From Dasypus novemcinctus (taxonomy: Eukaryota > Chordata > Mammalia > Cingulata > Dasypodidae): a stretch of 64,000 bases of DNA. How positions within the stretch are numbered: the stretch's first letter is position 1; each line of letters opens with the position of its first letter. The notes under the pieces were generated by a model, which ran no database searches, was not told the DNA's origin, and saw only the letters and a program-made list of their open reading frames with translations. Location: positions 15,352,940-15,416,939 of the forward strand of contig NC_080676.1 of NCBI RefSeq assembly GCF_030445035.2, read 5' to 3'. The position numbers and the translations under genes were made by a program. Positions 1-64,000 of this stretch are shown piece by piece.

Positions 1-233
1 CTATCAAATCCCTCCACGCAGTCCCTAACCCTATAAAGCTGTGTCCCCTTCCGCAATAAACCGGACTTGCGCACAGACCTGGTCTCCGCGGCTTTCTTCC
101 TCCCCTTGCCGTGCGTCCTCTACGCCTGAGAGCCCCTCTGAGGCTGTCTGCCGTAGCCTCAGACGCCACTGCGGTCTAGCCTGACCCTCCAGAACCCCCC
201 GTCAGCGTCGGGGTTAAACAAACCCCAGCCGCA
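1..233 (+). repeat. 5' LTR, partial (U3 end, R, U5)
   Basis: This stretch matches 7155-7388 almost base for base, with about six substitutions and one single-base length change counted by eye. It includes a TATA-like ctataaag at 31-38 and a polyadenylation signal aataaa at 55-60, and ends in CA at 232-233 just before the primer binding site. The upstream part of the LTR lies outside the window. Confidence 0.93.
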
Positions 234-235
234 AC

Positions 236-253
236 TGGCGCCCAACGTGGTAG
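236..253 (+). other. Primer binding site, tRNA-Lys(1,2)-type
   Basis: The first 15 bases, tggcgcccaacgtgg, agree with the 3' end complement of tRNA-Lys1,2, the primer used by simian type-D retroviruses. The last three positions differ. It sits two bases after the LTR end, as expected for minus-strand priming. Confidence 0.85.
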
Positions 254-325
254 CGGTTCAAGTCCGGTCCGGCGTGACCGCTGCCTCACCCCCGTGGGAC
301 CTCGCTCCCACCCCTTCGCCCCGCT

Positions 326-337
326 CTCAAGGTAAGG
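326..337 (+). other. Leader 5' splice donor
   Basis: The sequence caag|gtaagg gives a near-consensus donor at 331/332, between the primer binding site and the gag start. This is the usual position of the retroviral major splice donor that produces env mRNA. Function is inferred from position and consensus only. Confidence 0.6.
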
Positions 338-365
338 ACCCCGGTTATCGGCCCCCGGCAAAAAA

Positions 366-605
366 ATGGGCGGGCGTCTATCTTCCCGCCAAGCGCCGCA
401 AGTCAGAGCGCTTGCTGGCCTACTAGCCTGTCACCAATGTAAAGTTTCGGGCAGGCAACTCCAGGCTTACTGGGATCTACTGGTCCCCTTCAACCCCTGG
501 CTTTCTACTGCCAATCTCTCGGACCCTGATACCTATCTGAAATTGGCCCCGCCTATCAACAAGGCCAGCCACAAGCCCGAAAATCCACACAAGCTTATAA
601 GGTAA
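366..605 (+). pseudogene. gag: gag matrix (MA) N-terminal fragment
   Basis: The 79-codon open frame begins Met-Gly-Gly, so a glycine at position 2 is available as a myristoylation site, as in retroviral matrix proteins. A segment near residues 27-57 (KVSGRQLQAYWDLL then NPWL) resembles the betaretroviral matrix pattern of a KVS-type turn followed by a CPWF-like motif; here the Cys-Phe positions differ. The frame stops at 603-605, where the composition changes abruptly to AT-rich. Capsid, nucleocapsid and protease are not recognisable downstream. Assignment rests on position after the PBS and splice donor and on this weak motif match. A functional Gag cannot be made from this copy. Confidence 0.7.
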
Positions 606-2905
606 TCAACTCTGTTCCAGCAAACGCCCGCCCACCCTTTTCACAACTCCTCAAGCTCCCTACTATCTACATGACAATGTAGCTCTGGGCTAGTAAAGGC
701 TAATAATAGTTAATCCACTGGTATGAGAGAAAAACATGGCAACATTGGTGTTCTGTTTTATTTCCATGCTAATTCTAATTGGACTTCTTTAACCAAGATA
801 TTAAAATTAGTACAAAAATTTTATCAAGGTTTAAAAAGAAATTTTCAGTTTTAAATCAATAGTTTACTCCTGAACTTCAAGTCTCACTATAGTCTTACAG
901 TAATTATCCAAAAATGTGTGCTAATGGTCTGCCTAACTGCTGCTCGGGTTATTTTAGCTGATTGCTGATAACTGATAGGAATGTTTCCGAGCACAAGCTT
1001 GCATGTTACAGGCAACATGGATTCCAGAGGAAATCTTAATAAGAACTTAAAAGCAGCTATACCAAGAAAGTAAGAATTATGAGTTAATTGTAAACTGTAT
1101 GTTTCTGTTACTGTGTTGTGATTGTTCTGTGTTTGTCTGTTCGTTCAATGTCAGTGTATATTTTGATACCTCCGGATGGTAAATATAAATTAATAAAAAT
1201 TTATAAAAGAGCTCTATACAAATGGCCAAAAATTAAATAAGCGCTTATATTAATACTTAAGTTTATTATATCAATACATGAGCTTAAATGTTAATAAAAT
1301 ATCTACAATAATAGAAATCGTAAGTCTTGATTGACAAGATTAACTGTACGTGTTCATAAAAGGTTGTTCTTGCCCAGATTAAAATGAATAACTTATTTTT
1401 CTTCACAGGATAATATAAAGAATGTAAAGCTTAAATGAATATTAAAAAAGGTTAAAAGTTTGTGAAAATGCTAACTGAAATGTAATAAGTTTTGCAAAAA
1501 GGCGTATTTTGTCCTAAAGTAAAATAGCTAATTTTTCATGAACTCTTGAAACTTAATTTGCAGATGGCAAGCTGTAAAAGGTATTGTGATAACTTTAAGT
1601 AAGGGAATGTGTTCTATAAACATAAAATTTGTCTTCAATAGTCTATATGGTTATAAATAAAAGGTTTAATAAAGCATTGTTTACATTAAAGTATTAAATG
1701 GCTAATTCCAAAAGGTCATTCTTAAATATATATAAAACTGAATTGATGATGATAATAATAAAAGGTAATTTTATAACAGGAAAGATTGGCAGCAACCAGC
1801 CTTCCCTGCCAACTTGCTTCTAGGAAACTGTTTCTAATATTGCATGTTACTAAGTATTTAAAGAAAAGTTCATTATTTTAACAAGCTTGTTTAATGTTCA
1901 CAGTATTGTTATAAGAGGTTTGCTTGATAACTTTGATGTAGGCTATATGGAATGTGTTTTTATTATTAAGGAAACAGAAGATGATTTTGTCCTGAGATAA
2001 AATGATTGATTATTGGAAAGAGTAGAGTGTGGGACAAAACCTGACTGAATACTGAAAGTGCAGAAGGTTGGTGGAAAAGGAATTTTTACAGTTAAAGTTA
2101 AATAAAATTTAATGGGTCTATCTATAAAATTTTACAGGCTTTAGTGTTGGGTAGTATGCTGATGCAAAGTTGAAAATTTTTGTTCTTTCTCAAGGCCTCT
2201 CACCATTAATCTGTTTTAGTAAAAGTTCTTATCCTCAGTCAGTATACAAAGAGAGTCTGTCTTATGTTTCTTGTGCTTATCGTTTCCTCGATGTTCCAAG
2301 AAAGAAAGCTTTATCTCTTAAAGGAACATAACGTTCAAAACTGCTTTCTCAAGACCTAATCCTGAACAGTGGCCTTTTGTTCCAAACTAATTATAAGAGA
2401 TTTGTTCTTTTACCTTGAAAGAAAAATTAAAGTAATAATTAAGTTCATTTAATATGTTATAAGCTAAATAAAGGTGTTTTACAGTGTTATAAAATTAACA
2501 ACTTTTTCTTCCCTTAAACCCTCTATTAATTAAAGTCATATGGATAAAAAGTTTCTATGAATGCTTAAAAGTGTATAAAGTTACCAATATTTCAGCATAA
2601 TATTAAAGAAAAGTACAATATGGTTAATTATAGTTTTAATTATTATAAAAGAGTATATGTCACAAAAACAACCCCTTACCATAGATTAAAGTAACAACAC
2701 TAGTATGCAGCAATCCCAAATACTGCTAGTTTGTTGCAAAAAGTTAAAGTCCAGCTGTATGGCTATCACTTTGTTTTAAAACTTCCTAAGACTTTCTTTA
2801 ATGTCTTCTTGAACAAATCAAGCCAGCTGCATTCCTTTATCTGTAAAGAACCCAACAATAAACTTTTGCAGTGCTTTTCAAGGCTATGTGCATAGCCCAA
2901 CCATC
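606..2905 (+). other. AT-rich noncoding stretch replacing gag-pro-RT
   Basis: About 2.3 kb of strongly AT-rich sequence with no long open frame and no recognisable capsid, protease or reverse-transcriptase motif. It contrasts sharply with the C-rich sequence on either side. Its right end grades into an AT-rich RNase H remnant at 2910, so part of it may be a decayed betaretroviral pol from another element, but most of it I cannot identify. Captured host DNA or a noncoding filler like that of other defective retroelements are alternatives. Confidence 0.6.
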
Positions 2906-2909
2906 TTGT

Positions 2910-3115
2910 ACAGTATTTACTAATAGTAATAGTAATGAAAAAGCAGCATAAAAAAAAAAAAACAGCATGTGTTACTTTCCAAAAAGAACAGGTTTAGCCA
3001 ACTCCTTATTCATCTGCTCAATGCACAGAGCTTTGAGCCATCATTAAAGTTTTACAAATGTTTTAAGAGTCCTTGAATATTGTCTCTGATTCTGAATATG
3101 TATGCCTTACTGATA
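2910..3115 (+). pseudogene. pol: First RNase H remnant (betaretroviral type, AT-rich)
   Basis: From 2910 a frame reads TVFTNSNSNEKAA, which fits the first catalytic-motif region of betaretroviral RNase H with the aspartate position reading Asn. After an A-run, a second frame from 3013 carries the SAQ..EL and AII.VLQMF pattern and then SLNIVSDSEYV, the DSxY motif region, with stop codons at 3034 and 3064. Base composition matches the AT-rich stretch to its left, not the C-rich pol to its right. It is therefore a separate RNase H copy from the one that begins near 3295. Confidence 0.72.
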
Positions 3116-3189
3116 AGCACACCACTGCCCTTTTCTCCGAAAACCCCCGTGCTCAAATTCTTCTAGAAATCTTCCACGGGACCTTTAAC

Positions 3190-4583
3190 TGCCATTACCC
3201 CCCCCCACACAAGTTGCTCCAGGGCCTCACAAGGCTCCCCCTCTCCCCACTATACCACCCTTTCCCTGGCTCCAAGCCTCTCTCCAACTCCACTACTGTC
3301 TTCACGGACGCCTCTAAGACCAAGTTTGCTTATATTGCCTACTCTCCCAGCCGTGACTTGCCAACCATTTACTGCCAAACCCATCCCGGATCGGTTCAGG
3401 TGGGCGAGCTACTAGCCATCCTCACTGCCTTCCAACACCACGGCAATGAGCCCGTCAACATCTTCACTGATAGTCAGTATGCCCTGCAAGTTTGTTCAGT
3501 TATTGCCCACGCTGTTTTCTTTCCACGTGACACGCCCATTGATCAAGCACTCCGTGCCTTGCAGCGAGAGCTCGAGCTCCACACACAGCCATGGTACATT
3601 TCTCATATTCACAGCCATTCAGGGCTACCCGGGCCTCTGCTGCCGACCAAACCGTCTCCACCCATACAATAGCCACTGTTGGAGACTTGGTCAATCAAGC
3701 CAAACTTCTCCATTCTAAGTTCCACTTTTCAGCAGCCTCACTTCAACGTCTTTTGCCGGGCCTCCCCAAGGAAACGTGCAAGCATTTGGTGCGCGCCTGT
3801 AAAACATACGCCCCCTTCTTGCCGCTTGGACCGTTGCAGCCACAAGGGGTCAACCCCCGCGGCCTCAAGCCAAACTCCCAATGGCAAATAGACGTCACCC
3901 ATGTGCCATCATTTGGGCGCCTCAAGTATGTCCATGTCACAGTCGACACCTTTTCTCACCTTTGCTATGCTGTCCCCTTACCGGGAGAAACAGCCAAGCA
4001 TTGCATTAAAGCATTGCGGCAAGCCATCTTATTCATGGGGGTTCCTTGGGATGTTAAAACCAATAATAGGCCTAGGTATCGCAGCTCCTCATTCGCTGCA
4101 TTTCTCCAGCTCTACAACATTACTCACCACTTCGGCATTCCATACAACCCCCAGGGGCAGGCTATAGTAGAATGCATCCACCGCCAGCTCAAAGTGCAAA
4201 TTCAATAAGAGAAGGATCTACGCCCACATAGTCAACCAGGCGACATTATCACTGCCTGCCTCATTCACATAAACCTCCTCTCCTTTGATAAAAACGGTCT
4301 TTCCCCCCTCCATAAGCATTGGGGCCCCTCCTACGCACCAACAGTTGCCCCGATGGTGTTTTGGAAGGACCCAGAAACAAACAATTGGCAGGGACCCAGT
4401 CCCCTTCTCACCCAAGGCAGAGGGTTTGCTTGTGTCTTTCCAGAAAATGCCTCCCAGCCGCTCTGGATCCCCGGGAGAAACGTCAAACCCGCCACCGGCC
4501 AGCAGCAGGTTCCAACGACGGATGATGAGAGCACTCGCCCATCGGATGGAGAGGCTAAATATGGCCGCAGATCTAGCTCATGA
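3190..4583 (+). pseudogene. pol: pol remnant: RNase H plus integrase
   Basis: The RNase H part (about 3295-3671) shows VFTDASKTK, a VGELLAILTA helix, NIFTDSQYA and a final HIHSHSGLPGPL segment. Integrase follows in another frame (about 3660-4208). Its zinc-binding region keeps HSKFH, but the second cysteine of the CxxC pair reads Tyr (ACKTY). The catalytic core has the first Asp (QIDVTH); the second Asp position reads Asn (VKTNN); the Glu is present (GQAIVEC). A third frame at 4353-4583 carries the C-terminal domain with VFWKDPETNNWQGPSPLL and WIPGRNVKP. The core motifs are of betaretrovirus/HERV-K type. The altered catalytic residue and frame breaks make this inactive. It overlaps the env start, as is normal in retroviruses. 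Confidence 0.88.
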
Positions 4584-6511
4584 CACCCTCCTCCTTGGAC
4601 AGCTAGTACAGCTTGCTGTCCGCGCCTTAGCTTCAAACAAAAAACCTAAAAATCTACACTCTCTCCTGCTTTTCATGTTAGCTCTGCTCCCCTCCACTAC
4701 GGACCAGGCTAGTATAAGCCATCGGCCCTTTAACTGGACACTCTCTCTTTGGCAGCAGGAAAAGCTCCTCGCTAATAACATTACTGCGGGTGCTCCCTCC
4801 TTCACAGTGCACATATGTAATCTTGCCAACCTTCCTGTCATCAGTTCCCTTGTAAACGTTACACACAAGACTCACCGGTGTTGATACAGCTCACTTACAG
4901 GCCTTGATGGCCCCTATAATCATGAAGTCTCAGGCTTCTATATTTGTCCTTCCACGGCCAGAGGCTGCTATGACCCAGCGCACTATTACTGCCCCTCCTG
5001 GGGGTGCAAAACCATAGCCCACGGATGGTCGGGAGCTCCCAATAGGGACCCCTACCTCTCCCTTTCTTTTAAGGATAAAAGTCACAGGAGCAGCATTAAG
5101 CCCTACTGGAGCAGCATTACGCTCACTGTCAAAAACCCTAAAAATGCAGGCTGGCTACAGGGCCACACCTGGGGAGCCCGACTTTACATGAGCAACTATG
5201 ATTACGGTGCCTTTTTCATTATAAAGAAAAATTCAATCCGCACACAATCCGCCGCCATGGGCCCAAATCAAGTTCTCAATCCTCCCCACACACGGCCTCC
5301 CCCTCCTCCCTCTGTTTCTCCTTCTCCTCCCGCTACCACCTTAAATCCTTCCATCACTAGGTATCCTCCCCACCGCCAAACCCTGCCACCCCCCAACCCT
5401 CTTGTAGCCCTCCTCAACGCATCATTTATCTCCTTAAACTTATCCCAGCCCAACCTTACACAACGTTGCTGGCTCTGCTTCTCCGCCGCGGCTCCCTTCT
5501 ATGAAGCCATAGCTACCAACAGCGCCTATCGCGCCTCCCCAGACTCCACTGGTACCTCTTGCAATTGGAACCAAACAAAAAGAGGACTCACCCTCTGATC
5601 AGTTTCCCAGACTGGACTCTGTATAATAAAAATCAGCGGCAAAGTTCTCCCCTCCATGCAGTCCCTCTGCAGCCTAACTCACACCCCTAATGCAGCCGCT
5701 AAGTTCCTAATTCCCCCTAATAATACCAAATGGCTATGTTCTTCCTCCAGCCTCACTCCATGTCTCAATGTTCAAACCCTTAACTCCACCAGCGACACCT
5801 GTGTGCTCATACTCATTGCCCCCCCCCCCCCCCCCCCCGCATTCTCTTTTATACTGATAACCAATTCTTTGACTCTTGGCAGCACTTCAGCTCCCCGCAG
5901 CATGAGCAGAAACAGGAAGTCTTCACCGCCATCACAATTGCCACCCTTCTAGGTCTTGCCGGCGCAGCCACTGGAGCTGCAGCTCTCAGCCTCCAAGATA
6001 ATTCCTTTTCAACCCTTAGGCAAGCTGTCGATGCAGACATCGCCCTCCTTGAGACTTCCATGGCCCACCTTGAAACATCTCTCAACTCCCTGTCCGAGGT
6101 CGTTCTCCAAAACCACAGGGGCCTAAACCTCCTCCTCCTAAAAGAGGGGGGCTCTGCGCAGCATTAGGAGAAAAATGCTGCTTCTATGCTAACCACTCTG
6201 GCCTCATTCAAGATAACCTTGCACAAGTTAGGGAGGGCCTCCACAAGAGAAAGCAGGAACGTGAAGCCGAATGGTCTTTCTCTTGGGGGCTGCCCAATGG
6301 AATCCTTTCTTACTTTCTCCCCTTTCTAGGCCTGCTCCTCACCCTTGTCCTCCTATTAGCCCTAGGACTTTGGGTCATCAGGCGAATTGTCCGGCTCGTC
6401 AAAGATCAAATTAACACTGTTCTCAGTAAACCCATTCAAGTCCAGTACCAGCAAATCCACACCACCGAAGAAGAGGCGTCGAGAGTCTCCACCTACCATC
6501 TCCCCCTCTGA
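4522..6511 (+). pseudogene. env: env remnant, gammaretrovirus/type-D class
   Basis: A start codon at 4522 or 4525 opens a frame with a hydrophobic signal-peptide core (LHSLLLFMLALLPS) that stops at 4884. Further surface-subunit pieces follow in shifted frames, including a YYCPSWGCKT segment and, at 5464-5481, RCWLCF, the CxxC motif typical of gamma-type surface subunits. The transmembrane part has a fusion-peptide-like stretch (about 5928-5995), the immunosuppressive-type segment starting LQNHRG (about 6104), a one-base frame break in a G run near 6146-6151, a CX6CC motif in the next frame, a membrane anchor (about 6297-6386) and a short tail ending at 6511. The SU/TM junction has no clear dibasic cleavage site. 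Several breaks rule out a working envelope. Confidence 0.88.
5819..5838 (+). repeat. Poly-C run within env
   Basis: A run of 20 cytosines interrupts the end of the surface-subunit region and is a likely source of a frame break and of length variation between individuals or assemblies. Confidence 0.95.
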
Positions 6512-6653
6512 ATGGCCAGCCGCCCTGCAGCGCGCTCAAGCTCCAAGCCCCTTACCTATGCCCCTTCTCACCGCCCATCCTAACCCCTTACCTTTACCCT
6601 TTCCCCTCCCCCGCCCTGTTTATCTAAGGCCGCCAACATTCCATCGAGGCGCT

Positions 6654-6819
6654 GGACTGGTTAGCCAATGACGGGCAACGGGATCGGCCCGCCAGTCAAC
6701 CTAAGGCAGGAACACGGCCTTTTGCTGCCACGCTTCCCCATGACGGGTAAGACTGGCCACCTGTGTGGCACGGGCATTGCCCGGCTGGGCGCAATCCCGA
6801 CCTAAGACAGGCACAGTCC
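6654..6819 (+). promoter_or_regulatory. CTE-like RNA export element (constitutive transport element)
   Basis: Four conserved blocks appear in the order of the simian type-D CTE: tgacgggcaa (6669-6678), aacctaaggcagg (6698-6710), tgacgggtaa (6741-6750) and acctaagacagg (6800-6811). The linkers pair: cgggat (6679-6684) with atcccg (6794-6799), ccagtc (6692-6697) with gactgg (6751-6756), and an outer ggactg (6654-6659) with cagtcc (6814-6819). This gives one long hairpin with two internal loops related by a 180-degree rotation, the known NXF1/TAP-binding design. It lies between the env stop and the 3' LTR, where the element sits in type-D viruses, and would export unspliced RNA. Structure is seen in the sequence; NXF1 binding is inferred. 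Confidence 0.9.
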
Positions 6820-6864
6820 CCCTCCCTCCTCAAATCAAGCTTTTCGGAGGAGCTTAATAAAAAC

Positions 6865-6875
6865 AAAGGGGGAAA
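6865..6875 (+). other. Polypurine tract
   Basis: The sequence aaagggggaaa ends directly at the TG that starts the 3' LTR, the position of the plus-strand primer of reverse transcription. Confidence 0.88.
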
Positions 6876-7388
6876 TGTGGGAGGAAGGGCGTCCGGCTTG
6901 TCACAGTAGCAAACGGTGCGGCAAGAAGTGATACCGCCTCTGCCCACTGGGCCTAGATAAGGTGACCACGCCTGACTAGGCCTTTGCTGCTAGCGGCTGG
7001 CCGGCGCTGCCCTCCCCCTTTCTATCTCCCGCCTAGCCCAACATCCGGCCAGCTCTCACTCCCCCTTTCCCCTCCCCTATTCCAAACCTCTCAGCCAGCC
7101 CTCTGCCTAGCAACCGCTTACAATCACCTATCAGGAAGCAGTACCCGCCCGCACCTATCAAATCCCTCCACGCAGTCCCTAACCCTATAAAGCTGTGTCC
7201 CCTTCCACAATAAACCGGACTTGCGCACAGACCTGGTCTCCGCGGCTTTCTTCCTCCCCTTGCCGTGCGTCCTCCACTCCTGAGAGCCCCTCTGAGGCTG
7301 TCTGCCGCAGCCTCAGACGCCGCTGCGGTCTAGCCTGATCCCTCCAGACCCCCCCGTCAGCGTCGGGGTTAAACAAACCCCAGCCGCA
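6876..7388 (+). repeat. 3' LTR, complete
   Basis: The LTR is 513 bp and bounded by TG (6876) and CA (7387-7388). The part from 7155 on matches the 5' LTR. A TATA-like ctataaag near 7185 and an aataaa near 7210 mark the U3/R region. Unique host-like sequence follows at 7389. Confidence 0.92.
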
Positions 7389-7704
7389 TTAAAGATTAAT
7401 TGCAATGTGGAATCTAACATGTTATCAATGACTTTTTAGTACTCTATTTACTACATTCCATGCTGTATCTTGCACTTTGCATGGATTTTTTACCAATATA
7501 TGATTTTGTACATGGTACATTGGACATTTACAATATATTGGTTCCTGCATTAAACAAGTTTTCCAAAGATACAGTGGAAACTTCCCCGTACACTAATGAG
7601 AGACTGAGAATGAAAAAAAAGGCAAACAACAACAACAGAAAACAAATACCACAAACTACTTAATATTATTCAAAAATAATTTTGACTTTGTGGAACTTGG
7701 TGTG
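7389..7704. other. Intergenic flank, nothing recognised
   Basis: AT-rich sequence right of the provirus, with no gene or repeat that I can name. Confidence 0.5.
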
Positions 7705-7880
7705 CATAGCATAGTGTAGTGGTTAAGAGAGCAGGATCCAGGGCCCATCCCCTGGTTATGAATACAGCTCTTCCCACACTGGGAAAAATTGTGCATCCTT
7801 TTATTATGGGGTAATAGAATACCTGTATCACTAGGACTCCTGTTATATTGAAATGGCATAACAAACGTAACATATAGAAC
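7705..7880 (+). repeat. MIR SINE
   Basis: The tRNA-like head tagtgtagtggttaagag followed by a diverged MIR core supports an old MIR in plus orientation. Confidence 0.7.
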
Positions 7881-8407
7881 AGAGTCAATCACCAAGGATT
7901 ATAGTTCTTTCTGCATTTCCTTTGGCTCCTAATGTTCTTCTGTGTTTGCAATTGACATCCCTGCTCTCTATTTTTATATTGTTTCCTCTGACATTCAGGG
8001 CATGTGAGGCTCTAGGTCCTGACTAAAATTTTCTTCAGAGATTAAGATCATCAGCTAAATCCAAATTGGAGGGTCAGGAAACAGCTGATGCACGCTTTGT
8101 AGAAAGAGAGTTTTGTAGAATTTGGGAGCTAGAGGAAATGAGTCTGTATATTCCAGGAAGCCAAAAGTTTCAGAAATGAAGGATATGACCTATTAAGAAA
8201 TGGATATGTCTTACTAAGAGGAGTTTCTGTTCTTAGGTGTTCCTTAGTCATCTCTGTAATAGGAAGCAAAGTTTCTCCTTCATGCTGCTTGGGTTGATGG
8301 AACATTTTGTAAAAGTATCTCTTTAGCCTGGGACAGTGGTTCTGTTTGCTTCTCAGGCCCTAGAAAAATAGCTGACCTCAGCCCTTTGCAAGGAGAAGTC
8401 TGGCTCA

Positions 8408-8638
8408 GGGAACAGATGTGACTCAAGCGGTTGAGCACACACCCACCACATGGGAGGTTCCAGGTTTGGTTCCTGATGCCTTGATGCCTCCTGAAAAAGG
8501 AAAAGCAAACAACAAGCAAAACAAATGAAAAGGCCAACTCAGGGAAGCTGATGTGGCTCAGTGGTTGAGCTCTGGCTTCCTACATATGAGGTCCCAGGTT
8601 CAATCTCTGGCCCTGGTAGCTCAAAAAAAAAAAAAGAA
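8408..8638 (+). repeat. Two adjacent short DAS SINEs
   Basis: Two tRNA-like heads, at about 8408 and 8542, each read as gatgtg(g/a)ctca...ggttgagc...gaggt(t/c)ccaggtt with their own A-rich tails. They stand head to tail about 134 bases apart. This SINE family is armadillo-specific. Confidence 0.85.
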
Positions 8639-8659
8639 GAAGAAGTCTGGTTCAAGCTG

Positions 8660-9270
8660 GGTTCTGGTTTCCTGTACTGATTACTATTGCTGTGTAACAA
8701 ATCACCCCAAAATTGAGCAGGGCAGCTTAAAACAAACATTTTGTTGAGTTCACAGATTCTGTACCTCAGGAATTCAGACAGGGTGGAGTAGAAAGACCTG
8801 GACTCTGTTCCTTGGTGTCTGGGACCACCGCTGGGAAGCTTCACAGGCTGCAGGAGAAACTTGACAGAGCTGGAATCATCCGAGGCCTCATTCATTCATA
8901 TGTCTGGGCTCAGCGCCTACACATGGCCTTCCCAAACGGATTGAGTTGACTCATACCATGGTAGTCTTTACGTGGTCAGACTTTTTACATGGCAGTTTAG
9001 AGCTACAAGCACTATTGTTCCAGAACACGGGATAGAAACTGCATTCTTCTCCTGTTTGCTGCAGTTAGTGCTGCTCTTTCTTCAACCTGCCCACAGCTCA
9101 CTAGCCATGGCAAGAAGAGGCAGTCATGGTCTGCGGGTGGCAATGACTTCCAGTGGTGCTGCTTTCAGGTCCAGGGGGTCATCAACAAGATCATGGCCAA
9201 AGAATGAAAACCACCTTTATTCTAGGAGAGAATATAGTACTTTCAGGACCTTTCAATGTTGACTATTTTA
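8660..9270. repeat. Old interspersed repeat, LTR/MaLR-like
   Basis: The stretch around 8685 (ttgctgtgtaacaaatcacc) and the downstream pattern resemble a common ancient mammalian dispersed repeat. I cannot name the family with certainty. Confidence 0.4.
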
Positions 9271-9286
9271 AAAGTCTAGAAATTGA

Positions 9287-9366
9287 GGGAGCTGGTACAG
9301 CTCAGTGGTTGAGCACCTGCTCCACATATTCAAGGCCCTGGGTTCAATCGCTGGTACCTCCTAAGA
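9287..9366 (+). repeat. Short DAS SINE
   Basis: A diverged tRNA-like head (gctcagtggttgagcacc, then gggttcaatc) in the short DAS form. Confidence 0.75.
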
Positions 9367-9574
9367 GAAACAGTCTATAAATTTAGGGAGGAAAATCAAG
9401 AAAATTAGGTGGTTACTCAAACAGAATGCTGGTCATTTCTATTATCTAAAAATGATAAAGACAACTAATCATGAGAAATAAGTGAATGGGATAAAGGAGA
9501 GAAAGATATAACTTGAAAGATGAATATGGACAATTTCAAGATCTATTTAGAAATACAGAATTATGGGCCTCTGT

Positions 9575-10425
9575 ATTGAAGTCAGTAGACCTTATGGTAG
9601 AAGCAAGGTCAGACAGATTTTTGCAAACCCTCACGCATATAATATAAATTCCATTTCAATAAATAGTGATCATGAAACACATCTTTATTCAGATAATCTG
9701 AGAATTAACCTGTGGCATTTAAAAATCAAAGACAGATGTTTTAACATCACAGACATTAAACAGGTCGACATGGAAGAGCTGAAGGAAGAGGTTGCCACAG
9801 CCACATTCTACCCACACCAATGCAACCTGTTTGTCTAAAGCAGCAGGCTTTGTGGGATGGGCTCTTCAGCCCTGTATACGGACTTTCAAAGTGTTCTGAA
9901 GAACCTGAAGAGCCCAGCAGTGGGTCTTCCTTTTCAGAAATAATTTCTTCCATATCTGATGTGAAATGTAGTCATGGTGCTTGGTACATGATAACCCTAG
10001 ACAATGAAAGCGCGGGATCTCAACATGACAGCGGGCAGTGAAGGGTACCAGATTCATGAATGTCATCCAAGCAAGCTCTGCTCTTTGCATGAAAACGACA
10101 GCATCTTTGACAAGTTTGAATATTGCCTGTTGCTGGAACTGTTCTGATAATGCTATTATGACTGGATCCTACAACTTCTGTAGAAAATTTGATAGAAATA
10201 ACAGAGACGGATGTTACACTGGAAGATTCAAGAGAGAGCAGCAAACATCCAGCCAGCTTAAAGGCTGGAAAATATGGTCAGGTGGTAAGAGAAAGAAAGA
10301 GGAGGTTACTGTTGTCGTGCTGGACTTTGTAAGAAGATTCCTCACACAACCTGGTACCTCCTGAAGAAAATTATTGCTGTAGCTACAACCAATAATTTGT
10401 ATGTATTCTAGGACAAAATCAACTA
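9575..10425 (+). pseudogene. PPP2R2A pseudogene: PPP2R2A-like processed pseudogene, 5' truncated
   Basis: Translations in shifted frames match the C-terminal two thirds of the PP2A B55-alpha regulatory subunit, a WD40 propeller protein. Seen pieces include IFANPHAYNINSISINSD and LRINLWHLKIKDRCFNI near 9620-9740, EIISSISDVK near 9940, DRN near 10190, SGGKRKKEEV near 10280, and at 10385-10423 a TTNNLY-like end. The order follows the parent with no introns. Several frameshifts and stops break it, and the N-terminal third is missing. A different B55 paralogue as parent is possible, though the tail best fits the alpha form as I remember it. No intact product is encoded. Confidence 0.82.
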
Positions 10426-11252
10426 GAGGCTATTTGGAGACCAAGTCTTATCTTGCACAGGTAAGCCCAGTTGTTTTTTCTGTGGGAGAAAATGCATGTA
10501 TCCTCCTCTCTGTTCAGAACACTGAGGACCCAGGAGAGCTGCTGGCCTCGACTGGCATCCATGGCGTGGTTCTGTCTTCAGTGGGTGTCACTGCTCATGG
10601 GAACAATCAACCAGAAGCAGAAGCCATGGAAAGTGCTCAATAAAGGCCATTATTTATAAAAATATATTTACTTAAGTCTGAGACTTCCTTTCCAGTTTAG
10701 AGACCAAAAAATTAACCTTCAGTAGGAAAGTCAAATATAACATTTCTCTCTTTCTCTCCAAATTTTTCCTTCTTTCTCTGCTGTCATATTTGGGTCTTCA
10801 CACATCTGTCCACACCCTCCCTGTCCTTTCTCTGCTACCATGGATGACAAGGGATCTGAGAGGGCCTGCTGGGATAATCCCTTAAAAAAAAACAACCTAT
10901 AGGAAGGGTGTTTAAATCTGAAAAAGAAATCAACTGCATTGCCCTTTATGGCCCAGCTTTGTAAGTCACAGTGTCATTCCCACCGTACTCAATGGATTGA
11001 CACAGCCACAGTCAGGCAGTCAGGACTCAAGGGGAGGGGGCGAGGCCCCATCCCTCAGTAGGAGGAGTGTCAAAGAACTTTGTTCCCGAGTTTTAAAATC
11101 CCCAGTGTTCCAGACAAGGAAACCATTCCTTATAGCATCTGTTAAAAAACAGTCTATTTACTCTCATTTTACTTACCTCAGTTTTGGAAATGTCTGAAAA
11201 TGCTCAAGTATACTCTACCTAATAATAATTTTGATCTTTCCATCTGAGATAG
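10426..11252. other. Intergenic, no gene recognised
   Basis: No coding feature or named repeat seen. The start may be 3' UTR of the neighbouring pseudogene, since an aataaa lies at about 10639. Confidence 0.4.
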
Positions 11253-11819
11253 TGTTTTAGTTTGTCAAAGGGATGCTAATGCAAAGTACCAGAAATGTGT
11301 TGGCTTTTATAAAGGGGATTTGTTTGAGGTAAATGCTTGTAGTTTCAAGACCATAGAAAGTCTAAATTGAGGCACCATCAAAGTCAACTGCCACGTGTTG
11401 AAATAAGGTGGTCTCTGACCTCTGCCCAGGTGTCAGCCTTTCTCTCTGAGCTCACCACCTCCTCTTGAGCTGCTCTGAGGGCCAAGCCTCTTGGGGTTCC
11501 ATGCTTAAGTGACCAATTCCCTAGTTCGCTCTCTTACATGGCAGGATCTTCCTTTTCCTGTGTCTCTCTGTGTCTTTGCATCCCCCTTTATATCAGACCC
11601 AGCAAGGGGTGGAGACTTAACCTGAGTCCCACCTCACTGACATAGCCTATTCAAAAGTCCTAAAGGGATCTTATCAGTAATCTAATCGAGTGAAAGTAGT
11701 AAGCCCCTCAACTGAGTTTATAGCACTCAAGGGGTGCCACACCCAGAGGAATAGATTAGATTGCAAACCTCCTCTTTCTCTTTTGGGGATTCATAAAATA
11801 ATCCCCTCAAATTGCCACA
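11253..11819 (-). mobile_element. MaLR-like solo LTR, copy 1
   Basis: The element is bounded on + by TG (11253) and CA (11818-11819) and flanked by a perfect 5-bp duplication, gatag, at 11248-11252 and 11820-11824. Its ends match those at 32240-33103 (opposite strand) and 37380-37826 (same strand). Five-base duplications and a THE1-like end architecture suggest an ERVL/MaLR-type LTR, probably specific to Xenarthra. Confidence 0.82.
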
Positions 11820-12189
11820 GATAGAAAATCATAAATAATTTTAAGTAATCTTAATATTTCACCTTCTGAGTGGCATCTCACAACTCAGAAATATATGAAA
11901 CATGTAACATGCCAATAAAGAGAAACTGTCATTACATTTGAAATTGGAGTATGACCTTCCAAACTATTGTAAATTTAAAGTTGGGGATTTCCCGATCATT
12001 ATGGAGAGAGCATATTTCAGTTATGACTTAGAGACTGGGTCACTCTTATATCAGCTTGCATTGATTGACGTACCAAACTCTTAAATCTTTCTTAAATATC
12101 TTTTAAAAATATTGTTTAAGAATGTTCTTAAACTTTTAAACAGCAGAGAAGCTCTTGGAAAATCCATCAGTGGGTTCTATATATTCTTG

Positions 12190-12550
12190 GCATGAGGGAT
12201 TGTCTTGCAATAAGAGCATATCCAGGGCCTCCTGACTCGTGTGGTAAGCTGGCCCATGCACAGTGCTGCCGTGTTCAAGGAGTGCCCTGCCACGCAGGGG
12301 CAGCCCACGTGCAAGAAGTGCCCCGCAAGGAGAGCCACGCCGCATGGAAAAAGTGTAGCCCTCCCAGGAGTGCTGCCACATACAAGGAGAGCTGACACAG
12401 CAAGATGACGCAATAAAGAGACACAGTTTCCCAGTGCTGCCTGATAATGCTAGCAGACGCAGAACCCACAGTGAATGGACACAGAGAGCAGAGAACTGGG
12501 GAGAAGGCGAGAGAAATAAATAAAATAAATCTTAAAAAAAAAAAAAAAGG
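12190..12550 (+). repeat. Long-form DAS SINE
   Basis: The characteristic long DAS body (aaggagtgccctgccacgca, agcaagatgacgcaat, aaataaataaaataaatc tail) is clear. The tRNA-like head is degraded. Confidence 0.88.
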
Positions 12551-14275
12551 ACCGTCTATAACATCTATAACTGGCACATCACAGCAACCAGGTGTCAGGA
12601 GAGGGAAGTGAGCACAGGACTGAGGATGCCATATGGGAAAGCAAAGGAAGAAGGGGTGACCGAGCACCTCAGAGTCACTAGGAATACTGTTGGGACCTAC
12701 TGTTTAATTTCTTCGGCACTTGGAATTTTGTGGTTGACCTGTCCCAGCAGAGGTCCAAGAACATGTTAGTTAAATTATGCTAATACGGTGAAAAGTTGTC
12801 TTTTCAATTCTGGATTTTATACAGACACTTACCCAGTTCTCTATGTTCAGAGGGGCACAAATATTTTACTGTGAATTAAAGATATTATTTTTCTAGCATT
12901 TGAATATCACAAAATACAATTCGTTAAATCCTAATTTTATCTCATTCATAACTTCTATAACATGTGAAGTTGATCTTAAAAGAAGAAAAGAATAGTATCT
13001 GGAAATTGATCAGGGAGTTTTAGGCATAGTTACAGGTGGGAAAATGTAAATAAAAATTCAAAGAGTTTGACCGTGATAATACGTAGTATTTAAAAATGCA
13101 ATTCATGTTCTGATTAGTATAGTTTTTGCATTTGGGAATCATACAATAATCCATATTTCTCTATTATTTGTACAATGTGTGTAACAGGAAAGGCTGTATC
13201 TTGGAGCACAAAGTAATTATCAATTAAAAGTTTTTTCATAACAAAAAAACCCAACAGTCTAATCCTGTGAACTTGGTCTCTGGAATGAGCCGCCAACAGA
13301 AGCAATGAAAGTGTTCAGAGCCCAGTGAGGCAGCGGCAGACTTGGACAGTTTGGGGACTTGGTTGGACTGGGCATCAGAAGGATCAAAGGTTCTTCAGGA
13401 GCCTTGGAGAAGGTGCTATATGGTGCATTGTGGGACACAGGCTCAAGAACAACAGAAACTGTCATCAAATGACAACTTACTACTTTTGCAGCCCAGCACA
13501 AAGGGTCCAAAAGAGAAGGGGAAGAGACACCATTGTGGCTGGTCTCCAGAGGAGACTAACTGCTGGGGTCAGGGTTGGTGGATGGCAGCTTTGCCCAGCC
13601 AACTTCCAAGGCAAGTCTATGCTTCTGCGGTTGAGGTATTTACACAATCAGGGGGAGGCGGTCCTACCACTGAGAAGCCCTGCCCTGATAAGCACTGGTG
13701 CTGCTTGCTCCTGGTCCAGGTTTAAGATCTGGTCAGGCTTTTTCACTAGATCTAGTGATCTAGTCTCCCCGAGGCTGTTAAATGTAAACATATTGAAACA
13801 GCTCCACCCAATAGAAAAGGTGGCATGGATGAGAGGAGGGGAGGGCTATGAGGAAAATGGGAAAATACAGTAGAAGTAAATTACATAAAATACGTATAAT
13901 TCAACCATCCAGAAGTAACCAGAATTTATGTTTCAATGTATTTCTTTTAGTGTTGTGCCTGCACACATGTGAGTGAGAATGTTTGTGGTTTATGTGTGGA
14001 GTGTGTGTGTATGATAAGCAACATTGTGACCATTCAATGAAACAGTTTTGTTATTGTGACCATTCAATGAAACACTTTTATTTTTGTCTTTCAACCCCAA
14101 AATTAGCTTGCATTTTAGTGTAAATCTATTCTAAAGAGATTTACATTTCAGCTTTATTCACTTCTGGCGTGTTGGCTGAAGTTGGCCTTCACAGAGTTTC
14201 TTTGTGCCTAAGTCTTCCTGGGTCAGTGCCACCTGCCTGCCACTGAGTTTTGTTTTTAAAAATTTACCAAGTTTG
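12551..14275. other. Intergenic, no gene recognised
   Basis: There is an open frame at 13325-13873 (182 codons) whose translation I do not recognise, and a second frame overlaps it; I do not call it a gene. A 30-bp-period tandem duplication sits at 14023-14074 and a 14-bp palindrome (cactagatctagtg) near 13745. Confidence 0.4.
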
Positions 14276-14692
14276 GGAAGCAGATGTGGCTCAACTGATA
14301 GAGCATCTGCCTACCATATAGGAGGTCCAGGATTCAAACCCAGGGTCTCCTGACCCATTGCAGCTGGCTCACGCACAGTGCTGATGTGCACAAGGAGTGC
14401 CATGCCATACAGGGGTGTCCCCCACGTAGGGTAGCCCCACATGCAAGGAGTGCACCCCACAAGGAGAGCTACCCTGCATGAAAAAAGCACAGCCTGCCCA
14501 GGAGTGGCACCACACACCGAGAGCTGGCACAGCAAGATGACACAACAAAACGAGACACAGATTCCCAGCGCCGCCGAGAATGAAAGCGGACACAGAAGAA
14601 TGCACAGTGAATAGACACAAGAGAGCAGACAAGGGTGGGGGTGGGGGGTGGGAAGGGGAGAGAAATAAATAAATAAATAAATCTTAAAAAAA
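14276..14692 (+). repeat. Long-form DAS SINE, near complete
   Basis: Starts gggaagcagatgtggctca with intact tRNA-like A and B boxes, passes through the long DAS body, and ends in aaataaataaataaataa followed by a short A tail. Confidence 0.93.
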
Positions 14693-16095
14693 TTTTTTCT
14701 TTACCAAGTTGGAGAGGTCTTCTCAATGTCTAAATGAACAAAGTAACTAATTACTTCTGTCTATAAACCTAAAGGCCAAAGCTCGGTTATAATAACGCTT
14801 CTGCCCTGTGAACCAGTCCCTGCCATCTTCTGTCAATGTGCCACTCCTTGTGCAGTAGCAAAGCAGCAAAGAATACAAGGAAAAGTTACTATAATCAACC
14901 ATCAGTCATCATTTATAGAAACTATTGACATGTCCGCAGATTGCCCGTTTGTCCACTGGAGAGTACCTCTTGCTTTCTCCTTGGAACAAATGTCAGAAAT
15001 AATGTAATGGATTCTTCTCCCCTCAGCTGGGAATTTTACCTAACTGCAACTGGAAAAGAGGCCAACAAACATATCCCTTGGCTCCTATGCCTACTTCTGA
15101 GACATCTGTAGGATTCTGTTAGGAATCTCTCTTGGCAGATCCTCTTTGTCAGAATCCAACTCCCTAACTCCGACCACTTCATGGGGCCTAAGCAGGAAGC
15201 CTCTGCAGACCAAATTGTTGAGGAAAAAATTATTCCCAGATCTATACCCTAGGGCAAAGCTACAGCCAAGAGTAAAATGTATCCTGCTAACGGCCTTAGA
15301 AGAGCACAAAAACAAAACAAAACAAAACAGGGAGACAGGTGGAATATGCAACATGTCAGATTTTTAAACAAAAATTAACTTTTTTTCTTATGACCAATTG
15401 ATACTTCCTAATAGCATTGTCTCCTTTAAAGTAGTCATCACAGCTAGAGACACAATTATTCAATGGTGCAGTTCCTACCCACACCCTCTTCACTCCTCTT
15501 TTGAAATTATCTTTACAGAGGTCATCATAATGCTTTGCTTATATTCAATGGCATGCTTTGCTTATATTCAATGGCATCAATTCCAAATTTATTTAGTCCC
15601 TGTTCTTGTTAGTCATTGTTGCAGGCAGTGAGGACATAGTGGTAAACATGAGTGGCAAATCCCCTGCCATCTTAGAATTTACTTTAAAAAAACAACAACT
15701 GATAAATAATATTCCTGATGGCTTTAAGTGCTGAGAAGAAGGAGAAAGTCACTTGGGGGAATGGAAATATTTTAGATAGTCAGGGCCTGCCTTTCTGAGG
15801 AAGTGACATACGAAGAGAAGGAATTAACTACCTTATTAATTAAGCTACCTTATTAAGTAACAATCTAGTAAATCTTCTAGAAGGTAGATTTGAGATAAGT
15901 GAGTGAATGTGGTAAGTGATGCTACTGAGTTACAGAGTTTATGGCGCAAACTGCATTTTGTGGTTTGGGGATTGATTTCCAAAAGATGATTTCCAAAACT
16001 GCTTGAGCAAAGGAGGTCTTAGAAGATCCCCTGAGGCTGGCCTCACCCCAGCTGTACTGTTACTAAGAGGAAATACTGTGCTAACAATGCATGTA
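14693..16095. other. Intergenic, no gene recognised
   Basis: No coding feature. A 23-bp-period tandem duplication is present at 15530-15577. Confidence 0.4.
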
Positions 16096-16560
16096 TGTGG
16101 GGAGCCATGGTAATGGACCACAGGGGATCTCAGCGAGCGTGCGCGAGGCACACCGCTCACCTTATGAACGGAGAGACCATGCCTGTCAACATGGCGACCG
16201 TCCCTCTCTTCTTCCTCTTCCTTGTTCTTCTTCCACTATAATCTCCTGGGCAAAAAGCGTCGCGCCTGCGCAGTACTACTCCAGGGCCACAATCGGCGTG
16301 AAGATGAATACACTGTCATACCTCTTTGCCTAGTTCTATGACAGCAAGTAATGCTCAAGCTGATTTATTAGTAGGGTGTTTACAAAGTGCTCATGATTAC
16401 CATGCTCTCTTGTCCCCCCAGTTCCCACTCCCTTTTTCAGGTCTTGGTTCGATTGGCCCGTGGGACGGGTCACATGTATATGTGAGGGCAGTTAAGCTTG
16501 CAAACAATTTACTTTCTCTGGGAATTGAACATGAATTGTGTGTGGGTAGATGATATGGTT
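16096..16560 (+). mobile_element. Second betaretroviral remnant (LTR-like piece plus integrase start)
   Basis: A GC-richer stretch beginning tgtggggagccatgg and containing atggcgacc and cgcgcctgcgcagta has the look of an ERV class II LTR. Directly after, 16345-16420 encodes NAQADLLVG then SAHDYHALL, which fits the RNase H end/integrase start of betaretroviruses. The two parts are joined by a large deletion. Extent to the right is uncertain. Confidence 0.5.
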
Positions 16561-17204
16561 TTACACTGTTTTTAAATTTATTTTCTTTCCTTTTTCTTTT
16601 TCCTTTGTTTGGTTAGATATGCTGTACAAACTTAAGTATACTTCAGCCTAGAGCCTGTCTGAATGATGACATATTCAAACTTAGAGGAGGATGAAGTAAC
16701 AAAGCCTCATAGAGATCTAGAAACATGGTTTCTTATTCATAAAGAGGACTTTAACTTATCTAGACATATGGAAACATGGCATCCATACACATTTTTTCCA
16801 TTTCATTTACTTTACCACTCAGTTTTTGAGGATCTTCCCGTAAGTTTCTGACTCAACTTTCATTGCAGATGACTTAATCTTCCATCTAACCAAAGAGAGG
16901 GAACATGATAATTTAACAAATCCGCGATCCCTGGGTAGGATGCCAGGAGCCTCAAAAGGGATTAGTTTTGTGGGTTGGCGCTTTTCATCTTTTCTTTGTC
17001 TTTAGAAAATCAGTGTTTACATATGGCCTGCTAACTAGGCATGTCTTTTATCCCTTGAGGGTATTTCTGGGTCAGTTTGCTTTGCTAGCTCGTAAGAGAC
17101 TGTGGAAAAGCCCGGCTTAGCTACCTTGTATTGAGCAAACCAAGTTCAGTTCCCATTCTTCCTTCTTTTATTTTACCTGGTAAAAAAGCTAATGTTTGGA
17201 TAGT

Positions 17205-17390
17205 TCAATTTTACCCAACTATATTATCTCATTTTAATTCTCATAATAAAGCTGTGCAAACCAAGGCAGGAATTGCCCACTTAATTTTGCAGATGGAGAA
17301 GAAAAGGAGCAAGGGCTTAATTTCTAGCCTAATATCACTTAGCAAGAGCAGCGGCTGGACTCAATCCACAGGCTGCCCCAGCACGTCTAC
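17205..17390 (-). repeat. MIR SINE
   Basis: Reverse-complement MIR pattern (ttatctcattttaattctca ... ttttgcagatggagaa). Confidence 0.6.
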
Positions 17391-18619
17391 TACATCCTTT
17401 CTAATCCATTACAATTCCTCTGCAGGAAACATCCACTACTTACCACATAACCACTTTCCCACTCCTAACTAAATATTAGACACATAAAATGTAAGCATCT
17501 GTTTTTCTCTGGTATATATCAGTATTGACAATTAGTGTGGTTAATGGAGTTTACTATTTGGCAGAGGTTAAAAGTCTTATTTCTCTTCAGGAGACCCTTG
17601 ACACTAGGAGGCTTTATGGTTTATGTATGAAACTGACACTGAAGCAGCAGTCAGGAGATAAATTTACCTGAATTCCTAATTTTTAATTCAACAGATTAGC
17701 TGTATCCTAAAGCTTACATTCCCACATGAAAGCAAGATGATACAGAGAGAAAGTTTCAAAATAGTTCTACAAACTCACATACACACTCCCAGACAAACCC
17801 TGGCCAGCCCATCTGTGGTTCACTTGATTTAGAACTTTTTTCTGTGGTCCAAAAAAGAAATTAGTCAAACAGCAAAAACTGAAAGTAGGTTTAATCGGTG
17901 GAAAGCAGGGAAACTCGAGGGCAGGGCTGGGAGACATGGGAACAGAGTTTTGGAGTTATTTATTTTGTTGAGTGGGGGAATCCAAAAAAAGAAGCTGAGC
18001 CAGTTATAAAGCCTAAGATGACTGGGGAAGGGAGATGAATAAACACTTTTACAACATTTTATTAGGTATTAACCTCTCTACTTCCTCCTCAAGTATTCCA
18101 TCTCCTTAAAGCTCCTTTGCTTACAGTGAAGAATTACATTAATCTTCAGTGATTTTGGGGAGTATCACTTGCATTTCATGTGTAGGGCTGCCAGATTTAA
18201 CAAATAAAAACACAGAAAGCCCAAGTAAATTTGAGTTTTAGATAAGCAACGAATGTTTGTTTTTATATAAGCCATTCTCAAATATTGCATGAAACACACT
18301 TTTATTAAAAAGTTATATCTGAAATTCATATCTAACTTGTACCCTGTATTACATCTGGTAGCACTGTTCATTTGGCTCAGACATAGATAAAAACAACAAA
18401 GTTTACTTTTTTGGATTTCATGCACATTGGAGGAACGCTTACTGGAGGCCTTCAGACAATAGCATCTCTTCCCAGCTTCACCTGCACGTTGGAATTCCTG
18501 AGGAACTCCTGATTTTGAGGTAGCTGCTCTGGGATTCTTTGGGGGCATAGGAAATTTTCAAGGCATTGCTGGTGGCACTAATGTGCGACAGGGAGGAAAT
18601 GGTGGCTAATAATCCAAAC

Positions 18620-18765
18620 AAGTGGTTCTAAACCTGCACTGCATTTAACAAACACCTCGGCAGGGGGGAGTTGGGGAGGGAGGTTGACTTTCAAAAAACA
18701 CCCATGCCCTGCTGCCACCCCAGAGCAATGAAATCAATTTCTGAAGGTCAGGCCCCTACTTTTCT
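18620..18765. repeat. MER5-like hAT-Charlie remnant
   Basis: A gtggttctaaacctgcactg start and a cagagcaatgaaatcaattt-like interior resemble MER5-family nonautonomous DNA transposons. The match is diverged. Confidence 0.45.
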
Positions 18766-19079
18766 CTTATGAAAAACTTCATAGTAAATGTTAATGTGTT
18801 GGCAGGATAAGAAGCAGTAAATTCTAAGCTAAAATTAACATCTAATACAGATTCAACCATCAGAAACTTTTAAGTTTATCTTCAATTTTTAAAATTATGA
18901 AATTAATATTTATTATACTAAATTCAAACAATGCAGAAATATCTTAAATAAAGATGAACTTCCCCAATTCTACGTGCCAGAGGCATCCAGTCTTAGAAAC
19001 TTTATCCGTGTCTTTCATTTCTCAAGCATATTTTTTAACTTCCTGTTTTTATATTTTTTTCACCTCCCACCTAATGGCT

Positions 19080-20480
19080 TTATTATCATTACTATTATTT
19101 TTCTCTGCATGCGGTAACATATATGCAGCACAAAATTTCCCAGTCCAACCAACTTTGAGCATACATGTTCCTTTTCAGATTGTCCATTTATGGTGTTCAG
19201 TAACACTACTGAATTTTGCATGTTGGTTTTGTATGTCCCTACTTTTCTGAGTTCATTTATTAGCTCTAATAGTGATGTGGGCTATGGGTGAGAGGCTCTT
19301 TGTCTCTTCAGAGATAACCTTAACCTAGGCTGCCTGTCCTGACTTGTGGGTGTGGGATGGTGAGAGGCTGCTGTCCTGCCCTTGGTGACCGTAGCAACGA
19401 CTCCAGTCCCAGGAAACAGTTTATCAATGCAAAGTCCATAAACTTTAAATATTCAGGGAAAATGCAAACCAAATGGGCTAAAAGCTTATCTAGAATGTAT
19501 GAAGTCCATGCTAAAAGCTTACCTTGGATGTGGAAGATATATGCTAATTCAAGCCTATTGAGAACTGAAACAAAAGGACCATTTGGCCTTTCCTCTCTGT
19601 ATAAAAGGGACTCAAAAATCTTGTTCCAGGCTCGGAATTGAAACAGAAAGCTCCCGAATTTGGCCAGCTGTCAATAAACCATTTTTCCTTCTCAAAATCA
19701 TTCCTGAGTCCTGGCCTCTCTATACGCAAATAATTGAACCTCTCTCAAATTCTACAACAGTAGCTTGTCAATTCTTTGGGATTTTCTACATGTAGAACCA
19801 GGTCATCTGCAGATAGAGGTAGTTTTACTTTCTCCTCTCCAAATTAGATACCTTTTATTTCTTTTTCTTGCATAATTGCTCTAGTCAGAATTTCCAGTAT
19901 ACTGTTGAACAGCAGTGATAAAAGTGGCATCCTGGTCTTAGTGGGGAAAGCTTTCAGGCTTTCATTGTTGAGTGTAATGTTGTGTGTTTTTTCATACATG
20001 CTTTTTATCACATTGAGGAAGTTTCTCCATTTTGTTTTAACTTCTTATTAAAAATTTTTTCAAACAAATACAATAGGGAGAATTTTATACTGAAGCCCCC
20101 TGAATCCTTTATTCAGCTTCAACAAATATCAATATATGAGAAGACAAATTCTTTTAACATTTTAAAAGTGAGCCTTAATTTATATACAGTAATGTGTACA
20201 AATCTTAAGTGAGCTGGCCAATTTTTTTCAGTATTATGCTGACTCATGCATACATGACCAGATGTATACAGAAAACTTCTTTCTCCCAGAATGTTGCCTT
20301 CTGAGTCAACCACAGAGGTGACTAACCACTATTCTAACTTCTATCACTATAGATTACTTTGCCTGATCTTGAACTTCATATAAACGGAATTATCCAGTAT
20401 GTTTTTTTTTTTTTTTTTCCCAGTTTGGCTTGTTTTATACAAGATAATCTGTTTGCTTTTGGGGGCTATTGTGAATGCAG
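19080..20480 (-). mobile_element. L1 fragments, split by an ERV1-type LTR
   Basis: The + strand reads as reverse-complement L1 ORF2 on both sides of the LTR: gagttcatttattagctcta before 19273 and tttgggattttctacatgta, catctgcagatagaggtag after 19760. From 20040 to 20480 it resembles L1M 3'-region sequence, also reversed. All frames are broken. Confidence 0.7.
19273..19759 (+). mobile_element. ERV1-type solo LTR nested in L1
   Basis: Bounded by TG (19273) and CA (19758-19759). It has a TATA-like tgtataaaaggg near 19598 and an aataaa near 19674 followed by a pyrimidine-rich U5. The flanking four bases are atag and gtag, one mismatch from a 4-bp target duplication. It interrupts an L1 sequence that resumes on the other side. 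Confidence 0.65.
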
Positions 20481-22359
20481 TAGCTATGAAAATTTCCTTT
20501 AGTAAACATAGTGTCTTAATTAGCCTGAGCTGCTATCAGAACCACACAATGGGTTGGTTTAAACAATGGCAATATATTGCCTCATGGTTTGCTGAGAAAT
20601 TTGTGTGGATTATTGGACTCCACTCTGCTTGCATGTGCTTAAAAATTATTTAGGACTTCAGAAAAATTTGAGAGTGGGCTTTTGCATATTTTATTACTTA
20701 AAATATCAGTGTTATAAAAGATGCTGCATTAAAATGTTTTAAATCTCTGCTAAAAACTGGAATAAAAAAGGAACAGATATATGAAATTTTAGTTCTGCTT
20801 TTATAAGTAATTCTCAATGTAATTTTGTACACATGGACTGGACCTCTCTCAGTTTCCTCATCTGTATATTAAAGCTAAGAGTAGGAAGTCCTTAACACTC
20901 CCGATAAGTATAAAATCCTTTTATTCTATTCATTGAAACTTATAAATTAGTACTGAAATATTTTTGCCTGAAATAAATGGGCATATTTTAGTAAAGAAAT
21001 CCATGAGCTGATGCTGCCCTCTATTGTAGACTGTTTTATTCAGTTTTTTGACCTAGAGGGAAAAAGACTGCAAAACTAGATAAATACTTTGTTATTCTAA
21101 TTACTTTTCTCTCACTTTCCTTATTGGCCTACTTCTGCATAATCAAGACTTTCTAAAGCTGCCTAACTTCTGTTTGCTTCCATACATTATAAAGAAAAAA
21201 ATTAAAACTCAAATTATGTTTAGCAGCAAATCATCTGAACAAATGTTGTTTCAAAATTTTCAAGAAAAAGATTGTTTTCTATAAATTCCTCCAAAACATT
21301 TATCTGTGTCCAAATTGCAGAACAGCTTCCACCATATTAAATGAATGTCTTTAACCTTCAACACAGTATTATAAACATTAAATTTATTTTCAAAGACTCT
21401 GGAATTCAATAATGTGATGATGAAAATGTCGTATATGTCCTCTCAATAGAAAACAAAATATTTAGTTACAACTTAGAGCCAATAACTAGTATTAATTTCT
21501 AATTTCAAAACTATTTTAATTGTTTTGTTTGTTAAAGCATTTTCTCCTGTGTATTTCAAACAAAAAAATTGTGTGTAGTTTTAACAAATATGTTATTTCC
21601 ATTTCTGGCAATATTGCAAACTAGATAATCTTGAAACTCTTGCTGTAAAACACCTAGAAAGTCTGGCTATTTGTATTTATTTATAAATAAAAGCTATTTA
21701 AAGGCAAAGCTGAGCTCTGAGGAAAGGAAAATAATTCTGTAGAGGTTAAAAGAAAAAAAAAGGAACAATCTGAGGCAACAATCTGAGTGTTTAGCATAGA
21801 CGGGCTTTGTTTGGCTTCCCAGAAGGAAGGCTGTCACCACTTTTCATTAGCAAGGTGATTTGATTACAGCAAGCAGGAGGCCTTGGGCCTAAGCAAGGTG
21901 GAGTATTGGAACAGAGATGTCCAGTAAAGGTAACACCCTCAGAAGGACACACTGCAGGATAAAAGGTAAATCGGAAAAAAAATCACCCATTGGTAAACAG
22001 AAATTAAAGGAAAGCCTGACTGTTTTGAGTTGTTTTAGAGGCAGGAAAAATTGTTCACTGAGAACTCATAATCGAGATCTGTCCTAATTGTTTTGGAGTT
22101 CATATAAATAGTCAAGCACTACTTAGAAAACATACCAGGTGGTTTTCAGTTGGTGACACCACTGGAGCATCAGCAGAAGCAAAACAAACCACTCTGGAGA
22201 GAGCACATCCTCAGATAAGACCTGGCTGGAGCCTCATGGGTTTCCTAGCCATAACCCTAGACACATGAGGTAGTATGCCATCATTTCCATTTCTGTTCCT
22301 CTGTATTTCTGTACTAACAAAAACAAAAAAAACCAAGTATCACAACAAGGTCAAAGGTG
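20481..22359. other. Intergenic, AT-rich, no gene recognised
   Basis: I see a possible MIR scrap near 20845 (cagtttcctcatctgtata) and no coding feature. Confidence 0.4.
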
Positions 22360-22590
22360 CACATGGCATAGTGGCTTAGGGTGCAGTCTTTGGACCCAGC
22401 TTCACATAAAGGCTTTGAGGACTTGTATCTAGCTGGGTGACCTTGTGAGAGATACCTAACCTCAGTTTTCTCATTTGAAAATGGGAATTATAGTAGTAAT
22501 CCATCTCAAATGAGTATTATGAGAGTTAAGTGAATTTATACATGGAAAGAAAGTATAACAAGAACCGTGCCTGGAATATAGGCAGCCCTA
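22360..22590 (+). repeat. MIR SINE
   Basis: Head (ggcatagtggcttagggtgc), core (agctgggtgaccttgtgag, tcagttttctcatttg) and tail (gtgcctggaatata) all fit MIR in plus orientation. Confidence 0.85.
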
Positions 22591-22796
22591 AATTGATCTC
22601 ATTCTCTCTCTCTCACTCTCTGACTCAATCTCGAGGAATACCTAGCAACAACACATTTCCAAATTTTATAATTTTACATGACTAGCTCCTTTGAGAAGCA
22701 GCAGCACTGAGAAAGATCAAGCAAACAAAATGGGCAACGATTAAGTCATCTAATTACAATGCATGCTTTAGAATTACTTGTTTTTAGCTATTCCTT

Positions 22797-23187
22797 TTTT
22801 TAAAGATTTATTTATTTCTCTCCCCTTCTCCCCATTGTCTGCTCTGTGTCCATTTGCTGTGTATTCTTCTTGCATTCTTGTCATGTGACCTGGGAAAGTG
22901 TCATTTTTTTATTGCATGATCTTGCTGCGTCAGGTCTCCATATGTGTGGCGCCACTCCTGAGTGGGCTGTGCTTTTTCGCGTGGGGTGGCTTTCTTTGCG
23001 GGGTGCACTCCTTGTGCATGGGGCACCCCTATGTGGGCGACACCCTTGCATGGCACAGCACTCCTTGCGTGCATCAGCACTGCATGTGGACCAGCTCACC
23101 ACAGGGGTCAAGAGGCCCTAGGTACTGAACACTGGACCTCCTATATGGTAGGCGGATGTTCTGTCAGTAGAACCACAACCACTTCCC
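22797..23187 (-). repeat. Long-form DAS SINE
   Basis: Reverse complement of the DAS body: ttaaagatttatttatttct tail at the left, then gtgtggcgccactcctga, and the tRNA-like head at the right. Confidence 0.92.
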
Positions 23188-24119
23188 TTTAGTTATTCTT
23201 ATAAGCAGATGCCCCATTCTCATCATAGCTGACCTCACCCACCCCAGGAAACACTCAGCACCAGCCTACTCTGCGTAACCGTAACTGGGAAACAGGGTTA
23301 GGGCAGTTCGCTGCCTCATCAGCTTTCCAACTGGAACCTTGAGACTGGCCAGCTCTACAAGCTCTTCTATTAGCTAAATTCCACTGTCACTCTTCCAGAT
23401 TTCAATGTGTCTCACCCTTGTTCCAACCCTTGTTTTCCTCCATTACAATTATAGCAGGGGGAAGAAATTCCTTAGTACCACAACTCTTTCTTACTCTCCC
23501 CTTTTGATAAACTTTATTTTTTTCTCTACACAATGTGATTGACATTTACCTCCTTATGCAGCTATGAGAATCAAGTAATACACTCTTTCACATAAGGTAA
23601 TTTCCATTTGTATTATAGCATTAATACTTCAGCTTTTTGCTACAATTATATATTACTTGGTTTATACTTGATAATGGATAGAGGACTATTTCACCTTCTG
23701 TTTCTCAAACATATATTTTTTATATTATATTACACATATTATGACTTTCACTCAATTATTTATTCAACACACATACATGAGCATCTTAGATGTACCAGAA
23801 ACTGTATGCCGGGCTCTAGGTGTACGGGAATAAATACTCAACCCTTGCTTTACTTGATGAAAAATGTAGTAAATTGACCTTTCCATTGCATTCACCATAT
23901 ATTTAGCTGAAAGACATGATTGTAGAATACTTCATACCTCAAGGAGTGCCAGGAAGTTCACCTGGGAGAATGACACAATATTCCAAGTGTAATTGTCTGA
24001 TTCAAAGGGACAAAGATGTATTCTACAGCACTGGAGATGGTGCTAGTAATTTGCCTCTACTGAATTGTCAACAGCCCATTGAACTCATTTCCATCATGAT
24101 CCTCAAGGATGTGGATTTT

Positions 24120-24260
24120 GTTGGCTAGCCTGTCTCATCCACTAGACTGAGAACCTCTAGAAGCAGTAACTGGGTATTTTGCATCTTTGTATTCCCCTCT
24201 GTATTCAAAAATAGTGCAATGCTTCAATTTAGTAGCTGTTCAGTAAAGTACATATTGATA
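24120..24260 (+). repeat. L2 3' end
   Basis: The pattern ccactagactgagaacctct, tttgtattcccctctgtatt and gctgttcagtaaa matches the conserved L2 3' end. Confidence 0.6.
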
Positions 24261-25157
24261 GAATGAAGTACTTGAGTGGATAGTGAAACTTTTTTGCTAC
24301 TATAATTAATATTTTAAAAATATATCCACTTGCTATATTTGTATTCATTTACCAGATACTGATTGAATGCCTATGGTGTACTGTGTTCTTCACCTGCTAA
24401 GTGTTATCATGTAGCATACAATTCTGGCTAACTTTGACCATACTTGGAAGGTATCAGTTTGTTTTTTCTCTTTTCTCAGATTTACAATTTAAAAGGCCTA
24501 CTGACAAATGGTAAAGACATTCTGTATAGGTCAACCAAGTTATGGGGAAAGATCCATTCTAGACATTAGCTATCATTACCCAGGGGTAAATTTGATACTA
24601 GTTTATTAACCCCAACCTATCATGCTTGCATGATTCAATATAAAATTAACCATGAACATTGGGTGAAAAAGACTGAAGAGTAGCTAGCTGTTAAGTTCCA
24701 GTAGGGGCAGGATGTCATATCTTGGAATCACTTTGCCTATTCTGTATTTTGACTTAATTTAACATCCAGTTGTTGGAAAATTAAGGTAGTGAATTAGTCT
24801 AGATAATCAGCTTTTTATAGTTTCTGGAAAATCTGTTCATTAAAGACATTAAAAAAATGCATCCTTCACTCACAGAAATTGCAAGATATACTGAAACTGA
24901 GGTTCATAGTCGATACTTAAATGCATCTTAAATAGGTAATTTAATAATAAAAATTTATAAATAACTTCGGTATATCAGAAAGCAATTCACTACTATACGA
25001 CACTACAGAAATGGCATTATTTATATTAAATTTAAATAGGAAACCAAGACCCCTGAATAAGCTTGATAAGAAATTACTTCAGAAATTCCTTTCAAGAAAA
25101 GTATTCAGGTTCAATTACATGTCAAAAAATAGAAGTCTTTTACTATTAATCAATTAT

Positions 25158-27108
25158 ATTTATTTAAAAGCCAAAAACTATATGATGTAACATGAAAACG
25201 CACAAACACCAGAAAATAGCTTGCTTGTTTTTAATCATCCTGATCAATTTTGCACATAGAAATACATCACAATACAAAGTATACTATAAAAATATAAGAC
25301 ATTATTTCTAAATAAATGATAATCATAATGGTAATAGATATGTTAATACCACAAAAACTTGAAACAGACATTTTAAATGTCATGTCCCATGTGAAATACA
25401 GTTTTATTTAATGTTATTGCAGCAGGTTTTGAGTGGAGGCAAGTAAAAATGAAAAGTTCATATAGCTAAACTTTCTGAATACTATTTGTCTTATTTTCTA
25501 CATAAAATGTCAGACATCATTACAGGAAATAATATATAGGTCTAAGATTGCAATTGCATTTTCAAATATAAGGCAGAATTAGTTAAATCGACTGCTTTTA
25601 AATTTTTGTGGACATTAATAGCAGCATGTAAAAATGAACATTACAACAAAGTAACACTTTTACCATGAAAGGATGAATATAATAAAAAATGAGGCACATT
25701 CACTTTAAAAGAACTGTGAGCTAAGGCCCCCATCTCAGTAAAAACACATCTAAAAACACTTAGACATTTTTATTTAACTGAGAGCAGAATACATTTCTAT
25801 TCCACATATTGGCCAAATTGAAAGAATACAGTCAATGTCCAGATAGAAAACTAAAGTGCAACAGAGGTAAGCTGAGTAATTAGAGTATATTCACTTATAC
25901 ACTATGACTTTCATTAATTACTGCAAACAAGCACAACTGATGTGGTTCTTTGTAGCCATTTGACCCTATACAATCTTTACTGATGGAGGTGGATTACAGA
26001 GAAGTAGCAAGCTTGTGTGTTTTATCATTTTCTTTGGGTAGATACAGGTTTTCCTACCATGTAAATAAAAAGCAGTAAGGCACTAACAAGCAATGCCAGA
26101 ACTTGTAGCTTCACTTTTATAAAGTAACACAAAATGTCACATTTCAAAATATGAAAACAACATTTTAACTCTTGCCATTAGAAAAGCTTGGTGATTATCT
26201 GGGGTCTTCTTGGGGAAAAAAAATCTCCTCCTCTTTACACCAAATGAGATACAAAGATTCAACAGGCAATCACAGAGACTAGGACAAGCTTCTTATTTTA
26301 TACATAAGGCATCTGTGATCAAAAGAGGTTAAATGTATTAAATGCAAGTTTCTTGTAAGGGCACTGAGGTTCCTAAGCTACTCAGAGATCTTGTTTGACT
26401 GTGGCCTGGGTCAGCTCTTTTCCCAAAAGCCTGATCCTATTTTCATTTATAGACAGCTCTTGATTGTCAATAATAAAGAAAGAAAAGTACAAACCGTAGA
26501 GTAAAAAAAATAATAATACATCTTATCTTGTAGAAGAGTCGAAGTTCCTACCGAAAGTTGGCAGAACGAGGCTTTGATTCCTGCGCACAATTTTTCTTGC
26601 ACAATAAAAAATAACCTGTCTGCCTTTCTGTTTTTCATAATGAAGAAATCATTATTATCATCTGGAACTAAGAATTTGCCTTTGGTAATAGGACATGTTC
26701 ATGGGGAGGGGAAGGTATGAGAAAGTTCACATAGAAACTACATTACTCTATCTCCCAATAAAGATTGCTCTAAGAAGCCAATCTTTTTACTACCAATCAA
26801 TATAAGAGCTCTGGGATTCATTTTCCCATATCACACGTTTCCAGTGTTTTCAAACCTATGGAGTCTACGTTTACTTAGTTAATGAGTCATAGGTTTTTCA
26901 GATACCAAATAGACCCTCACTAAATTAAAGAGCACATTTAGATTGTGTTCTTGCACTCACAATCTCAGCCTTTCAAAGCCAACACTCAATAGAAGTAATC
27001 TGCAAGCAGAGAAATGTACTTGCAAATAATTGAGTGTTGACTCTAAGCCCAATTCAGCTTTTCTAAAATACTTTTTATTAACCAGAATTGCTGATTTCCT
27101 GTGTTGGT
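25158..27108 (-). other. PLSCR4: Probable PLSCR4 3' UTR
   Basis: The sequence after the stop codon is unique, AT-rich and free of SINEs. Minus-strand aataaa signals lie at 25159-25164, 25403-25408 and 25769-25774. I cannot tell which one is used, so the boundary given is the farthest of these. Confidence 0.4.
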
Positions 27109-27156
27109 CTAGTTTGATGAACGTCGGTGTGAAGATCTTTCGAAATACATGAAGTC
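27109..27156 (-). CDS. PLSCR4: PLSCR4 last coding exon
   Basis: A 48-nt coding part encoding [15 protein letters not shown] and stop TAG (27109-27111). The acceptor is attccag. The first seven residues complete the conserved C-terminal helix; the basic tail differs from the human tail I remember. Confidence 0.93.
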   Translation of the reverse strand, partial: DFMYFERSSHRRSSN

Positions 27157-30100
27157 CTGGAATTGAAAACAAAATTACATAAACGTTGTCAATGCAGAAA
27201 ACTGCTAATCGTTTTTATTAATAGGAAGTTTTTAAAAGCTTTGTAATTTATATTTACTTTTACAGGGAAACTTGACTAGAGTAAAATAATTTTTAAAAGA
27301 GTGAACAAATTTAAAGAAATACTAAAAGATTATTGAAATCAACAGGAGATTTGCGTAACTATATTTATGTAAAGTAATATATTTTAAGTATATTTAAAAT
27401 AATGTATGTAATATTGTAATACTGAAGTGGAGGTCATTTATTTGATGGCAATTTGTAAAACAGAAAAGTACCACAAAAACAAAACATGTGTTTATTGTTA
27501 GTATTATATAAAAGTTCAGAATATTATTCTTTATAGTTTATCAGGGGATCTCCTAGTTCATTAAAAAAAAAAATACATCTAACAGAATCTTTAAGAGGAC
27601 CTAATATGAAGAGCAGCAATTACAAGCTTGGAAATGTTGGTAGTTAATAAAAGAGCCATTTCAGATACCATTTAATTATATTATCATTGTTAAAAGGATG
27701 AAAAATTTGATAATCAAGTATTAAATATTCTAAATTTATTATTTTAATTCTGTATTTTAGATAAATATTATCAATGTTATTTATGCACTTTACCTAGGAA
27801 TATTGACCCTATCTGTCAGGAAAAGGCCAACGCATTTTTACCTAACAAACTAATCTAAGGAAAGTATAACACTAAGGAGTACACTGGAAGTTGACAGGCA
27901 GCAAGGAGGATGGAAAGGACATTAGCTTTGGCGTTATTTTATTTCATTAATATATCAAAGGACAGGCATTTTTAAGCAGTGAGAGTGAGAAATAACATGC
28001 AGTGAAGACAGGTGCTGTCCACTGTGTACGCAGTATGTCCCAAGCACTCTGCTGGCCACTTTTCACATAGGAGAGCTAATTTCCACAACCCCGAGGACAG
28101 AGAGGGTTACACGTGTTAAACACTTTGCAAAAGTCACAGAATGAGTTTGTGGAACTGCCAGAAGGCGTTGTAGTTCCGAAGCTTATTTATTCCCTTTCTG
28201 GTACACTATACTGACTCTCAACAGAAAGAAAAGTTCTCTCAGTATAACTCAAAAGTGAGAGGCTTACAATGAGGAAGCAAGCTCCAAAAATCATGGCCTT
28301 CATCTTCACGTCCAGGTCTAGGGGGAAGTGGATGTCGAAGTGGTCAGCGTCTGCCATGGCTGACAGCAAGCCATTCCACTTCCTGACGATGCTGCCCACA
28401 CCGGTTACGCCATCCAGGGATGTGACCTGGGGAGACGAGAATGTCCCGTTACCACATTGTTTGATTCTATTTAGGAGGTGTTTACAAGGAAACAGCATAA
28501 ATGAAGGGCTGGAAACAAATTCGGTAGCTACGTAATTTCAAATGAGGAAATTCAGTTAAGTGACTTGCCCCTGGTGAATACCTGAGCTGGGGGATGACCC
28601 GCGATGCTCAGGCTGGTGTGCTTTCTTCATCCTCAGTGAGGCATGAGAGGGAGCTTGCTGCAGGAGGCATGATTTAAATGGTCTCTTTAATGTCTCACTG
28701 TGGAAAAGGGTTGGGATTGGTGACAGGGATTGAGTCTCTTCCAGTCTAGAGAGTCACATGAGCAAAAAAGCAGGGAGAAATGGAACTGTCACCTCACAAT
28801 CTCCATGCATCACTCTGCAAAAATTCTTTAAAGTATCTGAGGACACCGAAAGGCTTCAGCTTCTGGAATGGAAGCCTCGGCACCTGCCGCAGGGCAGACG
28901 CCTACATGCTGACGCTGATGTTTACTGTGATGGGAGTGATTCTCCCTATCCCTAGGCTTATCTGGATCATCTTTTTCTTTACAATGGCCTTTTATTAAAT
29001 GAGCAGTATCTGAGGATTTAGTAAAATAAAATGAGAACTAGGAAATGTTTATTGGATATTATAGGAAATATCTGAATGTGCAGTTGTATTAATAGTACAC
29101 GATGTGTCTTGCTGGGTGCAATGCGTTCAAAAAGGAACCTTTAAGAAGTAGAGGAAATATTACTAGAAATTTCTTTTTTCAGATTTGGGATAATAAATAT
29201 TTCTAGAAATTTCTTTTTTCAGATTTGGGATAATAAGGTATCAATTTATAGCCACTGAGATAGGGCAAACCCGAACCTTTTTTCTTTTTTCCTGAAAATG
29301 CTATAAGATGACTTAATATGCATTTTATTAATGTTATCAGATTGCCCTTTTTCTTGAGTACATAAACAGATTTCTATCTGGCAAGTAGGCAATTTGCATT
29401 ATCTCAGGAGAGCTCTGTAGGTTGTATGACAAAGTACTGGGCAGTTAGATTATTTAGGACCTGTATTTCCACACTGAAAATTTTTTGGAAAAAAAATGGT
29501 AAATTAAATGCACCTAAGTATAGAATAAATGGATTTGTTTAGGCTGTTTACTCTCAAAAGGTAAAATGTTCTGGAAAGTTTCTTACTCTTTTTATTTTTA
29601 ATCAAGCAATGAAATCATGAAAAATGAGCTTACATTTTGGAAAAGATCAAGCAATCCACTAACAATAACTTGAAAAGTATTGGATATCAACTGGTTAACA
29701 AACATTTCGTCATACAACCGTGTTCGTTTATAAGTGATTTTACAAACCTCATTCCATTCACATGAAAAAACGTCTAAAACCAGATCATTCCTAGGTTTGT
29801 TAGCACTATAAAGAAAACACTGTAAGCATGCTTTCAACATTGGGCTACCTCAAAAACAGAATCTGAACCACAGCCATAGGTTAAGCACGGCCCACGCACG
29901 CTCAACACATTTTCTTTCTTCTCGTTTTGGATGCTGTAAATGGCCCTGCAGAGGTTCCAGTGTTCCGCCACAAAGCCAATGGTTACGCCAGGAGGACACT
30001 GCACTTCCAGCTGCAAATGAAGCAGTGACAGAGCACAGGCTGTTACACACATCATTTACATACACCCAGATACATACACAGCCTAGATGTGTTCTCAAAG

Positions 30101-33100
30101 CAGGCCAGGACTAGGGGAATTTTTTTTTCTGGAGACAGTCCTCCATGGGCTTCTCTCACTCCTACATGTCTCACTGGGTTTGCCAGAAATGCAAGGTCCT
30201 GACCACTTTTTACCCAGGCCATTCCTGACAGTTGTGTTTGCAGCAAGCAACCTTAAGGGATGAAGCCCTGTTTCCTTTTAGGACAACAGAGAAGGCTTCT
30301 TACTGCTTGGCATGAAAGTGGTAGATTCTCCCAACTGTGATGCTGCATACATATCATCTGCCTGGCCTCCATGTCGACCCCCTAGGACCTGGGAGAGGGG
30401 AGAAGGGGACACAATGAGGGGAACTGATGCAAACATGCTGCTGCTCATGCTCCTTGCTGTGCTTTTAATAAAGTCTCTTGTCTCTGATCTAAAAGATCTG
30501 ACAGAATTCCTGAAACAGCAACAGGTTAACTTACCATCTTTTAAGTTAGGTAAAACTCAAATCTTAGTAGCAACAATCTTAACAGAAAACAGAAGAGAAC
30601 AGAAAATCCCATGTCATGAAACTAAAAGTGCATGTGAACATGCAATTAAGCCATTTTGAGAATTATTTTAAAATATTGTGGACTAGCCTTTTTTACCTTA
30701 TCTTTAAAATATTCCTTTCTAAAGAACTCGGAGCTTCTTACTAATAATGACAAAAGGGTTAGAAAGATTAAATTATTTGGTATAAGCCCAAAGTAAAAAT
30801 TCTCGTAATTATTTCTATGGTTTCATATCCACTTTCCAAAGAATTTTGTGTCTTCTAGTGTCACCATGAAGCAGGACCACTCGGCTTCATGGGTTGTCAA
30901 ATCCACCTGCTACTATTCATAATACATTCATACATGCACATTTGATAGCTTCCTGGAGCTGGGTTCTCATATGAGTTTAGGTTTAAGAAATTAAAAATAA
31001 TGACTTTACAAAAGTCACTTAATTTTTAAAAATCCATCCTATGATATGGTATTTAACCACACAATTGATTGAACTATTGACACGTACAACTTGGATGAAT
31101 CACAAGGAAATTACACTGACTGAAAAAAGCCAATTCTAAAAGGTCATCGACTATATGAATTCATTTATATGATATTCTTGCAATGTGATTAGATTAGTGG
31201 TTTCCCGGGGTCAAGGACTGGGGTGGGGACAGAGATAGGGAAGTGGGCATGGTTTTAGAGGGGGATCCTGGTGATGATGGAACTGCTCTGTATCTGGATT
31301 GTGTTGGCAGATACAAGTATGCATATCCACACCATACAAGGGCACAGAACTAAAAACAAAAACAAAAACAAAACACACTCATGAGTACAAGGAACACTAA
31401 AAAAACAATCCAGATAACACTGGGGGACAAAAGTTCCATATATTGGAATAAGGTTGTAAATTTGATTTGCTTTACCGTATCCTGGCTTCCTGTAATCCTG
31501 CAGGCTTCACTTATAGAATCTGAGCCATTATTATGAAGAAAAATACCTACTATATCCAAAAGGAATATGGACTAGAGGTGAAGAAATATCTCAAATATAA
31601 GGCTATTATTATAAAAGCAGTAATGAAAGAGGATATCTAGGAAAAGTAATTAACATTCATTGAGCACTGTACCATTTGCCAGGTATTGTTCTAAGCCATT
31701 GACATTTATTTACTACTTACTTCTCGAAACAATCTTATGAGATACTTTCTATATTATCACCATTTTGCAGGTGAGAAACCAGGGCACAAAGAGGGTTGTA
31801 AGTAAGATGAGTAGATGGTGGTACTTTATATATCATTTATCTATTGCAGTAATCCTATGGGCTTTTGCTGTGCAGGTTTTATGAATAGGAACACTAATGT
31901 TCAAAGAGATTAAGTAAATTATTTCAATTTAAGCATGAAGCATATCTGCAATTCAAACTCTCATTGATCCCTGTATAAAACTGCTTTTCTTTTCAGCAAA
32001 GAACCTTCCCAGAGCTGTGCAGGTTACTGAAGAGTAACCAAACTGCAACTCAGCACTTCTGCATTCTAGGTCTAGCATTGTTACTTACCAAGGTTGAGAC
32101 TCCTGTGAGACAATCTTTCTGAGCTTTTATTTTTATGTCTGGAAAGTTGTGGGTTGTGATAGGTCAAAGTAATTAAAATCCCTTCCAATTCTAAGAGCAT
32201 CTGATTATATTTAGCAATGCCTTTCTGGTGATATGCGGATGTAGCAGTTTGATATTATTTTATGAATCCCAAAAAGACTATGTTTTAAAAGTAATCAATT
32301 CCTATGGGTGTGATACCCTTTGATTGCAATACATTTGGTTGAGGATCCTTTAATTAGATGACTTGATAAGATCGATTTAGGGCTTTTGATTGGACTACTT
32401 CAGTGAGGCATGACTCAGGTTGAATCTCCACAGCCTTGCTATGTCTGATAAAAATAGAAGCACAAGAGTGGATGTGGCTTAAGCAGTTGAGCTCCTGCTT
32501 TCCACACAGGAGGTCCCGGGTTTGATTCCTAGTGCCTCCTGAAAGAACAAAAAATGAACAACTCAGGAAAGCTGATGTGGCTCAGTGGTTGAGTGCCAGC
32601 TTCCCGTATTTGAGGTCTGGGGTTCAATCCCTGGCCCCTGGTCCCTCAAAAAAAAGGGGGGGGGGGTAGGGAGACACAGACAGATGAAAAAGGGAGCTGA
32701 CATGTTTGATCCTGCCATGCAAGAGAGAAAAGACTCCAGTTTTGCCACAGCTGAGCTGCAAGGAGAAATGAGCTATGCCTAACAGCTTATAGCTGAACTT
32801 AGGAAGAAAGCAGAGCTGCCGAGATTGAGAGAGGAGGCCTGGTAAGAGGCCCTATGCCTGGCTGCTGACAGTGAGCTCCAGGAGCTGGGCTCCGAGAGGT
32901 GAGCCTGGACGGGAAGGCAGAGATGGGCAGCAGTCTTTGCCACGTGGCAGCTGACTTTGGTGAGAAAGCTTCTTTGCTGGTGTTTTCATTTGGACATTTC
33001 AGAGACCTTGAAGCTGTAAACTTTTACCCCAAGTAAATCCCCTTTATAAAAGCCAACCCATTTCTGTTACTTTGCACTGGCAGCCCTTAGGCAAACCAAA

Positions 33101-36100
33101 ACAGCAGACATACTCAGATAAATGTGCAGGACTCTTGTCAGTATCCATAAATCAAATCAGTCGACAAAACTAATAAAGCAGCAGTCATTGACTAAACGTC
33201 TAATCTGTGCTTGACCCACTGACTAGTACTCGAAGAGCCTGAGCACATAAAAAGCCCTCTGTGATTTTCCTTAGGTGAGAAGATTTGGTTTCTCCCCCAT
33301 CACCAACTTCTTTTATGCTGAATGGCAGAGCCAGAGAAAATTCCCTCCTGCATAGTTTCGTAGGGAACACAGTCAGGCCCTGACGAGCTGGGTTAAAATG
33401 ACGCAGTGAATTAGACGTCAGCCTCTGACCTCCTGCCTGGCTGAGGGACAGCAGAAGCAACAGCAGGTGCATCTGAAGGGCCGCTGCATGGTGATGACTT
33501 CTCGGCCCAGGCAGTCGGTGACGCGGAGGACGAAAGGCCTTAGGGTCTTGTAGGCGTTCCTGGTAAAGTCGTCCGTGTCCTCGTTTACAACGTAAACCAT
33601 CTGGTTGGAGTTGTTTTTAACATCGTATCTATTATTAGTTTCAAAGCCTGTGAACACTGAAAAAATAAAAACAAGAAAACTATCTTCAATTAGAAGCCGT
33701 TAGAAAAGACCTCAAGAAGTCCTTGTGCAGCATTTCTTAAGAACTTAAGGTAAAAGAGCTGTTCAAAAATTCCAGGTAAAATTAATATAATTAATCAGGA
33801 ATCAAAATACTTCACAATCTCCCTTAGTAGCTGAGTAATTTCGAAATTTTAAAACACTTATTTTAAGAAGCGCGGTATGAAATGATTGTCAAATTTTGCA
33901 CATGAATGGCAGACCGAAACTATTTTCCAGACTACTGGAATTCAGAAAATTTTATAAGACTGTTTTGATGAAAATTATACTTTGGACCATGAATTAATCA
34001 GGTCATGAAATATGTTAAGAATAATCAGGGTTATTATTCATTGCAAATTAAACAAAGGAAGAAGGAAAGTTAAAGGCCCAATGTGAAGGCCAAAACGGAT
34101 GTTGAGAACTGGTACTATGGGGGCTAGTAATCTTATACTGAGCAACCAAAAACAGGCTTCATGTTTACAGTGCATCTTATGTCCAAAGCAAGAGCACTGG
34201 ACTGCAGATTAGTAAATCTAGCTTCTAGGCCCCTGACTAGCTGCTAACTAGGGCACTCCTTGCTAACTCATTTAGTCCTTTTTTTATCTATGAAAGGTGA
34301 ACATGGAAGAAGAGCGGTGTATAAATGTACTGAGGTTGACCAGATTAAGAATAAAAGTGACTACATGATATAAATATGTAAAAGGTAAAATATAAGATTA
34401 TATTATACAGAATTATACAAAATATACAAAATAATTCCCTTTATTACTTTCTTGGAAAGAGGTAATAGAGGGCAGTTCTTTTTCCTCTTTGAACCACTAA
34501 AAATGATCAATATAAAGAAGCAACTAGATAATATACAATGCAAAATTTTCACTGAACACCATACAAAATACTGCTGAGAACTACAAAATTATACATACTT
34601 TCCAGAGGCTCAAAATGCTGGAGAACGTGTATGTTGTCCAACTGTTGAGATAGAAAAAAGCAGTTAGAAGAGATCTAAATAACAGAATTAAATAAAATTA
34701 GCAACAGAAAAGAAGTTGATGATATAGGTATTGTACTCTATCACCTCATACTAAAAATATCCCTTTAAAATTGAACAGAATCAATTATAACTACTTGATC
34801 AAGTGAAGTTAGCTCATCTGTATGTTGTCAGATGGTTAATAGACCAGCTGCTCAGTGTTTCTTCCAGTCCCACTGTAAGAGACTCAAATAGTTGCCTATG
34901 CCAGGAAATCATCTACTTGCTACAGTAACAGCATCTGTAAGAATGTGCTTTTATGTAGTCTGTTCCTAATTCATTCCCTACTCAACAGCCTCTCTGCACA
35001 CCCACAGACAAGTTACTCAGTACGGTTTTACACGGTTTTATAAGGACCAGTAACAGAGGACGCACACAGAAGTGGCCCAGTTTATTTATATTATTTCACA
35101 GGTGCATCTGGGAAAAGCTAACACACTGACTTCCACTCACTTGAGCTACTAATATCAAGTGTTCCCCAGGTACACATTTTGATAAGGGGAGGGTCTAATA
35201 GGGCAGCAGGCATCTGAATGGAATTAGAGGAAAGGAGAAGAAAAATTCTAGGATGGGACACCATGGAAAGGGATGTTGGAAATACCAAGAGATAACTTCT
35301 ATCTTAATATTACTTAGGTATCACTCCCAAGATAGAAAGTTTGACTTGCCCATTATCTGAGAACATTCTAGCAAAAGGAAGAAATCTTTTCTGAAGATAG
35401 ACAATTTTATATCATACTTCTAGAAGATTACGTTATTCCTAATCCCTGAGCATGGAACATTGACTGAAAGGCCTGATTTACCTAAATATTTGTTGCATAA
35501 TGAATGAAAAATACATAGGAAATGACTAAAATTGAAAATGACTTAACTGGATATGAATATTTTGTGGCAAGATTGATTAAAGGCAGTTAGAGTTAAGGAC
35601 AAAATCCATGCTTGATTAAAGACTTTTTTCTGGTATGAAAACACAATCAGGTAAGGAGGTCTAACATGTCTTACACAGTCTCCAAAGTGGCTGTAAAATG
35701 GTTTGCCATCCCTTTAACAAATTCCAGGAAATGAAAATCTAGGACTAAAGGCTGAAAATCTGTACTACTTGGTAAAAGTGTACACTGCTGAGCATAACAT
35801 CCTAAAGAAATGAAGCCCTTTCATGTGGAAAATGCTTGCCCAGTAAGGTACTATGGCTGTTAAAGAGCAGTTTTTTGAGGAGCTGGTGAAGTCCATGGCA
35901 AAGCCAAAACTTGTAGTAACCATATAATCCTGCTACATTGGACCCTAAGAGGTCCTGACAGTCCTCATGAGGCTCCATGCCACTTGCACATGGTATCTCA
36001 AAAGGACTAGGGCAGATAAATGAAATGGTTGGCTACATATCTTCCACTCACATCTAAGAAGGTGTTTCAACTAATAACATCCAAACAGCTAGCACCCATT

Positions 36101-39100
36101 GAGAGGGTCCTCAGTGCCAGGAACATAAGGTACTTTACAAATTTTATCTCATTAACAATTCTCACGACAACCTGAGAAGGCAACTTTTGCTAGTACTACT
36201 TTATAGATGCTTAAATAGAAGCACAGAGTGGTTAAGAAAGTTAGTCAAAGTCCTGAAATTAGTAGGGGAGAGATCCAGAATTCAAAACCAGGTCTGTCTG
36301 GCTCCATACCTGTGTTTTGTCTCTAATTTTGTTTATTTTTTATTTTTTAACTCAAAAACATTCCTGTAAGGGATAATAAAACCCATAAAATATCTTCATT
36401 TAACCTCTTTCAGAGTAATAGGAGAAATTGAACAACTATTTTTTAAGATTTACACAAACAATGTTAAAGCTATACTTTGTCACAAGTGAGATACATGACT
36501 CCGGAAGATCTTACAGCCCAACACGCATCCATGATAGCTTTTCTTCTTTTCCGATTGTTTTAACTTTACTCAACAGAACATCTTGAATGGCTTAAATTAC
36601 AACAAACATCCTCTTCCCACTAAAAACACCCTTCTTTGTTCTCCCTCCACATTTCTGAAATATGTCCCAGGACTCTTATAGTCTCCCAAACGAGACACCC
36701 CTCATCATCGGCCCATCTCCTCTATCTTCCTCTAGCCAGCCTTTTGTCACTTCTTTCCAGAGTCCCCCAGTCTTACCCAATTTCAGTATAATTTGGATTT
36801 GCATGGAATACCTGAGTTAAGCACTCCAGACCAGGTGGGCAGTTTGGCATAGGAGCTGGCCCTGGCATCCACATTGTTGGTGCGGGCTGATTTGGCATAG
36901 GGTATTTGCCAGGCTGATACTGGACAGGACGGACACCACTAGCTGGCTGGTGCAAGGGGAAGGTACTGGGCTGGTGTGGACTGTAGTATCCCACAGGCAA
37001 GACTCCTGGGTAGCCTGCAGATGGAAGGACAGCTGTTCCAGGGGGCCCTGTAGTTAAAAACAGATGAAAGTATTATATATTATTAAAATGATAATATACA
37101 GGAACGTAACATGACTTTTCATGTGGAGATGATATCGGTCACATGACAGCTTCTTAAAAATAATAAAAGGTTATATATTCTGAGAGAATGTCATGTACCC
37201 AAAATATATTAGTGGGATTTCCAGATTAAGTCATTGACTTCTCTTAAAACTTATAAGATAGTTACCCCCATTTTCAGAAGTTCAGACACCAAGTTTGAAA
37301 TGTTGAATAACTTGTTAGCGTCTTTCTGCCTTAGGTTATTTCTCTTTTAGGTATAATAATATACCTACCTTATTAGGTTTGTATTAGTCAGCCAAAGGGG
37401 TGCTGACGCAAAATACCAGAAATTGGTTGGTTTTTATAAAGGGTATTTGTTTGGGGTAGGAGCTTACAGATACCAGGCCATAAAGCATACGTTACTTCCC
37501 TCACCAAAGTCTATTTGGAGCAAGACGGCTGATGACGTCTGCAAGGGTTCAGGCTTCCTGGGTTCCCATGTTCCTGGGGCTTGCTTTTCTCTGGGTTCAA
37601 GGTTCCTTTCTTCCTGGGGCTGGCTTCTCTTTCCTCTTCGTGCTGACTTCCTGGGGCTCCAGCTTAAGTCTTAGCATCAAACTCAACTCTGTTCTCTGCC
37701 ATCCCTTTTATCTGTGAGTCCCCACCATGCCCTAATCATAACTCAATCATGCCCAGGTACAGATGAGTGTACAAGCATAATCCAATATTTCTTTTTGGAA
37801 TTAATCAATAATATCAAACTGCTACAAGGTTGTTGTGGTATTGGCACAAGGCCTGGCATATAACTAGCCCTGTAAATTCTTGTTATTAAGTTTTTTTATT
37901 ATTATTAAGATCACAAAGATCGAAAAGTCTACTTAACTTTAAAGGGGTTCTTTTAATGACTGAACTACACTGCCTTTGATTCAATCACTTGTTTGTACCT
38001 TCATTATCTAATTCTCAGATTGTTTACCAATCTTGACATTAATTACATTCAATTTCTTAATCTTATAACCTCCAACATTTCTCTACTCCTACCCTACCTC
38101 CAACCAGGGATCTTATGAATTTTGACTTGTCATTATAAATCATGATCAAGGGAATCAGATTTCCTTAAAGAGACACAACATTATAAGAAGGATATTTATA
38201 AAATTAATTAGTATGTGACAAAAATGAATTCCACAATCAACTGGAATTTATTCTAGGTATGTAAGGCTGGTTCAACATTTGGAAACCAATTAATGTAACC
38301 TATCACATCAACAGGCTAAGGAAGAAAAATCATGTTAATATCAATAAATATAGAAAGCATCTGATGAAATACAATATCCATTCAGGATAAATAAAAAATA
38401 CAACAACAACAAAGCCTCAACAAACAATGAATATAAGGGAACTTCTTCAACGTGATAAAGTCTACCCACAAAGAAATTTACCGCTAACATCACACTTAAT
38501 GGTGAAAAACTAGATACTTTCCCCCTAAGACCTAAAAAAGGACAATTCACCACTCTTATTCAACATTTTACTTGAAATATTAGCTGTGCAATAAAACAAG
38601 ATAGGGAAAAAGAGTTGGAAAGAATAAATAAAACTCTCTTTGTCCACAGATAGCATGATTATCTCTGTAGAACATCACAAAGAATCAACAGAAACAACAC
38701 AAGAGAACACCTGGAATTAATAAGTGATTATAGCAAGGATATGGAATATAAGGTTTATATACTGTTCTGATACAGTGTTTTGTGAACTGTAGATCCATCA
38801 GTGGCTGTGAAACCAATTTACAATGCACAATTGTAAAATTTAAACAATAAAATAGATTAGAATAGAATAAAATAGAATAGAAAATATACAACTCTAGCTG
38901 GATTGAGTATTGCTTGGTGAAATTTTTATTAGGTTGGTGCAAAAGTAATTGTGGTTTTACATTTCCAAATTTCCTGTTTGATGTTGGCATATATTCTTAA
39001 ATAAATGTGGTTATGTTATACATCATTTGAATGTGCATTTCTTTATGTTTTTTGCTAATGACTTGTTACTTGCTGTTTATTTTATATTTATTTTTAGACT

Positions 39101-42100
39101 ATGGAAATGTTACACAAAAAGCAAATTTGAGTGATTTTCTTATTTGAGCTCAAAATGCATCGGAAAGCAGCTGAGACAATTCGCAACATCAACAATGCAT
39201 TTGGCCCAGGAACTGCTAACAAACGTGCCCTGCATTGGTGGTTCAAGAAGTTTTGCAAAGGAGACGAAAGCTTTGAAGATGAGAAGCGTAGTGGCTGGGC
39301 TTCGGAAGTTGACAGCGACCAATTGAGAGCAATCACCAAAGCTGATCTTCTTAAACTACACAAGAAGTTGCCAAAGAACTCGTAGTTGACTATTCTATGG
39401 TCGTTTGGCATTTGAAGCAAATTGGAATGGTGAAAAAGCTCGATAAGTGGGTGCTTCAAGAGCTGACAGAAAATTTTAAAAATCATTGTTTTGAAGGTCT
39501 GTCTTCTCTTATTCTACACAAGAATGAACCATTTCTTGATCCGACCGTGACATGTGACGAAAAGTGATTTTATACAACTGATGACTAGCTCAGTGGTTGG
39601 ACTGAGAAGAAGCTCCAAAGTATTTCCCAAAGCCAAATTTGCACCAAAAAAAGGTAATGGTCGCTGTTTGGTATTCTGCTGTCAGTCTGATCCACTACAG
39701 CGTTCTGAATCCCAGTGAAATGATTAAGTCTGAGAAGTATGCTCAGCAAATCAATGAGATGCACTAAAAACTGCAATGCCTGCAGCTGGCATTGGTCAAC
39801 AGAAAGGGCCCACTTCTTCTCCATGACAATACCTGACTGCAGGTTGCACAACCAACGCTTCAAAAGTTGAATGAATTGGGCTATGAAGTTTTGCCTCATC
39901 CGCCATATTCACCTGACCTCTCGCCAACTGACTACCACTTTTTTAAGCATCCCAACAACTTTTTATGGGGAAAATGCTTCCACAACCAGCAGGATGCAGA
40001 AAATGCTTTCCAAGAGTTCATCAAATCCTGAAGCACATATTTTTACAATATGGGAATAAGCAAACTTATTTCTTGTTGGCAAAAATATGTTGATTGTAAT
40101 GGTGCCTATGTTTATCAATAAAGGTGTGTCTGGCCTAGTTATGATGATTTAAAATTCATGGTCCAAAACTGCAATTTGTTTTGCACCAACCTAGTTAAGT
40201 ATAAATATATATATATACAGACATATATACACCTTTTACTGAGGGCCATAGTAGAATGTCATCAAGGATGTTTGAAAGACACTTCTTTAAAGAATCTTTT
40301 ATTTAAACAAAGTAAAGAAAGCAAAGTTTGTATTCTGGAATGGAGAAGATAGAGACAATGTTATAAAACTACTGTGCATAATAACATAAAAGTTTATATT
40401 CGCCATGATTGGAGCAGCTACTCTCCAGATCCCCTCTTTTCTTTCTGAAAATTACTTTGTATTTGGAATGGTGTATGATATGTGCATGTGTCTTCTTGTA
40501 TGTCTGCTCAAAATGTACTGGGCTGTTGGTCCAGATGACAGCTGAAAGGTGTTGGAGGTCAAGATTCACCTCATGTCTGGGTAAGCATGCTACAGGGACA
40601 AGACTGGGATAGCAGAAGCCCAACTTGAGCTGTAATGCTGAAGCCCAACAGGTGGCTTGATGTGTCTCTAAATAAACCAGGCTTTGGGTACTGTGGGTCT
40701 GGGGGAGTAGGGAATCTGGTGTTTTTTAATAATCAAATATCAATACCAAAGGGCAAAGGTTGGTATCTCCTGAAAAGTGTGGACAGTCTCACCAGCAGGT
40801 TGATCTCTGAAAATGTTCCTCCTACAGAAAGAACTAAAAACCCAGGAGAGTAGGTAAGGTTATTATGCCCTCTTCCAGAGTCCTCAAAGAATGGATCTAG
40901 GAAACCAAGAAGATCTAGAAGGAACTCCTGTTAGGGGAAGCTATGGTTGACTATGAAAAAAAGAAAAGGTAATAATGACAAATGCTTGCTATGTCCCAGG
41001 CACCATTATAACTACTTTACAAGTGTTAAGTTTTATAGTCTTTACATCAACCCTACTTGAAAGATACAATTATTATCCTTAATGCACATAAGAGGAAACT
41101 AAGGCATAAGTAATTGCTGATGATCACTAGTTAGTATGTGATATAATTAGAACTCCAGCATGCTGAAGGAAAGGTACTCTAAACTAAATTAGGCTAATAC
41201 ACTCCTAGATCAGAGGCTATAAAGAAGTGCACCCAAGGGATTCCACTGAGAAACCTGGGCCTGTATTTTAGAAGAGCAACTATAGCTAATAGATGATTTT
41301 AATTCCCTAAGTTCTATACCTACCAGGAGACATCACAGTACATCAAGTAGAACACTGGCCTCAGGACTGTAAGAGGTGACCAGCAGAGGGGCAAATCAGT
41401 GCTCTGGAGTTGTCTGATGATGAGAAAGCCAGCTACTGCCAAGAGGACCTGAGGAACATGAGGTCAGTCCCCGGGAACCCAGAAGTCCTCTGTGGTGAGA
41501 ACTGGAGCAAAAACGGCACTTTCTGCAGGGCAACTTGGATACAGATTCTAAGTCCTATGATTTGGGCATTAAAGGGAAGAATGGGCTTTGAAGTCTGGGA
41601 CATTTTAGTTACTCAAAAAGCTCCCCAGTCATGAAAGCCATGAGTTATGAAACTATTTCTCCCAATGCTATCTGAAAACATGACTATGAGATAAATCCAA
41701 AACTCCTTTATCTATGCAACATTCCTCAAGCCCATTTCATGGACCAGCTGCTGAGTTTGCTGCTAGGGACAGAAAGATGTACAAACACATGCCTGACCCT
41801 CAAGAACATCTGGTTCTGTGGAGGATACACAGATTCAAAAGTGAAAGATAATGGTTATCGTTAAGCTAATAAATGGTATTATCATAGATGGACGTAGTGT
41901 CTTAAAGAAGAGGGGCACCTCTCCTAGGCAGAATAGGCAGCCCATGATGGACGGGCCTAGAGAGTCTTCGAGGCCACATTAGACCCAGCCATCAGCCACA
42001 TGAGGGGTAACAGTTTTCCAGGGAGAAAGGTCAGAATGAACCAACACTCAGAGGAGGCTCAGTCCTGCAGAAGTAAGGGCTAGAAAAAAGGTGGTGAGGA

Positions 42101-45100
42101 GTACGGATGAAGAAGACTGTACTCTGTGCAAAGAACTTGAACTTTATGCCAATACACTGGAAAGTGGAGAGATTAGATTTAAATTTAGAACTGTAGTGGG
42201 TGCAAAAGGTTAGCTTAGGTAAGAGATACATGCAAGGAAGGCAAGGATGTTTGTGCTGAAAGAAGTGGGAAGGGGAGAAATGATAATATACACTGAGGAG
42301 ACAGCAGTGTATCTGTGATGGATTGGTTATGAGGAGAGACTCAAGTTTCTGACTGAGACTCCTGTAAATCTCCAGAGCAGAGAGAGAATACAGGGTAAAT
42401 GTCTGCGAGCAAGCTGACAAAGTTGGATTGAGGACTGCTGAGCTTGAGAGTTCTGCGGTCACCTGAGAGATGTGATCTGTAAGTAGTTGGAAATAAAAGT
42501 TTAGAGAAAAGAATGTGAATATGGGATTCATAAGTGGTTTAAAGTAAATGAAACCATAGGTATTTGTAGGTTCATTTAGAGTATATAAAAGGAGAAGTGA
42601 ATGGGGGGGTGGTGAGGGGAGGAGAGAGGGCAGGGTCCAGGAAAGGGGAGGGCAAAGAACACTGGGAAATATCACAATTTTTTTTTTAGAGGCACCTGGG
42701 AATGAACCCAGGACCTCGTATGTGGGAAGCAGACACTCATCCACTGAGCCACGTCCGCTCTCTGAGGAATACCAGTTTTTAAGGGAGGGGACATAGAGCC
42801 CTTGCGAAAGACTGAGAGTAAGGAGAGAGACTAAAGGAAAAATGATAGCATGAAAGAAACAATATCAAATTAGAGCTTGGTGAATAAAAAGGGTCTAAAA
42901 TCTTTAGAAAAATGGAGGAAACTGTGTTAAATTTGTCATGTAGAATATACTTTAATTCCTTTGAGGACTGTGTTTATGAGTACCCAAATTAGACTGGAAA
43001 TAAGAAACCCTTCCCTCCTTTTTTAACTATTACTACAAACAGCAATGCAACTAAAACATACAAATAATCTTAAGAGTAATAATTTTTCTATCATTTCAGC
43101 AAGTTGATATCTAATTCTTGTGATATTAACTGAAAAATTTTAACAATTTGAGGATTAATGCATCAGTCAGAAAATTACAATTTAGATTATGGGGCTATTC
43201 ATTTTGGAGATTATATTTCCACTGAAAACTATATACTTATATGTGATTGAATGACTTTTGTTATTAGTATATATTATCCAGAGATGTTAACAGAAGTGAA
43301 GAAAAAAACATGATCAAATTACATGTGGGAAACCAGTATAATACACTTCCTTTTGAGCTTTGAAATGGCCATTAAGGGTTATGATCAGTTCTGCAGGATA
43401 ACAAAGGAAAACATGTTTATCTATAGTATCTGAATTTTAATAAAGAACTCTGTTATTGAGCATTGTCCTAACAATACCAGTGTGAGAAATACTGGCTTAA
43501 TAGATTTGTGTTGTCTTTGTTATTGTGAATATTATCATCTTTTTTTTTCTTTCAAGAAATCATGCCATTTTCTTGGTAAATAGACTACATATCACAAAGG
43601 TTTCTTTATTAACTATTCTTTTAAACATATTTAGAGCAAAGTTGTTTTCTGTGGGATCCTACATCCAGCACTATAATACAAATGAGAGTTATATAATTGA
43701 ATTTAGGGAAATTAATTAAAGCCAAATATTTCAAGCACAGACATTCCTTAATATGAATTACAAGAACACAATTAGCGTCTCTCATCAAAAATAAGTACAT
43801 AGTCTGGCCACTAGATGGCGCCCACAGTGAATTTTTTGGCTCGGCAATATAAGGTTTTTCAACATATCTAGTCATTTCACTTGAAGGATCTTTCTTGCTT
43901 TTTTTTTTTTTCTTTGACATAGAGAGAAATAAAATAAACGCATTCCTGGACCAGCAGAACATGATTTTTAGCTAGAGTCTGCTTCTTAGAAATGGAAGAG
44001 TTTCTGTTCTTATCACAGTGGAATCCAGGTTCTTGGATATAGAGTGATCAGTGAATATGATGGAGATCGTGTTGAAAGGCACTGAAGTAACAGAGAGTAA
44101 TGGTCAGAAACAGCTTCATTATAATTTAAGTTTGTCAACACCTTGGATTTAGACGTTGAGCCAATAATGAAGGGTTATACTAGGTCATACCCACATAACA
44201 TGCCTACGCACGAGTGAAAGAAGAAAAGGGAGTGCTGCTGTTTTCAGAAAACTGCAGGGGTGGAGGTTACTTGAGTTCCATAGACCACATGACTAGGGCC
44301 AAAACAACCACTGTGACATCATCCTGGGGAGAGCGGAGTTTCTTTTGCCCTTTCAGAGGCTAATCTAATGATTTCTACCTCTAAATAAACATTTAAATAT
44401 ATACCTAAAGAAACATTACTATGTCACTCATCATGCCCTAAGTCCTTAAAATGTATTTAAATAAAATGCTGATTAAAACTGTTTTCTCGGTCAAAAGTGT
44501 TTTTAATTATTTTTTCATTTTCCATGTTGCCTCATTGCTTTCTAAAAAGGCTACAATAATTCAAATTTCCACTAACAATGTATAATAATATTCATTTTCC
44601 TGAAAACCCCCCAGTAGTGTATTTGGACTTAAAAAGAATATTTGTCAGAACCACAAGCTCCTTCAGCAGCACTCAGGACAGGGTATCACGAGTGTTCTGG
44701 ACCTCTGCTGACATTTGTCCCTTACATGCCCCACACCAGGCCTTTCATGACCTTAGGCTTTGAACAGGTTTTTCTTTGTCAGGCTGCTCCCTTTCCCACT
44801 TTCATTTGATCAGGAAACTCCTTGTCATGCCCGCCAAAACTTCATTTCCTCAGATAAGGATTCCTTCAGTTCCTGGGCAGAGTGAGTTATTCTGTATCCT
44901 GGGCCCTTTACAACATTTCATTTTCTTCACATTTCCGTGAGACTGCAGAGATTGCCATCAGTATTTGTACAACTCCCAACTCCAGGAGTCTATAAATCCT
45001 TTGACGGCAGGAATCTGTTCTAATTGATACCTAGGAAACGAACTGGCAACCAGTAGGTGTTCAATACTTTTTACCGAGTAACTCTATTCATTCATTAATT

Positions 45101-48100
45101 TAGAAAGCAACATTAACCCTTAGCATATATTTCTAGAGGACGGGGAAGATCCTTTCTGAATATTTAACCTACCTGGCACAACATGGGAATTGTAGTCCGG
45201 AAGGTCATTGTGTCTTGGATCTGATGACTTTATCTGGTTTTCTGTTTCACCTGGAGATGGCTGAGGGGCTGTGGGGATTACACCTTGAAGGGAGAAAGCA
45301 GACCGGATTGACAAAGGCAATGATGATGACCACTGAATGCACTCATTTTTTAAATTGTTAGTATGCATCAACACACATGACCAATTTGAAATACAATATT
45401 ACACTGTTTACAAATCATATATAATACATTATGTATGATATATTAGGCATCAACCTATTTATACACTGGGTGAATTTTGAGGATGAACACAGGCTAATAA
45501 GCTGAGTATGAAATTCCATTGTCCTTGTGAACAAAGCAATAAGCTGTCATACTAGTATTTTAGCTGACCTGATGCCAGCACTTATCTATATAAATTTCTT
45601 CCACAGTAGGAAAAATTAGTTTTCCTATTATATATGATGAAGAATACAATCATATACAGAGTGAATCTATTTTTTCCTTCTAATTCCATTTGGACAGTAC
45701 CTGTATCTAAATAAATTCAAAATAAATACCATAATTATAAAATGTATAAAAAGCACTGGTGCCACATGCAACTAAATTAGAGATGATTTTGTCCATTTCA
45801 CCAGTGACCTCTGTTTCACTGTATTTCACTCTCACTACCGTAGAGGTGTTGAGGCCACTTTTCCTGTTGGTATACACTGTCCTCTGACTGAGACTAGGTG
45901 AATTTCTCCCTGGACTCATATAAGGCATAGTTCAGCATCTCCTAAAGAACTGAGGATTTTCATCTCATAGAAAACAAAAACGTCCATATAGCAGTTGCTA
46001 GAAAATGCAGGACCATCTTTTCAAACATCCTCCATCAAGGCTGTCACAGCAGGCTTTTTATTACCACTACCTCTTTTTACATTTCTTACTTTACTAGCCT
46101 TATTTTTCCTTCACCTATTTTTTCCTATATATGTTAAAGCTCTTTCAGAACATGTGTGTTAATATAAACCCCTTTCAAACAATTTCTGCCAAAAATAGTT
46201 AGACAGGAATGTATACTAAAGGCTACATTTATATTCTCCCAGCACTAAATAATAGAAACAACTTCAAAATGAAATAAGCTGAGTGAATTTTTTCAAAAAT
46301 GCCCATGCAAGTTTTATTAATAAAACAGTGCCAAGTAAAACCAGTCAAACAATTAAAGTTTCTTTATATTCTCTAAAATATTACAGAAAAGTTTGTGTTT
46401 CAATAAAAATGTATCATTTTAGAACAGGCAGCTAGCTATCAGCAACTGCGCAGTTAATTGTTTCGTGAATAAATGTTAAAAGAGACTAAGAGACTATCTC
46501 TACTGCCCTGAAACTCCTTTTTCTTTTTATAAAGAGAACTATTAAAAATGAATGACAAACTTTGAGTTAAAAAAAACTATTAAAACATTCTATATTTAAT
46601 TTCAATTTTATAAAAGAGTTAAAAAAACTATTAAAACATTCTATCATTTCAATTTTATAATAGATTATAAGAAGATGCACATGAAACAAATACAATATTT
46701 GTTTCAGTACATGTCTTTAAATGACAGACTTATAAATACATAAAAAACTGTATTATAAACAGTTTCTAAATGTTGCCTGTAAGAAATTAGGCAAAGTTTA
46801 CCATAAGTAATAAACGATTCCAAGTATTCAAGTTGTTTATATAGCTGCACCAGCATGGCAGTAAACTTTTGCCTAACAACAAAAACAAAAACAACCAACC
46901 AAACAAAAAACCTTTGTAATTTGCTGCAAAATAGAGCCAAAAAAAAGTGTATAAACTTGATGGAATCACAATGAAGTGAAAATAAATGTATGGCACTTAA
47001 TGTTTAGAAAAGTAGAGCTCTGCTATTTTGCTTGATTCTTTGGACACAGCATGATTTAACAAAATAAAAACTCATTAAATAATTCTGAAATCCATCGGTT
47101 AGTGGTATCATTCAAAACACTGCAAATAATTGGCCACTCAGTGTATCATTTTCCACAAAAGGATGCATTTTATTTTCATTAATGTAGATGGAGTACTATT
47201 TCTTCAGTAATACTCAGCAAGAATTGTTAAGGGGCCAAAAATAAACTCTGAATTCAAAAAAAAAACACACAAAAAACACTGAAAACACAAAATCCAAATC
47301 CAAAGCCGCAAACAAAGATTCTGCATTGGCACACTGGTAATAAAACACACATCCACAACTCATTTTAAAAACTCCTGTGAAAACCATTCCTTGCATGCTT
47401 ACTGTAGGTGCATATTTAAATTCAATCGCTTACCAATATCTTCTGTAGGCCAAAAAGAAACAGAAAATCCACATGAAAAAAAAAAGTTTCTCTTCCTTAA
47501 GGATTTTTTTTTCCTGAAACTGAATTTGAAGGGAAAGAGGAGTCTACAAGCCAAGAAAACCTGTCTTCATTGTCATTGTCACTGAAGTCATCATCTTTGT
47601 CATCACCTTCCCTAAGACATGGTGTGTCTACCCTGGAGCCACTGTACTGAGACCTGTTGGCCAACATGTCATCTGCACCACTGGTCAAGCCACCGGCAGG
47701 AAGCCTTGTGCCATTTGAAGACGAACCTGATGATGTGACAAACACACTGCTGAATGATCCCTGAGTCATTTCTGTCACACAAGGTTCCAGAGATTTAAAT
47801 ACCAAATTTCTTGCCATTTTAAGGTCTTTGTTGTACAGCTTCCTGATTCTAGTCCACAAGCCATTCTCTTTCCCTTTACTACTTCTATGTCATCGTGGAT
47901 TTCAACTGTGTTGTCAAAATTCAACAGATACTCAAATGTGTCTTTAGAAATACTGCAGTCCATCTGTTTTCTTGCTGCGTTCACGATGATGAACGGGAGG
48001 TGGATGACGGAGTCAGAGGGAGGGGGCCGGGTGGCTTGCTGCTCCACTTGGCAGTTTCTCTGCACATAAGTTCTTGAAGTTGAGACCATTTGTTTTATTC

Positions 48101-49300
48101 TTTCAAGTCTTCTCTCTCTCTCTACCTCTAATTCTGACATTCCTGATCAAGTTAGTAGGCAGACCGATCCATGTAATTTCTTTCTGTTCCTTAGAAATAA
48201 TGTTCATGGCCATTAAGACATGTAAGGCATCAGAGACCCATCAGCTTACATTTTCCCGGTCATAACCTGATTCATTTGGTAAAATGTGGTTATCAGCAGC
48301 ACTGAACTCTGCAACCAACTCATCTGCTCCTTTGTCATATGAAGTGGTTCCTTTCCTCTGAACCTTCTCACAAACTTTCATTGGAAAATGCCTCAGACTC
48401 CTGCCATTCTTCTCTCCTTGATTTCCTAGCAGACCAAGGTGATGGCGTGAAGCCTGGTTCCGTGACACAAAGTGCGTGTTAGGGGTGTATGGACTTTCTA
48501 CCAGTATCGTATTTGGTGCTGCAGGTCTCTGAGATATACTGACATGGGACTGTTCAAAGGTTTTTGGCAAGAGTTGCTTTTCAAGCATATTTAATGTATA
48601 AGGTTGACCAGCTGCTAATAATACCACACTTTTTCCAGGACTAAGATTCTGATCTATAAAGACTTTTAGTTTTCCATTGGCTTCAATTAGACCAGCATCT
48701 TTTGCCATGTTACTAGAGCTGTGAAATCAGTTCTACGTATGTTCACTCTCCAGAGAAGAAACGATGATGTTTACTTTGTACAAGAAGTGTTGAGCTGGTG
48801 TCACGGTGACATGCAGCCATGAGTAGCCCCATAGAGACTGGCCCAAAGTATCAATTTCTCCCCACATGCTCCTGAATGTACTTTTTTTTTAATTTTTAAA
48901 GATGTATTTATTTCTCCCCACTCCCTCACTGTTTGCACTTGTTGTGTGTCTGTCTTCCTTGTTTCTTTAGGAAGCACCAGGAACTGAACCTGGGACCTCC
49001 AATGTGGAATCTCCCAGAGGCACCTAATTGCTTGAGCCACCTCCATTCCCTGCTTTGTTGAGTCCCTTATTATGTTTTTCTTCTTGTGTCTCTTGTTGCA
49101 TCAGTTTGCCACACGTGCCCATCGTGCCAGCTCACTCCCTTCTTTAGGAGGCACCAGGGACCTCCCATGTGGTAGGTGGGAGCTTAATTGCTCGAGCCAC
49201 ACCCGCTTCCCCTGATTGTACTTTTTAAGAAAAGCAAACACACAATTCACATTTGAAACAAAGGAGATTCAAATTTGTTCACAAAAGACTTACCTGACAT
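27109..49300 (-). CDS. PLSCR4: Phospholipid scramblase 4, whole coding span (8 exons joined)
   Basis: Joining 49294-49300, 45173-45283, 36812-37047, 34599-34641, 33430-33656, 29849-30010, 28268-28426 and 27109-27156 on the minus strand gives 993 nt: 330 codons and a stop. Every intron is GT/AG and every phase fits. The human protein is 329 residues as I recall. The product is a single-pass type II membrane protein family member that moves phospholipids between bilayer leaflets in a Ca2+-linked manner; transport activity differs among paralogues. Layout: proline-rich N terminus (about 1-115), beta-barrel core, Cys-rich palmitoylation-type cluster CTCCCFCC (195-202), EF-hand-like segment starting [12 protein letters not shown] (288-299), and C-terminal helix (about 304-321). 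In other mammals PLOD2 and PLSCR2/1 flank this gene; neither is visible here. Confidence 0.97.
28005..28185 (-). repeat. MIR SINE
   Basis: Reverse-complement MIR pattern just right of the last exon. A second MIR scrap lies at about 28540-28640 (aaatgaggaaattcagttaa, gtgacttgcccc), in the intron. Confidence 0.6.
28268..28426 (-). CDS. PLSCR4: PLSCR4 coding exon 7
   Basis: A 159-nt exon (53 codons) encoding residues 263-315: [20 protein letters not shown], the EF-hand-like Ca2+ segment, then the start of the C-terminal hydrophobic helix ([11 protein letters not shown]). Acceptor ccccag, donor gtaagc. Confidence 0.97.
29163..29236. repeat. Tandem duplication, 40-bp period
   Basis: A 34-base block beginning ctagaaatttcttttttcag occurs at 29163-29196 and again, identical, at 29203-29236. 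It lies in the intron between PLSCR4 coding exons 6 and 7. Confidence 0.95.
29849..30010 (-). CDS. PLSCR4: PLSCR4 coding exon 6
   Basis: A 162-nt exon (54 codons, phase 0 at both ends) encoding residues 209-262, from [18 protein letters not shown] through [10 protein letters not shown] to GCGSDSVFE. Acceptor tttgcag, donor gtagcc. Confidence 0.97.
31025..31372 (+). mobile_element. L1 3' UTR fragment
   Basis: Reads as the end of an L1M: tatatgaattcatttatatg, gtggtttcccggggtcaag, then a (aaaaac)n simple tail at about 31348-31372. Confidence 0.65.
31650..31850 (-). repeat. MIR SINE
   Basis: Reverse MIR: tgagcactgtaccatttgcc, accattttgcaggtgagaaa. Confidence 0.8.
32240..33103 (+). mobile_element. 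MaLR-like solo LTR, copy 2, interrupted by DAS SINEs
   Basis: Begins tgtagcagtttgatattatt and ends aaccaaaaca. The flanks are gcgga (32235-32239) and gcaga (33104-33108), a 5-bp duplication with one change. A DAS pair at about 32466-32657 was inserted later. A TATA/poly-A-like region near the 3' end (cctttataaaagccaaccca) corresponds to the other copies. Confidence 0.8.
32466..32657 (+). repeat. Two adjacent short DAS SINEs
   Basis: Heads at about 32468 (ggatgtggcttaagcagttg) and 32570 (gctgatgtggctcagtggtt), head to tail, the second ending in A8 followed by G10. Confidence 0.88.
33430..33656 (-). CDS. PLSCR4: PLSCR4 coding exon 5
   Basis: A 227-nt exon encoding residues 133-208 of the scramblase core: [48 protein letters not shown], and the Cys-rich cluster at 195-202. 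Acceptor ttttcag, donor gtcaga. Confidence 0.97.
34185..34345 (+). repeat. MIR SINE
   Basis: Plus-orientation MIR core (agagcactggactgcagatt, ctaggcccctgactagctgc) in the PLSCR4 intron. Confidence 0.65.
34599..34641 (-). CDS. PLSCR4: PLSCR4 coding exon 4 (short)
   Basis: A 43-nt exon encoding [14 protein letters not shown] (119-132) plus the first base of Met133. Acceptor caacag, donor gtatgt. It is too short to show as an open frame and was placed from the family order and splice phase. Confidence 0.95.
36085..36320 (-). repeat. MIR SINE
   Basis: Reverse MIR: ttttatctcattaacaattc, ggttaagaaagttagtcaaa, aaaaccaggtctgtctggct. Confidence 0.85.
36812..37047 (-). CDS. PLSCR4: PLSCR4 coding exon 3
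   Basis: A 236-nt exon encoding residues 40-118: the rest of the Pro/Gln/Tyr-rich N-terminal region ([27 protein letters not shown]) and the start of the core ([11 protein letters not shown]). Acceptor ctacag, donor gtattc; it ends in phase 0. Confidence 0.97.
37380..37826 (-). mobile_element. MaLR-like solo LTR, copy 3
   Basis: Bounded by TG (37380) and CA (37825-37826), with a perfect 5-bp duplication aggtt at 37375-37379 and 37827-37831. Its + strand start (gccaaaggggtgctgacgc) and end (aatatcaaactgctaca) match the reverse complement of copy 2. It lies in the PLSCR4 intron just upstream of coding exon 3. Confidence 0.85.
38215..38765 (+). mobile_element. L1 ORF2 fragment
   Basis: Matches the L1 reverse-transcriptase region in plus orientation (tattctaggtatgtaaggct, ggttcaacatttggaaacca, cttaatggtgaaaaactaga). 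Heavily diverged. Confidence 0.75.
38929..40194 (+). mobile_element. Hsmar1-like mariner with decayed transposase
   Basis: Terminal repeats read ttaggttggtgcaaaagtaa at 38929 and, inverted, ttgcaccaacctag ending 40194, with TA at both borders. The 1,266-bp length fits a full mariner. A transposase frame from about 39155 gives [30 protein letters not shown] and [11 protein letters not shown], then a stop at 39382. Later pieces show VTCDEK, LLHDN and [13 protein letters not shown], the three Asp positions of the catalytic triad, in shifted frames. The pattern is that of the Hsmar1/SETMAR subfamily. No intact transposase is encoded. Confidence 0.9.
40965..41170 (-). repeat. MIR SINE
   Basis: Reverse MIR: tgcttgctatgtcccaggca, cataagaggaaactaaggca. 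Confidence 0.75.
41740..42640. repeat. Old dispersed repeat, family not named
   Basis: Pieces such as aacttgaactttatgccaat and the surrounding purine-rich text resemble an ancient mammalian repeat also suspected at 49440-50400. I cannot name it. Confidence 0.35.
42678..42763 (-). repeat. Short DAS SINE
   Basis: Reverse short DAS: T-run at left, ggaatgaacccaggacctcg, ccactgagccacgtccgctc at right. Confidence 0.88.
43808..43821 (+). promoter_or_regulatory. CTCF-type core motif
   Basis: ccactagatggcgc fits every position of the common CTCF core consensus CCASYAGRKGGCRS. It lies in the intron between PLSCR4 coding exons 2 and 3, outside the repeats I recognised. Binding is not shown by sequence alone. 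Confidence 0.5.
44650..45085 (+). repeat. L2 fragment with 3' end
   Basis: Text such as tccttcagttcctgggcaga and ggcaaccagtaggtgttcaat fits the L2 3' part in plus orientation. Confidence 0.6.
45173..45283 (-). CDS. PLSCR4: PLSCR4 coding exon 2
   Basis: A 111-nt exon encoding residues 3-40, including VIPTAP and LPDYNSH. Acceptor ttcaag, donor gtaggt, phase 1 at both ends. The residues DLPDYNS occupy the place where I recall a PPxY motif in human PLSCR4; the first proline is Leu here. Confidence 0.95.
46290..48708 (-). pseudogene. TFDP1 pseudogene: TFDP1 processed pseudogene
   Basis: From an ATG at 48708, the minus strand reads [20 protein letters not shown], then [41 protein letters not shown] and [39 protein letters not shown] and SQYSGSR. 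This is the exon order of the E2F partner DP1 without introns. Several frameshifts, stops and a short internal loss after LERIKQ break it. CDS homology ends near 47560; the rest to about 46290 is probably 3' UTR, with a minus-strand aataaa near 46313. It sits in a PLSCR4 intron in the same orientation as the gene. It is not a PLSCR4 exon. Confidence 0.9.
46564..46663. repeat. Tandem duplication, 52-bp period
   Basis: Two near-identical copies beginning gagttaaaaaaa(a)ctatta and sharing aaaacattctat, in the region I take as the pseudogene 3' UTR. Confidence 0.9.
48880..49213 (-). repeat. Two adjacent DAS SINEs
   Basis: Two reversed heads end near 49050 (gcttgagccacctccattcc) and 49213 (gctcgagccacacccgcttc). 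The left tail reads ttaaagatgtatttatttct. Confidence 0.88.
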
Positions 49301-49321
49301 TTTGAAGAAGTCCAATCAATT
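49294..49321 (-). CDS. PLSCR4: PLSCR4 first coding exon (ATG from 49300; 5' UTR 49301-49321)
   Basis: A 28-nt exon with acceptor tttttcag before 49321 and donor gtaagt after 49294. It holds 21 nt of 5' UTR and then ATGTCAG, giving Met-Ser and the first base of Gly3. The short exon with an early start agrees with PLSCR4 proteins beginning MSG. An upstream noncoding exon is expected and not found. Confidence 0.9.
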
Positions 49322-50564
49322 CTGAAAAATAAAACAGAAATGACTCAAAAATATATTTATATATTCATTTTATTATTATGATCTATTAAAACATGTTACA
49401 AGCTTTGGAATTATTTTGCCTCAAATTATAATTATTAATTCCTTCACTAATTCAACATACTATGAGTACCTGTTACATACCAAGTACTGTTGTGGATGCT
49501 AAGAACACAACAGTGAACCCGACTGCCAAGGTGCCACCCTGCTGGAGCTTATATTCTAGAGGGGTGAGACTGAAAGGAAAGATGTCAACAAATATATAAG
49601 GTTAAATTCAAGAGTACAGTTATAAAAAAAGGAAAAGTTTTAAAAATAACATGCAAGGGGAGGGCCAGGAGGATCAGAGAAAGTCTCTCTAAGTGGGTGA
49701 CATTTGAGCTATCTGAACTATAAGGAGGCAGTTCACTAATATTTTGAGAAGAGAATTTCAGGAATACAAGAAAGTGAATGCAAAGGCCCAGAGATGGGAA
49801 TGAGCTTGGAATATTCACGGAAGAGAAAGAGGTCAGATGTGACTGGGACAGAGTAAAGAGAACAGAGGTTAAGAGACAGAGATCAGATCATATTTGGAGG
49901 CCAGTAGCAAGTTGTTTGGAATTTGTTATAATTACAGTTGCAAAGTTTTTGGAGCCTCTTAATCAGTGGGGTGATTGGATCTGATTTGTATCTTTCAACA
50001 GGGAGAGCCAGAGCAGAAACAGGAGCAGTGAGGGACCAGCTGTGGTAGCTAATCCAGGAGAAAGCTCATGTTAACTGAAATTAGGGAGGAGACATTGGGG
50101 AAGCTTGGACAAAGTCAGATGCACGACGTAGTTTGGAAGCAGAATCTACAGGAGTTGACAGACTGAGGAAAAGAGAGAGGTCAAGGGCAGATCTCAGTTT
50201 TTCACCCAGGGAAACCTAGTTGATGGTGATGCCACTAACTGAACTAGAGAGAAAAGGAGGTATGGAAGGGGAATGGTGGGAATAGAGGAGAGCAGGAATC
50301 GAGGTTCACCTGGGACGCATTACATTTAAGACGCCCAAAAGAGACAAGCTAAATATTTAAACTGTAGATACGTATAGGCAAATATTGTGAGAATAATCAG
50401 GGAAGGAAATAAAAAGTTGAGATGGGATTTGAAACAATAGTTTATTGGAAGGGGAAGAGAGGTAGTGGGTTCAATAAGTGGGTTACAAAAAACAGGTTAT
50501 CAGCAGAAAAAATGATTTTAGAATTTCAGAGTTGTGGCTGATGACAAGTAACAAGGAAACCACC
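49322..50564. repeat. Region upstream of the first coding exon; old dispersed repeat
   Basis: From about 49440 to 50400 the text (gtgacatttgagctatctga, gtgaatgcaaaggcccagag, aatcagtggggtgattggat) matches an ancient mammalian repeat I recognise but cannot name. No exon or promoter seen. Confidence 0.45.
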
Positions 50565-50800
50565 ACCACCAAACAAATCTAATTTGCTGAATGCATATCA
50601 AGTGTCAGGCAAAGGGGCAATTTCCAATCATAACAGCTCTCTAAGATACATATTTTTATCCACATTTTACAGATGGGAAATGGGTTCAGAGAGATAAAGT
50701 AATTTAATTGTACAGCTTAGTAAACAACCGACACAGCTAAAGTCAAATATTTCTGATTGCAAAGTCCATGTTCTTTCCACTATGTCATCCTGCTTATCAG
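50565..50800 (-). repeat. MIR SINE
   Basis: Reverse MIR: cattttacagatgggaaatg, aagtccatgttctttccact. Confidence 0.8.
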
Positions 50801-51269
50801 AGTATAAAATGCAGTCATTTTTGTTGTTCAAGTGGACTGGAAAGCCACCAGTGCAGAGTAGATTAAGGAAGCACGAGAATACTGTATGAGACATTGCTAT
50901 GGATACTGAGTTGACCCAATGAAAGTCACCATGGCATAAGCATTTGTAGTTTTCCAGCTGAAAGAACTGTCTTGCCAAAAGGACCAACTGGGCTTGGATC
51001 ATCTCCACTCCACCTCTTGAGCCTGAGTTACTTGTACAGTAGCCTTTGCATGTCAACAGATAAAAAGGTATGCTAGAGCAAACCAAAAAGCTGGACCCAA
51101 TCCAGGGTCAAAGTATTTCAACAAAATGGTGCTTATGATAAGAATCCCTGCTGCTTAGGAAAACAAACACACCTTTCTGAAATGTTAAATCCTGGACACT
51201 CCTAGATTTATGACATGGAGCAACTCTTGCATGTGTAAACAGAGGATAAGTACAAGATCTTGAAACCAG

Positions 51270-54060
51270 TGACCATATTAAAAAAAAAAATGTTAAAAAT
51301 CCTAAATGTCCATTAACAATAGACTGGATAAATGAATTGTGGTATATGCACATGATGGAATAAGATACTTTTCTTATTACTAAATGAACAAACTATAGCC
51401 ACACATAACAAAAGAGATGACTCTCAAAAATACAACATTGAGCAAAAAGAAAGAAAAAAACCCACAAGTTCCTAGAGAACACATTATAATATGATTCCAA
51501 TTAAGACTGTTAAAAGTAGGAAAACTAATGAAAGTGGTTTTGACAGATATCTACATGAGGGTGTTTTAGTTTCCTAGGCTGCATAGGACAATTATTCAAG
51601 AAAAACAGAAATAAAAGGAATCCAGATTGGAAATGGAATAAAATTGCCTCGTTCACAGAAGTAAAATATAATTTTGCATATATAAATTCCTAAGGAATCC
51701 ACTAAAAAAAATTAGAACTAATAAACAAGTTCAGCAATGTGGCAGAACACAAATCCAACATGCAAAAATTTATTTTTTTTCTATACACTAGCAATGAACA
51801 ATTCATGAAAACAATTCAATTTACAATTAAATAAAAAAGAATAAAACAGGTATAAATTTAACAAAAGAAGTGTAAACCTTGTGTGCAGAAAAGTCACTAA
51901 GGATCTAAATAAAAAGAAAGATATGCCAAATTTATGAATCAAAAAACTAATATGGCTAAGAAGGTAATACTTCCAAATTTGATCTATAGATTCACTGCAA
52001 TCCCTATTAAAATCCCAGTTCCTTTTTCTCAGAAATTGACATGTCAATTATATGGAAATGCTAAGGATCTAGAATAGCTAAAGCAATCTTGAAAAAGAAC
52101 AAATATGGAGGACTTATACTTCCTGATTTTAAAACTCACTAAAAGTTTACAGTAATCAAAACAGTGCAATACTGACATGAAGAAGATACACAGACCAAAA
52201 GATAGAATTGAGAATCCAGAAAAAATGTTCACACTTTCAGTCAAATGAATTTCAAAGAGGGTGCCAAGACTATTCAATGGGGACGGAATAGTGGTTTAAA
52301 CAAATGGCTGGACATTTCTATCTATACCTACGTACAAAAGAATGTATTTGGACTCCTACCTTACCCAACAAAATAATTCAAAATGGGTCAGACATATAAG
52401 TGTAAAAGGAAAAACTAAAAAATTCCTAGAAGAAAACATTTAATACCTTGGATTAGGCAATGGTTTCACAGAGATGACACCACAGCATAACCAACAAAAG
52501 AAAGGGGAATTCATCAAATTTAAAATGTTTGTGCTTTAAAATACACCATCAAGAAAGTGAAAAGAAAATCCAAAGAATGGGAAAAAATATTTGCAAACCA
52601 TATCTGACAAAGTGCTTCTATCCAGCACATATAAAAACACAACTCAATAATAAAGACAAATACCCCAAATAAGAAATGGCCAAATGATTTGAATAGACAT
52701 TTTTCCAAAGAAGGTATAGGAATGAGTAGTCAATAAGCACATTTAAAAAAATCATTAAAGAAATGCAAATGCAAAGTGCAATGAGATATTCTTCACAACT
52801 ACTAGCATGGCTATAATCAGAAAAGATAGACAATAGCGAATGTAAGCTAAGATGTGGAGCTGCTTAAATGCTCATTCAGTGCTAGTGGGAACTTAAAATG
52901 ATACAGTACTTTGGAAAACTGACTAGCAGTTTTTCAAATAATTAACCATATAGTTACCATATGACACAGCGCTTCTACTCCTAGGTATATAACCAAGAGA
53001 AGAGAAAACATGTCCACGCAAAAACATGTTCAAAACAGCATTACTCACAATAGCTAAAAAAGTGTAAACCACCCACAGCATTATTCATAATAGCTAAAAA
53101 GTATAACCACATGAACTGATGAATGGATAAAAATGTGATGTATTCATACAATGGAGTATTATTCAATAATAAAAAGAATGAAGTACTGATATGTATTATA
53201 ACCTGGATGAACCTTGAAAACATTATTCTAAGTGAAAGAAGCCATTCACAAACCAACAACTTTGCATGATTCCATTTATGCGAACTATCCCACATAGTCA
53301 AATCTATAGTGCACAAAGCAAATCAGTGGTTGCGAGGGGCTGGAACAGGGCGACTGGCATGGAGCATGACCACTAATGCGTATGGCATTTCTTTCTGGAA
53401 TCATGGCATTTTTCTAAATCCAGATTGTTTTAATGGTCACACAACTTGATGAATATACTAAAAAACTATTAAATGGGTAAATTTTTAAAATTATATATAT
53501 ACAAAGTTGTTTACAAAAAGGGTGAAGCAGTTATACTACTATTCCAGGACAACACTTTAGGGCAAAGAAAATTAAGGAGAGATACCACTTAAAAATAAGA
53601 GTCAATTATCAAAGAAGACATAACAATCTTAAATGTGACAGCGCCTAACAACACATTGTCAAAATAGATAAAATAAAAACAGAACAGATGGGAGAAACAG
53701 ACAAGTACACAATTACAGTTGGAGTCTTTAATACTTTCACAGTAATCCAAAGAACCATGAGAGATAATTAGCAAGAATATTGAAGAATTGACCTTTATCA
53801 TCAACCAACACTTACATTTACAGAACATTCCACTGACAATATCAGAATACCCATTCTTTTCAATAAATGGAAACTTCACCCAGATAGACAGTATTCTTTG
53901 TCATAAAACAAAGCTTAAAAACTACAAATCTGAAATCATACAAAGCTTATTTTCTCACCACAAGGCAATTTTAGATAGGAATAACTGAAGAACAAGAAAA
54001 TATCCAAAAACACTTAGAAATGAAATAACAATCTCCTAAATAATCTCTATGTGAAAGAGA
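51270..54060 (+). mobile_element. L1M fragments, plus orientation
   Basis: Three pieces: an L1 3' end at about 51270-51560; a long ORF2-to-3'-UTR stretch at about 51600-53500 (tcaattatatggaaatgcta, caaaatgggtcagacatata, tactcctaggtatataacca, acaatggagtattattcaat); and another internal L1 piece at about 53530-54060. Many stops throughout. A short internal duplication lies near 53035-53105. Confidence 0.85.
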
Positions 54061-54951
54061 AACTCTCAAAGGAAATTAGAAACTCTCTAGGAGTATGCAT
54101 ATTTTCCAAGGGTCTTACCAAATCAAAGGAATGCATACAGCAATTTTCTTGAGATTGATATGTGATAATGGTTGTACTCCCACTACAGTTAATGTAATTT
54201 CTTAGGATAAGTGAAAGATTTACTTTACCAAATTTATTCTCTGTTTGCAAACTCATTGATTTATATTGTTCATCTAAATTTAGAGAACCATTACAAATTT
54301 TAACAGAGATTTCCTTCCCACCTTAAATTTTGTGATTACACTACAGTAAGTTTATCAGTCAGGGCTGGACAATGTGTTTTGATAAAATACGGCTACTGTG
54401 ATGACCAAACATTAAGAGTCCAATTGGGGTCAACTTTTCGTGTAGCTATGAACTTTCTTGCAAAAGCATAGCACACATAGTCTAGAGTAAGGCCTTCACA
54501 TATGTATCATAAAGATATTGCAATGTGAACTGTAGTAGGTCCCCCCAAACTGCCCTCATCCCTTTCAATAAAGTCACTGTCTGTTCAAATACACATATTA
54601 TTCCTTCCTTGGATAATGGCCCATCTCTGCCATGAGAACTCAATCTTGGGGAAATATTGTTTTTAAATAGAGGAATTAATATGTTTTCTACTGTACACAT
54701 TTAGTTATTCCAATTCAGAAATATACAGCATTTACAAAAGTAATGATTCCAAAACTCTATGAAATTATTTTAAAAGCCCGGGACAAAATTAAACTTTCAG
54801 ATGCTTTCATACAAAAAAAAATCCATTAAAAATAGTTTAAAATTATCTAAACCTCTAACATTAAAATACAAAAATAACCAAACTGAAATAAAAATTAATG
54901 TCTTCTATAAGCAAGTTTAAAAGAGGTATTTGGATCAAGTTGTTCAAGATA
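54061..54951. other. No gene recognised
   Basis: AT-rich sequence without a named repeat or coding feature. Confidence 0.4.
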
Positions 54952-55352
54952 CTTTTTTTTTTAAGATTTATTTTATTTCTCTTCCCTCACCCCCCATTCC
55001 CTCACCCCCCATTGTCTACTCTCTGTGTCCATTCGTTGTGTGTTCTTCTGCGTCTGCTTGTGTTATCTGGTGGCACTGGGATTTGTTGCGTCATCTTGCT
55101 GTATCAGCTCTCTGTGTGTGGCGCCACTCCTGGGCAGGCTGCGCTTTTTTCACATAGGGCGACTTCCCTTGTGGGGTGCACTCCTTGGGACACCCCTATG
55201 CGGTTGCCCCTGAATGGCAGGGCACTCCTTGTACACTGCAGCACTGTGCATGGGCCAGCTTACCACACAGGTCGGGAGGCCCTGGGGATTGAACCCTGGA
55301 CCCTCCATATGGTAGACAGACACTCTATCAGTTGAGCCACATCCACTTCCCT
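54952..55352 (-). repeat. Long-form DAS SINE
   Basis: Left tail ttaagatttattttatttct, body with gtgtggcgccactcctgggc, and a well-kept tRNA-like head at right (ttgagccacatccacttccc). Confidence 0.93.
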
Positions 55353-56057
55353 CAAGATACTTCTTAAGCAAACATATATTCTCAGAGTATGGCATTAAAA
55401 GTCATTTTTTTCCTCCTTTTTACATTTGTTAAATTTTATTCAGTGTTATTTGATGTATTAGAAATATCTAAAAGGTATGATTGATAGGATATACAGTATT
55501 CCTACAATGGATTTTCCTAAACATCAGCTTACCTCCCAAACTCTTTTATCTATTTGATGAAAATATTTAAACAAATTTAGTCCTTTTCCTACCTTCTTAA
55601 ATATTTAAATATTTTTGAAAATATTTGAGAAAGTGAAATTAACCAAATAAATTACAAAACAATCATAGCTAGGATTCTTCTTTTGACACTGTAAAAATTA
55701 CAATTTATCACATTGAAACTGAATAAAAGCCATGCAAGCATTTTATAAAAAGAGCTTCAAACATGCATACAATACAGACATGTAAATAACCAAACCACCA
55801 CTTCAACAGGGATGCTTTTCATGTTATTCCTCAGGCCTTTTTCACATCCCACTTCTGCCTCTGAATATATGTGAGCTAAATGTATGTAAACAAATTGGCT
55901 AAAATCCAGGGATTTTGTTTTCTCTTCCAGTCATTCAATAAAATTTACACTAATTGATTTCCAAAGTTCCTTCTTGCACAAATATCCCATAGGTCAGCAA
56001 TCAAATATGTTGATTCTCAAGGAAGAGAGGTAAGGGTACAAGAGAAAATTGGAACCA
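55353..56057. other. No gene recognised
   Basis: AT-rich intergenic or intronic sequence; nothing further seen. Confidence 0.4.
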
Positions 56058-59000
56058 CAGGTATACCTTGGAGATACTGCAGATTCAGTTCCAGACCACC
56101 AAAACAAAGCAAAGAATGCAATAAAGTGAATCACACATATAAATATTGTTTTTCTACTATAGTGTAGTCTATTAAGTGTGCAATAGGATTATGTCTAAAA
56201 AACAATGTATATACCTTAATTAAAAAGATATATTTGCATATCAATGTTCATAACAGCATTATTCAGAATTGCTAAAACATGAAAACAACCTAAATGTCTG
56301 CCAGTTGATGATTGGATAAACAAGACGTGGTATATTCACAGAATGGAGTATTATTCAGCTCTAAGAAGATACTGATTGGGGAAGCACATGACAACATACA
56401 AGAACCATGAGTATATTATATTGAGTGAAATAAGCCAGACATGAAAGGATGAATATTGTATGGTTTCACTGATATGAACTAAATACAATGAGTAGTCTTA
56501 CGGAGTTGGACTATGATGTATAGGTTGGAGGGAGATGGAATTTGGGATGGGAAGGGGTAAATGATGCTGGATGTACATAGAATGTTTAATAAAGTCAAGT
56601 GTAAATATGTGGTAATGTTTGGATTTGACGGTAAACATAATGAATGTAACAAACACTGTTGATGTATGCCTGTAATTGTGGCTGAAACAAGTAGTTTAGG
56701 AGACTAATGTTAGTTGGTGGACAGCTGGAGGATAATGTACAGAGTATAACAATGATTTTGGCAGTAGATGACAATTCAAGTTAATAATATAAATACAGGA
56801 ATGTTCTTCTACAAAGTGTTAGGAATATGGTGATACATAGGGAAAATATAACTAATGTAATTTATATAAAATGTAAGTTAACAATGACATTGTAATGTTT
56901 TTTTTTTGTAACAAAAGCAAAACTGGTACTATATTAATGCTAATGGTAAAAAAAAGGATATGGGGTTTGGTTTTATGAACTATGAATATGATTAAGTATT
57001 TTTTTCTGTTCTTCATTTTTTTCAGTAATAAGGAGAACTTGACTATGTCATTTAACTAATCTGTTTATCTGTGCATCTTTCTGAACACTTGAGGAACAAA
57101 TGAATTAGTATTTGGAATTGGATGAGATAAAACTGCCTGGACAGAACTTTTTAGGAGTAATGCTTCCATAACTTGTTGAGCTGCCTTTTTCTGTTGTTTC
57201 CATTTTTTCTGAATTTGAAAGTTATTTAAAAATACTTTATTGATTAAAAAGTGCTAACAATCATCTGAGCCTTCAGTGTGTCATCATCTTTTCACTGATG
57301 GAGGGTTTTTTCTTCATGTTGATAACTGCTTACCACTGAGGTTGGTGGCTGGTGAGGCTGTCATGGCTGTGGCAAATTTTTAAAATAAGATGAAGTTTGT
57401 CCCATCAATTGACTCTTCCTTTCACAAAAGATTTCTCTGTAGCATGTGATGCTATTTGATAGCATTTTACCCCCAGAAGAACTTCTTTCAAAATTGGAGT
57501 CAATCCCCTGAAAACCTGCCACTGCGTTAGCAACTAATTTGATGTAACATTCTAAATCCTTTGTTGTTATTTCAACAATGTTCACAGTATCACCACCAGG
57601 AGGAGATTTCATCTCAAGAAACCACTTTATTTGCTCATTCATAAGAAGCAATTCCTGATTTGATCAAATTTATCATGAGACTGTAGCAATTCAGTCACAT
57701 CTTCAGGCTCCACTTCTAATTCCAGTTCACTAGCTATTTCCACCACATCTGCAATTCTTTCCTACACTAAAGTCTTGAATCCCTCAAACTTATCCATGAG
57801 GGATGGAATCAACTTCTTCCAAACTCCTGTTAATGTTGATATTTTGACCAGTAATTAGGAATGATCTTAACGGTGTCTGGAATTGTGAATCCTTTCCAGA
57901 AGGATTGCCCAGATCCATCAGAGGAATTGCTATCGATGGCATCCACAGTCTTATGAAATGCATTTCTTAAACAAGTCTTGAAAATCTAAATAGGGCCTTG
58001 TCCCATGGGATGCAGAATGAATGTTGCCTTAGCAAGTATGAAAATAACATTCATTTCATTACACATCTCTATTAGAGCTCCTGGCTGACCAAGCGCATTG
58101 TCAATAAGCAGCAATATTTTGAAAGGAATCTTTTTTTTCCTGAGCGGTAGGTCTCAACAGTGGCTTATAATTTTGGTAAATGGTCCTGTAAACAGATGGG
58201 CTGTCATCCAGGCTTTGTTGTTCCAGTTATGGAGCACAGGCAGGCAGAGTCGATTAGCATAAATCTTAAGGGCCCTAGGATTTTTCAGAATGTTAAGCGA
58301 GCAATGGCTTTAACTTAAAGTCACCAGCTGCATTAGCCCCTAAAATAAGAGTCCACCTGTCCTTGGAAGCTTTAAAGCCAAACATTGACTTTTCTCTAGC
58401 TAGGAAAGACCTAGTTGGCATCTTCTTTCAATAGAAGGCTCTTTTGTCTACAGCCACCTTTATCAGTTATCTTACATTTCTGATAACCTGCTACAGCTTC
58501 TACATCAGCACTTGCTTCACCTTGCACTTTTATGTTATAGAGACTGGTTTTTTTCCTTAAATCTCATGAATCAATCTCCGCTAGATTCAAACTTTCTTTC
58601 TACAGTATCCTTACCTCTCTCAGCCTTAAAAGAATTGAAGGGAGTTAGGGCCTTGCTCTGGATTAGGCTCTGTTTATTAAGGAATACTGTGCCTGGTTTG
58701 ATCTTCAATCCAGACCTCTAAACTTTCCCCATGTCAGCCATAAGGCCATCTTGCTTTCTTGTCATTCATGTGTTCACTTTTAATTTCCTTCAAGAACTTT
58801 TCCTCTGCATTCACAATGTGGCTGTTTGGTGCAAGAGGGCTACAACATTTACTGATGAAGGTCAACATCTTATATGGATGGAGCTCCTGGTGTCCCCGAA
58901 CAATTAGAATAGCAACATCAAAGATCACCATAACAGATATAATAATAATAACGAAAAAGTTTGAAATACTGTGAGAATTACCTAAATGTGAAGGAGACAC

Positions 59001-59138
59001 AAAGGAAACACCTGCTTTTGGAAAAACGGCACTGATAGACCTGCTCAACACAGGGTTGCAACAAACCTTCAATTTGTAAAACGATGCATTATCTATGAAG
59101 TACAATGAAGCGAAACACAATAAAGCAAGCTACGCCTG
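56058..59138 (-). mobile_element. Tigger1 DNA transposon, split by an L1
   Basis: Ends read caggtataccttggagat at 56058 and, inverted, gctacgcctg at 59138, followed by TA. Minus-strand translation at 57361-57651 gives [28 protein letters not shown] and [17 protein letters not shown], the C-terminal part of the pogo-like Tigger1 transposase. More pieces run to about 58800. The N-terminal DNA-binding part is mostly deleted. Frames are broken. Confidence 0.92.
56218..57235 (+). mobile_element. L1 3' end inserted in Tigger1
   Basis: The Tigger1 text stops at ttaattaaaaagata and resumes near tttaaaaatactttattgat, an approximate target duplication. Between them lies an L1 3' part (gaatggagtattattcagct, tgagtgaaataagccagaca) with a long 3' UTR I do not know from other mammals. 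Confidence 0.8.
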
Positions 59139-59178
59139 TATTCTGAAGACGCATTAGGTCATATCAAAATGTCTAGAG

Positions 59179-59367
59179 CATTGCTTCTCAAAACTGAATT
59201 GGCATGAGAATCACCTGGGGGGCTTGTTAAAACACAGATTGCTGATCCTCTCCCCCAGAGTGTATGATTCGATATGTCTGAGGTAAAGTCTAAAAACATC
59301 CATTTCTAACAAAGTTCCAGGAAATGCACATGACGCTGGCTCAGGGATTACACTTTGAGAACCACTG
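59179..59367. repeat. MER5A (hAT-Charlie, nonautonomous)
   Basis: Inverted ends cattgcttctcaaa and tttgagaaccactg with the typical interior gagaatcacctggggggctt. Confidence 0.88.
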
Positions 59368-61079
59368 GTGAAGGGGACTTCCTTTCCTATATTTATGAGG
59401 TTTGGAGACATTTCCCAGATGATTCCAATATACCCTCCTTCAAATACAGCTTTATAATATCCCTCCCCCACTCAAATAAAAATCCATCTGCTAAAGGAAC
59501 CAAGTCTTAGTAAACTCAACATAACACTTAATCTAAATTTTCCCTCAAAACTCATTTGCAAGCCAAGTAAATTTCCTGTATATCAAATTCCAAGAGCAAT
59601 CTAAATACGCTGTAAGAAATATTTGTTTTAAGGGATATATTACTGAAAACTGCATTCCCAAGGAAAGAATATAGGAAACAGCAGTAATTAGAAACTATCT
59701 AAACTGTAGCAAAATGGCTAAGTAAAGACATGATTGTGAAACCTTCTTTTAAAAAGTATGCTCACAAATAGACTTGTAAAAATCATTAAATATTTTAAGT
59801 GGATATTTAGTTTAAAAAAGTAAAAATTTAGGAATTTCTATAATTAAGGAACAATTGCTTTTGTAATCTGTATAAAGATGGAAAATAAAATACATAAGGA
59901 AACAGAACTGATGATGCAATCTCCTGTAGTGAATCAGAAAGCCCTGATTTCACCCAAGGTAAAAGGTTTGCACACACCCTTCCACGTTCAATTCTCCTTA
60001 TAGACTGTAAACCAAAGTCTTAAGTCGACTCTAAGGTGCACTGTGTTGATAAATGGATTTCTTAGTCACCAGGGAACTGGATACTTGAGTAGGTTCAATA
60101 TGAATTGAGCAAAGTTCAATGATTGTGGAGAATTCAGTCATTCTTGTTCCACAGCCTGGCATCTAAATAGGTTTCAGTTACATGCACTGGAATTAGAAAA
60201 ACCATTCTACTGAAGAAGAAAAAACAATTAAAGAAGCTTTGCACCAGTATGTATGACAAATCACAGTGTGTTACTATGGGATAAAATATGTAGTAGAGAT
60301 GTCTCAGAGACACAGAATCATTATTAGACCCGTACATGTAATACATATTCACTTAGTTATATATGCATGAACTCAATCCTACTTTTAAAAAGAGAAAAAG
60401 AGTGATTTTCATTATGAACAAATAAAATTTTGGCAAAATCTAAACAATCTATTATTCTTGTTGTAATTGATGTAAATATAGTTGTTATTTTATTGATGCC
60501 ATGACTTACTTCCACAGGGTTGTAATGTAGCCGATTTCCTTTTCAGCAAATGTTAAGGACCTTAGAGGTTGGCTATTTGGCTTTATTTTACAACAAAAGC
60601 ATGAGAATGAATGGGAACAAAGTGATAATCACAGTACATAAATATATTTTGTTAAATATATTAAGGTATTTTAAGTGGCTTGAAGAGAATATCAAGACTT
60701 TGGATTTTAGCTTTTAGGGGGAAAATGTCTTTGTTACTTGGAGTATAACAAATATCAGAAGAACAATTGTTCTCATGATGTTTATATAATATATTTAAGG
60801 AAATATTGGAAGATTACCAGATAAGGCCTTATTGTGTCTTTATCTGACTAGTCTTCTGGTATTAACAACTGTAATAAAACAGGAGGTCATGTGATCTATA
60901 ATTCATTCTTTCTGATAAGAAAACTTAGAACAACAAACATTTTAGGAATAGGTATTAACCAACAAATACAGCACAAACAAAAAATTCCATCAGTAACAAA
61001 GTACTTGTATCATGAAAACTGAGGATCCCTCTCACCCCAATCCCCACTTCCCATTTCCAAAGGTAACTACTGACAACAG
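59368..61079. other. No gene recognised
   Basis: AT-rich sequence; no coding feature or confident repeat. Confidence 0.4.
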
Positions 61080-62830
61080 ATTTTTTGTGTGCGTCTTCCA
61101 AGAGACCTTCTATAAAGCATACTCAAACTAATATGGGTATCTTATAATACAATTGGCACTCTTCTATAAATGTTCCTGTAGCTGTTGTTTTCACTTCTTA
61201 AAATGTCATGTTGAATATATTTCAGTTCATATAAACCTTGTGCTTTTTAATAGCTGAACCGTAATATATTTAACAGCCACCTGGTAGAAATTTAAATTCT
61301 TTCAAAATTTCTATTACGAACAATGCTGAAATCAATTTATATATACTTTTGTGTGTACGTGGAGTATATTCCTGGAAGCAAAATTGCTAGATCAAAGTTT
61401 TGAATATGTTCATTTTGATCGATATTGTCAAATTGCACTCCATAAGAAATGAATGATTTGTACTCCCCACCATAACTAGTGGCCTTCCTAAACAGTGTTT
61501 TATCAAAATATTTATCATTGGCAATCTCATAGATAAAAAATTTGTGATCTTATTTTGCATATTTCTTATAACAGGTTTGAGGAATTGCGATACATTTGAA
61601 AGTCATTTGTATATCCTTTTCTGTGAACTACCTCTATCCTTTGCCCAAGTTTTTGTTTGATAGTGTTTTTTATTTTTTTATGTGAAGGTTATTAGAACTT
61701 TTATTAAGTTAGTTTAAAAAATGTCAGTTGTTTTTATTGCAATTTTATCATTGAATGTTTTATGTTTCATAGTCCAATTTTAGGATAACGTTTTCCTTTT
61801 TAAAGGCCAGTGTATTTCCTTAATAGTAAAGGATGAGAAATATAAAATTAAATTTTTGTTCAATGCTGGTGAAATATAAGGAGAATGAACATTCTTGTAT
61901 TTTCCTTTATAAAACAGTTAACAGGTTGTGAAATACCTCAGGCAACTCCTTTCACTTCTGTGCCTACAATAAACATCATGCAATTAGTATTAGGGAAAGA
62001 GATAAAAGGAAAGGATTTTTAAAGGAAGTGGCTTAAAGGGGACTTTCAAAAAGTAAGAAAATGAAGACAACAAGTTGGCAGTAAAATGAAAGCCTTGTGG
62101 AAGAAAGTTCTATAGTGAATGGCAACTAATATAGCCAGGAAAGAATTTTTTGTATAAATTATTGACCACAAACATGCTAGGGATCTTTATTACTTCTATT
62201 ATAATAACATCATCATTTCCTTATAAATGTCCATATCTTATAAAAATATGGAAGAGCACCTGAATATACATAATGATATGCTCAGTCTTCATTCCTATAG
62301 CCTTTTTATGTACATCCTTGTATATATAATTATTATATTAAAGGTATCCATATATATATATTTCAACTTGTTTTTTTTGTTTTTCCTTATAAAAATGCAC
62401 TTTGAACATTTTTCCATATTAGGACATTTAAAGGTAACAAAAGAATTTAATTATATATTATTCCACCTTATGGATTTACCGTAAATTATGTAACCAAATT
62501 CCAATCAATGGTTATAGAATTGTTTCCAATTTTTATATATTACAAACAACCTTACTGTGTACACCTTTGAACACAGAATTTTATTTTTACACTAGGAAGC
62601 AGGCTTTGCAGGATAAATTCTAATAACATTTCCTTCCTCATGCTGTCAACAACATTGTGTGTTATCAAATTCTTGAGATCAGTAAAATTGGCAAAACATG
62701 ACCTTATTTTAGTTTGTTTTTCTCTGATAGTTAGTGGGCCTGGAATTTCACTGTGCTTATCATTTGCATTTCTCTTGTCGTAAATTGATTCTCTTTATCC
62801 TTAAACTGGGTTGCTGATTTTAAAAGTCAT
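61080..62830 (-). mobile_element. L1M/HAL1-type fragments
   Basis: Around 61385-61680 (attgctagatcaaag, ttgtcaaattgcactccata, tcctttgcccaag) and again around 62500-62800 the + strand reads as reversed old L1 3'-region text. Boundaries are uncertain. Confidence 0.55.
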
Positions 62831-62833
62831 TTC

Positions 62834-63160
62834 TGGGAAGCAGATTTGGCTCATGCCATTGTGCTCCTGTCTACCACACAGGAGGTCCCTGATTCAATTC
62901 CCGGTACATACTGGAGAAGACAAGCAAGACAGTGGACAGGCCTGACAAGCTGACACAACAAGGCCATGTAACAAAGAAATACAGAGAGGAAAGACAATTA
63001 GAGACACCACAAAGCAGGGAACTGAGGTGGCTCAGGCAATTGAGTGCCTCTCTCCCACATGGGAGGCCTCAAGTTTGGTTGCTGGTGCCTCCTGAGCAGA
63101 CAGGGAGCAGAAAGCGAGATGCAAACAACAAGATTGGGAGGCGGGCAGAGATAAATAATG
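62834..63160 (+). repeat. Two adjacent DAS SINEs
   Basis: Heads at about 62834 (gggaagcagatttggctcat) and 63017 (agggaactgaggtggctcag), each with the DAS B-box-like region and A-rich body. Confidence 0.88.
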
Positions 63161-63399
63161 TAGTCTCAATGAGTTCTAGATTTTTATATCATGCTGAAAA
63201 ATGCACAAATATTCATTTAGATTTGTTTCTCTTAAGTTTCACAAATTTATATTTAAAGTAGTAAACTATCTAGACCACATTCGTGTGTTCAGAGTAAGAA
63301 GTTGTAGCTTTATTAATTTTTCAAATAAATAATAAATAAGCTATTAAATGTACCTTTTCTCACCACCCCCTGATTTAAAATGTTTACTTTACCACTTGA

Positions 63400-63690
63400 C
63401 AGCTTTCCTTTTATTCTTGGGCCTCATTCTCTTCAGTTACATTGATTTGTCTGGTCTTAGGTCTATTGCATTGTCTTTTAATTACTATAGCTTTGTAGTA
63501 CTTATTATCTAGCAAAGCTCTCTTACTCTACTACATTTTTAAATTGAAACCATCCCAGCTCTTCTCAAGTGTTTGTTCTTCCATATGAGCCAATTAGTTC
63601 AGAGACAAAAAGAAACAAAGTTTGTTAGGATTGTATTTAATTTACAGATTCTTATATTAGAAAAGACGCCGATTTTTACTCTATTTTCAA
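63400..63690 (-). mobile_element. L1 ORF2 fragment
   Basis: The + strand tttaattactatagctttgt, gtagtacttattatctagca and the following text are the reverse of a well-known L1 ORF2 segment. Confidence 0.65.
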
Positions 63691-64000
63691 CAATATGTTT
63701 TCACACATACATTTAATATATTTTCATATATGTCCCTATGAGCATTTTCCCTTCTGGCAGAGAGTTTCATAACTTTTCTAAATATAAACTTTTAAAAATA
63801 GGTCTTTAAATTTTGTGCTACTTTTAGCCAAACTGAATAGTACATTTTGTCTAAAAGTAACACAAAATTTGTATAGTTTATGTATAGAATATATATTGAT
63901 ATCCATAAGTTAAGACTGAATGCATTTGGTCACTTCATTCTTTCATTATTCCTAACAATTTTTGTTTCCTGTGGATATTCAAGGTAGGCAATCATATATG

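Follow-up and report, generated by a model that had tools for sequence, protein, structure and literature searches.

A probable variant of the type-D constitutive transport element, with two internal loops, in an armadillo endogenous retrovirus

The closest described counterparts of the RNA element reported here are the constitutive transport elements (CTEs) of the type-D retroviruses MPMV and SRV-1, long stem-loops placed 3′ of env with two internal loops set at 180 degrees to each other. According to the available parts of PMC4330390 and PMC4330393, unspliced RNA is exported through the simian CTE by the host machinery, each lobe of the element can bind NXF1-NXT1, and a two-fold NXF1 platform fits both lobes; the latter paper also gives primer sequences for a half-CTE of SRV-1 and identifies AAGACA as the motif conserved in the loops. 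HIV-1 RNA was exported at a low level when a single CTE replaced the RRE, and about as well as with Rev/RRE when four copies did (accessible text of PMC4829213). The same export pathway is said to serve a cellular CTE in an intron of the NXF1 gene (PMC4330390, in part), and Rev-independent export is likewise ascribed to the SERV-K/MER11 CTE, a region of about 1 kb for which the authors report no clear sequence homology in the part of PMC11379458 at hand. The MusD MTE and the IAP RTE are further Rev-independent export elements of endogenous retroviruses. These two are distinct from the CTE, and the NXF1 element lies in intron 10. Response elements of the Rev/Rec type depend on an export protein encoded by the virus. 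No earlier report of an armadillo CTE appeared among the titles and abstract openings listed; Malicorne 2016, reportedly a survey of armadillo env genes, and Zolotukhin 2001 may mention parts of the matter.

The window, by which we mean the whole 64,000-nt stretch of Dasypus novemcinctus DNA that was analyzed, carries a two-loop, CTE-like element of 166 nt at 6654..6819 (+ strand, as are all features below), recognized by sequence, fold, covariation, and a shuffle test. Four blocks stand in CTE order, namely TGACGGGCAA (6669..6678), ACCTAAGGCAGG (6699..6710), TGACGGGTAA (6741..6750), and ACCTAAGACAGG (6800..6811), block 1 lying opposite block 4 to form loop A and block 2 opposite block 3 to form loop B. 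The fourth block brings AAGACA into loop A, and in loop B the second has AAGGCA replacing AAGACA. Three stems of 6 perfect pairs each, found by fold and pair counts, join these loops: an outer stem of GGACTG (6654..6659) with CAGTCC (6814..6819), a mid stem of CGGGAT (6679-6684) with ATCCCG (6794-6799), and an inner stem with the core CCAGTC (6692-6697) and GACTGG (6751-6756), the full strands of which are GCCAGTC (6691..6697) and GACTGGC (6751..6757). Fold and pairing across copies add an extension of the mid stem, GCCC at 6687-6690 with its partner at 6787-6790, so that the two strands of this stem cover 6679..6690 and 6787..6799. An apical hairpin (6711..6740) separates the loop-B blocks, and one or two side hairpins (6758..6786) occupy the 3′ strand between both loops. 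The sequence-only reading had described the four blocks and the three paired linkers; its letters and coordinates proved exact to the base, and all three 6-bp stems are present as it gave them. In this copy 5 of the 39 pairs drawn are unpaired; it has two apical mismatches and a private mismatch at 6711.

Set beside the simian CTE, the element has the two internal loops in rotated order and a closely similar length (166 nt against 150-175 nt in the part of PMC7551171 consulted). By reading, loop B agrees with the SRV-1 half-CTE primer letters printed in the available part of PMC4330393 at 12 of 13 positions on the 5′ strand and 9 of 9 on the 3′ strand, and the five flanking pairs are all changed on both sides. 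Linker bases unlike the simian ones with pairing nonetheless kept, which the sequence-only reading had claimed, are thus seen against the printed half-CTE. Co-folds of the window ends and the SRV-1 half-CTE ends share a five-pair stem, an unpaired A, and four ACCT/GGGT pairs, with slightly different upper parts; the sequence comparison with the simian element covers these printed ends. PMC4330393, as far as seen, has AAGACA in each loop, whereas loop B here has AAGGCA. The internal loops of MPMV are identical in the part of PMC4377836 available, and those of the window differ both in GGGCAA (loop A) against GGGTAA (loop B) and in the A/G exchange, so the element is filed as a CTE variant and not as a full member. 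The apical loop has 8 nt against the simian 9 (same source). Side hairpins branch between the loops, whereas the simian element is described, in the texts as far as available, as a single, continuous long stem-loop without them, which is a further reason for calling the present element a variant. An in-genome yardstick was sought in the host NXF1 gene, where an intron that contains a run of N and for which a human cellular CTE is reported (L101, G000:C12, 5944-6001, + strand) has an AAGACA/AAGGCA pair 48 nt apart; its fold is not clearly CTE-like, and the candidate was set aside.

The surrounding provirus has a 5′ LTR truncated by the start of the window (1..233) and a 3′ LTR at 6876..7388. 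A primer-binding site, TGGCGCCCAACGTGG, presumably of the tRNA-Lys type, lies at 236..250, and a polypurine tract, AAAGGGGGAAA, at 6865..6875, immediately 5′ of the 3′ LTR. TTAAAG stands directly after the 3′ LTR (7389-7394) and directly before the 5′ LTR, upstream of the window. With upstream bases included, an alignment of both LTRs over 512 positions has 10 mismatches and 1 gap, an identity of 97.85%, which corresponds to an age of roughly 4-5 million years if neutral change is taken to proceed at 2.2e-9 per site per year. The pol remnant (3067..4208) comprises an RNase H and an integrase core in separate frames, and both look class II by sequence; the best solved relatives of the integrase are 5cz2, 3jca, and 7usf, which we take to be MMTV, and proteins with ERV-K-like names are among its 88 relatives. 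The env remnant (4885..6511) is of the TLV_coat type, with matches split over three separate open frames; it is therefore broken, in agreement with the wrecked neighboring env of the sequence-only reading. Nearest to its TM piece is Syncytin-2, and 4jf3, presumably MPMV Env, is among the eight matches. A betaretrovirus-like integrase together with a TLV_coat env is the layout of the type-D simian retroviruses, and the position of the element, after env and before the polypurine tract and 3′ LTR, is that of the type-D CTE. The region 600-3066, the expected site of the remaining gag, protease, and reverse transcriptase, is AT-rich, and no retroviral frame was recognized in it among frames of at least 70 aa. 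Within the 3′ LTR, TCAGGAAGCAGTA at 7131-7143 bears a weak likeness to the 17-nt SPRE core of PMC8579622 that needs four deletions.

The pairing of the linkers was compared with 200,000 shuffles in which the blocks were fixed and each linker was shuffled within itself. Shuffled linkers gave a mean of 5.3 and a maximum of 14 of the 18 core Watson-Crick pairs, against 18 of 18 observed; two perfect stems were seen in 1 shuffle, one in 400, and three, the observed number, in none. At the exact boundaries 6654-6819, all three stems appear in the free minimum-energy fold, with pair probabilities of 0.90-1.00, 0.78-0.86, and 0.58-0.74. Folding of 6640-6830 and an Rfam covariance search had been proposed in advance as checks on the CTE reading. 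When these flanks are added, the centroid still keeps the scaffold, but the minimum-energy fold changes and the stability is no better than that of shuffles (z -0.19). Because the flanked stability is unexceptional and the fold depends on the boundaries, fold energy alone is no evidence here. The Rfam search returned 0 matches for the whole window at gathering scores, and the CTE family was absent from a search of 6400-7100 with E up to 10, an outcome that neither supports nor refutes the CTE reading.

A pattern for half of the element has 486 exact matches in the 3.61-Gb genome, against 0 for the reversed pattern and about 0.1 expected with uniform base composition. The window and 88 copies (8 loci and 80 listed places, sampled from the first listed contigs, C1-C5) were aligned with MAFFT in 89 rows; leaving out L083, which misses a half, and L085, which has a differing 3′ part, gave 87 rows, 82 of them distinct. 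The loop-B blocks are part of the search pattern and so conserved by construction, but the stems are not. Pairing holds in 90.4% of cells over 39 pairs and 82 distinct rows, compared with 87.1% in letter shuffles (sd 0.2, maximum 87.6, n = 500), and 16 of the 39 pairs have both-sided variants, a number that falls to 2-8 on sliding the partners by 1-3. Such both-sided change can also come from shared descent, an effect reduced here by a single, midpoint-rooted tree built from flanking sequence only. On this tree of 87 copies, 17 double compensatory events, of which 4 sit on single tips, fall on 14 of the 39 pairs; six slides give 0-2 such events, and 200 random pairings a mean of 1.4 and a maximum of 7. 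The compensatory changes across copies that the sequence-only reading had called for are therefore found, and its proposal of selection on structure is supported by the covariation, with the qualification that selection acted on the replicating lineage and that the window provirus is a decaying copy. The tree also carries 74 pair-breaking branch events, most simply read as decay after insertion, many copies being dead. The loop-A pair drawn at 6676-6800 does not form in any of the 82 distinct rows and is therefore no real pair in this provirus family.

Paired change is displayed most clearly by the mid stem, which across subfamilies reads CGGGATCG/CAATCCCG, CTGAACTG/CAGTTCCG, CTGAACCG/CGGTTCCG, CTGGGCTG/CAGCCCCG, CTGGACTG/CAGTCCCG, or CTTGGCTA/TAGCCTCG. 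Five clades, which we delimited on the flank tree, have supports of 0.82-1.00. All four pairs of the extension 6687-6690/6787-6790 form in 28 of 29 copies in subfamily I, 9 of 9 in II, 24 of 34 in IV, and 11 of 13 in V; subfamily III is without letters at this place. The side hairpins likewise change their letters by subfamily and retain the fold (stems CGGGC/GCCCG in I, GTGAGC/GCTCAC in II, and GGTAAG/CTTACC in IV and V); they are missing in subfamily III and part of IV. As to the loops, AAGACA occurs in both in 54 of 87 copies, AAGGCA takes its place in loop B in 22, and loop A has GGGCAA in nearly all copies against GGGTAA in loop B. Five consecutive two-loop half-matches at G000:C2:20034336-20063805, spaced 7405, 7202, 7405, and 7405 bases apart, are probably a tandem provirus array. 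A collection of viral contigs gave 0 matches to the element in a first scan, and an integrase scan of it found no relatives. Two exact half-element matches in that collection (L001, 4055-4116, and L002, 1706-1767) were rejected as chance, being one 283-aa phage frame, endolysin-like by reading, met twice; they gauge the rarity of chance half-element matches.

A second pattern (a 5′ block with GGGTAA, 8-38 nt, and ACCTAAGACAGG) has 1184 matches in the genome and 0 reversed, a number in which single-loop hairpins are mixed with other two-loop forms. By eye, 54 of 100 listed places look single-loop; reading of 49 loci gave 39 with one loop and 10 with two. These hairpins are well paired: the outer stem in 218 of 234 cells over the 39 hairpins (slides at most 106), the inner GCC step in 114 of 117 (at most 67), and the apical stem of the 29 hairpins with an 18-nt gap in 164 of 174 (at most 109), with several pair types at each apical position. 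Both-sided variants in the outer stem, counted without tree correction, occur in 2 of 6 pairs and are no excess over the slides (0-3). In the 120 nt after the hairpin, 21 of the 39 have a strict polypurine-tract motif, which in 16 of them comes at 21 nt. In their blocks and in having one internal loop between an outer stem and an apical hairpin, these single-loop forms match the SRV-1 halfmer used for NXF1 binding in PMC4330393, in the part seen; that halfmer is a laboratory construct, whereas the hairpins here are natural and lie in proviruses, 11 of 26 checked having a GP41-type env. Four of the 39 (L108, L117, L122, and L129) have a second single-loop hairpin in tandem under a loose pattern, and L113 and L130 look tandem-like by eye. 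Tandem single loops have the block order 5′,3′,5′,3′. Two-loop elements show it too, and re-pairing within a tandem could thus yield the nested form.

For 26 loci with one loop and 30 with two, chosen non-randomly from listed places, the upstream regions were compared with six env reference pieces and one integrase piece checked by Pfam. The single-loop loci had a GP41-type env in 11 cases, an env unrecognized by Pfam in 6, a TLV_coat env in 5, an integrase only in 1, and nothing in 3, and the two-loop loci a TLV_coat env in 21, an integrase only in 7, a GP41-type env in 1 (L183), and nothing in 1. GP41 against TLV_coat differs by hairpin architecture with a Fisher p of 4e-5, although related copies are not independent. 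The CTE-type hairpin thus occurs with at least three env types in one host, and the picture of one element beside one wrecked env, from which the analysis set out, is too narrow, several env types having single- and double-loop forms. Since these hairpins stand beside GP41-type, unclassified, TLV_coat, or no found env, the export hairpin need not be tied to one env. L183, the place of L085, is a provirus with a GP41-type env, a two-loop element, and an LTR start also met with single-loop elements, which suggests recombination between lineages. The third env type lies beside the single-loop elements of L107, L156, L160, L162, L163, and L170; Pfam recognized no env family in two env pieces of L107, which the other five match. 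At L005, L110, L112, L187, L188, L191, and L192, the two-loop element lies about 480-830 bases 3′ of integrase and no env was found with the reference pieces; these are possibly env-less lineages.

We read 6654-6819 as a type-D-like CTE hairpin with two loops that was kept by compensatory change across its provirus family and likely recruited NXF1-NXT1 directly for the export of unspliced RNA, a reading to which we give a probability of roughly 0.87. Each internal loop would bind one NXF1-NXT1 dimer, both would jointly engage the symmetric NXF1 platform described in the part of PMC4330390 available, and unspliced gag-pol RNA would thereby have left the nucleus without a viral Rev-like protein, selection having acted while the lineage replicated; recruitment of host NXF1 is predicted for single- and two-loop forms alike. 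The unexceptional stability against shuffles is what might be expected of chance or a repeat artefact, an explanation we regard as practically negligible given that 0 of 200,000 linker shuffles equal the observed pairing and that the half-element pattern has hundreds of copies and its reverse none. Alternatively, the hairpin could be a viral RNA structure under selection for a different main role, such as packaging, stability, translation, or 3′-end processing, with a partial CTE likeness: covariation reveals structure and not ligand, and a position just 5′ of the polypurine tract and LTR is home to other 3′ signals. The match to the SRV-1 half-CTE, however, extends beyond the stems to unpaired loop letters, which a generic structure would lose, and we consider another main job improbable. 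The strongest competitor, falling somewhat short of even odds, is a relic by descent, the CTE of the family having once worked and the window copy having lost folding or binding. The split env, the divergence of the LTRs, the mismatches at 6711 and in the apical part, and AAGGCA in loop B all fit such a relic. On the other hand, the three core stems are perfect, loop A has AAGACA, and AAGGCA is common to 20 of the 29 copies of subfamily I, to which the window belongs, and is therefore no private lesion of this copy. Whether this fossil copy is active at present is close to an even bet.

For the origin of the element, the block order and the env distribution suggest, from sequence comparison, that the two-loop CTE may have arisen by duplication of one hairpin, independently of the TLV_coat env. 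The nested form would have come from tandem duplication of a single-loop hairpin still carried by related proviruses, and the effect of copy number described in the accessible part of PMC4829213 makes a doubling of the single loop a plausible gain. More tentatively, and as a proposal that we think less likely than not, this genome may preserve successive stages in the build-up of the two-fold-symmetric CTE, from a single NXF1-binding hairpin in betaretroviruses with a GP41-type env through a tandem to the nested two-loop form, made by re-pairing of unchanged linear blocks and spread with swaps to a TLV_coat env. The opposite course, in which two loops came first and deletion produced the single-loop hairpins, with no duplication route, has on its side that the simian viruses are known with two-loop elements (PMC4330390 and PMC4377836, in the parts seen) and that parts are missing from some of the present copies (L083, L058). 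We nevertheless find it doubtful: the single loops have a well-paired apical stem of their own with several pair types, adjoin other envs at 17 of 26 loci, and in tandem retain the 5′,3′,5′,3′ order.

The available part of PMC3621094 asks whether the type-D CTE predated the gammaretroviral env or came with it, and the variety of env beside the armadillo hairpins bears on this question. If the staged build-up is true, the export signal would predate and outlive the adjoining env gene. The hundreds of natural one-loop, tandem, and two-loop copies form a panel for asking how many NXF1 sites are needed and which loop letters matter.
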